A program made the translations under genes and the position numbers. DNA of 52,699 nucleotides, taken from NCBI GenBank assembly GCA_903890485.1, contig CAITBM010000098.1, positions 1 through 52,699 on the forward strand, read 5' to 3'. The stretch comes from an uncultured Opitutaceae bacterium (lineage in GTDB: Bacteria; Verrucomicrobiota; Verrucomicrobiia; Opitutales; Opitutaceae). Positions 1 through 52,699 of the stretch are shown one piece after another. The notes under the pieces were generated by a model. It saw only the letters and a program-made list of their open reading frames with translations. It did not search any database and was not told the DNA's origin. The first letter of the stretch is position 1. The number at the start of each line of letters is the position of its first letter.

Positions 1-2
1 AT

Positions 3-758
3 GTCTTAATCAGTTTACTCGGTCCACCTGTCCAACCAACGGGGACCACCTCAACCGGCATCGGCCTGGCCACCGCCCAGCTGCTCCAGTCTGACGGGGC
101 CAGGGTCCTCGTCACCGGCCGAAACCCCGAGACGCTTGCCTCGGCCAGGACCGCCCTCGGCCCCACGGCCGTTGTCATCAATTCCGATTCGGCCAGCCTC
201 ACGGAGGCCCAGGCACTCGGATCCGAGGTTAAGAAACACGCCGGCAGGATCGACGGCGCGTTCCTCAACGCCGGCATAGGAAAATTCGCCCCGTTTGCCG
301 ACCATACGCCCGCCGATTTCGAGAGCATGTTCAACGTCAACGTGCGCGGACTCTTCTTCCAGCTCCAGTCCCTCCTTGGCATCCTCGCCGACCCGAGTTC
401 GGTGGTTCTGAACGCCTCGGTGGTGGCCCAGCTCGGGTTTCCGGGCGCAAGCATCTACTCGGCCACCAAGGCCGCCGTGGTCTCGCTCGGCAAGACCCTC
501 GCCGTGGAACTCGCCCCCAAGGGGATCCGCGTGAACACGATTAGCCCCGGCCCGATCGCAACGCCGATTTACGCCAAGCTTGGCATGCCGCCCGAGGCGC
601 AAAAGGGATTTGAGGATAGCATGGCGGCGCAGTCCCTCCTGAAACGCGTCGGCAGGCCCGACGAGGTCGCTAAACTGGTGCGCTTCCTCCTCTCTGAGGA
701 TTCAAGCTACGTGATCGGGGACGAGATCCTGGTCGACGGCGGCGTCCGGCACACCTGA
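3..758 (+). CDS. SDR family NAD(P)-dependent oxidoreductase, 5' end cut by window edge
   Basis: Classical short-chain dehydrogenase/reductase, open from the window edge (frame starts at base 3, 251 codons visible). The cofactor motif TGTTSTGIG spans about residues 13-21. The catalytic set is Asn89 (in LNAGIG), Ser139 (in LNASVV), Tyr152 and Lys156 (YSATK). The C-terminus DEILVDGGV is typical of SDRs of about 245-250 aa. The substrate cannot be read from sequence. The first 12 codons are relatively AT-rich and do not form the usual beta-1 strand (normally several aliphatic residues before TGxxxGIG), so the very start may be distorted by the contig end or a real junction. No start codon is assigned. 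A 24-codon open frame follows 21 bp after the stop, and the next annotated gene converges on it. Confidence 0.85.
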   Translation, partial: VLISLLGPPVQPTGTTSTGIGLATAQLLQSDGARVLVTGRNPETLASARTALGPTAVVINSDSASLTEAQALGSEVKKHAGRIDGAFLNAGIGKFAPFADHTPADFESMFNVNVRGLFFQLQSLLGILADPSSVVLNASVVAQLGFPGASIYSATKAAVVSLGKTLAVELAPKGIRVNTISPGPIATPIYAKLGMPPEAQKGFEDSMAAQSLLKRVGRPDEVAKLVRFLLSEDSSYVIGDEILVDGGVRHT

Positions 759-779
759 ACCCACGAAAGGCCCTACGCC

Positions 780-854
780 ATGATCCCCACCCTCATTGTC
801 CTCGCGGCGCTCTGCATTCTGGTCGCCGCGGACACGAGCAACGCCCCGCGGTAG
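780..854 (+). CDS. Possible 24-aa hydrophobic microprotein
   Basis: A tiny open frame of 24 codons begins with ATG 21 bp after the SDR stop. Its N-terminal 17 residues are almost all hydrophobic (MIPTLIVLAALCILVAA), enough for one transmembrane helix, followed by a short polar tail. An AAAGG at about 766-770 sits at usable ribosome-binding distance. It lies between the SDR and a terminator-like hairpin, so it could be co-expressed with the SDR. There is no family evidence and chance is quite possible. Confidence 0.3.
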   Translation: MIPTLIVLAALCILVAADTSNAPR

Positions 855-868
855 CGCTCCCCTAAGGC

Positions 869-896
869 GGGGCCCGCCCATTCCGGGTTGGGCCCC
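869..896. terminator. Hairpin between convergent genes
   Basis: Perfect 7-bp arms GGGGCCC (869-875) and GGGCCCC (890-896) enclose a 14-nt loop. The element sits between the converging SDR and GH26 genes. No U-tract follows on either strand, so it is only a possible bidirectional or Rho-assisted terminator. Confidence 0.35.
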
Positions 897-917
897 GATC
901 CTTGTGGGGGCAAGCGG

Positions 918-2447
918 CTACCTCCGGTCGTAGACTAGGGTCATCTCCTGCTCTCCGCGCGGAGACGAAACATGCCTGTCGATCACCAGCCTGTCGCCGC
1001 CTTCAGCAAGCGACCACTTCTCCTTCACCGACATCTTGGCTCCTGGAGCCGCCCAGGTCACCTGGATTATGGAATCGAGCAGTATAGCGTCGCCCGACGC
1101 CGATAGTCTCGCGGAACTCACCCGAGGAGAGTTCATGAATTGCGACTTCGCCTCGCTTCCATCGAGCGTCATCTTTTCCTCCGTCACCTGGTCGTCGGCG
1201 TACTCGACCACGCGCGAGGATCGGACCGTGAGCTCGGTCCCGTGCTGGACCATCTCCAGCCGTGACGCTGACATCCCCGGGCCGGATTTCCCGAATGCGC
1301 TCTTCTCCTCATTGAGCACCCAGGTCCCGGAAACGTCGATAGGGGCCGGGACAAAATGGAGCGGGGGCAAGTTGCACGCCTTCCGGTAGGGAGCGGATAC
1401 GGCCTGGTACGCGGGGTCTTCAATGCCGAGCACGACGGGATCCGCCATCAGGGTCGCGTAGTCCTTCTTCGAGGTGTTTCGCACCATAGAGGCCCAGATC
1501 ATGTAGTAGGTCCACCGGGGCTGGGCCCGCAGGATATCGGGCGACGGGGGATTGCCGACCTCAGCCAGCGCGATGGGCTTGCCCTGCGAGAGGGAAATGA
1601 GGCTATCGTAGTAGGATTGGGCGAAGTCGTTGCCGTAGACGTCGAGCGAGAGAACGTCCACATACTCCTGTCCCGGGAAATATGCCGCGTGCTCCATTCC
1701 CGCGCGGCTCGGCCGGTCGACGCTCCAAACCCACACCAGGTTGTTGAGATGGTGGTGGTTCACCAGCCGGTCAAAGAGCTGCCGGTAGAGGGCGATCGTG
1801 CTGTACTGCCCGGTGCGGTGGCCCCACCAGAACCAGTCCCCGTTCATCTCGTGGTAGGGCCTCCAGAGGACCGGCACATGGGCATCCTGGAGCTGCTTAA
1901 GAAACACGGCCACGGCATCGACCTGGGCGCACCAGTGGTTGTAGAGGGCGGTGCCCGGGGTCAGGACGTCCCTAAACTGGTCGTCAAGGAGGCTGCCCTG
2001 GACGCTCTTCAGCTGCTTCGGATCGCTTCCGGGCAATTGCCTGAACGTGATCGGCTCATCCGCCGTGGGGGGGACGGCGTGCCAGCAGAGGGCCACGATG
2101 GCGCCTTGCTGGTGCTGGCGGATCGCCTCCTGCACGATGTCCGGCCTCGCGAGGTAGGAATCGTAGTCGCCCGCCTTGGCGTGCCCCCAGTCCGAGCCGA
2201 AAATCACCGGCGTCTTGCCGATGAACTTCGAGGCGAACGCGGAATTGCGGCTCTTCGTGTTGGGGTAATTGTGCTGCCCTGTAAGGGTGTATTTGCCCGA
2301 GATGTCGTAGAGCATCTGCAGGAGCGCAGCGGCCTCAGGTGAGGCTCCGGGAGTAACCGGCCTTGTGCCCGCGCCTTCCGCGCGAAGGGCGGCGCAGAGC
2401 CAAATGGGAACCACCACCAGGCCCAGCGTTCTAAGGAAGCGATACAT
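918..2447 (-). CDS. Secreted GH26 family glycoside hydrolase (mannanase-like) with C-terminal beta domain
   Basis: A 509-aa protein beginning MYRFLRTLG with a signal peptide of about 23 residues, hence secreted or periplasmic. The catalytic domain (about 40-350) is GH26-like. WRPYHEMNG carries the proposed acid/base Glu200, and ALAEVGN carries the proposed nucleophile Glu296, in the order known for GH26 beta-mannanases and related endo-glycanases. A second domain (about 370-509) starts with DVSGTWVLNEE and looks like a small lipocalin-like beta module. The start at 2447 was chosen over upstream in-frame codons because the signal peptide begins there. Exact substrate (mannan, mixed-linkage glucan, xylan) is not readable. 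It is divergent from the outer-membrane barrel gene across a 105-bp gap, consistent with polysaccharide use. Confidence 0.85.
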   Translation of the reverse strand: MYRFLRTLGLVVVPIWLCAALRAEGAGTRPVTPGASPEAAALLQMLYDISGKYTLTGQHNYPNTKSRNSAFASKFIGKTPVIFGSDWGHAKAGDYDSYLARPDIVQEAIRQHQQGAIVALCWHAVPPTADEPITFRQLPGSDPKQLKSVQGSLLDDQFRDVLTPGTALYNHWCAQVDAVAVFLKQLQDAHVPVLWRPYHEMNGDWFWWGHRTGQYSTIALYRQLFDRLVNHHHLNNLVWVWSVDRPSRAGMEHAAYFPGQEYVDVLSLDVYGNDFAQSYYDSLISLSQGKPIALAEVGNPPSPDILRAQPRWTYYMIWASMVRNTSKKDYATLMADPVVLGIEDPAYQAVSAPYRKACNLPPLHFVPAPIDVSGTWVLNEEKSAFGKSGPGMSASRLEMVQHGTELTVRSSRVVEYADDQVTEEKMTLDGSEAKSQFMNSPRVSSARLSASGDAILLDSIIQVTWAAPGAKMSVKEKWSLAEGGDRLVIDRHVSSPRGEQEMTLVYDRR

Positions 2448-2552
2448 GACTGATCTGGATCCCTTAGCCCACCTAATGTCAACGGGAACAGAGCCTTGAA
2501 AGAGACCCAAGAACACCGGCCTCGCCTTGTCCGCCGCTAGAACACCACCACT

Positions 2553-3545
2553 ATGAACCGTTCGCTTGCCTGCGCATTCTGCGCACTCCTCGTCTCGCTA
2601 TGCCCCGCGCTCCTTCGAGCGCAGGAACTCTCCATCCTTGGAGGAGCGACCACCTCGGGCGCATTCAACCGGACCTCAAAGGCGTGGCAGGTCGACTACC
2701 GGCAGGACATCTACCAGAATTTTGACGCCTCGATCGCCTACATCAACGAGGGGCATTTCTCGGATCACAAGCGGGACGGCACCGCCTGGCAGGCCTGGGC
2801 GAACCTGCCCCTCTTTGACGACAAGGTCGCGCTCTCATTCGGAGTGGGCGCCTATTATTATTTCGACACCCAGCCGGCTGGCGTAGGCGACTCGATCGAC
2901 GTCCACGGCACCGCGCCCATCTTCAGCGCGTCGCTGACGGGCTATCTCTCCGACCGCTGGTTCTACCGGGTCCTGGTCAACCGGATCAGCCCCAAGTCGG
3001 ACATCCAGACGAACCAGGTCATGGTCGGCGTGGGCTATTGGTTTGGACCGAACCGGCGGCCCCTGGGCATCGACCCCAACAAGGGAGCCGCCGAGCCCGA
3101 GTTCGTCACCCCGCCCCAGCTCACCCTCTTCGGGGGCCAGAGCGTCGTGAACACGTTCTTTGACGAGAAGGCCTGGGCCGGGGCCCTGGAGTACCGCCAG
3201 GGCATCATGCCCCACCTGGACGGCTCGGCCACCTACATCTACGAGGGCAACCCGAAGACGATCCGCAGGAGCGGCTTTGCCGTGCAGGCCTGGCCGGTGA
3301 ACACCTTTGTCGACAAGAGCACCTCCGTCGGGATCGGTGTCGGCCCCTACTTCTTCATCGACCGCCGGCACCCCGGCACCCAGTTCCGGAACAGTCCCGC
3401 CGCCATCGCCCCGCTCGTGTCCCTGACCCTCGCCCACCAAATCACCGACAATCTGGTGACCCGGTTTGTCTGGGACCGCGTGACCAGCGCGTACAACCGG
3501 GACGCCGACATCTTCCTGGTCGGTCTCGGCTACCAGTGGAGGTAG
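2553..3545 (+). CDS. Outer-membrane beta-barrel protein made of two homologous halves
   Basis: A 330-aa protein with a clear signal peptide (MNRSLACAFCALLVSLCPALL, cleavage near AQ/E). The rest is alternating-residue beta-strand sequence ending in the aromatic C-terminus GLGYQWR, as in outer-membrane barrels. It contains an internal duplication. ELSILGGATTSGAF at residue 24 and QLTLFGGQSVVNTFF at residue 189 open two repeats. Each goes on with YRQ-I-(x)-D-S-YI-EG, then W-(x)-N-F-DK-S-G-G-YF-D. Function is unknown; lipid A deacylase-like or porin-like barrels are possible folds. No Shine-Dalgarno sequence is visible before ATG 2553. It ends 10 bp from the converging peptide-binding lipoprotein gene. 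Confidence 0.75.
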   Translation: MNRSLACAFCALLVSLCPALLRAQELSILGGATTSGAFNRTSKAWQVDYRQDIYQNFDASIAYINEGHFSDHKRDGTAWQAWANLPLFDDKVALSFGVGAYYYFDTQPAGVGDSIDVHGTAPIFSASLTGYLSDRWFYRVLVNRISPKSDIQTNQVMVGVGYWFGPNRRPLGIDPNKGAAEPEFVTPPQLTLFGGQSVVNTFFDEKAWAGALEYRQGIMPHLDGSATYIYEGNPKTIRRSGFAVQAWPVNTFVDKSTSVGIGVGPYFFIDRRHPGTQFRNSPAAIAPLVSLTLAHQITDNLVTRFVWDRVTSAYNRDADIFLVGLGYQWR

Positions 3546-3555
3546 GCCAAAAGCC

Positions 3556-5181
3556 CTATTTCTCGAGCCAGATCCGGTCCCAGTTGTGGAAGCCCAGGAT
3601 GCTGGTCTCCCAGCCGCGGACGGCCGGGCTGATCGCATAGACCTGGGGCTGGTAAAAGAGCGGGATCAAGGGCGCTTGGTCGAGCAGGATGGCCTCGGCC
3701 TTCTGGAAGAGCTCCATCCGGGCCGTGTTGTCGGCCGTGTTTGCCGCCTCGGCGAGGAGGCGGTCGTACTCCTTGTTGCTCCACCCTGCCCAGTTGTTGC
3801 CTCCGCCCGAGACCATCATCCCTAGGAAGGTGACCGGGTCCGCAAAATCGGCAATCCATGCTGAAAATGCGATCGAGTAGTTCTTGTCCTGCTGGGTCTG
3901 GAAGAGGGTCTTCATCTCCAGCTGGGCGATCGTGATGTGGACTCCGAGCTCCTTCTGCCAGGTCGCCTGGATGGCTTCGAGCATCCGGATCGAGCTCTCC
4001 GTCTCGTAGCTGAGGACCTCGATCGACGGCAGGCCCTTGCCCCCCGGGTAGCCCGCCTCGGCGAGGAGCTTCCGGGCGAGATCGTAGTCGTCGGTGACCT
4101 GGGTTCGGCACGTGTAGCCGGCGCAGTTGGGAGGCGTGAAGGTGTGGGCCGGCGGGTCGACGCCCTTGTTCAGGTCGGCCGCCATCGCATTGCGGGAGAT
4201 CGCATGGTTGAGGGCCTGCCTGAGCTTCACGTTGTCGAACGGCGGGCGGGTGGTGTTGATGAACAGGTAGAACGTGCTGAGGACGGGATCGATCCGCATG
4301 TCGACCGGGCGGTGGGCACGGTAGGTCTCCACCTTGGAAATCGGGATACCGTACGTCGCGTGCAGCTGGCCCGACCGGTAGTTCAAGTCCTCGGTCTCCC
4401 TCTTCTCGAAGGGGAAGAACTCGATCTTGTTCAGGCGGACCTTGGCGGCGTTCCAGTAGCTGGGGTTCTTCGACACCGTTATGCGGGCGTTGGGGATCCA
4501 CTCCGAAAGCATGAAGGCCCCGTTGCTGACAAGGTTCCCCGCGCGGGTCCAGAGGGTCCCCTTCTTCTCCATGGGCCCAAACTTCTCGACCACCGACTGG
4601 TGCACGGGGAGCCACGTCGTGTGGGTGGCCATCGCGAGCAGCGCCGGCGTCGGGCGCTCGAGCGTGAGCTCAAGCGTCAGCTCGTCGAGGGCTTTGACCC
4701 CGACCAGGGAAAAGTCCTTCACACGGCCCTCGTTGTAGGCCTGGGCGTTCTTGATCGGCCAGAGCATGTACGAGTACACCGCGCCAAATTCCGGGATCAG
4801 GATCCGGTGGAACGAGTAGGCGAAGTCCCCCGCCGTAAGCAGATCCCCGTTGGACCACCTTGCCCCCTTCCTCAGGTGGAACGTGTAGACCAGCCCGTCC
4901 GGCGACACCTCCCACCGCTCGGCGGCCGCGGGGATCACCTCGGAGGTCTTTGCATCCATCTGGACCAGCCCCTCGAAGAGCGCGTACGCGATATGGGAGT
5001 CGGTGAACGCGTTGATGACATGGGGATCCAGGTCCGCCGGCTCCGCCGCATTTCCCACCAGGAGCGTCTGGGTCCGGATGCCCTCCTCGGCGGCCGTTTC
5101 CCGGCGTGCGCAGCCCGAAAGGGCGAGAAGGAGGGAGAGGGAGCCTACAGCAAGGATCTTGCCGGAATGGTTGGTCATCAA
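3556..5181 (-). CDS. Peptide ABC transporter substrate-binding lipoprotein (OppA/DppA-like, SBP_bac_5)
   Basis: A 541-aa periplasmic solute-binding lipoprotein. The N-terminus MMTNHSGKILAVGSLSLLL runs into a lipobox LSGC, giving a lipidated Cys near residue 24. The family-5 features are present: DLDPHVINAFTDSHI near the N-terminus, LFEGLVQMD, WSNGDLLTAGDFAYSFHRI, and the conserved FLLRKGARWS-type block. Full family length. Known relatives capture oligopeptides and hand them to an ABC permease, but no permease or ATPase genes lie next to it, so it must work with components encoded elsewhere. It converges on the barrel gene and reads away from the VOC gene upstream (68-bp gap). Confidence 0.9.
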   Translation of the reverse strand: MMTNHSGKILAVGSLSLLLALSGCARRETAAEEGIRTQTLLVGNAAEPADLDPHVINAFTDSHIAYALFEGLVQMDAKTSEVIPAAAERWEVSPDGLVYTFHLRKGARWSNGDLLTAGDFAYSFHRILIPEFGAVYSYMLWPIKNAQAYNEGRVKDFSLVGVKALDELTLELTLERPTPALLAMATHTTWLPVHQSVVEKFGPMEKKGTLWTRAGNLVSNGAFMLSEWIPNARITVSKNPSYWNAAKVRLNKIEFFPFEKRETEDLNYRSGQLHATYGIPISKVETYRAHRPVDMRIDPVLSTFYLFINTTRPPFDNVKLRQALNHAISRNAMAADLNKGVDPPAHTFTPPNCAGYTCRTQVTDDYDLARKLLAEAGYPGGKGLPSIEVLSYETESSIRMLEAIQATWQKELGVHITIAQLEMKTLFQTQQDKNYSIAFSAWIADFADPVTFLGMMVSGGGNNWAGWSNKEYDRLLAEAANTADNTARMELFQKAEAILLDQAPLIPLFYQPQVYAISPAVRGWETSILGFHNWDRIWLEK

Positions 5182-5249
5182 TGAGTCAGGGGGGGGTGGA
5201 AGGCCGGGAAGCCCCCGCGCCGGCGACCCGGGCGGACTAAAAGGGCGGC

Positions 5250-5567
5250 CTAGTCCTCGACCACGTCAAAGACGTTACCGAAGGGGTCTCGGAAGTAAAG
5301 CGATCGGCCGCGGTCCACGACAATTTCGCACCCGGCGCCCTTCAGGAGCTTCCGGGCCCTGACGATGCTCTTCACGCTGAACGACGGCGTCGGGGGCTGC
5401 GCCTTCGAGGAGCGGTTCACATAGAGCTTGAAATGCCCGGTGTCGAATTCGAGGCAGGAGCGGGTCTTGGACTTCAGCTTGAAGCCCAGGATGTCGCGGT
5501 AGAAGCGCTCGGCCTTTGAGAGGCTCCGCAGGTGGATCGCGACGCAGTTGTTGGACTTAAACCGCAT
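5250..5567 (-). CDS. VOC (glyoxalase/bleomycin-resistance) family protein
   Basis: A 105-aa protein matching a single vicinal-oxygen-chelate module pair. The N-terminus has VAIHLRSLSKAERFYRDILGF, the first beta-alpha-beta-beta-beta unit, and the C-terminus LYFRDPFGNVFDVVED is the typical metal-ligand strand ending in Asp-Pro-x-Gly-Asn. Members include glyoxalase I, dioxygenases and drug-binding proteins; the substrate cannot be inferred. The length is short but within the range of single-domain members. It lies 18 bp downstream of the fatty-acid-hydroxylase/HlyIII fusion gene on the same strand, so the two are probably co-transcribed. Confidence 0.8.
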   Translation of the reverse strand: MRFKSNNCVAIHLRSLSKAERFYRDILGFKLKSKTRSCLEFDTGHFKLYVNRSSKAQPPTPSFSVKSIVRARKLLKGAGCEIVVDRGRSLYFRDPFGNVFDVVED

Positions 5568-5585
5568 CTCCGGCCCCCTTCCCTT

Positions 5586-7085
5586 CTAGGCGTGCTGCGG
5601 CAGAACGAACAGGAGCACAGCCAGGAGGTGGCAGGTGCTCCCTCCCAGGACCAAGGCGTTTGTCGCCGCCACGTGGTAGCGCAGGCTCCGGATCGAGGCC
5701 AGGCCGGCGCTCAGGGTGTAGCAGAGGCCACCGGCCAAGAGGAGCCAAAGTCCCCCGTGCGGCAGCACGGCGAAGAGCGGCTTGATCGCCACCACGACCA
5801 TCCAGCCCACGAACAGCGTCGCGAGGGTCGAGGTCACACGGTAGCGGTTGCCCACGATGAACTGGAAAACGACCCCGGCTCCGCACAGGCCCCAGACGAT
5901 GCCAAAGAGCACCCATCCCAAGGGCCCCCTCAGGCTCACCAGGAGAAACGGCGTGTACGTGCCCGCGATCAGGAGGAAGGCGGAAGCGCGCGCGAATTTG
6001 ACGATCAGCTCCTTGCCCTTCACCGACGGCCACGAGTAGTAAACCGCGGTGATGGCGTAGAGGAGGAACAGGGTGAATCCAAAGACGCTGAAGCTGACGA
6101 CATGCCAGGCGTCGCCGTAGAGGCTCGCCCAGATGACGAGCATCGCGAAGGCGAGCAGGCTCACTCCGACACCGAGCACATTGGTGATGCTGATGGCGAT
6201 CTTCTCCCCCTTGGTCACGGGGCGCTCGGTCTCGGCGGCGCCGGCGCGGTGTTTCTGCACCGATTCCTCGGCCACCTTGTCGAGCATCCGGATCGGCCAG
6301 ATCGGCCTCGGGCTCACGAATTCCTCGGGGGTCCACTCGTCGCCGTCGGAGTAGATGCTCCTCGGCATCAGGCAGGTGCCGAAGACCCAGTCGGCCACCG
6401 GCAGGCAGAAGAAGCCCGAAATCGACTCGTTGCAGTCGATCACGGCATGGTGGCGCAGGTGGAAGCTGTAGGCCGGCCTCCAGAAGAAGCCCCAAGTCTT
6501 GCTCTCGATCAGGGGCTCCCAGACCTCAAGGGACCAGTGCTCGATGGCATGGACGATCTCGTAGATGGAGAGCGAGGAGGCGAGCGCCCCGAACCCGGCG
6601 AAGAACCAGGGGAAGCTCGGGAATGCCCACTGGAGACAGGCCAGGAGCGGCGAGAGCACCCCGGCGAAGACAAAGAGGGTGTACCAGGGGAAGAAGGAGG
6701 CCTCGTGCTGCTCGTCCTCCAGGATCGGGTACTTGTTCTCGATGAACATCAGGCCCTTTCCGTCGCGCGTCTGCTTGCGCGCGATGCGGGTCAGGGCGTG
6801 GTGGAGGGTGTGCTGCCGGTAGAAGCGCCTGAGGAAGGGGACGGCCGGCTTGTGGAGCACGTAGCGGTGGAAGATGTACTCCACGAAGCAGTTCACGAGG
6901 CTTATGGCGAGGAACGCGACCACGCCCTTCCACACCGGCCCGAGGAACTGGGCCTCCCATGTGCCCGGGAACGCGAACCTAAGGACCAGGAGCACGGCCG
7001 CTAGGGAGCCGGCTACGGTTGCGATGAACAGAGGCAGCGAGAACGGCGGGTGCTCGAGCTCTTTGGGCGGGGTTGTGTTTACCAT
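5586..7085 (-). CDS. Fusion: di-iron fatty acid hydroxylase/sterol desaturase domain + degenerate HlyIII/PAQR domain
   Basis: A 499-aa integral membrane protein with two recognisable parts. Residues about 50-240 carry the full eight-histidine di-iron signature of the fatty-acid-hydroxylase/sterol-desaturase superfamily: HX4H (73, 78), HX2HH (92, 95, 96), HX3H (179, 183) and HX2HH (209, 212, 213). Residues about 293-499 look like hemolysin III/PAQR: seven hydrophobic segments, GEKIAISITN at the start, LLYAITAVYYSWP, FLLIAGTYTPF and VLGGSTCHLLAV. The usual PAQR metal ligands are replaced: His by Tyr350, Asp by Ala365 and a motif-C His by Asn476. The start at 7085 was chosen because upstream codons in frame read through tRNA-Val. 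A T6 run (minus strand) lies just before the ATG, with no Shine-Dalgarno sequence. A lipid-modifying role is inferred for the N-terminal half; the role of the second half is unknown. Confidence 0.82.
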   Translation of the reverse strand: MVNTTPPKELEHPPFSLPLFIATVAGSLAAVLLVLRFAFPGTWEAQFLGPVWKGVVAFLAISLVNCFVEYIFHRYVLHKPAVPFLRRFYRQHTLHHALTRIARKQTRDGKGLMFIENKYPILEDEQHEASFFPWYTLFVFAGVLSPLLACLQWAFPSFPWFFAGFGALASSLSIYEIVHAIEHWSLEVWEPLIESKTWGFFWRPAYSFHLRHHAVIDCNESISGFFCLPVADWVFGTCLMPRSIYSDGDEWTPEEFVSPRPIWPIRMLDKVAEESVQKHRAGAAETERPVTKGEKIAISITNVLGVGVSLLAFAMLVIWASLYGDAWHVVSFSVFGFTLFLLYAITAVYYSWPSVKGKELIVKFARASAFLLIAGTYTPFLLVSLRGPLGWVLFGIVWGLCGAGVVFQFIVGNRYRVTSTLATLFVGWMVVVAIKPLFAVLPHGGLWLLLAGGLCYTLSAGLASIRSLRYHVAATNALVLGGSTCHLLAVLLFVLPQHA

Positions 7086-7147
7086 GAAAAAAGAGACACG
7101 CCGACCGGGGGGGGCTTTGTGCCTAAGCTTGGAGGAGGCACGTACGA

Positions 7148-7224
7148 TGGTGGACCCTACTGGACTCGAACCAGTGACCTTTTCCATGTCAAGGAAACGC
7201 TCTAACCAACTGAGCTAAGGGTCC
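7148..7224 (-). tRNA. tRNA-Val (anticodon GAC), CCA encoded
   Basis: Full cloverleaf on the minus strand. Acceptor arms GGACCCT and AGGGTCC pair. The D-arm has AGCTCAGTTGGTTAGAGC, the anticodon arm is TTTCC-TTGACAT-GGAAA with anticodon GAC, and the T-arm has the loop TTCGAGT. Discriminator A is followed by a genomically encoded CCA (7148-7150). It sits 39 bp downstream of ribF and upstream of the hydroxylase/HlyIII gene, all on one strand, so it may be processed from the same transcript. Confidence 0.97.
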
Positions 7225-7263
7225 GCTACTGCCGGGTCGGAAATTAAGCAGGATTGACGGCAT

Positions 7264-8208
7264 TTACGGCAAGGAAAATTCCTCGCGTGCCTGCGACACA
7301 TCCCGGCCTATCTGGGCCGAAAGCTCGGCAATTCCAGAGAATTTCCTCTCCGGACGCAGGAAACGCACCCATTCGACGGATATGGGGTCTCCCGCGGCAT
7401 AGGGGCAGGCCACCAGCAGGTGGATCTCCAGCCGGGGCTCCTGGGACTGCTCGACCGTGGGCCTTAGCCCGTAGTTGGCGACGGCGGGGAGCCAACCGTA
7501 GGACTTGTTGCCGCTCACCCGCACCGCATAGACCCCGTAGAGGGGCCTCAGGTCCGGTGACCATCCCAGGTTCAGTGTCGGGAAGCCCAGGGTCCTTCCC
7601 AGGTGCTTTCCGTGAACAACCGTGCCGGAGGCAAAGTAGACGTAGCCCAGGAGCGCCGCCGCCCCCTTCATGTCCCCCGAGAGGATCCGCTCGCGGATGC
7701 GGGTGCTGCTGATCGGCTCGCCGTCGAGACTGACCCGGGGCGCGCTGAATACCGTGATGCCGTGCTTCCTGCCCTCGGCAACCAACATCGCGACGTCACC
7801 CTTCCTTCCGCGGCCGAACCTGAAGTTCTCGCCGACGTAGATTCCGGCGAGCCGGGGCAGGTGGCGCTTGATGTAGGGGACAAAGTCCTCGGCCGAGATG
7901 GCCGAGAAGTCGGGCGTGAAGGGTTGAACGACCACCGCGTCCACCCCGAGGGACCCGATCCGCGCAAGCTTGGCTTGGAGATCAAGGATCATCCGGGTCG
8001 GGTTGTCGGGCTTAAGGAGCACGCTCGGGTGCGGGTCAAAGGTCAGCACCACCGAGACTCCGCTTGAATGGCGCGCCGACTGGACCGCGCTCTCGATCAC
8101 GGCCCGGTGGCCCAGGTGCACGCCGTCAAAGATGCCGATGGCGACAAACAGGGGCCGGGGGGGCAGCGCCACCCGGTCCAGGCCGTCGAAATGCGCAGGC
8201 AGGTTCAT
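7264..8208 (-). CDS. ribF: Bifunctional riboflavin kinase / FAD synthetase
   Basis: A 314-aa protein, standard length for RibF. It phosphorylates riboflavin to FMN and adenylates FMN to FAD in the cytoplasm. The N-terminal nucleotidyltransferase domain shows [14 protein letters not shown] (HxGH-type motif near 25-34), LTFDPHP and ISSTRIRE near 165-172. The C-terminal riboflavin kinase domain shows [11 protein letters not shown] (PTxN motif) and LYGVYAVRV. Its ATG overlaps the truB stop by 4 nt (ATGA), so translation is probably coupled. It is the last protein gene of the nusA operon. Confidence 0.95.
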
Positions 8209-8930
8209 AGGGCCACGCTGGGGACCGCCTCACCGACCGGGATCAGCTTCCTTTGGATCTCGGGCAGGGAAAGCTTCTCGATCTGCTCCAAGGTGAGCGC
8301 CTGGGACACGTTGAACCGGTCGGTCGCCGTGCGCCTGAGGGAGCTCAGGTGCGCCCCGCACCCCAGCTTGTTCCCAAGGTCGTGCGCCAGAGTCCGAACG
8401 TAGGTGCCCTTGGAGCAGCGCAGCCGGAACGTGATCACGGGGGACTGGAAGGCCAGGAGGTCCCAGGACATGACCCTGATGAAGCGCGGCTCCCGCTCGA
8501 CGTCCTCGCCCTTGCGCGCCTTCTTGTACAGCGGGACGCCCCCGATCTTGATAGCAGAGAACATGGGCGGCATCTGGTACTGGTCCCCGAGGAAGCCCTT
8601 TATCGCAGTCCGAATGTCCTCCTCGGTGAGCACGGGCACCGGGCGGGTTTCCATCACCTCCCCCTCCTTGTCCTGGGAGTCGGTGGTCTTGCCGAGCTCG
8701 ATCGTCCCCTCGTATTCCTTGTCGAGGCTGATCATGAACTGGGAGACCCGCGTGGCCTTGCCGACAAGTACGATCAGGAGACCGGTGGCCATCGGGTCGA
8801 GGGTCCCGGCATGGCCGATCTTCTTGGTGCGCAGCATTCCCCTCAGCCGGGCGATGACGTCGTGGGAGGTGTGTTCGCTCGGCTTGTCCACCAGGAGCAC
8901 CCCGTCGAGCTCGATTTGCTGTCCCAGCAT
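8205..8930 (-). CDS. truB: tRNA pseudouridine(55) synthase
   Basis: A 241-aa TruB-family enzyme that converts U55 of the tRNA T-loop to pseudouridine. [17 protein letters not shown] opens the domain, and [14 protein letters not shown] holds the catalytic Asp. [10 protein letters not shown], the [17 protein letters not shown] stretch and [15 protein letters not shown] complete the family signature. It lacks much of a C-terminal PUA extension, being shorter than the E. coli protein. It overlaps ribF by 4 nt and follows nrnA with a 3-nt gap, inside the conserved ribosome/translation operon. Confidence 0.95.
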
Positions 8931-8933
8931 GGC

Positions 8934-9956
8934 TTAACGGGCTCGCGCGGCGCGGTCCGCGTCGACCACCTTCAGGCGGTCCTCGAGGGCCGCCAGGAGG
9001 CTCGCCCTGAATTCCCCGGCGCCGGTCTTGCGGTTCAGGCCAGCGGCGCAGGCATGTCCGCCGCCGCCAAAGAGGCCGGCCACCAGGTCAAGGCGGCAAA
9101 GGGGATCCTTGGCCCTCAGGCTCGCCTTGAAGCTTCCATCGGGCTTTTCCTCCACAAGGACGCCCACGTCGACCCCGTCGACGCACCTCGCGAAGTCCAC
9201 CAGGCCCTCCGTGTCCTCCGCCGTTGTCCCCGTCTCGGCATAGATGCCGGACTTGAGGGTTCCGATGCACACGCGCCCGCCGAGCTCCATCGAGAGCGAG
9301 GCCAGGAAGTGCTGCAGGAGCCGGAGCTTCCCGGCAGACTCGCGCTCGAAGAGCTCAAACCCCGCCTGCGCCGGCGACGCGCCGCGCGAGACCAGCTCGC
9401 CGGCGAGCATGAAGCAGCGCTGGGAGGTCGAGCTGTAGCGGAACTGCCCCGTGTCGGTGACGATCCCGGCGTAGAGGGCGGTCGCGGTGTCCGTGTCGAT
9501 CGTGATTCCCGCATCCAAGAAGACGCCCGCCAAGATCTCGCAGGCCGCCGCGGAGCCGCTGTCGACGATGTTCACCTCGGCAAAGCCGCCGTTGGAGAGG
9601 TGGTGGTCCACCGTCCCCTGGGGCTTGGGGAACCGGAGCTTGAGGCGCTCGCCGGCCCTGGAGTGGTCGGCGCAGTCGACGAAGACCGAGGCGGTGTCCT
9701 CGGGCAGGAGAAGCGCCTGGTCGGTGCCAAGGAAGGTGACGCCCTTGGTGAAGTAGGCGAGGCGCCTGGGCACCGGGTCGGGGTTCACGCAGACGGCGGG
9801 GGACCCCAGGAGGATCAGCACGCGGGCCAGCGCGACCTGCGAGCCGATGCAGTCGCCGTCGGGACGGGCATGGCCCACGACCGCCACGCTCCGGCCCCGA
9901 AGCGAGGACAAGAGCCTGGGAAAGCTTTCCGAGAACTCGGGAAAATATTTAGCCAT
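8934..9956 (-). CDS. nrnA: DHH/DHHA1 phosphoesterase, NrnA-like oligoribonuclease/pAp phosphatase
   Basis: A 340-aa two-domain phosphoesterase. The DHH domain has VAVVGHARPDGDCIGSQ, FVDCADHSRAG and the defining DHHLSNGGF. The DHHA1 domain ends with the glycine-rich GGGGHACAAG. Relatives degrade nanoRNA of 2-5 nt and dephosphorylate pAp, acting in the cytoplasm with Mn2+. Its position between rbfA and truB is the common one for this family in many phyla. The start codon overlaps the rbfA end by 8 nt. Confidence 0.92.
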   Translation of the reverse strand: MAKYFPEFSESFPRLLSSLRGRSVAVVGHARPDGDCIGSQVALARVLILLGSPAVCVNPDPVPRRLAYFTKGVTFLGTDQALLLPEDTASVFVDCADHSRAGERLKLRFPKPQGTVDHHLSNGGFAEVNIVDSGSAAACEILAGVFLDAGITIDTDTATALYAGIVTDTGQFRYSSTSQRCFMLAGELVSRGASPAQAGFELFERESAGKLRLLQHFLASLSMELGGRVCIGTLKSGIYAETGTTAEDTEGLVDFARCVDGVDVGVLVEEKPDGSFKASLRAKDPLCRLDLVAGLFGGGGHACAAGLNRKTGAGEFRASLLAALEDRLKVVDADRAARAR

Positions 9957-10329
9957 TGCTCGGCTCCTCGGTCGGCTCCCCCGCGGGTTCCCTCCTGGGC
10001 TCGATCGCGTCCATGGCGCTAAGGAGCCGCGCCACCCGGTCGCTCGACTTGTCGAGCACGTAGGTCATGCGCGGCAGGAACTTCAGAACGATGCGCTTGG
10101 AGAGCTCCTCGCGGATGTCGGGGGCCTTCTTCTGGATCCAGCGAAAGCGCTCGGTGACGGTGGCCTGGTCCCCGATGATGGCCACGAAGACCCGTCCGTC
10201 GCGCAGGTCCGGGGAGATCCTGACCTCCGACACCGTGATCGCCACCGACTCGGCCGTATACCGCTGCCGCAGGATATCGCTGATCTCGCGCTGGACGAGC
10301 TCGTTGATTCTGACGATGCGATTGGACAC
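9949..10329 (-). CDS. rbfA: 30S ribosome-binding factor A
   Basis: A 126-aa protein, typical RbfA size. It starts MSNRIVRINELVQREISDIL and contains VAITVSEVRISPDLRDGRVFV, the central KH-like type II core; a basic stretch MTYVLDKSSDRVARL follows. RbfA binds the 30S subunit during 16S rRNA 5' end maturation and cold adaptation. It lies 25 bp downstream of infB and overlaps nrnA, in the expected order. Confidence 0.94.
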   Translation of the reverse strand: MSNRIVRINELVQREISDILRQRYTAESVAITVSEVRISPDLRDGRVFVAIIGDQATVTERFRWIQKKAPDIREELSKRIVLKFLPRMTYVLDKSSDRVARLLSAMDAIEPRREPAGEPTEEPSNG

Positions 10330-10354
10330 GTGGTGGGGCCGTTAGGCCGGCCCT

Positions 10355-12775
10355 CTAGAGCGAAGCCCGGACCTTCTGGGTGTCGTAGCACTCGATCACG
10401 TCGCCGACCTGGTAGCCGTTGAAGTCATCGAGCTTGATGCCGCACTCAAGACCAGCCCTCACCTCGTTCGCGTCGTCCTTGAAGCGCTTGAGCGTTCCGA
10501 CCTTGCCCTCGTGGACGACCTCGCGGCCGCGGCGCAGGCGCGCTGCGGCGTTGCGGTTGATCTTGCCCTCGGTGACGAGGCAACCGGCGACAAAGCCCTT
10601 CGCCAGCGGGAAGGTGGCACGCACCTCGGCGGCCCCGAGCTTGATCTCCTTGATGTCGGGATCAAGGAGGTCGGCCATGAGCTCTTTGACCTTGTCGGCC
10701 AGCTCATAGATGATCTCGAAGGTCTCGATGCGAACCCCGTTGTGCTTGGCGAGCGGCGTGACGCCGTTCTCCAGCTTGGTCGAGAACCCGAGGATCGTGG
10801 CCCCGGCCGCCGCGGCCATGATGACGTCGTTCTTCGTGACCAGGCCGACGTCGGTGGAGACGATCTCCAGCGACACCTTGGCGCTCTTGATGCCCTCCAG
10901 CAGCTGCTTCACGGCCTCGGCGGAGCCGAACACGTCGGCCTTGACGATGACCTTGAGGACCTTCTGCTGCGTGGCCGCGATGTTCGCGAAGAGGTTCTCG
11001 ACGGAGATGTCCTTCTGGGCGGAGTCGACGGTCGTGACCGCCTTCTTCAGGCGGTGCGCCTCCTCCTCGGCCATGTTCTCGGCCTCGCGGGCGTTCTTGG
11101 CCGAGCGGAAAGGGGCCCCGCTGTCGGGAGTCCCTGACCAGCCGATGACCCGGACCGGAGTCGACGGGGGAGCCTCCTTGATGGGCTTGCCCTGGTCGTC
11201 AAACATGGCGCGGACCTTGGCCCACTGGGCGCCGCAAACGATGGCGTCGCCTGTCCTTAGGGTCCCCTTCTGCACGATGACGGTGGAGAGCGGGCCGCGG
11301 CCCACGTCGACCTGGGACTCGATCACGACACCCGAGACCTCGGCCTTGGGGTTCGCCTTGAGCTCGAGGACGTCGGCCTGAAGGAGGATCATCTCCAGCA
11401 GGTCATTGATGCCCGTGCCCTTCACGGCGGAGACGGGCACCGTGATGGTCTCCCCACCCCAGTCCTCGGGGACGATGCCCCGCTGCTGCATCTGGGCCTT
11501 GACCTGGTCCAAGTTCGCACCCTTCACGTCCATCTTGTTGACGGCGACGATCTGCACGACCTTCGCGTTGCGCGCGTGCTCGAGCGCCTCGTCGGTCTGC
11601 GGCATGAAGCCGTCGTCGGCGGCGACAACGAGGACCGCGATGTCGGTCACCGAGGCTCCGCGCGCGCGCATCTTGTTGAACGCAGCGTGGCCCGGGGTGT
11701 CGAGGAACGTGATCTTGCGGCCGTTGTGCTCGACCTGGTAGGCGCCGATGTGCTGGGTGATTCCACCCGCCTCGCCCGCCGCGACGTTCGCCTTGCGGAT
11801 CGCGTCAAGGAGCGAGGTCTTGCCGTGATCGACGTGGCCAAGGATGACCACGACCGGCGGCCTTAGGAGCATGTCCTTGGAGTCGTCGGCGACGGGCTTG
11901 GCCTTGCCCTTTTCCTTCGTCTGCTGCTGCTGGGCGGCATCGCCGCGGTGCTTGATGTCGAGGACGAAGCCGTATTTCTCCGCAACCTTCTGGGCCGCGG
12001 CCTCGTCGATCGTCGAGTTCATCGACGCGAAACCGCCCATCTGGTTGAGTTCGGAGATGAGCTTGAAGGGCTTGAGGCTCAGGGCCACCGCGAAGTCGCG
12101 GACAATGACCGGGGGCTTCAGGTGGATGACCTTCAGGCCTCCCTCGATGGTCACCACGGGAGCCGATGCCGAGGCCGGGGCCATCGTCGGCAAGGGCCGC
12201 GGGAAGGTCGGGGCGCGCACGGGGAGCGGCGGGGGGCCGGCCGCGGGCTTCGGGGCCTCGACGGCCGGGGCCTGCGGAAGGGGGGCGGGCTTGGGCTGTG
12301 CGATCACCGGGGGCGACTTGGCCGCGGGCAGTGCTGCCGGGGACAACGCGGCGGGGGCCGACACGATGCGGGGCGGCGCCACCGGCCGCGGAGGCGGGGG
12401 CGTCGGGGCCTTGGCGAGCGGAGGGGCGACCGGGCGCGGGGGCGTCCCGGCCTTCGCCACCGCCACGGCCTCGCGCTCGCGGGCGACGTCCTGGGCGGAT
12501 TTCACGAACATGCCGACGGGGCTCTTCGCCCGGGACGGCTCCACGGAATGGGCGCCCTGGACCTCAGGGGCCGCCGGGGCGGCCGGCTTCGGAGCCGGGG
12601 AGGCCGCCTCCTTGGCCGCGAACTCCTTCTCGATTTCCTCGATGTAGATCTTGCTGACCGTACTGGAGACAGACTTCGTGTCCGCCGCGACATAGCCGCG
12701 CTCCTTCAGGAGAGCCAGCATGTCGCGGCCCTCCATGTTGTGCTTTTTGGCTAGTTCGTGGATACGGGTGCTCAT
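10355..12775 (-). CDS. infB: Translation initiation factor IF-2
   Basis: An 806-aa GTPase that places initiator tRNA on the 30S subunit and promotes subunit joining. The N-terminus [20 protein letters not shown] is the IF2 N-domain. Residues about 60-220 are a Pro/Ala-rich low-complexity linker, common but variable in IF2. The G-domain has GHVDHGKT at 313-320, then DTPGHAAF, and NKMD. IF2 domains 2-4 fill the rest, including the block [14 protein letters not shown]. It follows nusA by 20 bp and precedes rbfA. Confidence 0.97.
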
Positions 12776-12795
12776 TCGTGCGGACTTGGGTTTGC

Positions 12796-14022
12796 TCAGG
12801 AGGCGGTTACGCGCTGGATCACGTCCTGCGCTTCCTCGGCAGTGAATCCCGCGCTCACGAGATCGTCGGCGACAACGCCCTCGAACGCGGCGGGGGAATT
12901 GATGCCCATGTCGACCAAGCGGCCCGCGATCGCGGGATCGAGCCCCAGGGTCTTGACGAGCGCGTTCACGGCGTTGCCGCGAGGATCGTCGCCCTCGGCC
13001 TTGAATTCCTCGATGTCGATCCGCCAGCCGATCAGGCGCGAGGTGAGCCGGGCGTTCTGGCCCTTGCGGCCGATCGCGATTGCGAGGTCGTCGGTCGCCA
13101 CCTTCAGCAGGATCCTGCGGTTGCGCTCGTCGATGATGATCTCGCGCGGGGCTGCGGGCTTCAGGGCCTCGATCACCATCTCGCGCGGGTCGGCAAAATA
13201 CTTGATGATGTCGATCTTCTCGCCGCCGAGCTCCCGAACGATCGTCTTCACGCGCGCTCCGCGCGCGCCGACGCAGGCGCCCACCGGGTCGACCTTCGGG
13301 TCCTTGGAGGACACGGCGATCTTCGTGCGGTAGCTCGGCTCCCGCGCAAAGGCCTCAATCTTGACGGTCCCGTCGGCGATCTCGGTCACCTCCAGCTCAA
13401 AGAGCCGGCGGACGAACTTGGGGCTGGCGCGGGTCAGGATGATCTCGGGGCCGCGGGGCGTGTTCTCGATCTCGAGGAGCAGGCAGCGGATGCGGTCGCC
13501 GGGCTGGTACTCCTCCATCGGAACCTGCTCCTTGGCCGGCATCACGGCCTCGGCCTTGCCGATGTCGATGTAGATGTCGTTGCGCTCCCGGCGGCGAACC
13601 GTGCCGGTCACGATGTTGCCCACCTGGTCCTTGAAGTCGTCGTAGATGCGGTCCTTCTCGAACTGCCTGAGGCGCTGCATGACGGCCTGGCGGGCGGTCT
13701 GGGCGGCAATGCGCCCCAGGGTCGACGGATCGACCTCCTTCTCGACAAACTCGCCGATCACCGCGCCAGGCTTGATCGCCTGGGCCTTTTCCACGTGCAC
13801 CTCGGTCTTCGGGTTGCTGACCGAATCGACCACCTTCATCAGGGCCCAGGCCTTCAGCTGCCCGTTCTTCGGGTTGATATCGATCTTCAGCTCCTGGCCA
13901 GAGTTAACCCCTTTCTGCGCAGCAGTTTTGAGAGCATTCGCGATCGTCGCAATCATGTCGGCGCGCGGAATGCCCTTCTCTTTCTCCATGTACTCAAGGA
14001 CCGAAAGAATTTCGCTACTCAT
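12796..14022 (-). CDS. nusA: Transcription termination/antitermination factor NusA
   Basis: A 408-aa NusA that binds RNA polymerase and nascent RNA to modulate pausing, termination and antitermination. The N-terminal domain starts [17 protein letters not shown]; an S1 domain covers about 135-200 ([13 protein letters not shown]); two KH modules cover about 225-345 ([17 protein letters not shown] and [17 protein letters not shown]); and a short helix-hairpin-helix-like tail closes it (about 350-408). ATG 14022 was chosen because the upstream in-frame stretch is the U-tract and hairpin of a terminator-like element. No Shine-Dalgarno sequence is visible. It is the first gene of the operon, and its leader may be an attenuator. 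Confidence 0.96.
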
Positions 14023-14037
14023 ATGTTGGAAGTGTGG

Positions 14038-14081
14038 AAAAAAAAAGCGGGCCCCAGGGCCCACTTTAAGCTAAAAGTGAG
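14038..14081 (-). promoter_or_regulatory. Attenuator-like leader of nusA: terminator hairpin with overlapping alternative hairpin
   Basis: On the minus strand GTGGGC (14064-14059) pairs with GCCCGC (14052-14047), then nine U residues follow (14046-14038), which is a canonical intrinsic terminator. Upstream, CTCACTTT (14081-14074) can pair with AAAGTGGG (14067-14060), 8 bp with one G-U and a 6-nt loop. This second stem consumes almost the whole 5' arm of the terminator, so the two are mutually exclusive. The U-tract ends 15 nt before the nusA ATG. It could alternatively be only the terminator of tRNA-Ser, but nusA transcription from the promoter upstream would still cross it. Confidence 0.6.
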
Positions 14082-14098
14082 GGTGATAAAGAACCTGT

Positions 14099-14128
14099 AG
14101 GGTACCGCCCGGGGGCAAATGTTGTCAA
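14099..14128 (-). promoter_or_regulatory. Candidate nusA promoter
   Basis: On the minus strand a perfect -35 TTGACA (14128-14123) is followed after 18 nt by TACCCT (14104-14099), a 3/6 match to the -10 consensus. Transcription from here would begin near 14092 and give a leader of about 70 nt that contains the attenuator-like hairpins. It lies between tRNA-Ser and nusA. Confidence 0.45.
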
Positions 14129-14200
14129 GCCCACCCCCGCCCGGTTGCTCCCCCCCTCTGGGAATCGCCCAAAATGGGGCCGGCAGGCCGGGGCGATAAA

Positions 14201-14291
14201 TGGCGGAGGAGGAGGGATTCGAACCCCCGGTGAGCTTGCGCCCACGTCTGATTTCAAGTCAGGTGCCTTAAACCAACTCAGCCACTCCTCC
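14201..14291 (-). tRNA. tRNA-Ser (anticodon TGA), CCA encoded
   Basis: A 91-nt class II tRNA on the minus strand. Acceptor arms GGAGGAG and CTCCTCC pair. The D-arm has GGCTGAGTTGGTTTAAGGC, the anticodon loop CTTGAAA gives TGA, a long variable arm (GTGGGCGCAAGCTCAC) folds on itself, and the T-loop is TTCGAAT. Discriminator G is followed by encoded CCA. A TTGACC at 14333-14328 (minus) is a possible -35 element. Confidence 0.97.
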
Positions 14292-14471
14292 GACTTGGGC
14301 CTCCAAAGCTGGGGGATGAGCCGGCAAGGTCAATGGCGGAGGAGGCGGTGGGCCGGCCGGGGTACGTAGTCCCCCACTCGCCTGGCAGGAGGATTGGGGC
14401 GATAACTCGGGTCCGCCCCGCGCGGTGTTCGCCCGGGGCCCACGACGCCCATTCCAACCCTGCCCAAGGAC

Positions 14472-14912
14472 ATGAACGAGACCACGCCCTCGGCCGTGAC
14501 CACTCTGCCCTCCCTCCGGCAGGCTCCCTGGCTGCAGTGGCGGGGGTCGGGACGGGTCCTTGTGGTCGAGGACGACCCCGCCGTACGCATGCTGGTTGTC
14601 CGGGCACTGCCCAAGCTCGGCTTCACGGCCTCCTCCGCCGGAAACGGGGCCGAGGCCCTCTCCCTCTTCCAGGCCAACCCACTGGACTATGTCCTTATCC
14701 TTACGGATCTTAAGCTTCCCGGGATGGAGGTGGGTGACATGATCCGGGCGATCCAGGCCGTGCGCCCGGAATTGGCGGTGATCCTGATGACGGGCTACCC
14801 CCGCGAGAAGGTTGCCGAGAAGGTCGGCAAGGCGCACCTAGCGGGCTTCGTCCCGAAGCCGTTCACTCTCGAAACCCTTGCAGCCGAGATCCGAAGCGTC
14901 CTTGCCCCCTAG
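14472..14912 (+). CDS. Stand-alone response regulator receiver (CheY-like)
   Basis: A 146-aa protein with about 25 N-terminal residues of low conservation, then one REC domain. The acidic pair Asp34-Asp35 (VVEDDP), the phospho-acceptor Asp79 (LTDLKLPGM), the switch Thr107 (LMTGY) and Lys129 (PKPF) are all present, so it should be phosphorylatable. There is no output domain, so signalling must pass by protein contact. No histidine kinase is adjacent. An AAGGA lies just before the ATG. Its stop codon overlaps that of the converging zinc peptidase gene through a shared CTAG. Confidence 0.9.
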   Translation: MNETTPSAVTTLPSLRQAPWLQWRGSGRVLVVEDDPAVRMLVVRALPKLGFTASSAGNGAEALSLFQANPLDYVLILTDLKLPGMEVGDMIRAIQAVRPELAVILMTGYPREKVAEKVGKAHLAGFVPKPFTLETLAAEIRSVLAP

Positions 14913-15622
14913 TTCCGCCGCGAGAGCAGCGAGAGGAGATTAAGGAGTACGGCCATGAAGGCCGCCAGGTACGTGAGGGCGGCCGCGTCCAGGGTCTCGT
15001 TAACCCCCGGCATTTCGTCGGGGTCCAAGATGCCCAGGGAGACCAGCTGCAGCTTGGCCCGGCGGCTGGCGTCGTACTCGACCGGCAGCGTGATCAGCTG
15101 GAAGACCGTGAGGATCGAGAAGACGACAATCCCGATGTCGAGAATCATGCTGCTCACGTAGCGGTCCCGGATCACAAAGAAGCTGGCCAGGTAAACGAAC
15201 GGGACGACTCCCGCGGCGATTCGGGTAACGGGTGCCATGGACATGCGAAACTCGAGCATCGAGTAGCCCTCCTGGTGCTGCAGGGCGTGGCCCGCCTCGT
15301 GGGCGGCGACCCCGATAGCGGCCAGGCTCGTTCCGCGGTAATTCTCGGAGGAGAGGACGAGCGTCTTCTTTGACGGGTCGTAATGGTCCGTAAGGTGGCC
15401 GTCGGTCTCCTCGATCTGGACGTCGGCTATGCCCGCCCGCGCCATGACGGCGGCCGCCGCATCGCGGCCGGTGATCCCCCCCCTTGAGAGGACCTGCAGG
15501 TTCTTCGAGTAGGCGCGGGAAACCTTGATCTGGGCGTAGATCGAGAACCCGAACACGAAGACAAAGAGGAGGGTGATGATCCCCGGGGGAATGAAGAAAG
15601 AGACGAGGAGAGTCGGCATCAT
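14909..15622 (-). CDS. YugP-like neutral zinc metallopeptidase (Zn_peptidase_2)
   Basis: A 237-aa membrane metallopeptidase. A long N-terminal hydrophobic segment (IPPGIITLLFVFVFGF) is followed by the cytoplasm- or membrane-proximal catalytic region with HEAGH at 108-112, two further transmembrane segments, and a C-terminal hydrophobic helix. The overall plan and the blocks VSRAYSKN, TDHYDPSKKTLVLS and EYDASRRAK are those of the YugP family, whose physiological substrates are largely unknown. It precedes the M3 oligopeptidase on the same strand (38-bp gap), so a proteolysis unit is possible. Confidence 0.88.
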   Translation of the reverse strand: MMPTLLVSFFIPPGIITLLFVFVFGFSIYAQIKVSRAYSKNLQVLSRGGITGRDAAAAVMARAGIADVQIEETDGHLTDHYDPSKKTLVLSSENYRGTSLAAIGVAAHEAGHALQHQEGYSMLEFRMSMAPVTRIAAGVVPFVYLASFFVIRDRYVSSMILDIGIVVFSILTVFQLITLPVEYDASRRAKLQLVSLGILDPDEMPGVNETLDAAALTYLAAFMAVLLNLLSLLSRRN

Positions 15623-15660
15623 GGTATGAGTCCCCTAATATTGGCCAAAGTGCCGGGTTT

Positions 15661-17724
15661 TCAAGTCGCCAGTCCGCTGCGAAGCAGGAGCGCCCCGACG
15701 TCCGGATCGCGTCCCATGAACCTTCTGAAGAGCTCCGCCGGATCCACGGAGTTTCCCCGGCTCAGGATCGCGTCGACGAACTCCTGCCCCACCCTCTCAT
15801 TGAAGATCCCCTCCCTGCGGAACCTGGTGAACGCGTCGGCGTCGAGCACCTCGGCCCACTTGTAGGAGTAGTATCCTGCGGCGTAGCCGACGGGATCGGA
15901 GAAGAGGTGCGTGAAGCGCCGCACGATGGTCGGGACCTTGGGCTCGGTCGGGATCAGGGTGTCCGAAATCAACGCGCGCACGCGCGACTCGACGTCCCCC
16001 TCCCCGGCAAACTCGTCGGCGCGCAAATGCATCAGCAGATCCATCTTCGCGAACGCGACCTGGCGCATCCCCGCACACGCGGACCGGAAATTGCGGGCCG
16101 CGATCATCTTCCTGAAGAGGGCCTCCGGGATGGCCTCCCCGCTCTGGTAGTGCCGCGCGAAGAGGTCCAGGCCCTCCCGCTCCCAGCACCAGTTCTCCAT
16201 GATCTGCGACGGGAGCTCGACGAAGTCCCAGGCCACGTTGGTGCCGTTGAGCGCCTTGATCTCGACCTCGCCCAAAAGGTGGTGGATCAGGTGACCGAAT
16301 TCGTGGAAGATGGTCTCGACCTCGCGGTGCGAGAGGAGCGCCGGACGGCCAGGGGCCGGGGGCGTCATGTTCCCGCAGATCACACCCAAGTGGGGCGCCC
16401 GCGTGCCGTCGGGGCGGGGCCCTCCGGTCAGGAGGCCCCCCATCCAGGCGCCCCCCCGCTTCGACTCCCTGGGGTGCCAGTCGGCGTAGAAGGAGCCGAT
16501 GTGGATCCCCCTGCGGTCGTGGACGTCGTAGAATAGAACCTCGGGGTGCCAGGTTTCGACCTCGCCCGCGGCGCGGGCCGTGACCCTTAACCCGAACACG
16601 CGGCGGACCACCTCGAAGAGCCCGCTCATGACGCGGTCCATCGGGAAGAACGGCCTGAGCTCCTCCTCGTCGAAGGCGTAGTGCGCGCGCCTGAGCCGCT
16701 CGGCCCGGAAGCCGATCTCCCAGGGGGCAAGGCGCCCCGGCTCCCCTCCCACCTCCCGCGCCTTGGACTCCTCGAGCTCGCGGCACTCCCGGACAAAGGC
16801 CCCGGCGCACCGGCTGCGGAAGTCCTCGACGAACGCGAGGGCGCGGTCGCCGGACTTGGCCATGCGGCGGGAGAGCACGAGGTCGGCAAAATTCTTCCTC
16901 CCGAGGAGGCGGGCCTTCTCGGCCCGCAGTTCCAGGATCCGGGGGATAAGGGGGGAGTTGTCGTGGGGCGCCTTGGCCGCGATGCCGGCAGCCGCCGTCC
17001 ACATCTCCCGCCTCAGGCCGTCGTCCTCGACATAGGTCAGGAACGGCTCGAGTGAGGGCATCTGAAGCGTGAAGCGCCAGGCGGGTTTTCCCTCCGAGGC
17101 GAGGCCCTTGGCCGTCGCCTCGGCAAGCGCCCGGGCCTTCGCGTGGGCGGGAAGCCCGGCGAGCCTCGGCTCGTCGTGAACCACCAGCTCCCAGGCATTG
17201 GTTGAGTCGAGCACGTTCTCCGAGAAGCGCTGGGTGAGCTGGGCCAACTCGGCCTGGATCGCCTCAAGCCGCGCCTTGCCGTCGGACCCAAGGTCGGCCC
17301 CGGCGTCCCGGAACTCGGCCAGGGTCTCGCCCAGGTAGCGCGCGCCAACAGGGCCCAGGGACCGGGCCTCCTCGGTCTCGGAAAACGCCTTGATGCGCGC
17401 CCAGAGTGCCGCCCTGAGCGGGATCCGCGCGATGAAGGCCGACACCCGCGGAAGCACCGCATTGTGGGCCTCGCGCATCGGGGGCGAGTCCATGACGGCC
17501 TGCAGGTGGGTCACCCGTCCCCAGGCGTTGCCCAGGGGTTCCGTTGACAGGTCGAAGGCGCGCAGCGTGTTCTCGAACGTCGGCTTGGCGGGATCGGTCT
17601 CGATCGCCACGAGCGCGGCCTCCGCGCCGCGGATCGCCTCGTCGATCGAGGGAACGACGGCCTCGGGCTTAAGCTGCGTCCAGGGGATGTGGAAGGCCGG
17701 GTCGAGGAAGGGAAGGTCGGGCAT
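15661..17724 (-). CDS. prlC: M3 family oligopeptidase (oligopeptidase A-like)
   Basis: A 687-aa thimet/oligopeptidase-A type zinc peptidase, matching the length of PrlC (about 680). The thermolysin-type motif HEFGHLIHH has the HExxH at 474-478, and the downstream stretch FVELPSQIMENW supplies the third ligand Glu. Family blocks FSENVLDSTNAWEL and FYADWHPRESKRGGAW are visible. It degrades cytosolic peptides, including cleaved signal peptides in E. coli. ATG 17724 was preferred over an upstream TTG at 17736: an AGGA lies 6 nt before it and it leaves 5 bp from the TonB receptor gene. Confidence 0.93.
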   Translation of the reverse strand: MPDLPFLDPAFHIPWTQLKPEAVVPSIDEAIRGAEAALVAIETDPAKPTFENTLRAFDLSTEPLGNAWGRVTHLQAVMDSPPMREAHNAVLPRVSAFIARIPLRAALWARIKAFSETEEARSLGPVGARYLGETLAEFRDAGADLGSDGKARLEAIQAELAQLTQRFSENVLDSTNAWELVVHDEPRLAGLPAHAKARALAEATAKGLASEGKPAWRFTLQMPSLEPFLTYVEDDGLRREMWTAAAGIAAKAPHDNSPLIPRILELRAEKARLLGRKNFADLVLSRRMAKSGDRALAFVEDFRSRCAGAFVRECRELEESKAREVGGEPGRLAPWEIGFRAERLRRAHYAFDEEELRPFFPMDRVMSGLFEVVRRVFGLRVTARAAGEVETWHPEVLFYDVHDRRGIHIGSFYADWHPRESKRGGAWMGGLLTGGPRPDGTRAPHLGVICGNMTPPAPGRPALLSHREVETIFHEFGHLIHHLLGEVEIKALNGTNVAWDFVELPSQIMENWCWEREGLDLFARHYQSGEAIPEALFRKMIAARNFRSACAGMRQVAFAKMDLLMHLRADEFAGEGDVESRVRALISDTLIPTEPKVPTIVRRFTHLFSDPVGYAAGYYSYKWAEVLDADAFTRFRREGIFNERVGQEFVDAILSRGNSVDPAELFRRFMGRDPDVGALLLRSGLAT

Positions 17725-17729
17725 CAATC

Positions 17730-19565
17730 CTACCAACCGTAGGTCGCGCCAAAAGACAACTGTCTGCGTGAGGCGGGGACGGAGGGGACCGTCTGGAAGG
17801 CGCTGTTCCAGAGGTTGTCGACCTGCAGCGAAAGCTCGAGGTCACGGTGGCCCCCCGGGTGCCATCCAAGGCCGATCGCGCTCTCCAGGGCCTGGTTGCC
17901 CCCCGCCGTCCTCAGGGCGTCGGAAGCCTGGATCCGCGCGGCGTTGTCGAAGCGAAGCATCAGGTTCTCCGTCAGCTGCAGGTTGAAGGCCGCCGTCAGC
18001 CGCTGGCGGGCGTAGTTGAGCGCGTAGAAACTCGCGGTGACGGGGGCTCCCAGGTAGCTCGCGTCCTTTGCAAGGGCCGTGTAGCCGACCACCACCGACA
18101 CGAGGCTCCAGGACCGGCGTGCGACCAGCTCGATTCCGTCCGTCCCCACGTTGACCCGGTTGGCGGAGCGGCCAAACACCCCGGTGGTGTAGGTCCAGTC
18201 GACCAGGTTATCGTCCCTGCGGTAGAAGACGGCCGCCTGGCCCGACCATCCCAGGAGTGAGCCCGAGAGCCCGGTCTCCCAGTTTCGGCTGGTCGCCCTG
18301 CCGAGCAAGGGGTTGCCGCGGAAGAGCCCCGCCTTCGGGCTCGAGTCGAGGGCCGTGTAGGAGGCCATCTGCGTCGTCTCGGCGTAGCTGGCGTAGATCC
18401 GCCTGAGGCCGCTCCCGTTCCAGCTCTCCGAGAGCTCCGCTATCGGCGAGAAAGCCCCGGAGTCGTGATCCGACTTGTCGTAGGACGCCCCGGCCTTGAG
18501 CGCGAGCACCCCGCCGTCAACCTGCCACTCTTCCTCGGGCACCACGGAGGCCTTTTCCAGGGTCCGGCTGTGGTAGGGCCCGTACACGAGCGAGGTGGAC
18601 CTGAGCGAATCATGGGTCTCCTCGACGTGGTAGTTAATGAAGATCCCGTCGGCCTCGCTCCTGCCGCCCGCCGCCGCGCCGTACTCCCGGGTCGTGTGCT
18701 GGTAGGGATGAACGGGCCCGAGCGGGGCGAATCGGCTGAAGGCGTAGTCGTCCTTGTTTCGCCGGTAGAAGGCCCCGGCCTCGGCGTACTGCCCCTGCCC
18801 CAGGTCGACCCGCGAGTTCGCGGCCAAGAGCACCGTCTGCAGGTTCTCCGTCTCGTCGGAGTTGAACGGCGTGTAGAGGTTCGGCCAGCCGAAGAAGCTC
18901 GCCTGGTAGCCGGCAAAGAGGTCCGTCTGGGAGGTGGGGGTCACCCACTGCACCCTTCCGGCCGCCCGGTCGAAGTGGAAGTCCCCGAAGGGGACGGTGC
19001 CGTTGCCCGCGGAATGCGCCCAGTCGGCGTCGGCCGCCAGGTGGCTCGGCCCGCAGCCGGACCACGCCTGGTAGGCCTCTTCGCGGGAGAGCCCATCGTC
19101 CCCGACCGAGCCCGAGACAAAGCCCGAGGCGCGAACCGGCCGCCAGCCGTAGCCGATCGCCCCGCCCGTGGAATTGAGGGTCTCGGTCGCGTGCTCGGCT
19201 CCGGTCAGGACAACCGGGGCCCCGAGCATCTCCGGGGCGATGGGAACCTCCATCAGGTAATGCCCCGTCTGCGGGTCCTCGATCGAGAGGGCCCCGACCT
19301 GCAGGCCCGTGTTCTCGAAGGTGTCCCCCCGCACGGTCACGTCGGCCTGGGCCTCGGCCTGGTTGCGCGGCTCGATGTCGACCAGGGGCTCGTAGCGCAG
19401 GGCGGAGACGGGCATCGCGAAGGTGCCGGCCGGCGACTGGTTCGCCACGCTCGGGGAGAAGACCAGGACGGCAGGCAGGCTTGTGGCCTCCTGCCCGGAC
19501 AGCGGCGCCCACGCCAGGAAGAGGGTGCATAGGGCCGCAACGGGGCCCGCCATTTCGCGTTTCAT
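17730..19565 (-). CDS. TonB-dependent outer-membrane receptor, BtuB-like size
   Basis: A 611-aa outer-membrane receptor. A signal peptide (MKREMAGPVAALCTLFLAW) ends near GQ/E. A plug domain (about 45-165) has VDIEPRNQAEAQADVTVRG and FENTGLQVGALSIEDPQTGHY. A beta-barrel follows and closes with the aromatic C-terminus FGATYGW. Known relatives import siderophores, cobalamin, metals or glycans; the ligand here cannot be read. No cobalamin-riboswitch-like sequence was seen in the 119 bp upstream. A terminator for the preceding ferredoxin gene lies in that gap. It is followed by the M3 peptidase with a 5-bp gap. Confidence 0.87.
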   Translation of the reverse strand: MKREMAGPVAALCTLFLAWAPLSGQEATSLPAVLVFSPSVANQSPAGTFAMPVSALRYEPLVDIEPRNQAEAQADVTVRGDTFENTGLQVGALSIEDPQTGHYLMEVPIAPEMLGAPVVLTGAEHATETLNSTGGAIGYGWRPVRASGFVSGSVGDDGLSREEAYQAWSGCGPSHLAADADWAHSAGNGTVPFGDFHFDRAAGRVQWVTPTSQTDLFAGYQASFFGWPNLYTPFNSDETENLQTVLLAANSRVDLGQGQYAEAGAFYRRNKDDYAFSRFAPLGPVHPYQHTTREYGAAAGGRSEADGIFINYHVEETHDSLRSTSLVYGPYHSRTLEKASVVPEEEWQVDGGVLALKAGASYDKSDHDSGAFSPIAELSESWNGSGLRRIYASYAETTQMASYTALDSSPKAGLFRGNPLLGRATSRNWETGLSGSLLGWSGQAAVFYRRDDNLVDWTYTTGVFGRSANRVNVGTDGIELVARRSWSLVSVVVGYTALAKDASYLGAPVTASFYALNYARQRLTAAFNLQLTENLMLRFDNAARIQASDALRTAGGNQALESAIGLGWHPGGHRDLELSLQVDNLWNSAFQTVPSVPASRRQLSFGATYGW

Positions 19566-19593
19566 AGGGGCCGACCGCTACACAGGCCCCGGT

Positions 19594-19622
19594 AAAAAAA
19601 CAAGCCTCCTGTTAAGGAGGCC
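19594..19622 (-). terminator. Intrinsic terminator after the ferredoxin gene
   Basis: On the minus strand GCCTCC and GGAGGC pair (19621-19616 with 19609-19604) around a 6-nt loop, followed after TTG by a T7 run (19600-19594). It sits 63 bp downstream of the ferredoxin stop and 29 bp upstream of the TonB receptor ATG. Confidence 0.8.
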
Positions 19623-19684
19623 AAAGGTATCGCTTAACAAGGGCTTCCCGCGCAGTCCGCCGGGACGCCCCGTTTCCCGGGCCC

Positions 19685-19918
19685 TTACTCGCCGTCGTTT
19701 CCGATGGCCTCGACCGGGCAGCCCTCGAGGGCCTCCATGCACTGGGCGATATCCTCCTCGGTCTCGGGCTGCTTGTTCACGAAGGAGTGGCCGCCCTCGT
19801 CGTTTCGGGTGAAGAAATTGGGGGCCGTTTCGCGGCACAGGTCGCAGTCAATGCACTGCTGATCGACGTAGAACTTGCCCGCCACGTTGCCCGCCCATTT
19901 GTCAGCTTTGTTGGCCAT
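19685..19918 (-). CDS. Single-cluster [4Fe-4S] ferredoxin
   Basis: A 77-aa soluble electron carrier. CIDCDLC supplies Cys22, Cys25 and Cys28, and ECCP-like EGCPVEAIG supplies Cys67; a further Cys60 (AQCMEAL) may pair as in monocluster ferredoxins. The block DEGGHSFV and the acidic C-terminus fit the family. ATG 19918 was chosen because it starts the usual short helix MANKADKW; the upstream extension adds only low-complexity residues. No redox partner gene is adjacent. It is monocistronic, as a strong terminator follows. Confidence 0.92.
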   Translation of the reverse strand: MANKADKWAGNVAGKFYVDQQCIDCDLCRETAPNFFTRNDEGGHSFVNKQPETEEDIAQCMEALEGCPVEAIGNDGE

Positions 19919-20097
19919 ACGTGGAGTAGAAAGGAGAGGCCTAGGGGCCATCTGTCAAGGGGGTATCGAGGCTCCCCGCGGGTCCCGCGCCTCCCGCCTA
20001 GCCCGAACCCGTTGCTGTCCGCCCGATTGGCGGCGGGCGCGCGCGGAATCGTCCGAAGGCGGCTTGTGTTCGGTGACGGTGCAGTTACGGTAGGCCC

Positions 20098-20985
20098 ATG
20101 CTGCAGGACCGCCCCTACATGCGCGACGACTACGACCGGCGCCAGACGAGCGTCATCACGTGGCTCATCTCGCTGATCGTGGCGATCTACGTGATCCAGA
20201 TGGCGCTCACGCGTTTCCTCGGGCCCAGGTTCGGCCTGGACGGGTCCCTCGGCCTCTCGGTGTTCGGACTCAAGTCGTGGCACCTCTGGACGCTCCTGAC
20301 CTACGGATTCCTCCACGACACGGCCAACCTCCTGCAGGTCGTCAGCTACCTGATCGTGATCTACTTCGTCGGCCGCGAGCTCCTGCCGCTCCTCGGGACG
20401 CGGCGCTTCACCGGCCTCTATGCGGCCTCGCTGCTCTCCGGCGCGCTCTTCTGGTCGGCAGTGCACTGGAGGGGTCCGGAGGTTCTCCTCGGCGCCTCGG
20501 CCGCGGCCTCCTCCCTGGTGATCCTCTACGCGTGCTTCTACCCGAACCGCGAGATCACGCTCCTGCTCTTCTTCATCCTGCCCGTAACCGTGCGCCCGAA
20601 GGTGGTCGCCTACGTCATGATTGCGCTCGATCTCTGCGGGCTCGTTTTCTACGAGGTCCTGGGATCGGTGTCCCCCTTCGGGAGCGCCGCCCACTCGGCC
20701 CACTTGGGCGGCATGGCCGCTGCATGGGTCTACTTCCGCTACCTCCACAACGCGGACTGGAGCCTCGGCGCCGACGCCGACATCGAGCTTCCCCAGTGGG
20801 TCAGGCAGAAGGCCTCCGCCAAGACCCCCGCGCCCACCTTCAGCGTGAACGTGAGCGACAAGACCCACCTGAAGGCCGAGGTCGACCGGATCCTCGACAA
20901 GATCAACAGCGACGGCTTCGGTTCGCTTTCGGCGGCCGAGAAGAAGGTCCTGGACGAGGCGCGCGACCTGATCGGCCGCCGATAA
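20098..20985 (+). CDS. Rhomboid family intramembrane protease-like protein with C-terminal helical tail
   Basis: A 295-aa protein with six hydrophobic segments in the first 225 residues. LLTYGFLHDTANLL matches the rhomboid L1/TM2 region. GASA at 132-135 places a Ser at 134 where the nucleophile of GxSG is found. HSAHLGG gives His202 in the last core helix. The C-terminal cytoplasmic region has LKAEVDRILDKINSDGFGSL, a short helical module seen behind rhomboids of related phyla. Two deviations, Gly to Ala after the Ser and loss of the His-x3-Asn pair in TM2, leave catalytic activity in doubt. Confidence 0.8.
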   Translation: MLQDRPYMRDDYDRRQTSVITWLISLIVAIYVIQMALTRFLGPRFGLDGSLGLSVFGLKSWHLWTLLTYGFLHDTANLLQVVSYLIVIYFVGRELLPLLGTRRFTGLYAASLLSGALFWSAVHWRGPEVLLGASAAASSLVILYACFYPNREITLLLFFILPVTVRPKVVAYVMIALDLCGLVFYEVLGSVSPFGSAAHSAHLGGMAAAWVYFRYLHNADWSLGADADIELPQWVRQKASAKTPAPTFSVNVSDKTHLKAEVDRILDKINSDGFGSLSAAEKKVLDEARDLIGRR

Positions 20986-21042
20986 AGACTGCTTCAGGAT
21001 CCGTTCCTGGTGCCGTCGTGTAAGGCAAAACGTCCTCCCTCC

Positions 21043-21071
21043 TTGAATTCCTCGAACTCCCATGAAACAAT
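21043..21071 (+). promoter_or_regulatory. Weak candidate promoter for the Prc-like protease
   Basis: TTGAAT (21043-21048) and AACAAT (21066-21071) are spaced by 17 nt, each matching 4 of 6 consensus positions. If used, transcription would start within the codons just before ATG 21119, supporting that start over ATG 21062. Confidence 0.25.
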
Positions 21072-21118
21072 GGGACCGTTTGCAGCGTCCTAGGTCCGCA
21101 CTCCCAGGCATCCCCCGC

Positions 21119-23350
21119 ATGATATTTCCCTCAACCCTGCTTCGCCGGTGTCTCGCCCCGTGCCTCTTGGCGTTCTCGGTGTCCGGGCTCCTCGCCTCGG
21201 ACCTCAAGTTCTCCACGCCTGACACGCTATCCACGGAGGCCCAGACACTTGTGACACTCCTTGAGCAGGCCCACTACAACAGGGACGCCATCCACAGCGG
21301 GGAATACGCCCAGGTGGTGCCGGAATACATGACCGCCCTTGACGGCCAGCACCTGTTCTTCCTGGAGTCCGACAAGGCGGACTTTGTTAACCGCTTCGGC
21401 AAGAACGTCTACTATAACGTCGACTACCTGGGCAAGATCGACGCCGCCTACGACATTTTCTACCAGTACGACGACCGGGTCACCGCGCGCATCGCGTGGA
21501 TCTTCGGCGAGCTGAAGAAGGACATGGACTTCACGGTTCCGGAGACGTTCCGGGTGGACCGCTCGAAGTCCCCCTGGCCCTCCACGAGCGTTGAGGCGGA
21601 TGAACTCTGGCGCAAACGCCTCAAGTTCGAGGTCCTTGCCGAGCTCCTCAACAAGAAGACCCCCGAGAAGGCGCGCGAGGTCGTGCGCAAGCGCTACGAG
21701 CGCATGCTTAAGAACGTCGGGGAGACCGAGGGCTCCGAGCTCGCCGAGACCTTCCTCTCGACGATTGCGGGCCTCTACGACCCCCACTCCACCTATTTTT
21801 CAGCCGACACCTACGAGGACTTCGGCATCCAGATGAAGCTGCAGCTCGTCGGCATCGGCGCAATGCTCGGCCTGGAGGACGACACCTGCACGGTCCGGGA
21901 GATCGTTCCCGGTGGACCGGCGGACCTGGGTCACCAGCTCAAGCCCAACGACAAGATCATCGAGGTCGCCCAGGACCAGGGCGAGCCCGTTGAGATCATC
22001 GGGATGAAGCTCAGGAAGATCGTCGACCAGATCCGCGGGGCCAAGGGCACCAAGGTCAGGCTCATCGTCCAGCCCGCGGAGGCCACCGACAGTTCCGTGC
22101 GCAAGGAGATCGTGATCACCCGGGACGTGGTGAAGCTCGACTCGGCGCGCGCCCGGGCCGCGGCATTCCAGGTTCCCGGGCCCGAGGGAAAGCCGGTTAC
22201 CCTGGGGGTTGTCACCCTTCCCGCGTTCTACGGGCCCGCGGACGACGGAGACACGGATGCCGACAAGACCAGCGCCAGCGAGGACGTGGCGAAGCTTCTC
22301 GTCCAGCTGAAGCAGGCCAACGTCCAGGGCGTGGTCCTCGACCTGCGGCACAACGGGGGCGGCTACCTGAGCGAGGCGATCGAGCTGGCGGGCCTGTTCA
22401 TCCACAAGGGGCCAGTGGTCCAGGTGAAGGGCTACGACGGCGACATCCAGGTCGACACCGACAAGGCCGAGAACCTTTCCTACGACGGGCCGCTCGCGGT
22501 CCTCGTTGACCGGTTCAGCGCCTCGGCCTCGGAGATCGTGGCCGGCGCGCTCAAGGACTATGGCAGGGCCGTGGTCATCGGCGACAGCTCGACCCACGGC
22601 AAGGGCACCGTCCAGGCCACCTTCGAGATGAAGCGGATCTCCCGGGAGCTCGCGCGTTCCTCGGCGAAGACGGGTGCCGCCAAGATCACGATCCAGAAAT
22701 TCTACCTGCCCGACGGCTCCTCGACCCAGCTGAAGGGGGTCGTTTCCGACATCGTCCTGCCTTCGATCGACGAGTTCCTGCCGATCGGGGAGTCCGACCT
22801 GCCGCACGCGCTCGTCTGGGACAAGATCAAGACGAGCCCCTTCAACGGAAAGCCCATCGATTCGAAGGTCCTGGCACGGCTCCAGGAGGACAGCGCCGCC
22901 AGGCAATCGAGCCTCGAGGAGTTCACCTACGTCCGCAAATATGTCGAATGGTTCAAGCAGCGCCAGGCCGAGAAGCTCGTCTCCCTGAACCTCGAAGAGA
23001 GGCGGAAGCAGAAGGCCGCAGACGACACTTTCCGGAAGGCGATCAAGGCCGAGCGCGAGCTTCTGGCCAAGGGCGACTATCCCTTCAAGGAGTTCAGGCT
23101 GGGTCCTCCCCTTCCCCCGAAGGTCGTGGCGCCGAAGCCCGCGGCGGCAAAGGCCGACGGGGCCAAGGACGCTGACGAGGACCAGGAGTTGGCCGACGCC
23201 GAGGAGGAGGCCAATGCCGACACCTACGGGAAGGTCGACGTTCCGCTTCGCGAGGCGCTGCGCATCGTGGACGACGCCATCGAGCTCGGCCGCAACCACG
23301 AGTACTGGGCGAGCGACCACGCCCCGCTGACGGCGGCGGCAAAGGGCTAG
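21119..23350 (+). CDS. prc: Tail-specific / C-terminal processing protease (S41A, Prc-like)
   Basis: A 743-aa periplasmic serine protease. A signal peptide follows MIFPSTLLRRC. A PDZ domain (about 240-320) has GIGAMLGLEDD and VPGGPAD. The catalytic dyad is the Ser in SASASE (467-472) and Lys495 in THGKGTVQ, as in Tsp/Prc. A long C-terminal alpha-helical domain (about 580-743) is rich in charged residues. Such enzymes degrade tagged or misfolded periplasmic proteins and regulate peptidoglycan hydrolases. ATG 21119 was chosen over 21062 because it sits directly at the signal peptide. It ends 18 bp from the converging prmC. Confidence 0.92.
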   Translation: MIFPSTLLRRCLAPCLLAFSVSGLLASDLKFSTPDTLSTEAQTLVTLLEQAHYNRDAIHSGEYAQVVPEYMTALDGQHLFFLESDKADFVNRFGKNVYYNVDYLGKIDAAYDIFYQYDDRVTARIAWIFGELKKDMDFTVPETFRVDRSKSPWPSTSVEADELWRKRLKFEVLAELLNKKTPEKAREVVRKRYERMLKNVGETEGSELAETFLSTIAGLYDPHSTYFSADTYEDFGIQMKLQLVGIGAMLGLEDDTCTVREIVPGGPADLGHQLKPNDKIIEVAQDQGEPVEIIGMKLRKIVDQIRGAKGTKVRLIVQPAEATDSSVRKEIVITRDVVKLDSARARAAAFQVPGPEGKPVTLGVVTLPAFYGPADDGDTDADKTSASEDVAKLLVQLKQANVQGVVLDLRHNGGGYLSEAIELAGLFIHKGPVVQVKGYDGDIQVDTDKAENLSYDGPLAVLVDRFSASASEIVAGALKDYGRAVVIGDSSTHGKGTVQATFEMKRISRELARSSAKTGAAKITIQKFYLPDGSSTQLKGVVSDIVLPSIDEFLPIGESDLPHALVWDKIKTSPFNGKPIDSKVLARLQEDSAARQSSLEEFTYVRKYVEWFKQRQAEKLVSLNLEERRKQKAADDTFRKAIKAERELLAKGDYPFKEFRLGPPLPPKVVAPKPAAAKADGAKDADEDQELADAEEEANADTYGKVDVPLREALRIVDDAIELGRNHEYWASDHAPLTAAAKG

Positions 23351-23370
23351 TCCCCTTTGGGGCAGGCCCT
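23343..23370. terminator. Symmetric hairpin spanning convergent stop codons
   Basis: Outer arms AGGGC (23343-23347) and GCCCT (23366-23370) and inner arms CCCC/GGGG around TTT form a hairpin that includes the protease stop codon and touches the prmC stop codon. There is no U-tract; it is a possible bidirectional terminator. Confidence 0.35.
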
Positions 23371-24247
23371 AGCGCCAGCAGAGGAAGAAACGGTCCCGGC
23401 CGCTCAGGTCGCTGACCGACTCCCAGCGGCTGTAGCCCGACGCCTTGGCGGCCTCGGCCGCACGTGCGTGGTGCCCAATTCCGGTCTCAAGGGCCAGAAG
23501 CCCGCGGGAAGAAAGGAACCTGGGCGCGTCGGCGAGAATCCTTGCGACGTCCAAGAAGCCGCCGTCCCCGCTCTCGAGGGCCGTGAGGGGCTCGTGATCG
23601 CGAACCTCGGGGGCGGCCGCCCCGACCTCCGAGGCCGACAGGTAGGGGGGATTGGAGGCCACCAGGTCGAATTCACCCGCGGCAACGCCCGAGAACCAGT
23701 CGGACTCGACGAAGGAGACCCGACCCTCGAGCCCGTTGAGCACCGCATTCTCGGCAGCAAGGGCGAGCGCTCCGGGGTTCCTGTCCACCGCGACAACCTC
23801 GGCCCCGGGGAACGCCTTGGCGAGGGAGAGCGCGATGGCGCCGGTGCCCGTCCCTAGGTCGAGGATCCGCCCTGGCGGCTGCTCCAGGCGGGCGACCAGG
23901 GTATCGACGAGAAGCTCGGTCTCGTGCCTGGGGATCAGGGCCCGCCTGTCGACCTTCAGCCTAAGGCCGTGGAAATCGGTGAACCCGACGATGTACTGGA
24001 GGGGCTCGCGCTTTCCGCGGCGCCTCACCGACTCGCGGATCGCGGCCAGCTCGGTGTCGGAGACCGGCCTCTCGAAATTGAGGTAGAGCTGCATGCGCCC
24101 CAGGGCGAGCGCGTGGCTCACGAGGAGCTCGGCATTGAGGCGGGGCGACTCGATCCCCTTCGAGGCGAAGAACTCCGAGGTCTTCTTGACGACTTCCAGC
24201 ACGCTCAGGATCGGCGCCCGTGTCGCTGCCTGTTCGGGCATCGGCAT
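23369..24247 (-). CDS. prmC: Peptide chain release factor N5-glutamine methyltransferase
   Basis: A 292-aa SAM-dependent methyltransferase that methylates the Gln of the GGQ motif in release factors. The N-terminal helical domain is about 1-75. The class I methyltransferase core has PLQYIVGFTDFHGL, PRHETELLVD, LDLGTGTGAIALSLA (SAM site) and the catalytic SNPPYLS. It follows prfA, its substrate gene, by 3 nt, the standard pairing. Confidence 0.95.
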   Translation of the reverse strand: MPMPEQAATRAPILSVLEVVKKTSEFFASKGIESPRLNAELLVSHALALGRMQLYLNFERPVSDTELAAIRESVRRRGKREPLQYIVGFTDFHGLRLKVDRRALIPRHETELLVDTLVARLEQPPGRILDLGTGTGAIALSLAKAFPGAEVVAVDRNPGALALAAENAVLNGLEGRVSFVESDWFSGVAAGEFDLVASNPPYLSASEVGAAAPEVRDHEPLTALESGDGGFLDVARILADAPRFLSSRGLLALETGIGHHARAAEAAKASGYSRWESVSDLSGRDRFFLCWR

Positions 24248-24250
24248 CGC

Positions 24251-25369
24251 TTAGCCGAGCTCGGCCGAGGGCTTCACGAGCTCGTAGCTGCGGCCCTCGA
24301 GGGCAGCCAGGCGCTCCTCGTAGTGTGCCTTCTGCAGGCCCTCGATCAGGGGGCCGATCGCGCCCTCCATGATCTGCGGGAGCCCGTGGAGGGTCAGCCC
24401 GATGCGGTGGTCGGTCACCCGGTTCTGCGGGAAGTTGTAGGTTCGGATCCGCTCGCTCCGGTCCCCGGAGCCGATCTGGCTCTTCCTCTCGGCGGCATAC
24501 TTGGCCTTCTCCTCGTCCTCCTTGAGCTTCAGGAGCCGCGACCGGAGGACCGTCATGGCGCTCGCCTTGTTCTTGATCTGCGAACGCTCGTCGGCGCACG
24601 CGACGATCAGGCCCGTCGGCTTGTGGAGGATCTGCACGGCGGAGTCGGTCGTGTTCACGCCCTGTCCCCCGGGCCCGCTGGCGCGGCTCACCGTGATCTC
24701 CAGGTCCTGGAGGTTGATCTGGATGTCGACCTCCTCGGCCTCCGGGAGCACCGCGACGGTGACGGTGGAGGTGTGGATCCGGCCGCTCGCCTCGGTCACC
24801 GGGACCCGCTGCACGCGGTGGACCCCGCTCTCCCACTTGAGCTGCTTGTAGACATCTACCCCGGAGACCAGGAACGCGACGTCGCGCAGGCCCCCGCGCT
24901 CGGAGTAGCTGCTGCTCATCGGCTGGATCTTCCAGCCCTGGGAATCGGCGTACTTCTGGTAGCACCGGGTGAGCTCCGCGGCAAAGAGCGCCGCCTCGTC
25001 GCCCCCCGTGCCCGCCCGGATCTCCATGATCGTGTCGCGGGAATCCGAGGCCTCCGGCGGGATCATGGCGAGGAGCACGGTCTCCCTGAGCGCGGCGGCG
25101 CGCTTCTCCAGGGTGGGCACCTCGGCTGTGGCCAATTCCCGCATCTCGGCGTCACCGGAGGTCTCCCGTGCCAGGGCGAGCGCGTCGGCGAGCTCGCGCT
25201 CGACCTGGGCGTGCGCCCGGTAGTCCTCCACGAGCTTGCGCAGCTTCTGCTGCTCCCGGGTGACCTCGGCCGCCCGCCGGGGGTTCCCGTAGAAAGAAGG
25301 CTCAGCCATCTGCGCATCGAGTTCCTCGAGGCGCCGTTGGAAGGGTGAAATGTCGGGAAGGGCGTCCAT
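24251..25369 (-). CDS. prfA: Peptide chain release factor 1
   Basis: A 372-aa RF1 that reads UAA and UAG stop codons. The stop-recognition tripeptide region HRVQRVPVTEASGRIH carries PVT, the RF1-type PxT. The peptidyl-tRNA hydrolysis motif GPGGQGVN has GGQ at 234-236. The end region SERIRTYNFPQNRVTDHR is RF1-like. ATG 25369 begins the normal N-terminal helix; 64 bp separate it from the divergent HAD gene. It is coupled to prmC. Confidence 0.96.
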   Translation of the reverse strand: MDALPDISPFQRRLEELDAQMAEPSFYGNPRRAAEVTREQQKLRKLVEDYRAHAQVERELADALALARETSGDAEMRELATAEVPTLEKRAAALRETVLLAMIPPEASDSRDTIMEIRAGTGGDEAALFAAELTRCYQKYADSQGWKIQPMSSSYSERGGLRDVAFLVSGVDVYKQLKWESGVHRVQRVPVTEASGRIHTSTVTVAVLPEAEEVDIQINLQDLEITVSRASGPGGQGVNTTDSAVQILHKPTGLIVACADERSQIKNKASAMTVLRSRLLKLKEDEEKAKYAAERKSQIGSGDRSERIRTYNFPQNRVTDHRIGLTLHGLPQIMEGAIGPLIEGLQKAHYEERLAALEGRSYELVKPSAELG

Positions 25370-25432
25370 GGCTGCTATTTGCGAATTGCGCGGGCTGCGA
25401 TCGGAGGCTATGCATTCCGCCTCACGCACCGC

Positions 25433-26458
25433 ATGGCCGCGACGCTCTTCACACAAAACATTATCGCCTGCATCTGGGATTTCGACAAGACCTTAATCCC
25501 GGAGTACATGCAGACGCCCCTCTTCAGGCGCTACGGCGTCGACGAGGCGACGTTCTGGGCCGAGACGAACGCCCTGGTCGAGAATTACCGCAGGCGCGGG
25601 TACACGCTCTACAGCGAGATCAGTTACCTGAACCACCTCCTCACCTACGTGCTGTCCGGACGGATGGGGGGCCTGAACAACGCGGTGCTCTTCGAGTCGG
25701 GCTCCGACGTCCGGTTCTACCCTGGCCTTCCCGATTTCTTCCCCTTGGCCAAGAGCTGGGTCGCCGACAAGCCGGAGTACAAGAAGCACGACATCCGTCT
25801 TGAGCACTATGTGGTGAGCACCGGCCTGGCCCAGATGATCCGCGGCAGCGCCATCGCCCCCCACGTGGACGGGATATGGGGATGCGAGTTCATCGAGAAC
25901 CCCCTTCAGCCGGGCTTCCTCCAGCAGAAGGAGCTCGAGATCTCGGCGACCGCCGAGATCGCCCAGATCGGGATGGTGATCGACAACACGACGAAGACCC
26001 GCGCCCTTTTTGAGATCAACAAGGGGACGAACAAGAATCCCGCGATCGACGTGAACTCCCGGGTCGCGGCCGAGGACCGCCGGATCCCCTTCCAGAACAT
26101 GATCTACATCGCGGACGGCCCGAGCGACGTCCCGAGCTTCTCGGTCGTGAAGGGCAACGGGGGCAACGCCTACGCCGTGTACAACCCGGCGAAGCCCGAG
26201 GAATACGCCCAGAACGACCGGCTGCGGCAGGCCGGGCGGATCGACCACTACGGGCCGGCGGACTACACTTCCGCGAGCAGCACGACCCAGTGGCTGCGCC
26301 TCCACATCCACGAGATCTGCGACCGGATCGTCCGGGACCGGGAGGCCGCCGTGGCCCAGAAGACAGCGCGGCCGCCGAGGCACCTCAATCCTCCCCCGAG
26401 GGACGACCGGGCGCGGGCCGCGAAGCCCGCCCCCGAGCAGTCCAAGTTCCTCGAGTAG
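25433..26458 (+). CDS. HAD superfamily hydrolase with basic C-terminal tail
   Basis: A 341-aa HAD phosphatase-like protein. Motif I is WDFDKT, with the nucleophile Asp16 and acid/base Asp18. A large cap follows, STGLAQMI resembles motif II, and IYIADGPSDVPSF resembles motif III/IV with paired Asp. The C-terminal 45 residues are Pro/Arg/Lys-rich and probably disordered. The substrate is unknown. The start at 25433 gives the normal short N-terminus before motif I. It diverges from prfA and ends 1 bp from the converging lysozyme-like gene. Confidence 0.8.
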   Translation: MAATLFTQNIIACIWDFDKTLIPEYMQTPLFRRYGVDEATFWAETNALVENYRRRGYTLYSEISYLNHLLTYVLSGRMGGLNNAVLFESGSDVRFYPGLPDFFPLAKSWVADKPEYKKHDIRLEHYVVSTGLAQMIRGSAIAPHVDGIWGCEFIENPLQPGFLQQKELEISATAEIAQIGMVIDNTTKTRALFEINKGTNKNPAIDVNSRVAAEDRRIPFQNMIYIADGPSDVPSFSVVKGNGGNAYAVYNPAKPEEYAQNDRLRQAGRIDHYGPADYTSASSTTQWLRLHIHEICDRIVRDREAAVAQKTARPPRHLNPPPRDDRARAAKPAPEQSKFLE

Positions 26459-26459
26459 C

Positions 26460-26945
26460 CTAGCGGCCGAGCGCCAGCTCGCTCCGCTCGAAATAGCCGG
26501 CAAGGTTGGCGGCGCGACTCGCGTAGTCGACCGCCGTGGCCGGGGGATGCTCGCCCACCACCGCGCGCATGCCGCCGTTCCAGGCGAGCGCGATCCGGTA
26601 CGGCGTCGGCTCGATCCCGCGGCGCTCGAGCTCCGCCTTGATCCAGTCGTAATGCTTCACTGCAACGGCGTCGGAGCTGCGCCGATCCAGGGCGCGGCAA
26701 AACGGTGCGGCCGTGTGCATCTTCCAGGTTTCCTCCCGGAACTGGTAGGGACCAAGCTCCCCATAGCTGCCCGGGTTTTCGCTGTTGCGCGGATTCTCGA
26801 GCTGGTGGATTGCCTCAAGCGTGGCCCAGCGCTGCGAGGCGCGGGCAGGGTTCGCCGCCGCCAGCGAGAGGAATACGAAGACGGCCCCGAGGCCGGCGGT
26901 GATCGGCTGCCCGGCAAGTGTCAGGATTGTGGTTAGGGTCTTCAT
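26460..26945 (-). CDS. Small exported lysozyme-fold / lytic transglycosylase-like protein
   Basis: A 161-aa protein with a signal sequence (MKTLTTILTLAGQPITAG, hydrophobic to about residue 33). The mature part begins with WATLEAIHQLENPRNS, where a Glu after the first helix is placed as in SLT/goose-lysozyme folds, followed by GELGPYQFREETW and ALAWNGGM, which resemble the GxYQ and AYNaG blocks of transglycosylases. It would cleave peptidoglycan in the periplasm. The family assignment is by motif only. The start at 26945 follows the signal peptide. Confidence 0.65.
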   Translation of the reverse strand: MKTLTTILTLAGQPITAGLGAVFVFLSLAAANPARASQRWATLEAIHQLENPRNSENPGSYGELGPYQFREETWKMHTAAPFCRALDRRSSDAVAVKHYDWIKAELERRGIEPTPYRIALAWNGGMRAVVGEHPPATAVDYASRAANLAGYFERSELALGR

Positions 26946-27082
26946 GCCTGAGCCCTGACCTCGGGGTTCGCGCGCAAGTTCTCGGGGTTCCCAAACTAAA
27001 GCCGGCAAAAAGAGGGAACCCACGCCGTATTGCGAAATGCACGGCCAAAAAACCAACCCGCATGAATTTCCGCAAAAAACTC

Positions 27083-29743
27083 CTAATCAACAAATTCTTC
27101 GATCAATCGGGCGACCAAAGAGGTCCATCCGGTCTGGTGATTGGCGCCCAAACCCTCGCCCGTGTCCCCATGAAAATATTCATGGAACCAGATGAGCTCA
27201 CGCCAATGGCTGTCGTTAGCGAAGGCGGGAAGGGCCGCTAATGCAGGTCGCTTGCCGGTGGAATCCGGAATAAAGAGCGAGATCAGGCGCCGGGCGAGCT
27301 CGCGGGCGATCTGATCCAGGTTCATGCGGACGCCGCTGCCGGTCGGAAATTCCATCGTGAAGGAGTCCCCGTAGAAGAGGTGGTAGCGCTGGAGCGCCTC
27401 GATCAGCACGTAGTTCAGGGGAAACCAAACCGGGCCCCGCCAGTTGGAGTTCCCGCCGAAGAGCCAGGTCCTCGACTCGCCGGGCTCGTAGTCGACCCGG
27501 TAGGTCTCGCCGTCGACGCCGACCGTGAAGGGGTGGTCCTTGTAGGCCTTGGAGACGGAGCGAATGCCGTGGGGAGAAAGGAATTCCTTCTCGTCGAAGA
27601 CGTACCTGAGCACCCGCTCCAGGCGCGCCTTGGTCGGGATCGCCAGGATCCGGCGGCCCGGGTCCTGCCCGTCGCGCGCCAGGTACGAGATGTTCGCAGC
27701 CAGGTCCGGGCGGTTCTCGAGGAACCAGCGCGTGCGCTTGGCGAACCCGGGGAGCTTGTCGAGGCGCCCTTCCTCGATGAACTCGACGGCGAAGAGGGGA
27801 ATGATGCCCACGATGGACCGGAGCCTGAGCGGAACCGAGCCGCCCTGGGTCAGGAGCTCGTCGTAGTAGAACCCGTCCTCCTCGTGCCAGAGCCCGGTCC
27901 CCCCGAGCCGGTTCATGGCGTCCGCGATCGCGACGAAGTGCTCGAAGAACTTTGAGGCGATGTCCTCGTACGCCGGGTCGCCCTCGGCCAATTCGAGCGC
28001 CATGGCGAGCATCGTGGTGCAGTAGAAGGCCATCCAGGCCGTGCCGTCGGCCTGCTCCAATTGCCCCCCGCCCGGAAGCGGCTTGGAGCGGTCGAAGACG
28101 CCGATGTTGTCCAGGCCGAGGAAACCGCCGCTGAAGATGTGGTGACCGCACACGTCCTTCCTGTTCACCCACCAGGTGAAATTGACGAGGAGCTTCTGGA
28201 AGACCCGGGCGAGGAACGCCCGGTCCCGCTCCCCCCGGGGAGCGGTCATCTTGTAGACCCGCCAGCACGCCCACGCGTGGACGGGAGGGTTCACGTCCGA
28301 GAAATTCCACTCGTAGGCCGGGATCTGGCCGTTCGGGTGCATGTACCACTCGCGAAGGAGCAGGTTGAGCTGTTGCTTCGCGAAGTCCGGATCGAGCCGG
28401 GCCATGGGAAGCATGTGGAAGGCTAGGTCCCAGGCCGCGAACCACGGGTACTCCCACTTGTCGGGCATCGAGAGCACGTCCCTCGAATAGAGGTGAGGCC
28501 AATCCGTGTTGCGGCCCTCCTGCCGCTCGGGGGGAGGCGGCGGATAGCTGGGGTCGCCGGTGAGCCAGTCCTCGATGATGTAGTTGTAGAACTGCTTTGA
28601 CCAAAGCAGGCCGGCGTTCGCCTGGCGTGCCACCTTGCGCGCGGCGGGGTCCTTCGGCCCGGGAAGCGCGTCGTAGAACTGGTCCGCCTCACGCCGCCTC
28701 CGGACAAGGACCTCGTCGAAGCGGGGACCAAAGGCGGCCGGTTGGCCCGGGTCCCCGGGGCGGAGCCTCAGGCAGATGGTTCTCTCCTCACCCGGGCCCA
28801 GGTCGAGCACCACATGCGCCGCGCACTTGGTGCCTCGCAGGGCCGGGTTGACCAGCCTGGGGTTCCCGGAAGTGACCGCGTCGCCGATCGAGTCTTTCAC
28901 GAACGCCGAGGCGTTCTCCCCGCCGAAGAGGAGGGCGTGGTTGGTCTCGTTCTCGGTGAAGAGGAGGGGCGCCGGTCCCGAGGGGCCCTCCTCCACGTCG
29001 AGGATCATCCTCCCCAGGCTCTCGTGGCTGCACTCCACCCGGGTCTTCGAGACGGCCTTCATCCGGGGCTTGAGCCCGCAGCCCTCGTGCTTGCAGCCCC
29101 AGGACCACGTGTTGCGGAACCAGAGCGTGGGGAGCAGGTGGAGCACGGAGCGGTCGGGGCCCCGGTTTGAGGCCGTCAGGCGGATCAGCAGGTCGTCGGC
29201 ATCGGCCTTCGCGTACTCGACCCTCACGTCGAAGTAGCGGCCCTCGGCAAACACCCCGGTGTCGGCGAGCTCAAACTCCGGGTCGTCCCGGGTCCGCCCC
29301 CGGGACTCGGCCCTCAGACGCTCGTAGGGGAAGGCCGACTGGGGATACTTGTACAGCGCGCTCATCCACGAGTGGGTGGGCGTCGAGTCCGTGTAGAAAT
29401 AGCACTCCTTCACGTCCTCCCCGTGGTTGCCCTCGGTGTTCGTGAGTCCGAAGAGTCGCTCCTTGATGACCGGGTCCTTGCCGTTCCAGAGAGCGACCGA
29501 GAAGCACAGGCGGCATTCGCGGTCGGTAATCCCCATGATCCCGTCCTCGCCCCAGCGGTAGGCGCGCGAGCGCGCATGCTCATGGGTGAAATAGCGCCAG
29601 CTCTCCCCATCCGAGGAGTAGTCCTCACGCACCGTTCCCCACTCCCTCTCGGATAGGTAGGGGCCCCACCGCTTCCAGTTCTTGGTGCGCGCCCGGTCCT
29701 CGGCGAGGCGCAGCATTTCGGGGTTCGGGGTGTCTTGCGCCAT
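27083..29743 (-). CDS. GH63-like glucosidase (MGH1-like glycoside hydrolase)
   Basis: An 886-aa cytosolic protein; no signal peptide is evident. The C-terminal (alpha/alpha)6 region is GH63-like: YPWFAAWDLAFHMLPMA contains the conserved Asp of the catalytic region, LGLDNIGVFDRS and ANISYLARDGQDP follow, and NWRGPVWFPLNYVLIEAL is a signature near the end. The N-terminal half is a beta-rich domain. Related proteins hydrolyse alpha-glucosides, or mannosyl/glucosyl-glycerates. ATG 29743 was chosen over the codon 12 bp upstream. It lies on the same strand as the anti-sigma gene upstream (73-bp gap). Confidence 0.8.
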   Translation of the reverse strand: MAQDTPNPEMLRLAEDRARTKNWKRWGPYLSEREWGTVREDYSSDGESWRYFTHEHARSRAYRWGEDGIMGITDRECRLCFSVALWNGKDPVIKERLFGLTNTEGNHGEDVKECYFYTDSTPTHSWMSALYKYPQSAFPYERLRAESRGRTRDDPEFELADTGVFAEGRYFDVRVEYAKADADDLLIRLTASNRGPDRSVLHLLPTLWFRNTWSWGCKHEGCGLKPRMKAVSKTRVECSHESLGRMILDVEEGPSGPAPLLFTENETNHALLFGGENASAFVKDSIGDAVTSGNPRLVNPALRGTKCAAHVVLDLGPGEERTICLRLRPGDPGQPAAFGPRFDEVLVRRRREADQFYDALPGPKDPAARKVARQANAGLLWSKQFYNYIIEDWLTGDPSYPPPPPERQEGRNTDWPHLYSRDVLSMPDKWEYPWFAAWDLAFHMLPMARLDPDFAKQQLNLLLREWYMHPNGQIPAYEWNFSDVNPPVHAWACWRVYKMTAPRGERDRAFLARVFQKLLVNFTWWVNRKDVCGHHIFSGGFLGLDNIGVFDRSKPLPGGGQLEQADGTAWMAFYCTTMLAMALELAEGDPAYEDIASKFFEHFVAIADAMNRLGGTGLWHEEDGFYYDELLTQGGSVPLRLRSIVGIIPLFAVEFIEEGRLDKLPGFAKRTRWFLENRPDLAANISYLARDGQDPGRRILAIPTKARLERVLRYVFDEKEFLSPHGIRSVSKAYKDHPFTVGVDGETYRVDYEPGESRTWLFGGNSNWRGPVWFPLNYVLIEALQRYHLFYGDSFTMEFPTGSGVRMNLDQIARELARRLISLFIPDSTGKRPALAALPAFANDSHWRELIWFHEYFHGDTGEGLGANHQTGWTSLVARLIEEFVD

Positions 29744-29816
29744 GGTCGGGGTCAACAGTGAGGAGGTCCCGAGCGCGAGGCAAACCCGCCCGTCGGTTTG
29801 GCGGGCGGAGGATTTC

Positions 29817-30551
29817 CTAGAGAAGGCCGCGGATCGCCTCGGCCCCGGCCTTCGACGCGAGAGCGTAGTTGAAGCGCCCGTCGGACCAGACTGCAGCGGC
29901 GCCGACCGCCTGGGCCAGGAACGACGGCTCCCTGCCGACCGAGGAGCCCACGGGGCCGTCGCGGCGCATCATATAGAAATGGAACTCCGCGCCCCCGCGG
30001 GCAAAGCAGACCTCCATCACGTCGTGGCCGGCGAAGTTGAGCGTCCTGCAGCCCGTCTCCTTCAGCTTGTCGAAGTCGATCGACTCGGCCCGCGGCATCT
30101 TCGCCCCCGGGGTCTCAAGCTGTGCCACGAGGGAGGTTGAGGCCTCGCCCGTGCTGCCGTGCTTGGCATTCACCATGTCGGCGATGGCGAAGCCGGCAAA
30201 GGCTCCCGAGCCCGTCTGCTCGCCGACCGGCGCCCTGGAAAGGTAGACGCCGATCACCAGGGCGGCGGCCGCGGCAAGCCCGGCTGCCCATCCCCAGCCA
30301 AAGGAGTCCCGCTTGGGGGTCCCGCTCACCCGGGCACCCGCAAGGATCGCAGCCCTCAGCCCCGCCGGCGGGGCGATCTCCCGCAGCTTCTCGGCGACAG
30401 CAAGGTCGTGTGCGCGCGACCGCGCAAACCAGGCGCCGAGCGCCGGGTCGTCGCCCGCCATGCGTAGCGCGTCCTTGAACGCGGCATCGTCCGTGTCAGC
30501 GCCGCTTGGCCGGTAGGCGGATAGGATGAACTTGGCCTCTTGGGTGTTCAT
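29817..30551 (-). CDS. Anti-sigma factor-like membrane protein
   Basis: A 244-aa protein encoded directly after an ECF sigma gene with a 4-nt ATGA overlap, which is the usual arrangement of a cognate anti-sigma factor. The N-terminal about 85 residues are hydrophilic and helical, one transmembrane segment lies near 88-105 (GWAAGLAAAAALVIGVYL), and the rest is extracytoplasmic. No zinc-finger CxxC of ZAS type is seen. The periplasmic domain has two Cys (in ETGCRTL and VCFARG), which could form a disulfide. Assignment rests mostly on topology and context. Confidence 0.7.
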   Translation of the reverse strand: MNTQEAKFILSAYRPSGADTDDAAFKDALRMAGDDPALGAWFARSRAHDLAVAEKLREIAPPAGLRAAILAGARVSGTPKRDSFGWGWAAGLAAAAALVIGVYLSRAPVGEQTGSGAFAGFAIADMVNAKHGSTGEASTSLVAQLETPGAKMPRAESIDFDKLKETGCRTLNFAGHDVMEVCFARGGAEFHFYMMRRDGPVGSSVGREPSFLAQAVGAAAVWSDGRFNYALASKAGAEAIRGLL

Positions 30552-31096
30552 GATGCGCTCGCTCCTTTGGAATTGGGGAAGGGAAGGACCTTGGAGCCGC
30601 CCGACTCGGTGCGCTCAAGCACAGTCCTCAGCTGGGATTTTCCACGGGAAAGCCGTGACATGACGGTGCCAATCGGCACCTCGAGGGCCTGCGCGATCTC
30701 CTGGTAGGACATGTCTTCGAGGTAGAAGAGCGTGAGCGGCGCTCGGAAGGTCTCGTCCACACTCTGGAGCGCCGTCATGACGAGCGCCGCATCGATCTTC
30801 GACACGCGATCGACGTCCTCGGCGGCCAGGTCCTTCTCCCCGGGGGGAAGGTCCTCTATTGAAGTGGCGCGGGCATCGCGCCTGCGACCCCGGAGGAATT
30901 CGCGGTAGAGCGTCGTGAAGAGCCAGGACTTGGCCTTGGTCGCCTCCCGAATCGTGTCCCCCTTCGTCGCCCAGACGAAGAAGGTCTGCTGGACCAGGTC
31001 GCCGGCGTCGGCGCCGTTCCGGGCAAGGCTGAGCGCAAAGCGGTAGAGCGGCGCATAGTGCGCATCCACCAGTTGTGCAAAGGCCTCGTTGTTCAT
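30548..31096 (-). CDS. ECF RNA polymerase sigma factor
   Basis: A 182-aa sigma-70 family factor. Region 2 has LYRFALSLARNGADAGDLVQQTFFVWA, and region 4 (about 115-165) has LTLFYLEDMSYQEIAQALEVPIGTVMSRLSRGK, the helix-turn-helix that binds the -35 element. ATG 31096 gives the usual start of region 2. It overlaps the anti-sigma gene and diverges from a SNF2 helicase gene over 81 bp. The signal and regulon are unknown. Confidence 0.92.
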   Translation of the reverse strand: MNNEAFAQLVDAHYAPLYRFALSLARNGADAGDLVQQTFFVWATKGDTIREATKAKSWLFTTLYREFLRGRRRDARATSIEDLPPGEKDLAAEDVDRVSKIDAALVMTALQSVDETFRAPLTLFYLEDMSYQEIAQALEVPIGTVMSRLSRGKSQLRTVLERTESGGSKVLPFPNSKGASAS

Positions 31097-31177
31097 CCGT
31101 GTTAATGCACTAGAGCGTTCGCACGGTGTTTTATTCCCTTTCCTGCATAAGATTGAAAGGATTACCGCCCAGCTCCC

Positions 31178-33553
31178 GTGCCTGCACTCCTTTTGCATCT
31201 CCCTCCGAACCTCGCCGCGGCCGCCGCGCGCAATGCCGTGGCGATCAAGGTCGAGCTGGACCTCACCTCGCCGCCCAGCTCAGAGGAAATCCCGGTACTG
31301 GCCGTGCTCCAGGGATGGTGCGGTACCCAGAAACCCCCGCCATTTATCCAGCTGAACCGCAAGCAGCTAGCGAAGTTGGCTGACGCCGCAGCCGACGCCG
31401 CGGTCTTCGTGGAGGGGGGCAAGTGCGTCGCGTGGAGGTACGATGACGTCCTGGTGGAGCCCAAGCCCGCCCCACCCCCACCCGGCGCCGCGGCGGCGGC
31501 ACCCCAGGCAAAGCCGGCCCGGAAGCCCGCTCCCTTGGCCCCGATCATTGTCGACGGGTCGGACCATTTTCTCGCGATCACTCCCCCGCCCCGCGACGAC
31601 CTGAGGTACGAGAAGGTGGTCGATCTCCTGAAGAGCTCGGGGTTTGTCCTGGAACCCTCGAACAGGAAGTGGTGGGTCAGGGACCGCCACAAGACGCTCT
31701 CCTTCCTCGCGGCCCACGGGGAACGCCTGCGCGTGGGCCTGGGCGCCGAGTTTACGCCGGGCTTCGTGGCCCGGACAAAGCACCTCTCCACGGCCGAGAT
31801 CACCTGCGAGGTTTCGCCCTCGGGGGAGCGCTGGGACGTCGCGCTCGGGATCCGCTCCGACGGCGCGAGCGACACCGCGATCCGGGACGCCGTGTCATCG
31901 GGCCGCAGCTACGTCGAGGAGGCGGGGAAGGTCGTCTTGATCGACCCCGCCCGGGTTAAGAAGCTGGCGGACGTCCAGCGCGCGCTTTCCGACGGCGAAC
32001 TCGCCTCCCCGTCCACCAAGAGGACCGACCGGATCGGTTCGGCCCGCGCCGCCGAGGTGGAGGAGCTCCTGGAGGAGCTCTCCCCGGGCTTCCAGCCCCC
32101 GGAGGAGTGGAAGAAGCGGACCGGGGCCCTGCGCAACCTCTCGGAGCTTGAGCCCGCCCCTCTCCTGCCGGCCTTCGACAGCCAGCTCAGGACCTACCAG
32201 CGGCTTGGAGCAGCATGGCTCTGGCACCTTCACCGTGCGGAACTCGGCGGAATCCTCGCGGACGAGATGGGCCTGGGAAAGACCCTCCAGTCGCTCGCCC
32301 TCCTCTCGGCCGTCAACACGACCGGGGGCACCTGCCTGGTCGTGTGCCCCGCCTCCCTCGTTGAGAACTGGCGCCGCGAGGCGGCGCGCTTCGTGCCCCA
32401 CTTGAAGGCCTTTGTCCACCGCGGCGACGACCGGCTCTCCAGCGCGGCGGACCTCGGCGGATTCGACCTGGTCGTCACCTCCTACGGCACCCTGACCCGC
32501 GACCGGGAGCTCTTCGCCTCGTTCGATTTCGCCTGCGTGGTCGCCGACGAGGCCCAGCACGTGAAGAACCGCCTCTCGCAGAACGCCCGCGCCCTGCGCT
32601 CGCTCAAGTCCAGCGGCCGGTTCCTCCTGACGGGAACCCCCGTCGAGAATTCCCTCGACGACCTGCGCTCCCTCTTCGAGTTCATCCTTCCGGGCTACCT
32701 GGAGAAAATTCCCGCCGGGACCCGGCGCGAGGAGCGGTCCTGGTACGACGAGCGCCTCCGGGCAAAGACCGCCCACTACATCCTGAGGCGAACCAAGCTG
32801 GTCGTCGCCCCCGAGCTACCCGCACGCATCGAGCAGGTGGTCTGGTGCACGCTCGAGCCCAGGCAGGCTGCGCTCTACCGCTCCTTCCAGGAGAAGAGCG
32901 AGCGGGAGCTCTTCGACCTGGAGGCCTCGGGCGCGGGCGAGAACGCGCTCCGCCTCGCGGCCCTGACCCAGCTTCTCCGCCTGCGGCAGATCTGCTGCGA
33001 CCCGCGGCTTGTCAGCGGGGGCGAAGGCACCGACTCCGCCAAGCTCGAGTCGTTCCGGGAGATCCTCGAGGAGGCGGCCGACGACGGCCACCGGCTCCTC
33101 GTGTTTTCGCAGTTCACCTCGCTCCTGGCGCTCCTTAAGGAGGAGCTCACGACCCAGGGGATCGCCCACTGCTACCTAGACGGCTCCATGGCCCCCAAAG
33201 CCCGGCAGGCCGAGGTGGACCGCTTCCAGGCGTCGGCCGAGGTCCCGGTGTTCCTGCTTTCGCTGAAGGCCGGCGGAACGGGGCTCAACCTCACCGGGGC
33301 CGACACCGTGATCCACTTTGACCCGTGGTGGAACCCCGCGGTCGAGGCCCAGGCGACCGACCGCGCCCACCGGATCGGCCAGACCCGGGTCGTGACCAGC
33401 TACAAGCTGGTCTGCGCGGAAACGGTCGAGGAGAAGGTCCTGGCGCTCCAGGACGAGAAACGCGCGCTCCTCTCGGGAATATTCGAGGCGAGCGACGCGG
33501 TCGCCTCCAAGATCTCGCTTTCGGACCTGAAGTCGCTCCTCAAGTCCAACTAG
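31178..33553 (+). CDS. SNF2 family DEAD/DEAH-box helicase
   Basis: A 791-aa Swi2/Snf2-type ATPase starting at GTG 31178. The N-terminal 300 residues are not recognised; they include a Pro/Ala linker near 95-125. The helicase core shows DEMGLGKT at 362-369 (Walker A), DEAQH at 457-461 (motif II), LLTGTPVENSLDDL (motif III), FLLSLKAGGTGLNL and QATDRAHRIGQTRVV (motifs V-VI). Such proteins remodel protein-DNA or RNA polymerase-DNA complexes (RapA-like functions are known). It converges on the PEP-CTERM gene with overlapping stops. Confidence 0.92.
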   Translation: MPALLLHLPPNLAAAAARNAVAIKVELDLTSPPSSEEIPVLAVLQGWCGTQKPPPFIQLNRKQLAKLADAAADAAVFVEGGKCVAWRYDDVLVEPKPAPPPPGAAAAAPQAKPARKPAPLAPIIVDGSDHFLAITPPPRDDLRYEKVVDLLKSSGFVLEPSNRKWWVRDRHKTLSFLAAHGERLRVGLGAEFTPGFVARTKHLSTAEITCEVSPSGERWDVALGIRSDGASDTAIRDAVSSGRSYVEEAGKVVLIDPARVKKLADVQRALSDGELASPSTKRTDRIGSARAAEVEELLEELSPGFQPPEEWKKRTGALRNLSELEPAPLLPAFDSQLRTYQRLGAAWLWHLHRAELGGILADEMGLGKTLQSLALLSAVNTTGGTCLVVCPASLVENWRREAARFVPHLKAFVHRGDDRLSSAADLGGFDLVVTSYGTLTRDRELFASFDFACVVADEAQHVKNRLSQNARALRSLKSSGRFLLTGTPVENSLDDLRSLFEFILPGYLEKIPAGTRREERSWYDERLRAKTAHYILRRTKLVVAPELPARIEQVVWCTLEPRQAALYRSFQEKSERELFDLEASGAGENALRLAALTQLLRLRQICCDPRLVSGGEGTDSAKLESFREILEEAADDGHRLLVFSQFTSLLALLKEELTTQGIAHCYLDGSMAPKARQAEVDRFQASAEVPVFLLSLKAGGTGLNLTGADTVIHFDPWWNPAVEAQATDRAHRIGQTRVVTSYKLVCAETVEEKVLALQDEKRALLSGIFEASDAVASKISLSDLKSLLKSN

Positions 33554-34108
33554 AGGACCTTGGCCTTCAGGTGCCGCCTGCGGGCCGTCCAGGCCACCGC
33601 GGCTGCGCCCGTTGCGAGGAGCGCCCACGTGGAGGGCTCGGGAACCGGAGTGAAGTTCAGGAAGATGGCCGAGCTGCCTGCGGAGATCGAGAAACTGCCG
33701 CCGCCCAGGCTGTTGGTGAACCCTGAGGTGTTGAGCGCAAAATCCGAGGCACTAAACCCGGTTATGCTCGCGGCCGATACGAGCGTCCATTGGTAGGTCG
33801 AAAGCATGTTGAAGGTCGCCACCCCGGGAATACCCGTTCCCACGTTTATTGACTGGATGTTCACGTTGAAGGGCGATCCCGACGTCGCGGTTATATTCAG
33901 ATTCCCTGAAACGCTAAGCGTGTCGTAGCCTGTTCGAACCCGCGCTGGCCGAATAATTGCCGAGCTGACCTCCACCGTCAAAGACCTGTCCATTGGCGAT
34001 AACGGTTTGGGCACCCGCGGTTGTAGCCAGTGCTACGAGTGCAAGGCCCCACAGGATGCCAGTGCGCACGACCGCCCATTTTGGAACTGGAACTGCCAAA
34101 CGGATCAC
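33550..34108 (-). CDS. PEP-CTERM sorting domain protein with a +1 frame break
   Basis: The two halves are in different frames. From GTG 34108 the first frame encodes a signal peptide (MIRLAVPVPKW...GAQ) and GQVFDGGGQLGNYSASAGSN, then ends in a stop after RLRHA. One base further on, the second frame gives GYDTLSVSGNLN and runs to the PEP-CTERM tail VPEPSTWALLATG, with hydrophobic helix and basic end ARRRHLKAK. Skipping one base at about 33938 would restore a 185-aa exported protein. PEP-CTERM proteins are sorted and processed at the envelope by exosortase, usually with exopolysaccharide. The break could be real, an assembly error, or programmed. Confidence 0.75.
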
Positions 34109-34148
34109 TGTGGGAAAAAACAGTGTGACCCCACGCGAGGCAAGCTAT

Positions 34149-34175
34149 TTGCAACTAAGTTGTGAATTGTAAAAT
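34149..34175 (+). promoter_or_regulatory. Candidate promoter with overlapping palindrome
   Basis: TTGCAA (34149-34154) and TAAAAT (34170-34175) form a plus-strand promoter candidate with a short 15-nt spacer. The palindrome CAACT-A-AGTTG (34152-34162) overlaps its -35 edge, a possible operator. It lies in the AT-rich divergent gap between the PEP-CTERM and nucleoside hydrolase genes. Confidence 0.3.
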
Positions 34176-34278
34176 TTGGCTCCCCCACGAGGCCCCCGTA
34201 GCTCGGGGCATCGTAGGGGAAGGCAGCTCGCTCCCGTGCGTGGACCATGGCATAGCGGGTGCTCAATCCCGCCCATCC

Positions 34279-35397
34279 ATGATCTGGCGTTTACCTGTAA
34301 TCTTCTTCTTTTCAATTGTATACGCGACAACAGTCGGTCGCACTGCCGAGCCGAGGAGAAAGGTGATCATTGACCAGGACGCCTTCGGACCCGCAGGCAG
34401 CAATCTCCAATCCATCCTGATGGTGGTCCAGGACCCGGGCAGCGAGGTCCTCGGCATCACGATTGAGAGCGGCGACGGCTGGCAGAAGGAGAACGTCGCG
34501 CACACACTCCGCATGCTCGAGTTGATCGGCAGGACCGACATTCCGGTTGTCCCCGGCGCCACCTACCCTCTCCTGGATTCCGAGGAGGAGACCCGGAGGC
34601 TGGAGAAGCTCTACGGGAAGCTCGCCTACAAGGGCGCCTGGATGGACTTGTGGCCCTCCTACAACACCGTGAACCGGACCCACTACCATCCGGCCGACGT
34701 CGTTCCTCCCCTTGAGGAGGGACGCCCAACCACCCAGCCCTCCCCCGAAGTCGCCGCAAACTTCCTCGTCCGGAAGGTCCGCGAGTTCCCCGGCCAGGTT
34801 TCGGTCCTTGCGATGGGCCCCTTCACGAACCTGGCGCTCGCCTCGAGGCTCGACGACCATTTCGCCTCCCTCGCAAAGGAAGTGGTGTTCATGGCCGGTA
34901 GCTTCAATCCCGACGCCTCCAAGGTGGACGAGTTCTCGCTGCAGTTCGTCAACACCCCCCGCGTGGAGTTCAACACCCGGTGGGATCCCGAGGCCGCGAA
35001 GATGATGCTCCATGCCGGCTGGAAGAGGATCGTTTGCGTCCCCCTGGATGCCACGGTCGACACCAAGTTCACCCAGGAGATAGTGAAACGCGCGACGCAG
35101 GGATGCGATTCACCGGCGGCAAAGTACGTAGCCCAGTTTGCCCAGCCCGGGTTTCCCATGTGGGACGAGGTCGCCGCCGCGGTCCTGATGGAGCCCTCCA
35201 TCGTGCGCCACGCCGACACGCTCGCGATGGACTTCGAGATCGACCACGGCGCCAACTACGGGGCGACGCTCAGCTGGAGCCCCGGCGGCGGCCCTGGCCT
35301 CGGGGAACCCGAGGTCCTCGTGGTGCGCGCCGTGAACGTGCCCCGCCTGGAGCAGATCTTTGTCGACTGCGTCCGCAGGCCGACCCTTGCCCCGTAA
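34279..35397 (+). CDS. Exported nucleoside hydrolase-like protein (IunH family)
   Basis: A 372-aa protein with a signal peptide (MIWRLPVIFFFSIVYATTVG). The mature part starts VIIDQDAFGPAGSNLQSILM, where the Asp-rich D-(x)-DxGxDD Ca2+-binding motif of nucleoside hydrolases is only partly kept (DQDAFGPAGSN). LGITIESGDGW, the VPVVPGATYPLL stretch and VLAMGPFTNLALAS match the family order. The weakened metal motif suggests a different substrate or a non-enzymatic role. The start was chosen at the signal peptide; earlier in-frame codons add no conserved residues. It converges on ettA (9-bp gap). Confidence 0.75.
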   Translation: MIWRLPVIFFFSIVYATTVGRTAEPRRKVIIDQDAFGPAGSNLQSILMVVQDPGSEVLGITIESGDGWQKENVAHTLRMLELIGRTDIPVVPGATYPLLDSEEETRRLEKLYGKLAYKGAWMDLWPSYNTVNRTHYHPADVVPPLEEGRPTTQPSPEVAANFLVRKVREFPGQVSVLAMGPFTNLALASRLDDHFASLAKEVVFMAGSFNPDASKVDEFSLQFVNTPRVEFNTRWDPEAAKMMLHAGWKRIVCVPLDATVDTKFTQEIVKRATQGCDSPAAKYVAQFAQPGFPMWDEVAAAVLMEPSIVRHADTLAMDFEIDHGANYGATLSWSPGGGPGLGEPEVLVVRAVNVPRLEQIFVDCVRRPTLAP

Positions 35398-35406
35398 CAC
35401 CCGCCC

Positions 35407-37095
35407 TCAGCCCCGGGTGAGGCGCCGGTACTTCATCCGGTGCGGCTGGTCGGCATCCTTGCCGCGCCTGCGCCTAAAGTCCTCGATGTAGCTCGAGTAG
35501 TTGCCCGAGAACCAGTGCGCGGTGCTCTCGCCCTCGAAGGCGAGGATGTGCGTCGCGACGCGGTCCAGGAACCAGCGGTCGTGCGAAACCACGACGGCGC
35601 AGCCCGCAAAATTCTCGAGCGACTCCTCGATCGCCCGGATCGAATTGATGTCCAGGTCGTTCGTGGGCTCGTCCAAGAGGAGCAGGTTGGCGCCCGACTT
35701 CAGGAGCCTCGCCAGGTGGACCCGGTTGCGCTCGCCACCCGAGAGGATCCCCACCTTTTTCTGCTGGTCGGCGCCGGTGAAGCCGAACTGGGCGCAGTAG
35801 GCCCGCGCATTCACCTCGCGGCCGCCCATCCTGAGGATCTCCTCGCCGCCGCTTATCGCCTCGTAGATCGTCGCCTCTCCCGGCAGGGAGTCCCGCGACT
35901 GGTCCACGTGCGCAATCTTCACCGTGTCGCCCACCCTGAGCGACCCCCCGTCGGGCTTCTCGGCGCCGGTGATCAGGCGAAAGAGGGTCGTCTTTCCCGC
36001 CCCGTTCGGCCCGATGACCCCGACGATGCCGCCGGGGGGGAGCGAGAACGTGAGGTTCTCAAAGATCAGGTTCTCGCCGTAGACCTTGGAGAGCGCCTTC
36101 GCCTCGACCACCAGGGTCCCCAACCGGGGACCGGCGGGGATCAGGATCTCAAACTCGCGCTCCTTCTCGGCCGTGTTCTCCTTTAACATGGACTCGTAGG
36201 CCGTGATGCGCGCCTGGGACTTCACCCGCCTCGCAGTCGCCGACTTGCGGATCCACTCGAGCTCGCGCGCCATGGCCTTCTGCCTGCGGTCCTCCGTCCT
36301 CTGCTCGACCGCAAGCCGCTTCTGCTTCTGCTCGAGCCACGACGAGTAGTTCCCCTTCCACGGGATCCCGTGTCCCCGGTCGAGCTCGAGGATCCACTGG
36401 GCGACGTTGTCCAGGAAGTACCGGTCGTGGGTGACGGCGATCACGGTGCCCTCGTAGCGGGCCAGGTGCTGCTCAAGCCACTGCACGCTCTCGGCGTCCA
36501 GGTGGTTGGTGGGCTCGTCCAGGAGCAGGATCGGCGGCTTGCGCAGCAGCAGCCGCGCCAGCGCCACGCGCCGCCGCTCGCCGCCGGAGAGCTTGTCAAC
36601 GACCTGGTCGCCCGGGGGGCACCTGAGGGCGTCCATCGCCATCTCCACCTGCGGGGCCACGTCCCAGGCCCCGGCGGCGTCAATCTTCTCCTGGAGGTCG
36701 CCCTGCCGGGCCATGATCGCCTCCTTGGCCGCATCGTCACTGGCCTCGTTCAACTCGTCCCAAGTCGCGTCGTAGGCCGCCACCAGGTCCGTCAGGTGCT
36801 TCACCCCCTCCTCGACACACTCGCGGACGGTCCTGCCCGCGGCGAGCTGGGGCTCCTGCTCAAGGAGCCCGACCTCGTAGCCGGGCTCAATGTGCACCCT
36901 GCCCTCAATGTCCGTGTCGCGAAGCGCCAGGATGCGCATGAGCGAGGACTTCCCCGACCCGTTGAAACCGAGCACGCCGATCTTAGCCCCGTAATAAAAC
37001 GACAGCGAGATATCGCGCAGGATCTCCTTGCGCTCGATCTTCTTCGAGACGCCGATCATCGAGAAGATGATCTTGGGCTCTTCGGGTTTTGCCAT
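35407..37095 (-). CDS. ettA: Energy-dependent translational throttle protein EttA (ABC-F)
   Basis: A 562-aa soluble ABC-F ATPase with two nucleotide-binding domains. Domain 1 has GFNGSGKSS (Walker A), LSGGERRRVALARLL and LLDEPTNHLDAESVQWLEQHL; domain 2 has GPNGAGKTT, LSGGERNRVHLARLL and LLLLDEPTNDLDINSI. A linker (arm/P-site tRNA-interacting region) of about 80 residues lies between them, including AMARELEWIRKSATARRVKS. It gates the ribosome in response to ADP/ATP. ATG 37095 was chosen over an upstream GTG 37107. Confidence 0.95.
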   Translation of the reverse strand: MAKPEEPKIIFSMIGVSKKIERKEILRDISLSFYYGAKIGVLGFNGSGKSSLMRILALRDTDIEGRVHIEPGYEVGLLEQEPQLAAGRTVRECVEEGVKHLTDLVAAYDATWDELNEASDDAAKEAIMARQGDLQEKIDAAGAWDVAPQVEMAMDALRCPPGDQVVDKLSGGERRRVALARLLLRKPPILLLDEPTNHLDAESVQWLEQHLARYEGTVIAVTHDRYFLDNVAQWILELDRGHGIPWKGNYSSWLEQKQKRLAVEQRTEDRRQKAMARELEWIRKSATARRVKSQARITAYESMLKENTAEKEREFEILIPAGPRLGTLVVEAKALSKVYGENLIFENLTFSLPPGGIVGVIGPNGAGKTTLFRLITGAEKPDGGSLRVGDTVKIAHVDQSRDSLPGEATIYEAISGGEEILRMGGREVNARAYCAQFGFTGADQQKKVGILSGGERNRVHLARLLKSGANLLLLDEPTNDLDINSIRAIEESLENFAGCAVVVSHDRWFLDRVATHILAFEGESTAHWFSGNYSSYIEDFRRRRGKDADQPHRMKYRRLTRG

Positions 37096-37144
37096 GGGCC
37101 CACTCAATCGCGCGGGGGCCCGGCGGCAAGCCCGGGCGCAAGCC

Positions 37145-40100
37145 TCACTGGAAACTGAGCAGCACCCGAGCCCCCTTGGCCTGCGCCTCGCTCCCCGAGG
37201 CCTTGGACAGGAACAGGCGGTCCGCCGAGATGTGGGCCGTGTTCACCAAGTGGTCCCTGACGCGGCGCGCCCGCAGGTCGGCGAGCCCGGCCAGGTCGTT
37301 TGCCGTGATCTCGATCGACTCCGCAAGGCGTCCTGCCATCTCCTCGAGCGGCAGGCCGCCGGCGACGGCTTTGGACACAGCGATCTCGTGTTCCGCCTTC
37401 TGGCGCTCCGACTCCTTGCGGGCAGCCGCCTCGTCGCGCCCCTTCTGGAACGTGACCGCGTAGACGATGCGCTTGATGAAGCCCGGGGGTGGACCCGGAG
37501 GGGGGGGGCACGGGGGCCGGGGGCGCAGGCAGCGGGGTCCCAAAAGTCGTCCCGGGCGGAAATTTGGCATCAAAGAGCTTCTTCACCATCGCGGCGTTCT
37601 CCTGCGCCGTGACGACGAGCTGCTCGGGAGGCGCTATATTGGGGTCGGCCGCATGCCGGGCCTCCCAGACCTGTCGCCTGACCAGGTGCTCAAGCTTCAA
37701 CCGCTTTAGCGCGTAGGCATCCGCCGCGGGGTCGAACCCGCCCTCGATCCCGAGCGAGAGGGCCGGGCGATTTGCGAGCGCCTTCCCGAGCGTCTCGAGC
37801 TTCGCCAGGTCATCCTTCACAAAGTCGGAGCCGCCCGGGGCGAACTCCTGGTAGGCAAGCTCCTCGCCTCCGCCGCCAAACATGGCACCCACGAGGGAGA
37901 AAGGTGACACGGCCACCTTGGTGAGCAGGTTCCCAACGACGCGCCACACAACCTTGCCCACGCGGAATTCGGGATCGTCCAAGCTTCCCTGGACGGGAAT
38001 ATCGATGAAGATTTGGCCATTCACGTCCTTGAGGAGGGCGACGGCGAGACGGACCGGCAGGTGGGTGGCGTCCTTGCTTCCCGTGGGTGCGCCAAAGTTG
38101 AACTGGTTCAGCGTGACCTTGTTCGAGGTGTCCAGCTTTGCTCCGTCCAAGAGGATCCTCGTGTCGACCACGAGCTGTCCCCGGGCGAGCTCGTACCCGG
38201 CGAACTTCCCCGTGTACGGGCTCAGGGGCACCAGGTCGACGCTCTTCACGTCGACCTTAAGGTCCACGAATTTCTGGGGGCCAAGAGGGTCGAGCTTTCC
38301 CGTGATGTCCAGCGGGCCCACCCCGTCGACCATCCCGTAGAGGTTCACGTCCCCCCGGGCCAGGTTCTCGGAGGAGAGGCCGGTCACGGTGCCGGCAAAG
38401 GACGTGAGCGCCACCCGCACGTTGGGCTCGACCGAACGGTCCGCGAAGCTGAAGTCCCCTCCGTCGATCGTGACCCTGCCGATCTCGACCTTTGGAAGCG
38501 GACCTTGGGGTGCAGCTGGGGAGGGCTTGCCTTGCGAGGCAACGGCGAGGGTCGCCAGGTTTGGCGTGCCATTCGGGTTCACAATCACACGAGCATAGGG
38601 CCCCGAGAGTTCCACCGAGGCGACGAAGGCCTCAATGCTAGGTGAGGTTTTTGCCGAGATGCCGGAAAGCGAAAGCCGCGTGAAGCCGACCAGATCCTTG
38701 TCGTGGGCCTTGTCGACAAGTCCCACCTTCTCGGCGGAAAAGTCTCCGTTCAGCGAAATTGCGGGCTCCTTGCCGGCGAGGGATATGCGGACGGTGACCG
38801 CCGTCGACAGGGTTCCCTGGGTCAGGCGCGCGTTCACAAACTGCTCCAGGTAGGGGCTGAGCGGAAGGAGCGAGAACCCTGAAACGGTCGCCTTCAGGTC
38901 GGCGGCAATCTCGGGTTTCAGCGAAACGGTTCCCTCCACGGCGACGGCGCCCTTTGGCGCCCAGTCGAAGGAAAGCGAGAGCGGCATCTTGGCCCCCTTC
39001 TCCAGGGAGAAGTCCTTGAGGCCAAAGGCCAGGTTCCCCAGGGACAGCCTCGCCGGATTGGCGACGCCCTCGTCGTAGAGGTCGACGGCCATCGTGCGCA
39101 TCTCAACCTGCCCCACCGAGAGCCGGGGCATGGGTCCGGGTGTCGCCGCCGCCGGCCGCCCCGCGGACGGCGGAACAAGCGCCAGCACGTTTATGGCCCC
39201 CGACTTGTCCCGGCTCAGGTGAAGCTTCCCGCCGGAGAGCGCGACGCGCTCGACCGTGGCGGCAAGCCCCACGGCGTCCGCATGGATCCCCGTAACGTCG
39301 ATGCTTGCTAGTTCAACGACCGGCTTCGCCTTCGCGCGCTCCGCGACCGCCAGTCCCTTCAGGTGGACCTCCCCTTCCTCGAGGGCCACGACCCGCGCCT
39401 TCGGGTCAAAATTCAGCTCGTAGCGGCCCCGCGCGGTAAGGGTGCCGGACGTAACATCGGCCTGGATACTCCTTTCAAAATACGGCGTGTACTTCCTGAT
39501 CACCAGGTCGGTGGCCTCAAACGTTCCCTTCGACGCGACCGGATCCGCAGACAGGGTTCCCGTGAGCGCGAACCGCTCCCCCGACTCGGTGCTCGCCTCA
39601 AAATGATACGGCGCCCCCCGGGACCCGGAGGTCTCGAACCCCGAAAGCGCGAACGTGAGCGGGCCCACCGTCGTCTTGAACGGGGTCGCCAGGGAGCGGT
39701 CCGAAAAGTCGACGCGGGCCCCTCCCACTTCCATGTGTCCCACCAGAACGGGCCGACCGGGCTTGCCGGGATCCCCTTTCGGCGCGGCGAACTTCGCCAG
39801 GAGGTCCGAGAAATTGAACGATCCGTCCGGGTTGATAACGACACCGGCGTGGAAGCCCTGCAGGTTCACGTCCCCGAGGACCCAGGCGCCAGCCACCGAG
39901 CGCAGCGCGTCAAACCTCACATAGAGCCGGTCCCATCCCAGGAACGAAGTCTCGGGGTTCTTCTCCCGGACATCGAATCCCTCGATCGCCACCGAGAGGA
40001 GGAACGGGTTGAGGCTCACTTTTCCCAGGGTGACCGTCCGGCCCAGCTCGGAGGAAAGCCTCTTTTCGGCCTGGCTCTTCACGATCGGGGGAAGCACGAA

Positions 40101-40178
40101 GAACCCAACAAGGCCGTAGGCCAGGAGGACGGCGGCCACCACCGCCCATTTTCGCCGCTTGCCTTGTGACCGGGTCAT
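37145..40178 (-). CDS. DUF748 domain AsmA-like envelope protein, frameshifted near its C-terminus
   Basis: About 1010 aa if the frame break is repaired. The N-terminus has a basic stretch (MTRSQGKRRKW) and one transmembrane helix (AVVAAVLLAYGLVGFFVLPP), then a long periplasmic region of repeated beta-rich DUF748/AsmA-like units (VNLQGFHAGVVINPDGSFNF, VELSGPYARVIVNPNGTPNL), as in proteins that bridge inner and outer membranes. At a run of nine G (37500-37508, plus strand) the frame must skip one base: upstream reads LPAPPAPVPPP and downstream reads PPGFIKRIVYAVTFQKGRD to the stop at 37145. The C-terminal part has OmpA-like character (RARRVRDHLV). The extra base in a homopolymer suggests a sequencing error, though slippage cannot be excluded. 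Confidence 0.8.
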
Positions 40179-40269
40179 TTCGGAAACCTTACGCCACCTC
40201 TTGGCAGCGGCAATACCGGAGCTAGCCCGCGCGGCGCCGCCCATTGGACCGGGTTCACGCAAACAGCAC

Positions 40270-40285
40270 GTCTTTTCAAAAAGAC
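40270..40285. repeat. 16-bp palindrome in divergent AT-rich promoter gap
   Basis: GTCTTTT and AAAAGAC (7-bp perfect arms, 2-nt centre) form a compact inverted repeat in the 212-bp gap between the DUF748 gene and the thioesterase gene. The flanking 60 bp are the most AT-rich nearby. It could be an operator for either gene. Confidence 0.35.
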
Positions 40286-40390
40286 CCAATCAATTGTTTG
40301 GTAGTATTTTATGCGTTTCTATTAAATTCCGACATGATCGGGGCGCCGGAGCTTTGACGCCGGCCAATAAATCCTTCAGCGTCCCGTACG

Positions 40391-40861
40391 ATGAAAGCCG
40401 TCAAGGTTCCCGCGCTTGAGCTTTTTCTTCACGAGATGATCCCCCTCGCGAAGGCAATGGGTGTAGGCGTGGAGGTGAGCGACGACCGGGCCCTGGTGCT
40501 GACCGCTCCCAAGGAACAGAACAAGAACTCGCTCAACACGGCGTTTGGCGGAAGCCTCGTTTCGCTCGCAACCCTTGCCGGTTACGGCGTGGTTTGGGAA
40601 CTGATGAAGGGCGAGACCAAGTCCGAGAAACCCGAGAAGCCGGTGTGGCACATCGTGGTTAAAGAAAGCCGCGCCGCCTACCGGCGCCCCGTGATCGGGG
40701 ACCTGCGCGCCATTTGCGAGCGTCCGGCCCAGGCCGCGATCGCCGAGTTCAAGGAAGCCCTTGCCCGTTACGGGAAGGCCAAGCTGAAGCTTCGCGCCGC
40801 CATCGTGGAGAACGGCAACGTCGCCGTGGACGTCCACGCGGCATTTGTCGTTTCCCGCTAG
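40391..40861 (+). CDS. YiiD-C-terminal-like thioesterase (hotdog fold)
   Basis: A 156-aa protein. The block NKNSLNTAFGGSLVSLATLAGYGVV matches the TAFGGSL signature of the YiiD C-terminal thioesterase-like family. The order helix-beta-strand-rich domain with an alternating C-terminus (LRAAIVENGNVAVDVHAAFVV) fits a hotdog fold. Substrate unknown, probably an acyl-CoA or acyl-ACP. It is single-domain, lacking the GNAT half found in YiiD. It converges with the dUTPase gene (28-bp gap). Confidence 0.8.
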   Translation: MKAVKVPALELFLHEMIPLAKAMGVGVEVSDDRALVLTAPKEQNKNSLNTAFGGSLVSLATLAGYGVVWELMKGETKSEKPEKPVWHIVVKESRAAYRRPVIGDLRAICERPAQAAIAEFKEALARYGKAKLKLRAAIVENGNVAVDVHAAFVVSR

Positions 40862-40889
40862 GCGGGCGGCTCGAAGCTTCGGAGCGCGC

Positions 40890-41261
40890 CTAGATGTGGC
40901 GCGAGTCGGACTCGTCCTTCTTCACATACCCTGACTCCTGGCGCTGGATGTTCACCTGGTTCTTCTTCACGTAGGCCTGGAACACGTCGTCGGCGCTCAT
41001 GCCCAGGGTCTGTGCGATTGAGATCAGGAAATGGAAGAGGTCGACAACCTCGACCCGGGCGTTCTGCTCGTCGAACTTCTGGTACTTCGCCCACCACTTC
41101 CAGGGTACGGAATCAATGAGTTCCGCGATTTCCTGCTGCATGGCCCGGGTGTAGTTGAGCACCCACTTGGCCTTTTCCTCCTCGGTCGGGGGAGGCAGCG
41201 CGACGCCGATCCTCCGGTTGAGCGCATCCTGCATCTTGAAGATCTCCTCGAATTTATCCAT
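40890..41261 (-). CDS. Dimeric (all-alpha) dUTPase-like nucleotide pyrophosphatase
   Basis: A 123-aa all-alpha NTP pyrophosphatase. QQEIAELIDSVPWKWW carries the E-x2-E-type Mg2+ site of the MazG/dUTPase superfamily, and ARVEVVDLFHFLI supplies the second E-x2-D motif. The sequence WKWW in between is typical of the dimeric dUTPases. It would hydrolyse dUTP to dUMP and pyrophosphate to keep uracil out of DNA. The start at 41261 is where the conserved helix begins. A perfect TATAAT lies 97 nt upstream on the same strand. Confidence 0.82.
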   Translation of the reverse strand: MDKFEEIFKMQDALNRRIGVALPPPTEEEKAKWVLNYTRAMQQEIAELIDSVPWKWWAKYQKFDEQNARVEVVDLFHFLISIAQTLGMSADDVFQAYVKKNQVNIQRQESGYVKKDESDSRHI

Positions 41262-41333
41262 GGGGTCCAAACGTGCGCCCGGCGCCGGCGGGCGCAAGAT
41301 GCAAGTGGCCCGGCCCCCGGGGTGTCTTTTGGG

Positions 41334-41363
41334 TTGCCCTTTAGGGGGCAATGGGCGATTATA
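41334..41363 (-). promoter_or_regulatory. TATAAT element and leader stem-loop for the dUTPase gene
   Basis: On the minus strand TATAAT (41363-41358) is a perfect -10; no good -35 is visible. It is enclosed by GGGC and GCCC (41353-41356, 41364-41367). The predicted start of transcription falls at about 41351, where a stem-loop TTGCCC/GGGCAA (41346-41351 with 41334-41339) begins. Confidence 0.4.
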
Positions 41364-41471
41364 GCCCGCTTCGGCGTTTGCGTTTGAGCGCTTTCCCATG
41401 CGCTCCGCACCGTTGAAGAAAACGGCTGCTCCCGACATCCGGTGAGCGCCATTACACAAAACAAACACACA

Positions 41472-42551
41472 ATGACAGATACAAACCCGTCCGGCGAGAA
41501 CATCGCTCCGGCTGCCGACTCCCAGGCGCCAGCGAACGTCGCCGTGACTCCTGCCGCTAGTTTCGGCAGCACACGCGGATCCGGCCTAGCCCGCGGCAAG
41601 CGCCAGTCGAGCGCAGCGGCCCCTGCAGCAGCACCGATAAAGAGTGATTATAAGCCCACCTCGGTGGCTATCATCACCCCGGCGCGAGAGTACAAGAACC
41701 CGTTCGCGAGCCCAGAGCCCGTGAATCCGCCGGCTGAGGAGCCGGCCAAAGTCGAGACCCCCGCCGCCCAGCCGGCATACGTCGCCCCGTTCGTTCCCGC
41801 GCCCGTTGCCGAGCCGGCACCGGTTGTAGAAGCGCCCGTCGCCGCCGTCGAGGCAGCCCCCGAACAGGAACAGGTGCCCGAGAAGAGCGAGATCCAGATC
41901 CTTCCTCCTGCAGAGTCCGTGCGCCCCGCCGTGAGCTGGGAGTCGCCCTCCGCCGGTCGCCAGGACCAGCACCCGGGCGACCGCCCGGAGCGCAGCAACC
42001 GCGACCCGAGGCCCACCTTCCGCGCTGATCGCCGGGAGGACCGCCCGGGTTTCCCGAAGGTCGAGGGCGGCGAGCCCCGCCGCGATTCCTTCCAACGGGA
42101 CGGTCGCCAGCCCCGGGATCCCCGCGAGCCGCGCCAGCCCCGCGACCCCCGCGAGGCCAGGCAGCCGCGCGATCCCCGCGATTACCCGCAGAACGAGGCG
42201 CGCTCCAGGAGCGAGGCCCCGGCACCCCAGAAGAAGGGGTTCTTCAGCTGGCTGAAGGGACTGTTCGGCGCCAAGCCCACTGAGACCCCGGCACCGTCCG
42301 AGGCTCCCGGTGAGCAGTTTGGGGGCGGCCACCGCCACCGTCGCCGCCACCGCGGCGGACGGGGAGGCCCCGGCTTCCGCGGCGAGCGTTTTGCCGCCGG
42401 CGGCGAGCGCCAGCCCGGAGGCGAGCAGGACAACCGTGGGGGAGAGCGCCAGGACGGCGGCAACCGTCGCAGGCGTCACCGCGGCGGACGAGGCCGCGAC
42501 CGCGGCGGCGACCACCGCTCCCAGGGCGCCCAGGGCGGCGGAGCCATCTAG
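41472..42551 (+). CDS. Arg/Gly/Pro-rich disordered protein, probable RNA-binding
   Basis: A 359-aa protein with no folded catalytic domain seen. Residues 1-175 are Ala/Pro/Glu-rich. Residues 176-245 are Arg/Asp/Pro-rich with three tandem RQPRDPRE-type nonapeptides. A short amphipathic motif KKGFFSWLKGLFG lies near 258-270. The C-terminal 75 residues are RGG-like (HRHRRRHRGGRGGPGF, RRRRHRGGRGRDRGG). Such composition suggests RNA or ribosome contact, or condensate formation, but no function is known to me. ATG 41472 follows an A/C-rich leader without Shine-Dalgarno. It is followed by three consecutive hairpins before murA. Confidence 0.75.
   Translation: MTDTNPSGENIAPAADSQAPANVAVTPAASFGSTRGSGLARGKRQSSAAAPAAAPIKSDYKPTSVAIITPAREYKNPFASPEPVNPPAEEPAKVETPAAQPAYVAPFVPAPVAEPAPVVEAPVAAVEAAPEQEQVPEKSEIQILPPAESVRPAVSWESPSAGRQDQHPGDRPERSNRDPRPTFRADRREDRPGFPKVEGGEPRRDSFQRDGRQPRDPREPRQPRDPREARQPRDPRDYPQNEARSRSEAPAPQKKGFFSWLKGLFGAKPTETPAPSEAPGEQFGGGHRHRRRHRGGRGGPGFRGERFAAGGERQPGGEQDNRGGERQDGGNRRRRHRGGRGRDRGGDHRSQGAQGGGAI
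42105..42185 (+). repeat. Three 27-bp tandem repeats coding RQPRDPR(E/D) units
   Basis: Units 42105-42131, 42132-42158 and 42159-42185 encode RQPRDPREP, RQPRDPREA and RQPRDPRDY. The bases differ at synonymous positions (CGC/AGG, CCC/CCG), so selection on the peptide, not recent slippage, probably keeps them. Confidence 0.85.
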
Positions 42552-42561
42552 CCCCGCACCC

Positions 42562-42613
42562 TGGCAAGTCCCCCAAGTTAATACTTGCCAATGCGCTCCG
42601 CAAAGAGCGCATT
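42562..42613 (+). promoter_or_regulatory. Two consecutive stem-loops before murA
   Basis: First stem: TGGCAAGT (42562-42569) pairs with ACTTGCCA (42583-42590) around 13 nt. Second stem: AATGCGCT (42590-42597) pairs with AGCGCATT (42606-42613) around 8 nt. Both have perfect 8-bp arms and lie between the RGG-like gene stop and the terminator next to murA. Confidence 0.6.
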
Positions 42614-42617
42614 CCAA

Positions 42618-42650
42618 GGCGTCCGCTTCACGCGGGCGCCTTTTTATTTT
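42618..42650 (+). terminator. Strong intrinsic terminator abutting the murA start codon
   Basis: GGCGTCCGC (42618-42626) pairs with GCGGGCGCC (42632-42640), 9 bp with one G-U and a 5-nt loop, followed by TTTTTATTTT (42641-42650). The murA ATG begins at 42653. It most simply ends transcription of the RGG-like gene; for murA it would act as a 5' barrier unless a promoter lies within or the hairpin is regulated. Confidence 0.8.
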
Positions 42651-42652
42651 CC

Positions 42653-43942
42653 ATGGCAGACCTCGTAGTCAACGGCGGCAAGCCCCTCTCCGGCACGGTC
42701 ACCCCGTCCGGAAACAAGAACTCCGTCCTCCCGATCCTGTGCGCGACACTCCTGTCCGACGAGCCGGTGGACCTCACCAACGTCCCGGACATCACCGATC
42801 TCGACAAGCTGGTCTCGTTCTTCGAGTCCCAGGGCTCTCGGATCCAATGGGACCGCGCGAAGGGAACGATGAGGGTCGACCACGGGGGCTTCCGGAGCAC
42901 GCTCTCCAACGCCGAGCTGCCCCAGGACATGCGCTCCACGGTGCTCCTCTACCCCGCCCTCCTGAAGAGGCTCGGCAAGATCACGATCCGCACCAACGCA
43001 AAGGGATGCTCCCTAGGGGTCAGGGAGATCGACCCCCACCTGGACGTCCTCGCCGCCCTGGGGGCGACCGTGGGCGGGGGAGAGCCCCTGGTCATTTCGG
43101 CGGAAAGGGGCTTTGTCGGCGCCAGGCATTGGCTCGACTACATGTCGGTCACCGTGACCGAGAATTTTGCAATGGCTGCCGCCCTGGCCAAGGGGACCTC
43201 CACCTTGATGAACGCCGCGAGCGAGCCGCACGTCCAGGACTTGTGCAAGGCGCTCGTGTCCATGGGCGCAAAGATCACCGGGATCGGCACCAGCATGCTC
43301 TCGATCGAGGGCGTGGGGCGCCTCCACGGCGCCACGGTCGAGATCGGGACGGACTACCACGAGGTAACGACCTTCCTGGCGCTCGGGGCCATCACCGGGG
43401 GCGAGGTGAGCGTTCGCAATTCGGTACCGCAGCATTTTGACCTGATCACCCGCTCATTCCGCAAGCTCGGGGTCACGGTCGAGCACGAGGGCACGACAGC
43501 GATCGTACGCAAGGGGCAGACCCGGGCGATCGAGACGCCCTACACCGCCAACCTCCTGCCCAAGATCGAGGCGGCGCCTTGGCCGTACTTCTCGGTCGAC
43601 CTGCTGCCGCTCCTGATTGCGCTCTCGACGCGCTGCGACGGAACGATCCATTTCTGGAACAAGGTCTATGAGAACGGCTTCTCCTGGATGCCCGAGCTGG
43701 CCAAGTTCGGCGCCCACGTGCTCGTGAGCGACCCCCACCGTATCGTGGTCTTCGGAAACCGGCCGCTTAGGCCGGCGGTCGTCGACTCACCCTACGTGAT
43801 CCGCGCCGCGGTGGCCCTCACGATGGTCGCCGCGGCCATCCCCGGGAAGAGCGTCGTCCGAAACGCCGAGATCATCAAGCGGGCCCACCCGCGCTTCGTC
43901 GAGAACCTGCGCTCCCTGGGGGCGGACCTCGAATGGAAATAA
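42653..43942 (+). CDS. murA: UDP-N-acetylglucosamine 1-carboxyvinyltransferase (MurA), divergent active-site loop
   Basis: A 429-aa EPSP-synthase-family enzyme catalysing the first committed step of peptidoglycan synthesis. SGNKNSVLPILCATLL has Lys22-Asn23, which bind substrate in MurA. The catalytic loop is KGCSLGVREIDPHL with Cys119 in place of the common PGGC-AIGARP-VDLHL. The Cys is kept, so PEP binding and fosfomycin alkylation would be expected, but the surrounding loop is unusual. FAMAAALAKGTSTLMNAASEPHV is typical. It overlaps ruvB by 10 nt. Confidence 0.9.
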   Translation: MADLVVNGGKPLSGTVTPSGNKNSVLPILCATLLSDEPVDLTNVPDITDLDKLVSFFESQGSRIQWDRAKGTMRVDHGGFRSTLSNAELPQDMRSTVLLYPALLKRLGKITIRTNAKGCSLGVREIDPHLDVLAALGATVGGGEPLVISAERGFVGARHWLDYMSVTVTENFAMAAALAKGTSTLMNAASEPHVQDLCKALVSMGAKITGIGTSMLSIEGVGRLHGATVEIGTDYHEVTTFLALGAITGGEVSVRNSVPQHFDLITRSFRKLGVTVEHEGTTAIVRKGQTRAIETPYTANLLPKIEAAPWPYFSVDLLPLLIALSTRCDGTIHFWNKVYENGFSWMPELAKFGAHVLVSDPHRIVVFGNRPLRPAVVDSPYVIRAAVALTMVAAAIPGKSVVRNAEIIKRAHPRFVENLRSLGADLEWK

Positions 43943-44982
43943 AGCCCGACAGGGAAGCCGGCAAGGGGACAGGGTTCGTGACCGCGGCTCTGGCGGCGCC
44001 GGTGAGCCCGGCCGAGGCAGCCCTCCGGCCCCTTTCGTTTTCCGATTTCGCGGGACAGGCCAAGACGATCGAGCGCCTGCAGGTGATGGTGGGCGCGGCC
44101 AAGAAGCGCGGCGAGCCCCTGAACCACATTCTGCTCTCGGGTCCTCCGGGGCTCGGAAAGACTACCCTCGCCTTCATCCTCGGAAACGAGCTCGGAAGGA
44201 ACGTGCGCGTGACCTCAGGGCCCGTGGTCGAGAAGGCCGGGGATTTGGCCGGCCTCCTGACGAACCTCGAGGAAGGGGACCTCCTCTTCATCGACGAGAT
44301 CCACCGGATCCCGAAGACCGTCGAGGAGTACCTTTACTCCGCGATGGAGGACTTCCGGATCGACATCATGATCGACCAGGGGCCGAACGCGCGGAGCGTG
44401 CGTCTCTCCCTGCCCCGCTTCACCCTGATCGGGGCGACGACCCGCTCGGGACTGCTCACCTCCCCGCTCAGGTCCCGCTTCACGCTCCAGACCCGGCTCG
44501 ACTACTATGACAAGCAGACCCTGCTCTCGATCGTGCAGAGGACCTGCGGGCTATTGAAAGTGAAGATCGACGAGGACGGGGCGATGGAGATTGCCCGGCG
44601 CGCGCGGGGGACCCCCCGCGTGGCCAACAACCTGATCAATTTCGTCCGGGACTTCGCCCAGCAGCGGGCCACGGGGTCCATAACCCAGAAGGTTGCTGCA
44701 GCCGGGCTCGAGCTACTCGAGATCGACGCTGCAGGGCTCGACGAGATGGACAAGCGCGTGTTGCGGACCATGGCCGAGAACTACCGGGGCGGGCCGGTCG
44801 GCATTGGGACCATCGCGGTGGCCGTCGGCGAGGAGTCCGAAACTCTGGAGGAGGTCCACGAGCCCTTCCTGATCCAGGAGGGGTACCTCCAGCGTACGCC
44901 CCAGGGGCGGGTCCTCACGGAAAAGGGCTACGCGGCCGTGGGCCTGAAGCCCTCCGGCGACAGCCAGGCGTCGCTCCTCTAA
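43933..44982 (+). CDS. ruvB: Holliday junction branch migration helicase RuvB
   Basis: A 349-aa AAA+ ATPase that drives branch migration with RuvA at Holliday junctions. LRPLSFSDFAGQ opens the domain. Walker A is GPPGLGKTT, Walker B DEIHRIPKTVEEYLYSAMED, sensor region IGATTRSGLLTSPLRSRF, and the winged-helix end has FLIQEGYLQRTPQGR. No ruvA or ruvC is adjacent. The start overlaps murA by 10 nt, and a TauE gene starts immediately after the stop. Confidence 0.97.
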   Translation: MEIKPDREAGKGTGFVTAALAAPVSPAEAALRPLSFSDFAGQAKTIERLQVMVGAAKKRGEPLNHILLSGPPGLGKTTLAFILGNELGRNVRVTSGPVVEKAGDLAGLLTNLEEGDLLFIDEIHRIPKTVEEYLYSAMEDFRIDIMIDQGPNARSVRLSLPRFTLIGATTRSGLLTSPLRSRFTLQTRLDYYDKQTLLSIVQRTCGLLKVKIDEDGAMEIARRARGTPRVANNLINFVRDFAQQRATGSITQKVAAAGLELLEIDAAGLDEMDKRVLRTMAENYRGGPVGIGTIAVAVGEESETLEEVHEPFLIQEGYLQRTPQGRVLTEKGYAAVGLKPSGDSQASLL

Positions 44983-45813
44983 GTGTCGCCCCTGGCCTTC
45001 ACCCTCGTCGTCTGGGGGATCTCTTACGTCGCGGGCCTCCTCGGGTCGCTCATGGGGGTCGGCGGCGGGATCATCGTCGTCCCGGCGCTCACGCTGCTGA
45101 TGGGCGTGAGCATCCAGAAGGCCATCGCTGCCTCGATCATCTCTGTGATCGCGACCTCGAGCGGCGCGGCCTCCTCCTACGTTTCGGAGCGCATCACCAA
45201 CATGCGCCTCGGCATGGTTCTGGAGGTCGCCACCGTGGCCGGCGCCCTGACGGGAGCGTGCCTAGCCGCAGTGGTCTCAGGGCGCTGGCTCTACGTGACC
45301 TTTGCGGTCGTCCTCTTCTACACGGTATGGACGATGGTTCGGCCCCGCGGCCACCGGATCGAGCCCGCGCCCGATCCGCTCGCGGATCGGCTCAGGCTTC
45401 ACGGATCGTACTTGGACCGGTCGCTCGGCAAGCGGGTCGGCTACACCGTCTCGCGCACGAAGCTCGGACTTGCCGTGAGCTACGTGGCCGGGGTTGCGAG
45501 CGGGCTCCTCGGCATCGGGGGGGGCGTCCTGAAGGTGCCGGTCATGAACCTGGCCATGGGCCTCCCGATCAAGGTGTGCACGGCAACCAGCAACTTCATG
45601 ATCGGGGTCACGGCGGCCACGAGCGCAGCGGTCTACCTGATGCGGGGCGAGGTGCTGCCCTTCGTTGCCGCGCCAGTCGCCGTGGGCGTCCTCCTCGGGG
45701 CGCGCACGGGGGCGCGCCTGATGGGCGGGATCAAGAGCGGAGTGATCCGGATGATCTTCGTGGCCGTGCTGGCGGTCTCCGCAGCCCAAATGCTCTTGAA
45801 GGGGCTCAGATGA
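44983..45813 (+). CDS. TauE/SafE family sulfite/anion exporter
   Basis: A 276-aa membrane protein with about eight hydrophobic segments in two pseudo-repeats. Each half has the glycine-rich signature: GLLGSLMGVGGGIIVVPALTL in the first and GLLGIGGGVLKVPVMNLAM in the second. Members transport sulfite, sulfonates or related anions. GTG 44983 follows the ruvB stop directly, and the stop overlaps DUF1634 by 4 nt. The pairing TauE + DUF1634 is a recurrent one, so both probably form one transporter. Confidence 0.9.
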   Translation: MSPLAFTLVVWGISYVAGLLGSLMGVGGGIIVVPALTLLMGVSIQKAIAASIISVIATSSGAASSYVSERITNMRLGMVLEVATVAGALTGACLAAVVSGRWLYVTFAVVLFYTVWTMVRPRGHRIEPAPDPLADRLRLHGSYLDRSLGKRVGYTVSRTKLGLAVSYVAGVASGLLGIGGGVLKVPVMNLAMGLPIKVCTATSNFMIGVTAATSAAVYLMRGEVLPFVAAPVAVGVLLGARTGARLMGGIKSGVIRMIFVAVLAVSAAQMLLKGLR

Positions 45814-46211
45814 GGATGAAGCCGAGCAAGAGGCCCCTGAAGACCGAGGACACGATAAGTGCCGTACTCAGGATCGGCGTCTCCACGAGCCTGGTGCTCC
45901 TCACGCTCGGAACCTTGCTGGCGTTCCTACCCCCCAACGGGTACGGCTTCGACCGTTCCGAGGTCAGCCGACTCACGGGCGCGGGGGGCGCCTTCCCGAG
46001 GTCGCTCTCCTGGCTCCTGGGGGGCCTCATGCACGCCAACGGGCAGGCCGTGATCGTGCTCGGCCTTGTCCTTTTGATAGCGACACCCGTGGTCCGCGTG
46101 ATCGTGTCCACGGTCGCGTTCTACCGGGAGCGCGACCGCGTGTACGTTGCGATCACGCTGCTTGTCCTTGCTCTCCTCTTGGTGTCCTTCGTCCTTGGAC
46201 GATCAGGCTAG
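45810..46211 (+). CDS. DUF1634 membrane protein
   Basis: A 133-aa protein with three hydrophobic segments (ISTSLVLLTLGTLLAFLP-like, GQAVIVLGLVLLIATPVV and VAITLLVLALLLVSFVL). It starts ATGAGGATGAAG, overlapping the tauE stop by 4 nt. DUF1634 proteins are repeatedly found next to TauE/SafE permeases and are probably a partner subunit. It ends 3 bp from a converging small gene. Confidence 0.85.
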   Translation: MRMKPSKRPLKTEDTISAVLRIGVSTSLVLLTLGTLLAFLPPNGYGFDRSEVSRLTGAGGAFPRSLSWLLGGLMHANGQAVIVLGLVLLIATPVVRVIVSTVAFYRERDRVYVAITLLVLALLLVSFVLGRSG

Positions 46212-46214
46212 AGG

Positions 46215-46493
46215 CTACCGGAGGGTGACCCCCCGGGCGCCGGGCAGGGAAAGGGGCGTTGATTCCCCAGCCGGGACCAGGGCGACCAGGCGAAGGAGCG
46301 CAGGAACCCCGTAGGCCCTGAGGACGAAACCCAGGCCCAACGCCATCTGCACGCCGCCCATCAGGCCGAGCCACAGCGCGCGGCTGTTGGCCAAGTCGGA
46401 GCCCGTATGGGGAAACCAAGACGGAAAGGCCTTGGGCAGCATCTCCAAAACCCAACCTAACACGGCAAATACGAGTGCGTTAGCGAGATTCAT
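46215..46493 (-). CDS. Small membrane protein of unknown function
   Basis: A 92-aa protein beginning MNLANALVFAVLGWVLEML with two predicted hydrophobic helices (about 4-20 and 42-62). No family recognised. An amphipathic stretch ends the protein (LRLVALVPAGESTPLSL). No Shine-Dalgarno sequence is visible. It converges on DUF1634. The 223 bp upstream have no gene, only a hairpin (GGCGACAATC with GATTGGGCGCC, 46636-46670). Confidence 0.55.
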   Translation of the reverse strand: MNLANALVFAVLGWVLEMLPKAFPSWFPHTGSDLANSRALWLGLMGGVQMALGLGFVLRAYGVPALLRLVALVPAGESTPLSLPGARGVTLR

Positions 46494-46716
46494 GGTGGAT
46501 TTGAGTAGAGATCGGCAGATAGGGGCGGTGTTAACCTTTGACCCCGCCTGATAAGCCTTAGCCGTGCCATCCGGACCCAAGATTCCCTAGTCACTCCAAA
46601 CCATTCTTTTGCAAAACTTTGAGATGGTACCCCCTGGCGACAATCGAGCAAATTGCACTGATTGGGCGCCGCTTTTCATGCAACGTGCGGAGGTGCCGCG
46701 GGGGCGCCCCCTCCCC

Positions 46717-47439
46717 TCAGAGGTCGCCAAGCTGGGGACGAAGCACGATCTCCTCCACCACCGTCCGGGGGCTCATCCGGTAGAGCGCCACGAAGGCCAA
46801 GGCAACGTCCTCAGCCGGCATCATCCGTGCGTCGGGTACGCCGCTGCCCTTCCACGAGGGCGAGACGGTCGCTCCCGGGTGCACGCAGCACACGCGGATG
46901 CCCCTGTCCTTGAGCTCGGCCCGGATTGTCTTGGTGAGCCCGGCGACTCCAAACTTGGCGGCCGTGTAGGCGGCGGCGCCCGGATAAGCCGTGATCCCGG
47001 CTATCGAGCCCATGTTGAAGATGTCCCCCCTGCCCCGGCCAACCATGCCAGGGGCGAACGCCTTCGTGACCAGGAAAAGGCCCCTCAGGTTGGCCGCAAT
47101 CATCCGGTCGAAGTCCTCCACGGAGGTCTCAAGGAAGGGAGCGCCGGCATACTTGCCCGCATTGTTCACAAGGACGTCGACCCCCTTGTACACCCGCAGC
47201 ACCGCCTTCGCCATCTGCGCGACGCTTTCCTCCGCGGTCACGTCACACGAGAACACCTCCGCTCGCGCCCCCAGCTTCCTGCAGGCGGCCGCAACCCCGG
47301 CCAATTTCCCCTCGTTCCGCGCGACGAGAGCCAACCGGACACCCTTCACGTCGGCTGCAAAGGCCTTTGCGATCGCCGCGCCGATCCCCTGGGAGGCACC
47401 GGTGATGACGACGACGGGACTTTTTGGGCGCGAGGGCAT
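46717..47439 (-). CDS. SDR oxidoreductase in a pterin operon (candidate sepiapterin-reductase-like)
   Basis: A 240-aa classical SDR. TGASQGIG (cofactor), NNAG, Ser of GSIAG and Tyr/Lys of YTAAKFG are all present. The end MMPAEDVALAFVALYRM then SPRTVVEEIVLRPQLGDL resembles, from memory, the C-terminus of bacterial sepiapterin reductases. It is the last of three same-strand genes, 18 bp after folE2, which follows a PTPS-family gene. Reduction of a pterin side chain is therefore an attractive but unproven role; a 3-oxoacyl reductase is the default alternative. Confidence 0.85.
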   Translation of the reverse strand: MPSRPKSPVVVITGASQGIGAAIAKAFAADVKGVRLALVARNEGKLAGVAAACRKLGARAEVFSCDVTAEESVAQMAKAVLRVYKGVDVLVNNAGKYAGAPFLETSVEDFDRMIAANLRGLFLVTKAFAPGMVGRGRGDIFNMGSIAGITAYPGAAAYTAAKFGVAGLTKTIRAELKDRGIRVCCVHPGATVSPSWKGSGVPDARMMPAEDVALAFVALYRMSPRTVVEEIVLRPQLGDL

Positions 47440-47457
47440 GTGCGCAGTAGATCCCGC

Positions 47458-48420
47458 CTAGCAAATCAGGGAAGCAAAATCCATGAAGTCCGCGGCGAAC
47501 CCGCCCTTTACCCCCTTGCAGATCACGCTCACCGCGTCGTGCGAGTGGAGGGACTCCAGGTGGGAACAGGCTATCTGGAAGTCCCTCACCCGAGGATCGG
47601 CGTCAAACTGCTGGTACAGGAGCCTCGCGGCGTCCTCGACAAACTTCAGGTTGGCGCCGTTGAGCTCGGCGAATGCCTGCTCGTCCTCGCGCTTAACCAT
47701 GACCTGGGTCTCGGTCTTAAGCGCCTTCTGGCAGAGGGCCTGGATGTCCTCTATCCAGATCTTCTTGCCCTTCACCGCCTCGAGCACGATCCGCGCCTTG
47801 CTGCGCTGGGAATGCGGGACACCGTAGGCCCCGCGGACGTCCCTGGCGTGCTCGGCGAGCTCGGCCGAGCAGGGGCACGCCGATGAGTAGACAAATTCAA
47901 AGTGCACGAAGCGCCGGTACTCGCCGGACCGGGTGAGGACGCCCTCAAACCCCGCCTTGTAGAACTGGAAGCCCGCCAGCCCGCTCCGCAGGCTCCGCTG
48001 GACAATCGGGTAGGAGAAGGAGAGCCGTAGCCGCGCGTCCTTGCTCTTCACCCGGCGCAGGTAGGTCTTCAGGATCCGCCCGACGCTTTCGCCGGTGAAG
48101 ACCTCCGACTTGTGCTCGTAGAAAGAGCGCATGATGCGGCTCATGTTGATGCCCTTCAGTTCGGCCTCAAGGGACACCGTGCCGGTGATGCTGGTCTCAA
48201 GCGTGTGGGTGCCGCCGCCCTTGCGCCGGATCTTAAGCGGGAGCCTGAAGTTCGATATCCCCACCTGCTGGATGGGGACGTGGGCGCCCTGGATGACGTC
48301 GTGGGCCACATCCATGATGTCGGGCATCGACCCGCGGTATTTCTCCGACGGACTGAACCGTTCGTCGTAGGCGCGTTCGATCTTGGGCTTTTTTCCGGCA
48401 GCGGTCGGGTGCAGGTACAT
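47458..48420 (-). CDS. folE2: GTP cyclohydrolase FolE2 (type IB)
   Basis: A 320-aa GTP cyclohydrolase of the zinc-independent FolE2 family; it makes 7,8-dihydroneopterin triphosphate from [22 protein letters not shown] carries the metal-binding Cys182 (or Cys184), and [12 protein letters not shown] is the signature following it. [10 protein letters not shown] and [14 protein letters not shown] occur in the N-terminal T-fold half. It starts 9 bp after the PTPS gene stop. Confidence 0.94.
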
Positions 48421-48429
48421 GGAGATAGG

Positions 48430-48885
48430 TCAGTCGGGCTGGGCTACCGGGCCGAAGTAGTCTGCAAAATTCCTCGGAGTCTCAAAAAGGCGAACGCGGT
48501 GAAGCCGGCCGGCCTTGATCCTTGGGCTTATTCGGGCCCAAAACGCCACGACCAGGTTCTCGGCCGTCGGAATGACACCTTTCAGGAAATCGACGTCCTT
48601 GTTCAGGTTTCGGTGGTCGCAGGGCTTCACGACCGCCAGCTCGAGGATCCGCTTCAGGTCACCCAGGTCGATCACGTACCCGGTCTCAGGGTCCGGCCTT
48701 CCGCGCACCGTCACCTCCAGGACGTAGTTGTGGCCGTGGCCGTTCAGGTTCGAGCACAGCCCGTAGGTCTTCTCGTTCCAGCGGGCGCTCCTTGCGGGGT
48801 TATAAAGGCGGTGCCCGGCGTTGAAATGAACCTGGCGTGTGACGTACACGTCACCGGGCGCCAAGATGTCTTTGTTCCTAGGCAT
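48430..48885 (-). CDS. queD: PTPS/QueD family 6-pyruvoyl- or 6-carboxy-tetrahydropterin synthase
   Basis: A 151-aa T-fold enzyme. Zinc ligands are His25 (NAGH) and His50, His52 (GHGHNY); the catalytic Cys44 sits in GLCSNLNGHGHNY. The stretch VIDLGDLKRILELAV then CDHRNLNKDV is complete. The long spacing Cys-x5-His and this block look closer to PTPS than to E. coli QueD, so 6-pyruvoyltetrahydropterin is as likely a product as 6-carboxytetrahydropterin. It is first of the operon; a TTGACC at 48922-48917 (minus) is a possible -35. Confidence 0.88.
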   Translation of the reverse strand: MPRNKDILAPGDVYVTRQVHFNAGHRLYNPARSARWNEKTYGLCSNLNGHGHNYVLEVTVRGRPDPETGYVIDLGDLKRILELAVVKPCDHRNLNKDVDFLKGVIPTAENLVVAFWARISPRIKAGRLHRVRLFETPRNFADYFGPVAQPD

Positions 48886-48982
48886 GAAGGGGTAGAATTA
48901 ACACAAATCCCGGCCGGGTCAACCTGCCGCAGGAATTACCGTTGCACTCGGCTCCCCACGGAGGAGAAAATGCTCTTGAGTG

Positions 48983-49777
48983 ATGAGATTTCGCATACTC
49001 GGGAGCGGCAGCTCAGGCAACAGTGCCCTTATCCTAACGGAGGGCTCGCGCGTGCTGCTGGACGCTGGATTCTCGGCCCGCCGGCTCGAGGGTCTCCTCG
49101 CGGACTCGGGTGAGGCGCTGGAGCGGATCGACGCCGTGTTCGTGACCCACGAACACAGCGACCACTCCTCGGGGATCGAGAGCCTAAAGAAGCATCCCCA
49201 CCTGAAGTTCTTCGCCAACGCCGCCACCGCCCGCGCGATCCAGAAGAACCTGACCTGGAGCCCCTCCTGGCAGATTTTCGAGACCGGAACCTCGTTCCAG
49301 TACAAGGACCTCGACATCGAGAGTTTCACCATCCCCCACGACGCCCAGGACCCCGTGGGCTTCCGCTTCACGAACGGGCTCGACTGCGACCTGTTCTCCC
49401 CGCGGCGCACCCTGGCCTGGGTGACCGACTTGGGGCACGCGCCGCCGAGCATCCGCGACCGCATCCGCGAGTCCGACGTCGTGGTGGTCGAGGCCAACCA
49501 CTGCCACCGCATGCTCGAGGCCGACCCGAAACGCTCCTGGAACCTCAAGCGCAGGATCGGCGGACGCCACGGCCACCTCTCCAACGAAAGGATGTCGGAA
49601 CTGCTGGCGAGCGCGGCGAGCCCGCGGTGGCAGCGGGTCTATCTGGCCCACATGTCCCGGGACTGCAATTCGAGGGACGCAGTGGAACAGTCCCTGCTTG
49701 CCCTGCGCTCGCTGATCAAGTGCGAGTTCTCGATCGTGCTGCACGGCGAGGGAACGGCCTTCTACGAATTCTCCTAA
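48983..49777 (+). CDS. MBL-fold metallo-hydrolase (YycJ/WalJ-like)
   Basis: A 264-aa metallo-beta-lactamase fold hydrolase. RFRILGSGSSGNSALI begins it, and THEHSDHSSGIESL is the HxHxDH zinc motif. TDLGHAPPSIRDRI, an EANHCHRMLEADP block and HLSNERM follow, typical of the YycJ/WalJ group linked to cell-wall or DNA metabolism. ATG 48983 was preferred to GTG 48980. It lies 11 bp upstream of pyruvate kinase on the same strand. Confidence 0.88.
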   Translation: MRFRILGSGSSGNSALILTEGSRVLLDAGFSARRLEGLLADSGEALERIDAVFVTHEHSDHSSGIESLKKHPHLKFFANAATARAIQKNLTWSPSWQIFETGTSFQYKDLDIESFTIPHDAQDPVGFRFTNGLDCDLFSPRRTLAWVTDLGHAPPSIRDRIRESDVVVVEANHCHRMLEADPKRSWNLKRRIGGRHGHLSNERMSELLASAASPRWQRVYLAHMSRDCNSRDAVEQSLLALRSLIKCEFSIVLHGEGTAFYEFS

Positions 49778-49788
49778 GACCCATTTTC

Positions 49789-51228
49789 ATGTCCACGCCC
49801 GTCAACACCACGTTCCGCCGCACCAAGATCATCTTCACGCTCGGCCCTGCCAGCGAGAGCGAGGAAATGCTCGAGAAGCTCATCACGGCGGGGGCCGATG
49901 TCGTCCGCCTGAACATGGCCCACGCCTCCCACGACTGGACGCGGATGATCATCAAGCGCATCCGGGCGGTGAGCGCGAAGGTGGGGCGCGACGTGGCCAT
50001 CATGATGGACATCAAGGGCCCGGAGATCCGCACCGGGGACCTTGTGGTCCCTATCGAGCTCAAGCCGGGCGAGATCTTCGACTTCACGGTTCGCCCGGGC
50101 GCAGCCCGCGAAAACTCGGAGGAGATCCGCTCCGTCGACGTGAATTACAAGGACCTGCTCAATGACATCTCGGTCGGCGACACGGTGCTTGTCGACAGCG
50201 GGCTCATCCGCCTTGAGGTGCTCGACAAGAAGGACGCCCACATCCGCTGCCGGGTGCTGGTCCCTGGAGAGCTCAAGTCCCGCCGCCATATCAACCTCCC
50301 CGGAGTCAAGGTGAACCTGCCGGCCTTCACCGAAAAGGACCGCGTCGACTCGGCCGTCGGCATCGAGGCCGGGATCGACTTCCTGGCCCTCTCGTTCGTG
50401 CGCGAGGCGGCCGACATCACCCACTTGCGGGAGTTCCTGGCGAAGAACAATTCCCACGCGCGTATCATCGCCAAGATCGAGGACCAGTCGGCGATCACCA
50501 ATCTTGATGAGATCGTCCGGGCGTGCGACGCCCTCATGGTTGCCCGGGGCGACCTGGGGATCGAGTGTCCGTTTGAGGACCTGCCCGTGATCCAGCGGCG
50601 CGCCGTCAACACCTGCATCGCCGAGGGCAAGCCGGTCATCATCGCGACCCACATGCTCGAGTCGATGATCTCCCAACCCGTGCCGACCCGGGCCGAGATC
50701 ACGGATGTTGCGAACGCGGTCTACGAGCTCTCGGACTGCGTGATGCTGTCCGGCGAGACCACGGTGGGTCGCTACCCGCTGGAGTGCGTCCAGATGCTCG
50801 ACAAGATCTCTCGCCGGATCGAGCAGGAGGAGAGCCCCGAGTCCCGCCACATCTCCGTGTTCACCTCGGAGAAGATGAAGGTTCTCAACTCGGCGGTGGT
50901 GCTGGCCGATGGGCTGCCCAACTCAAAGATCGTCACTTTCACCAAGCAGGGATTCGTGGCCGGCGGGCTCGCGGCCCTGCGGCCCGTCCATTCCCCGATC
51001 CTCGCCTTCACGCCCTTTCCCGAGACCTACCGCCAGCTCAGGCTCCTTCGCTCCGTGGAGCCCTTCCTCATGCCCTTCGCCTCGGACCCCGAGGAGACGA
51101 TCGAGAACGCTCTGCTCCTGCTGCGGCGTCTGGGCCACGCCAACGTCGGCGAGAAGCTGGTCATTGCAACGGACATCGTCGTCCAGGACCGTTTTGTCGA
51201 CAGCGTGCAGCTGAGGACGGTTAGGTGA
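49789..51228 (+). CDS. pyk: Pyruvate kinase
   Basis: A 479-aa glycolytic enzyme that converts PEP and ADP to pyruvate and ATP. TLGPASESEEMLEKLITAGADVVRLNMAH is the N-terminal barrel start; MDIKGPEIRTGD follows. The catalytic Lys lies in ARIIAKIEDQSAI, and the signature MVARGDLGIECPFEDLP holds the metal-binding Glu/Asp pair. ATHMLESMI and SDCVMLSGETTVGRYP complete it. The C-terminal regulatory domain is full length. It is probably co-transcribed with the MBL gene. Confidence 0.96.
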   Translation: MSTPVNTTFRRTKIIFTLGPASESEEMLEKLITAGADVVRLNMAHASHDWTRMIIKRIRAVSAKVGRDVAIMMDIKGPEIRTGDLVVPIELKPGEIFDFTVRPGAARENSEEIRSVDVNYKDLLNDISVGDTVLVDSGLIRLEVLDKKDAHIRCRVLVPGELKSRRHINLPGVKVNLPAFTEKDRVDSAVGIEAGIDFLALSFVREAADITHLREFLAKNNSHARIIAKIEDQSAITNLDEIVRACDALMVARGDLGIECPFEDLPVIQRRAVNTCIAEGKPVIIATHMLESMISQPVPTRAEITDVANAVYELSDCVMLSGETTVGRYPLECVQMLDKISRRIEQEESPESRHISVFTSEKMKVLNSAVVLADGLPNSKIVTFTKQGFVAGGLAALRPVHSPILAFTPFPETYRQLRLLRSVEPFLMPFASDPEETIENALLLLRRLGHANVGEKLVIATDIVVQDRFVDSVQLRTVR

Positions 51229-51282
51229 GGGCCCTTGGGGTGCATCACGCCGCACACCATCCGTTTGTGTAAATCCTGTTAA

Positions 51283-51301
51283 AACCGTCGTTTCGTCGGT
51301 T
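51283..51301 (+). terminator. Weak hairpin downstream of pyruvate kinase
   Basis: AACCG (51283-51287) and CGGTT (51297-51301) pair around 9 nt, 55 bp after the pyk stop. Only a short T-rich stretch follows, so termination strength is doubtful. Confidence 0.25.
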
Positions 51302-51332
51302 ACTTATTTGCCTCCGGGGCGTCAATGACCGC

Positions 51333-52699
51333 ATGTACCATTGCGTGCCCCCACCTAAGCAGAGGTTTCAAGCCTTAGCCTTGGCATTCGCGCTCTTGGT
51401 CTCCGCGCTGGACGCGCGGGCTGACGCGCCGCGCCTCTCGAACCTGTCGACGCGCGGCCAGGTGGGGACGGGGGCCAACATCATGATCGCAGGCCTGGTG
51501 GTCGGGCAAGGCACCCCGGAGACGGTCCTGATCAGGGCCGTCGGACCCGGACTCATTCCCCTCGGGGTTTCCGGCGTCCTTAAGGCGCCCATCCTCTCCC
51601 TCTTCGACTCAAAGGGTAACCTCATCCAGTCCAACCAGGGCTGGGGCACGGGCAACGCGACGGCCACGATCATGGCCTCGGTGGGCGCCTTCGCGCTCAA
51701 TCCCGGAAGCGCCGATTCCGCCCTGGTGGCCACCCTGCCGACGGGCGCCTACACGGCGCAGGTGTCGGGCGCAGGCGGCACCACGGGGATAGCCCTCTTG
51801 GAGGTCTACGAGGTCGGCGCAACCGCCACGACCGCCCGCCTCGTGAACCTCTCGACCCGCGGCGACGTAGGGACGGGCAGCAACATCATGATCCCCGGCA
51901 TCTACATCGGGCCGGGCTCGGGCACCCGGACGCTCCTTATCCGAGCCGCCGGGCCCGCCCTCACCCCCCTGGGAGTTTCCGGGGCCCTTTCCGACCCGGC
52001 GTTCTCAATCGACAATTCCTCCAACGCCTCGATCGCCAGCAATGACAATTGGGGCACCCCCGTGGGCAATTCACCGGACGGCGCGGCCCTGGGGGGGCCT
52101 TCACCTTGGCGGGGGCGTTCCCCTTCGCCTCCGGCAGCCTCGACTCGGCCACGATTGTGAGCGTCGGCCCGGGGTCCTACACGGTCCTGGTGAGCGGCAA
52201 CGCCGGCGCCACCGGGGTGTGCCTGGTGGAAGTGTACGACATCACTCCCTCGGCCCCACCCGGGCCCGACGGGGTCACCATCACGGCGACCCACGCGACG
52301 GCCGACACAAGCGGCGGAAACCCGGGAACGTTCACGCTCAGCCGGACGGGAGACTTGAGCGGTCCCCTGACGGTCGCCTACACGCTGTCCGGAACCGCGG
52401 TGAACGGCACGGACTACCAGGCCCTGTCCGGGTCCGTCTCGTTCCCGGCCTACGTGCCTAATGCCTACGTCACCGTGAACCCCACCCCAAACCTGGGCCC
52501 GGCTTCAACGGCCACGGTCAACCTGGGACTGGTCGCGGGCACCGGCTACACCGTCGGCTCGGCGGGCGCCGCCACGGTGACGATCCAGAAGCTCGCCCCC
52601 AACCTGTTCGTTTCGAACCTTCGGCCTATCCCGTCGGCGACCGGCGCGACGAGTTCCGGCGTGGCCACCATCCTTTTGAGCGCCGACGGCTCGCTGGCC
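51333..52699 (+). CDS. Secreted Calx-beta domain surface protein, frame break at a G7 run, 3' end cut
   Basis: The signal peptide lies in MYHCVPPPKQRFQALALAF...ADA. Two repeats of about 130 residues follow, each opening LSNLSTRGQVGTGANIMI or LVNLSTRGDVGTGSNIMI and carrying LIRA-GPxLxPLGVSGxL. In the second repeat, at seven G (52091-52097), the frame must move by -1: upstream reads NSPDGAALGG, downstream reads AFTLAGAFPFASGSLDSA. The second frame stays open to the window end, covering a Calx-beta-like domain (TFTLSRTGDLSGPLTVAYTL, about 52290-52580) and the start of a further domain that resembles CHRD. Taken together it is an exported adhesin- or scaffold-like protein. The gene continues past 52699. 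Confidence 0.8.

Follow-up and report, generated by a model that had tools for sequence, protein, structure and literature searches.

Introduction

Tetrahydrobiopterin (BH4) is a cofactor best known from animals, in which GTP cyclohydrolase I, PTPS and sepiapterin reductase carry out the three steps of its synthesis. In bacteria, synthesis of BH4 has been described for Chlorobium and for cyanobacteria, which combine a PTPS of the PTPS-II subfamily with a sepiapterin reductase (accessible text of PMC5041015, PMC13259868 and PMC5683033). The PTPS subfamilies are distinguished by motif: CxxxxxHGH stands for PTPS-II (BH4), CxxxHGH for PTPS-I (QueD) and ExxHGH for PTPS-III (folate), according to the accessible portion of PMC5041015, whose Figure 3 presents gene contexts of PTPS-II with FolE2 among the abbreviations of its legend. 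The FolM/PruA-type reductases, which belong to the tetrahydromonapterin route and are also pterin-acting SDRs, carry an N-terminal TGX3RXG motif including an Arg (accessible text of PMC13259868).

Here we describe a locus in a stretch of 52,699 nucleotides, referred to as the window, which is contig CAITBM010000098.1 of an uncultured Opitutaceae bacterium. The host genome (GCA_903890485.1) comprises 3.1 Mb in 144 contigs and is 97% complete. Judging from sequence and structural models, we consider it likely, with a probability of about 85%, that three adjacent genes of the window form a tetrahydrobiopterin operon, whose product would be BH4 or its threo isomer. The locus shares with the animal pathway the same three steps and the same CxxxxxHGH motif in the PTPS, and differs from it by using FolE2 and not a FolE1-type cyclohydrolase, by its arrangement in a single operon, by an SDR nearer to the Chlorobium enzyme and by the lack of a PF00351 consumer in the host genome. 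The PTPS-II and sepiapterin reductase pair is like that of Chlorobium and cyanobacteria, the difference being that PTPS, FolE2 and SDR here share one operon. Our search of the open-access literature brought up neither a BH4 operon built on FolE2 nor work on biopterin in Opitutaceae; the FolE2 version across Opitutaceae seems to be new, as does its being kept where the folate, queuosine and hydroxylase genes that we tested are missing.

Organization and coding status of the operon

The coordinates (Table 1) agree with the initial annotation of this DNA, which had reported the order PTPS, FolE2 and SDR with intergenic gaps of 9 bp (PTPS-FolE2) and 18 bp (FolE2-SDR). GC content at codon position 3 is 0.80-0.88 in the PTPS, FolE2 and SDR frames, indicating that all three are coding. 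Comparison of the operon with five relatives of the closest clade (G005, G008, G010, G007 and G004, the last two contributing partial genes only) gives pN/pS values of 0.19-0.36: the operon genes are under purifying selection.

Table 1 Features of the operon and its upstream region in the window.
Feature	Positions	Strand	Properties
PTPS gene, PTPS-II type, operon gene 1	48430..48885	minus	151 aa; PF01242 120.5 bits
FolE2 (GTP cyclohydrolase IB) gene, operon gene 2	47458..48420	minus	320 aa; PF02649 (GCHY-1) 242.7 bits
SDR gene, sepiapterin-reductase type (predicted), operon gene 3	46717..47439	minus	240 aa; PF00106 (adh_short) 183.1 bits
Upstream gap, likely promoter site (predicted)	48886..48979	minus	From sequence and ORF coordinates; divergent ORF starts 48980

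A small ORF (46215-46493, minus strand) lies downstream of the operon. Similar ORFs occupy the same place in three close relatives, and a Pfam search with the window ORF gave zero matches.

Subfamily of the PTPS

The window PTPS reads CSNLNGHGH, which corresponds to CxxxxxHGH, and contains neither the CxxxHGH nor the ExxHGH motif. This spacing is kept in all 24 rows of an alignment of the window PTPS and 23 relatives, in which Cys44, His50-Gly51-His52, Asp90-His91 and Glu135 are invariant. The results bear out the long Cys-to-His spacing that had been noted earlier as a feature of pyruvoyl-type PTPS, and the landmarks Cys44, GHGHNY (49-54) and CDHRNL (89-94) are all found. Residue 49, which precedes HGH, is Gly in the clade of the window and in animals and Trp (HWHGH) in most other operon PTPS.

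In some COG0720 enzymes a shift of the cysteine is tolerated, so that the PTPS motif by itself is no proof of the subfamily. A profile built from the 24 PTPS sequences scores 143 bits against human, 141 against rat and 122 against C. elegans PTPS, compared with 42-52 bits for QueD-type chains. With the predicted structure of the window PTPS (mean pLDDT 87.6), a fold search has its top matches in the PTPS of human, rat and C. elegans, with QueD after them, and the fold alignment gives 42-43% identity to human and rat PTPS. The curated QueD model TIGR03367 scores the window PTPS at 65 bits, under its cut-off of 89.25, and the general family model TIGR00039 scores it at 84 bits, also under its cut-off (125.5). 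In the PTPS tree the window falls among the other operon PTPS, with long branches and PTPS-I joining at two places; because the reference branches are long, we use this tree and the SDR tree as support only.

Motif, profile and fold all favour an animal-type PTPS, and the placement inside QueD against which the initial annotation had cautioned is not observed. By sequence comparison and modelling, the window PTPS is predicted to be far nearer to animal PTPS than to QueD, an enzyme of the same superfamily that acts on the same substrate and differs by its CxxxHGH motif. A plasmid search with the window PTPS returned 79 records, all below 60% identity, and was uninformative; several of the ten listed are annotated as QueD.

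The SDR and the cyclohydrolase

A profile of 25 operon SDRs retrieves the sepiapterin reductase of Chlorobium tepidum (2bd0) at the top with 224 bits, followed by a two-domain dehydrogenase (192 bits) and 3rkr (182 bits). The model of the window SDR (mean pLDDT 95.3) also has 2bd0 as its best fold match, with an rmsd of 1.4 and 35% identity. As a single query the window SDR gives a tie between 3rkr, an unassigned SDR (124.8 bits), and 2bd0 (124.5 bits). In a tree whose references are a single sepiapterin reductase plus six further SDRs, the operon SDRs have 2bd0 as their sister, a weakly supported join (89/57), and E. coli FolM lies outside this group on a very long branch.

The C-terminus TVVEEIVLRPQLGDL is common in outline to the window SDR and 2bd0, so that the sepiapterin-reductase-like C-terminal motif claimed in the initial annotation holds up as a resemblance in outline. 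As to the possibility that the SDR would group with FabG-like reductases, the best solved match is the Chlorobium sepiapterin reductase and speaks against it, the weak join in the tree being the less secure part of this answer. Over its full length, the nearest known relative of the SDR is, as far as alignments and models tell, a sepiapterin reductase of the Chlorobium type. We also considered a FolM/PruA-type pteridine reductase and ruled it out: the window SDR carries TGASQGIG in place of TGX3RXG, and the Arg is absent.

The window FolE2 scores 283.1 bits with the curated FolE2 model NF010200, over the cut-off of 215. It is the sole PF02649 match of the host genome, in which a profile search at E 0.001 gave no match to FolE1.

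Conservation of the operon across relatives and phyla

A strong match to the window PTPS is present in 25 of 57 relatives, and all 25 belong to the same family, for which 37 genomes were compared. FolE2 comes directly after the PTPS in every one of the 25, and the SDR then follows in 20. Of the 23 relatives that can be judged, three (G011, G013 and G019) have no SDR in the 18-20 kb around the operon; no judgement is possible for G004 and G034, where the available sequence ends. The SDR of G015, G021 and G035 seems to be separated from the genes before it by an ORF of about 157 aa. The genes for a GTP cyclohydrolase, a PTPS-II and a sepiapterin-type reductase thus stand together in the window operon in an order kept in 20/25 relatives, and this three-gene arrangement is not due to chance.

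We extended the survey to the best 80 of 580 confirmed candidate loci, 57 of which were grouped as Verrucomicrobiota (56 by title, and L146, titled only 'bacterium'). Among these best 80, PTPS-FolE2-SDR is found in 46/57 Verrucomicrobiota loci. Nine more have FolE2 with no SDR seen, including L130, L146 and L167, which end at most 1.6 kb past the PTPS; the remaining two are L157, at a contig end, and L164, a PTPS-SDR pair without FolE2. The SDR is missing in 6 of the 53 judgeable Verrucomicrobiota loci of this set.

In the 23 loci from other phyla among the same best 80 of 580, the cyclohydrolase position is occupied by FolE1 in 16 and by FolE2 in none. Where FolE1 follows, the PTPS is 54-64% identical to the window PTPS, except in L195 (53%). 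Ten of these 16 FolE1 loci continue with an SDR, which has the C-terminal motif in six and is only 32-39% identical in four. The clusters of Rhodothermota/Bacteroidota (L174, L178, L180, L181, L182 and L183) have the same PTPS-cyclohydrolase-SDR order and the C-terminal SDR motif, and differ in that FolE1 occupies the position of FolE2. Within the best 80 of 580 loci, FolE1 and FolE2 replace each other at one operon position, an exchange suggesting that dihydroneopterin triphosphate is what the operon requires. FolE1, FolE2 and SDR are all absent from the 2.6 kb after the PTPS in 7/23 of the other-phyla loci from this best-80 set. A PTPS of the same kind with none of the three genes in the 2.6 kb downstream is seen in Hymenobacter (L187, L188, L191, L192 and L194) and in L193.

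Family-wide, the window PTPS used as query gives 194 matches; 191 of the 252 genomes have a strong one, with G022, G078 and G090 set aside. At this frequency, BH4 synthesis from an operon would be a trait of an entire verrucomicrobial family.

Queuosine and folate genes

As an alternative to BH4, the initial annotation had proposed queuosine precursor supply (QueD) with an unrelated SDR. The PTPS would then be a QueD making 6-carboxytetrahydropterin, fed by FolE2. The host genome contradicts this proposal. Its only PF01242 protein is the operon PTPS, which has neither the QueD motif nor a score reaching the QueD cut-off, and QueC (PF06508) gives no match at E 0.001. The same holds for QueC at this threshold in G004, G010 and G034, and the QueC matches in G005, G007 and G008 are marginal only, with E 1e-4 to 1e-3 and frames 400-569 aa long. 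For the host genome we ruled out a QueD role on the motif, the sub-cut-off score and the missing QueC match.

Other operon-bearing relatives give a more divided picture. QueC is strong (E below 1e-50) in 18 of the 25, and nine of these 18 have a second, separate PTPS that carries CxxxHGH, which argues against the operon PTPS being their QueD. The operon PTPS is the sole PTPS in the other nine (G001, G009, G011, G013, G019, G027, G029, G030 and G032, with QueC stretches L254-L262), one of which, G032, is assembled in a single contig; next to QueC in G027 and G029 stands a QueE-like gene, under the curated cut-offs. These nine genomes, and the tolerance of some family members for a moved cysteine, favour a QueD function. 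A second, QueD-like activity of the operon PTPS is therefore possible in the nine, where the enzyme may also do the work of QueD (dual PTPS-II/QueD). As an account of the operon itself, we consider queuosine precursor supply highly improbable.

Folate synthesis, of which folK and folP are treated as signature genes in the accessible text of PMC1971073, was examined through FolB and HPPK. The host genome has no match to FolB or HPPK at E 0.001. The missing FolB would fit a bypass in which the PTPS, as a PTPS-III-type enzyme, replaces FolB and the SDR serves as an alternative dihydrofolate or pteridine reductase; against this, HPPK is missing as well. Across the 25 operon-bearing genomes the two genes are absent together (14) or present together (11), and G004, G005, G007, G008, G010 and G034 lack both while keeping the operon PTPS and FolE2. 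Since, moreover, the PTPS has no ExxHGH and the SDR is without the Arg that marks FolM/PruA-type reductases (accessible text of PMC13259868), we ruled out the folate bypass, which appears to us highly improbable as well. In the host genome both the QueD and the folate-bypass readings thus fail on the lack of QueC, FolB and HPPK matches, and there are genomes in which BH4 appears to be the only purpose of a GTP cyclohydrolase.

The genus mates G002, G003 and G006 have no matches to PTPS, FolE2, FolB or HPPK, and G002 and G003 keep the dehydratase PF01329. A QueC-family match is found in G002 at 2.9e-24, with marginal matches only in G003 and G006.

Proposed pathway

In the pathway we propose, FolE2 would convert GTP into 7,8-dihydroneopterin triphosphate, from which the PTPS-II enzyme would remove the triphosphate and rearrange the side chain, giving 6-pyruvoyl-tetrahydropterin. 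The SDR would then reduce the side-chain ketones with NADPH, yielding tetrahydrobiopterin in the L-erythro form or, as in Chlorobium, in the L-threo form. In Opitutaceae with a phenylalanine hydroxylase, the product would most likely serve that enzyme. We infer these reactions, what they yield and what the product is for. Observed directly are the gene content and its conserved order, the motifs of the subfamilies, the nearest relatives, the purifying selection, the lack of matches to QueC, FolB, HPPK and FolE1, and the co-occurrence with the hydroxylase.

The BH4 route put forward in the initial annotation is the reading best supported by motif, profile, fold, SDR match and hydroxylase co-occurrence. 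Counting against it are the absence of PF00351 from the host genome, the tie of 2bd0 with 3rkr in the single-sequence search, the weak join of 2bd0 in the tree, the missing SDR in some loci and the QueC-bearing relatives with a single PTPS.

Candidate consumers and recycling of the product

We searched for PF00351 aromatic amino acid hydroxylases as possible users of BH4. There is no match in the host genome, and among the 57 relatives only G010 and G027, both operon-bearing, have one. The earlier concern that QueC might be present with no BH4-dependent enzyme is thus resolved on one side only, QueC being absent from the host genome and the PF00351 hydroxylase absent too.

In the family as a whole, PF00351 occurs in 39 of 252 genomes. 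A strong PTPS match accompanies it in 38 of these 39, compared with 153/213 of the others (Fisher p 1.7e-4, uncorrected for ancestry), the one exception being G258. The PF00351 protein of G064 (E 1e-108) differs in kind from the rest, with which it shares about 40% identity, and its genome is 7% contaminated; the G267 match is partial and contains a stop. The aromatic hydroxylase matches of L230 (G065) and G267:C102:2406-2708 read through a stop codon and are possibly broken copies.

The hydroxylase genes of G010 and G027 have homogentisate-dioxygenase-like genes at a distance of no more than about 4 kb, and that of G010 has an HPPD-like gene within the same distance. These neighbours suggest that the hydroxylase works in phenylalanine breakdown through tyrosine. 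Among the best 80 of 580 loci, a hydroxylase stands near the operon PTPS only in L164: PTPS and SDR are adjacent at 5001-7063, there is no FolE2 in the 8.6-kb locus, and a phenylalanine 4-monooxygenase gene on the other strand (its product passing NF008877) has its end next to the SDR. We also compared 21 neighbourhood stretches (14-20 kb from each of 20 relatives, and the part of the window that begins at 36001); no consumer gene beside the operon was seen by eye among the families common to at least 3 of the 21.

The lack of a known BH4-dependent hydroxylase (PF00351) in the host genome would also agree with a related reduced pterin, such as L-threo-BH4 or a partly reduced or glycosylated form, acting in light protection, signalling or redox with no role for a hydroxylase. 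The nearest solved SDR comes from Chlorobium, which makes glycosylated L-threo-BH4 (accessible text of PMC5683033), and pterin glycosides of cyanobacteria act in light responses (accessible text of PMC13259868). The co-occurrence of phenylalanine hydroxylase with PTPS in the family argues otherwise, as does the pterin-4a-carbinolamine dehydratase of the host, which fits a hydroxylase cofactor, and no glycosyltransferase was recognised by eye among the gene families common near the operon. On balance we regard this explanation as unlikely.

Returning to BH4 as the product, FolE2, PTPS, reductase and dehydratase are kept in the host genome without matches to FolB, HPPK, QueC or the hydroxylase, which would point to an undescribed use of BH4. 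The host lineage could make tetrahydrobiopterin for a new BH4-dependent enzyme or for a signalling or photoprotective pterin, a suggestion that we advance tentatively and with some doubt. Genomes with a pathway kept without a known user of BH4 are a direct hunting ground for new bacterial BH4-dependent enzymes, and they caution annotators that not every PTPS-family gene should be labelled QueD.

The pterin-4a-carbinolamine dehydratase (PF01329) of the host genome has a wider distribution than the operon. Within the family, 18 of the 25 genomes that have the PTPS carry it, compared with 2 of 12 without the PTPS (p 0.004). It is also found in 8/20 genomes outside the family, which lack the operon-type PTPS, and the dehydratase is therefore weak evidence. 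In the host genome its gene is flanked by GH9-like and beta-propeller proteins, with no oxygenase among these neighbours. The position beside the GH9-like gene is seen in the clade of the window (L204 8733-9083), and in many other family genomes (L207-L217, L219 and L223) the dehydratase gene lies opposite a conserved cluster that, by eye, resembles uppS-cdsA-dxr.
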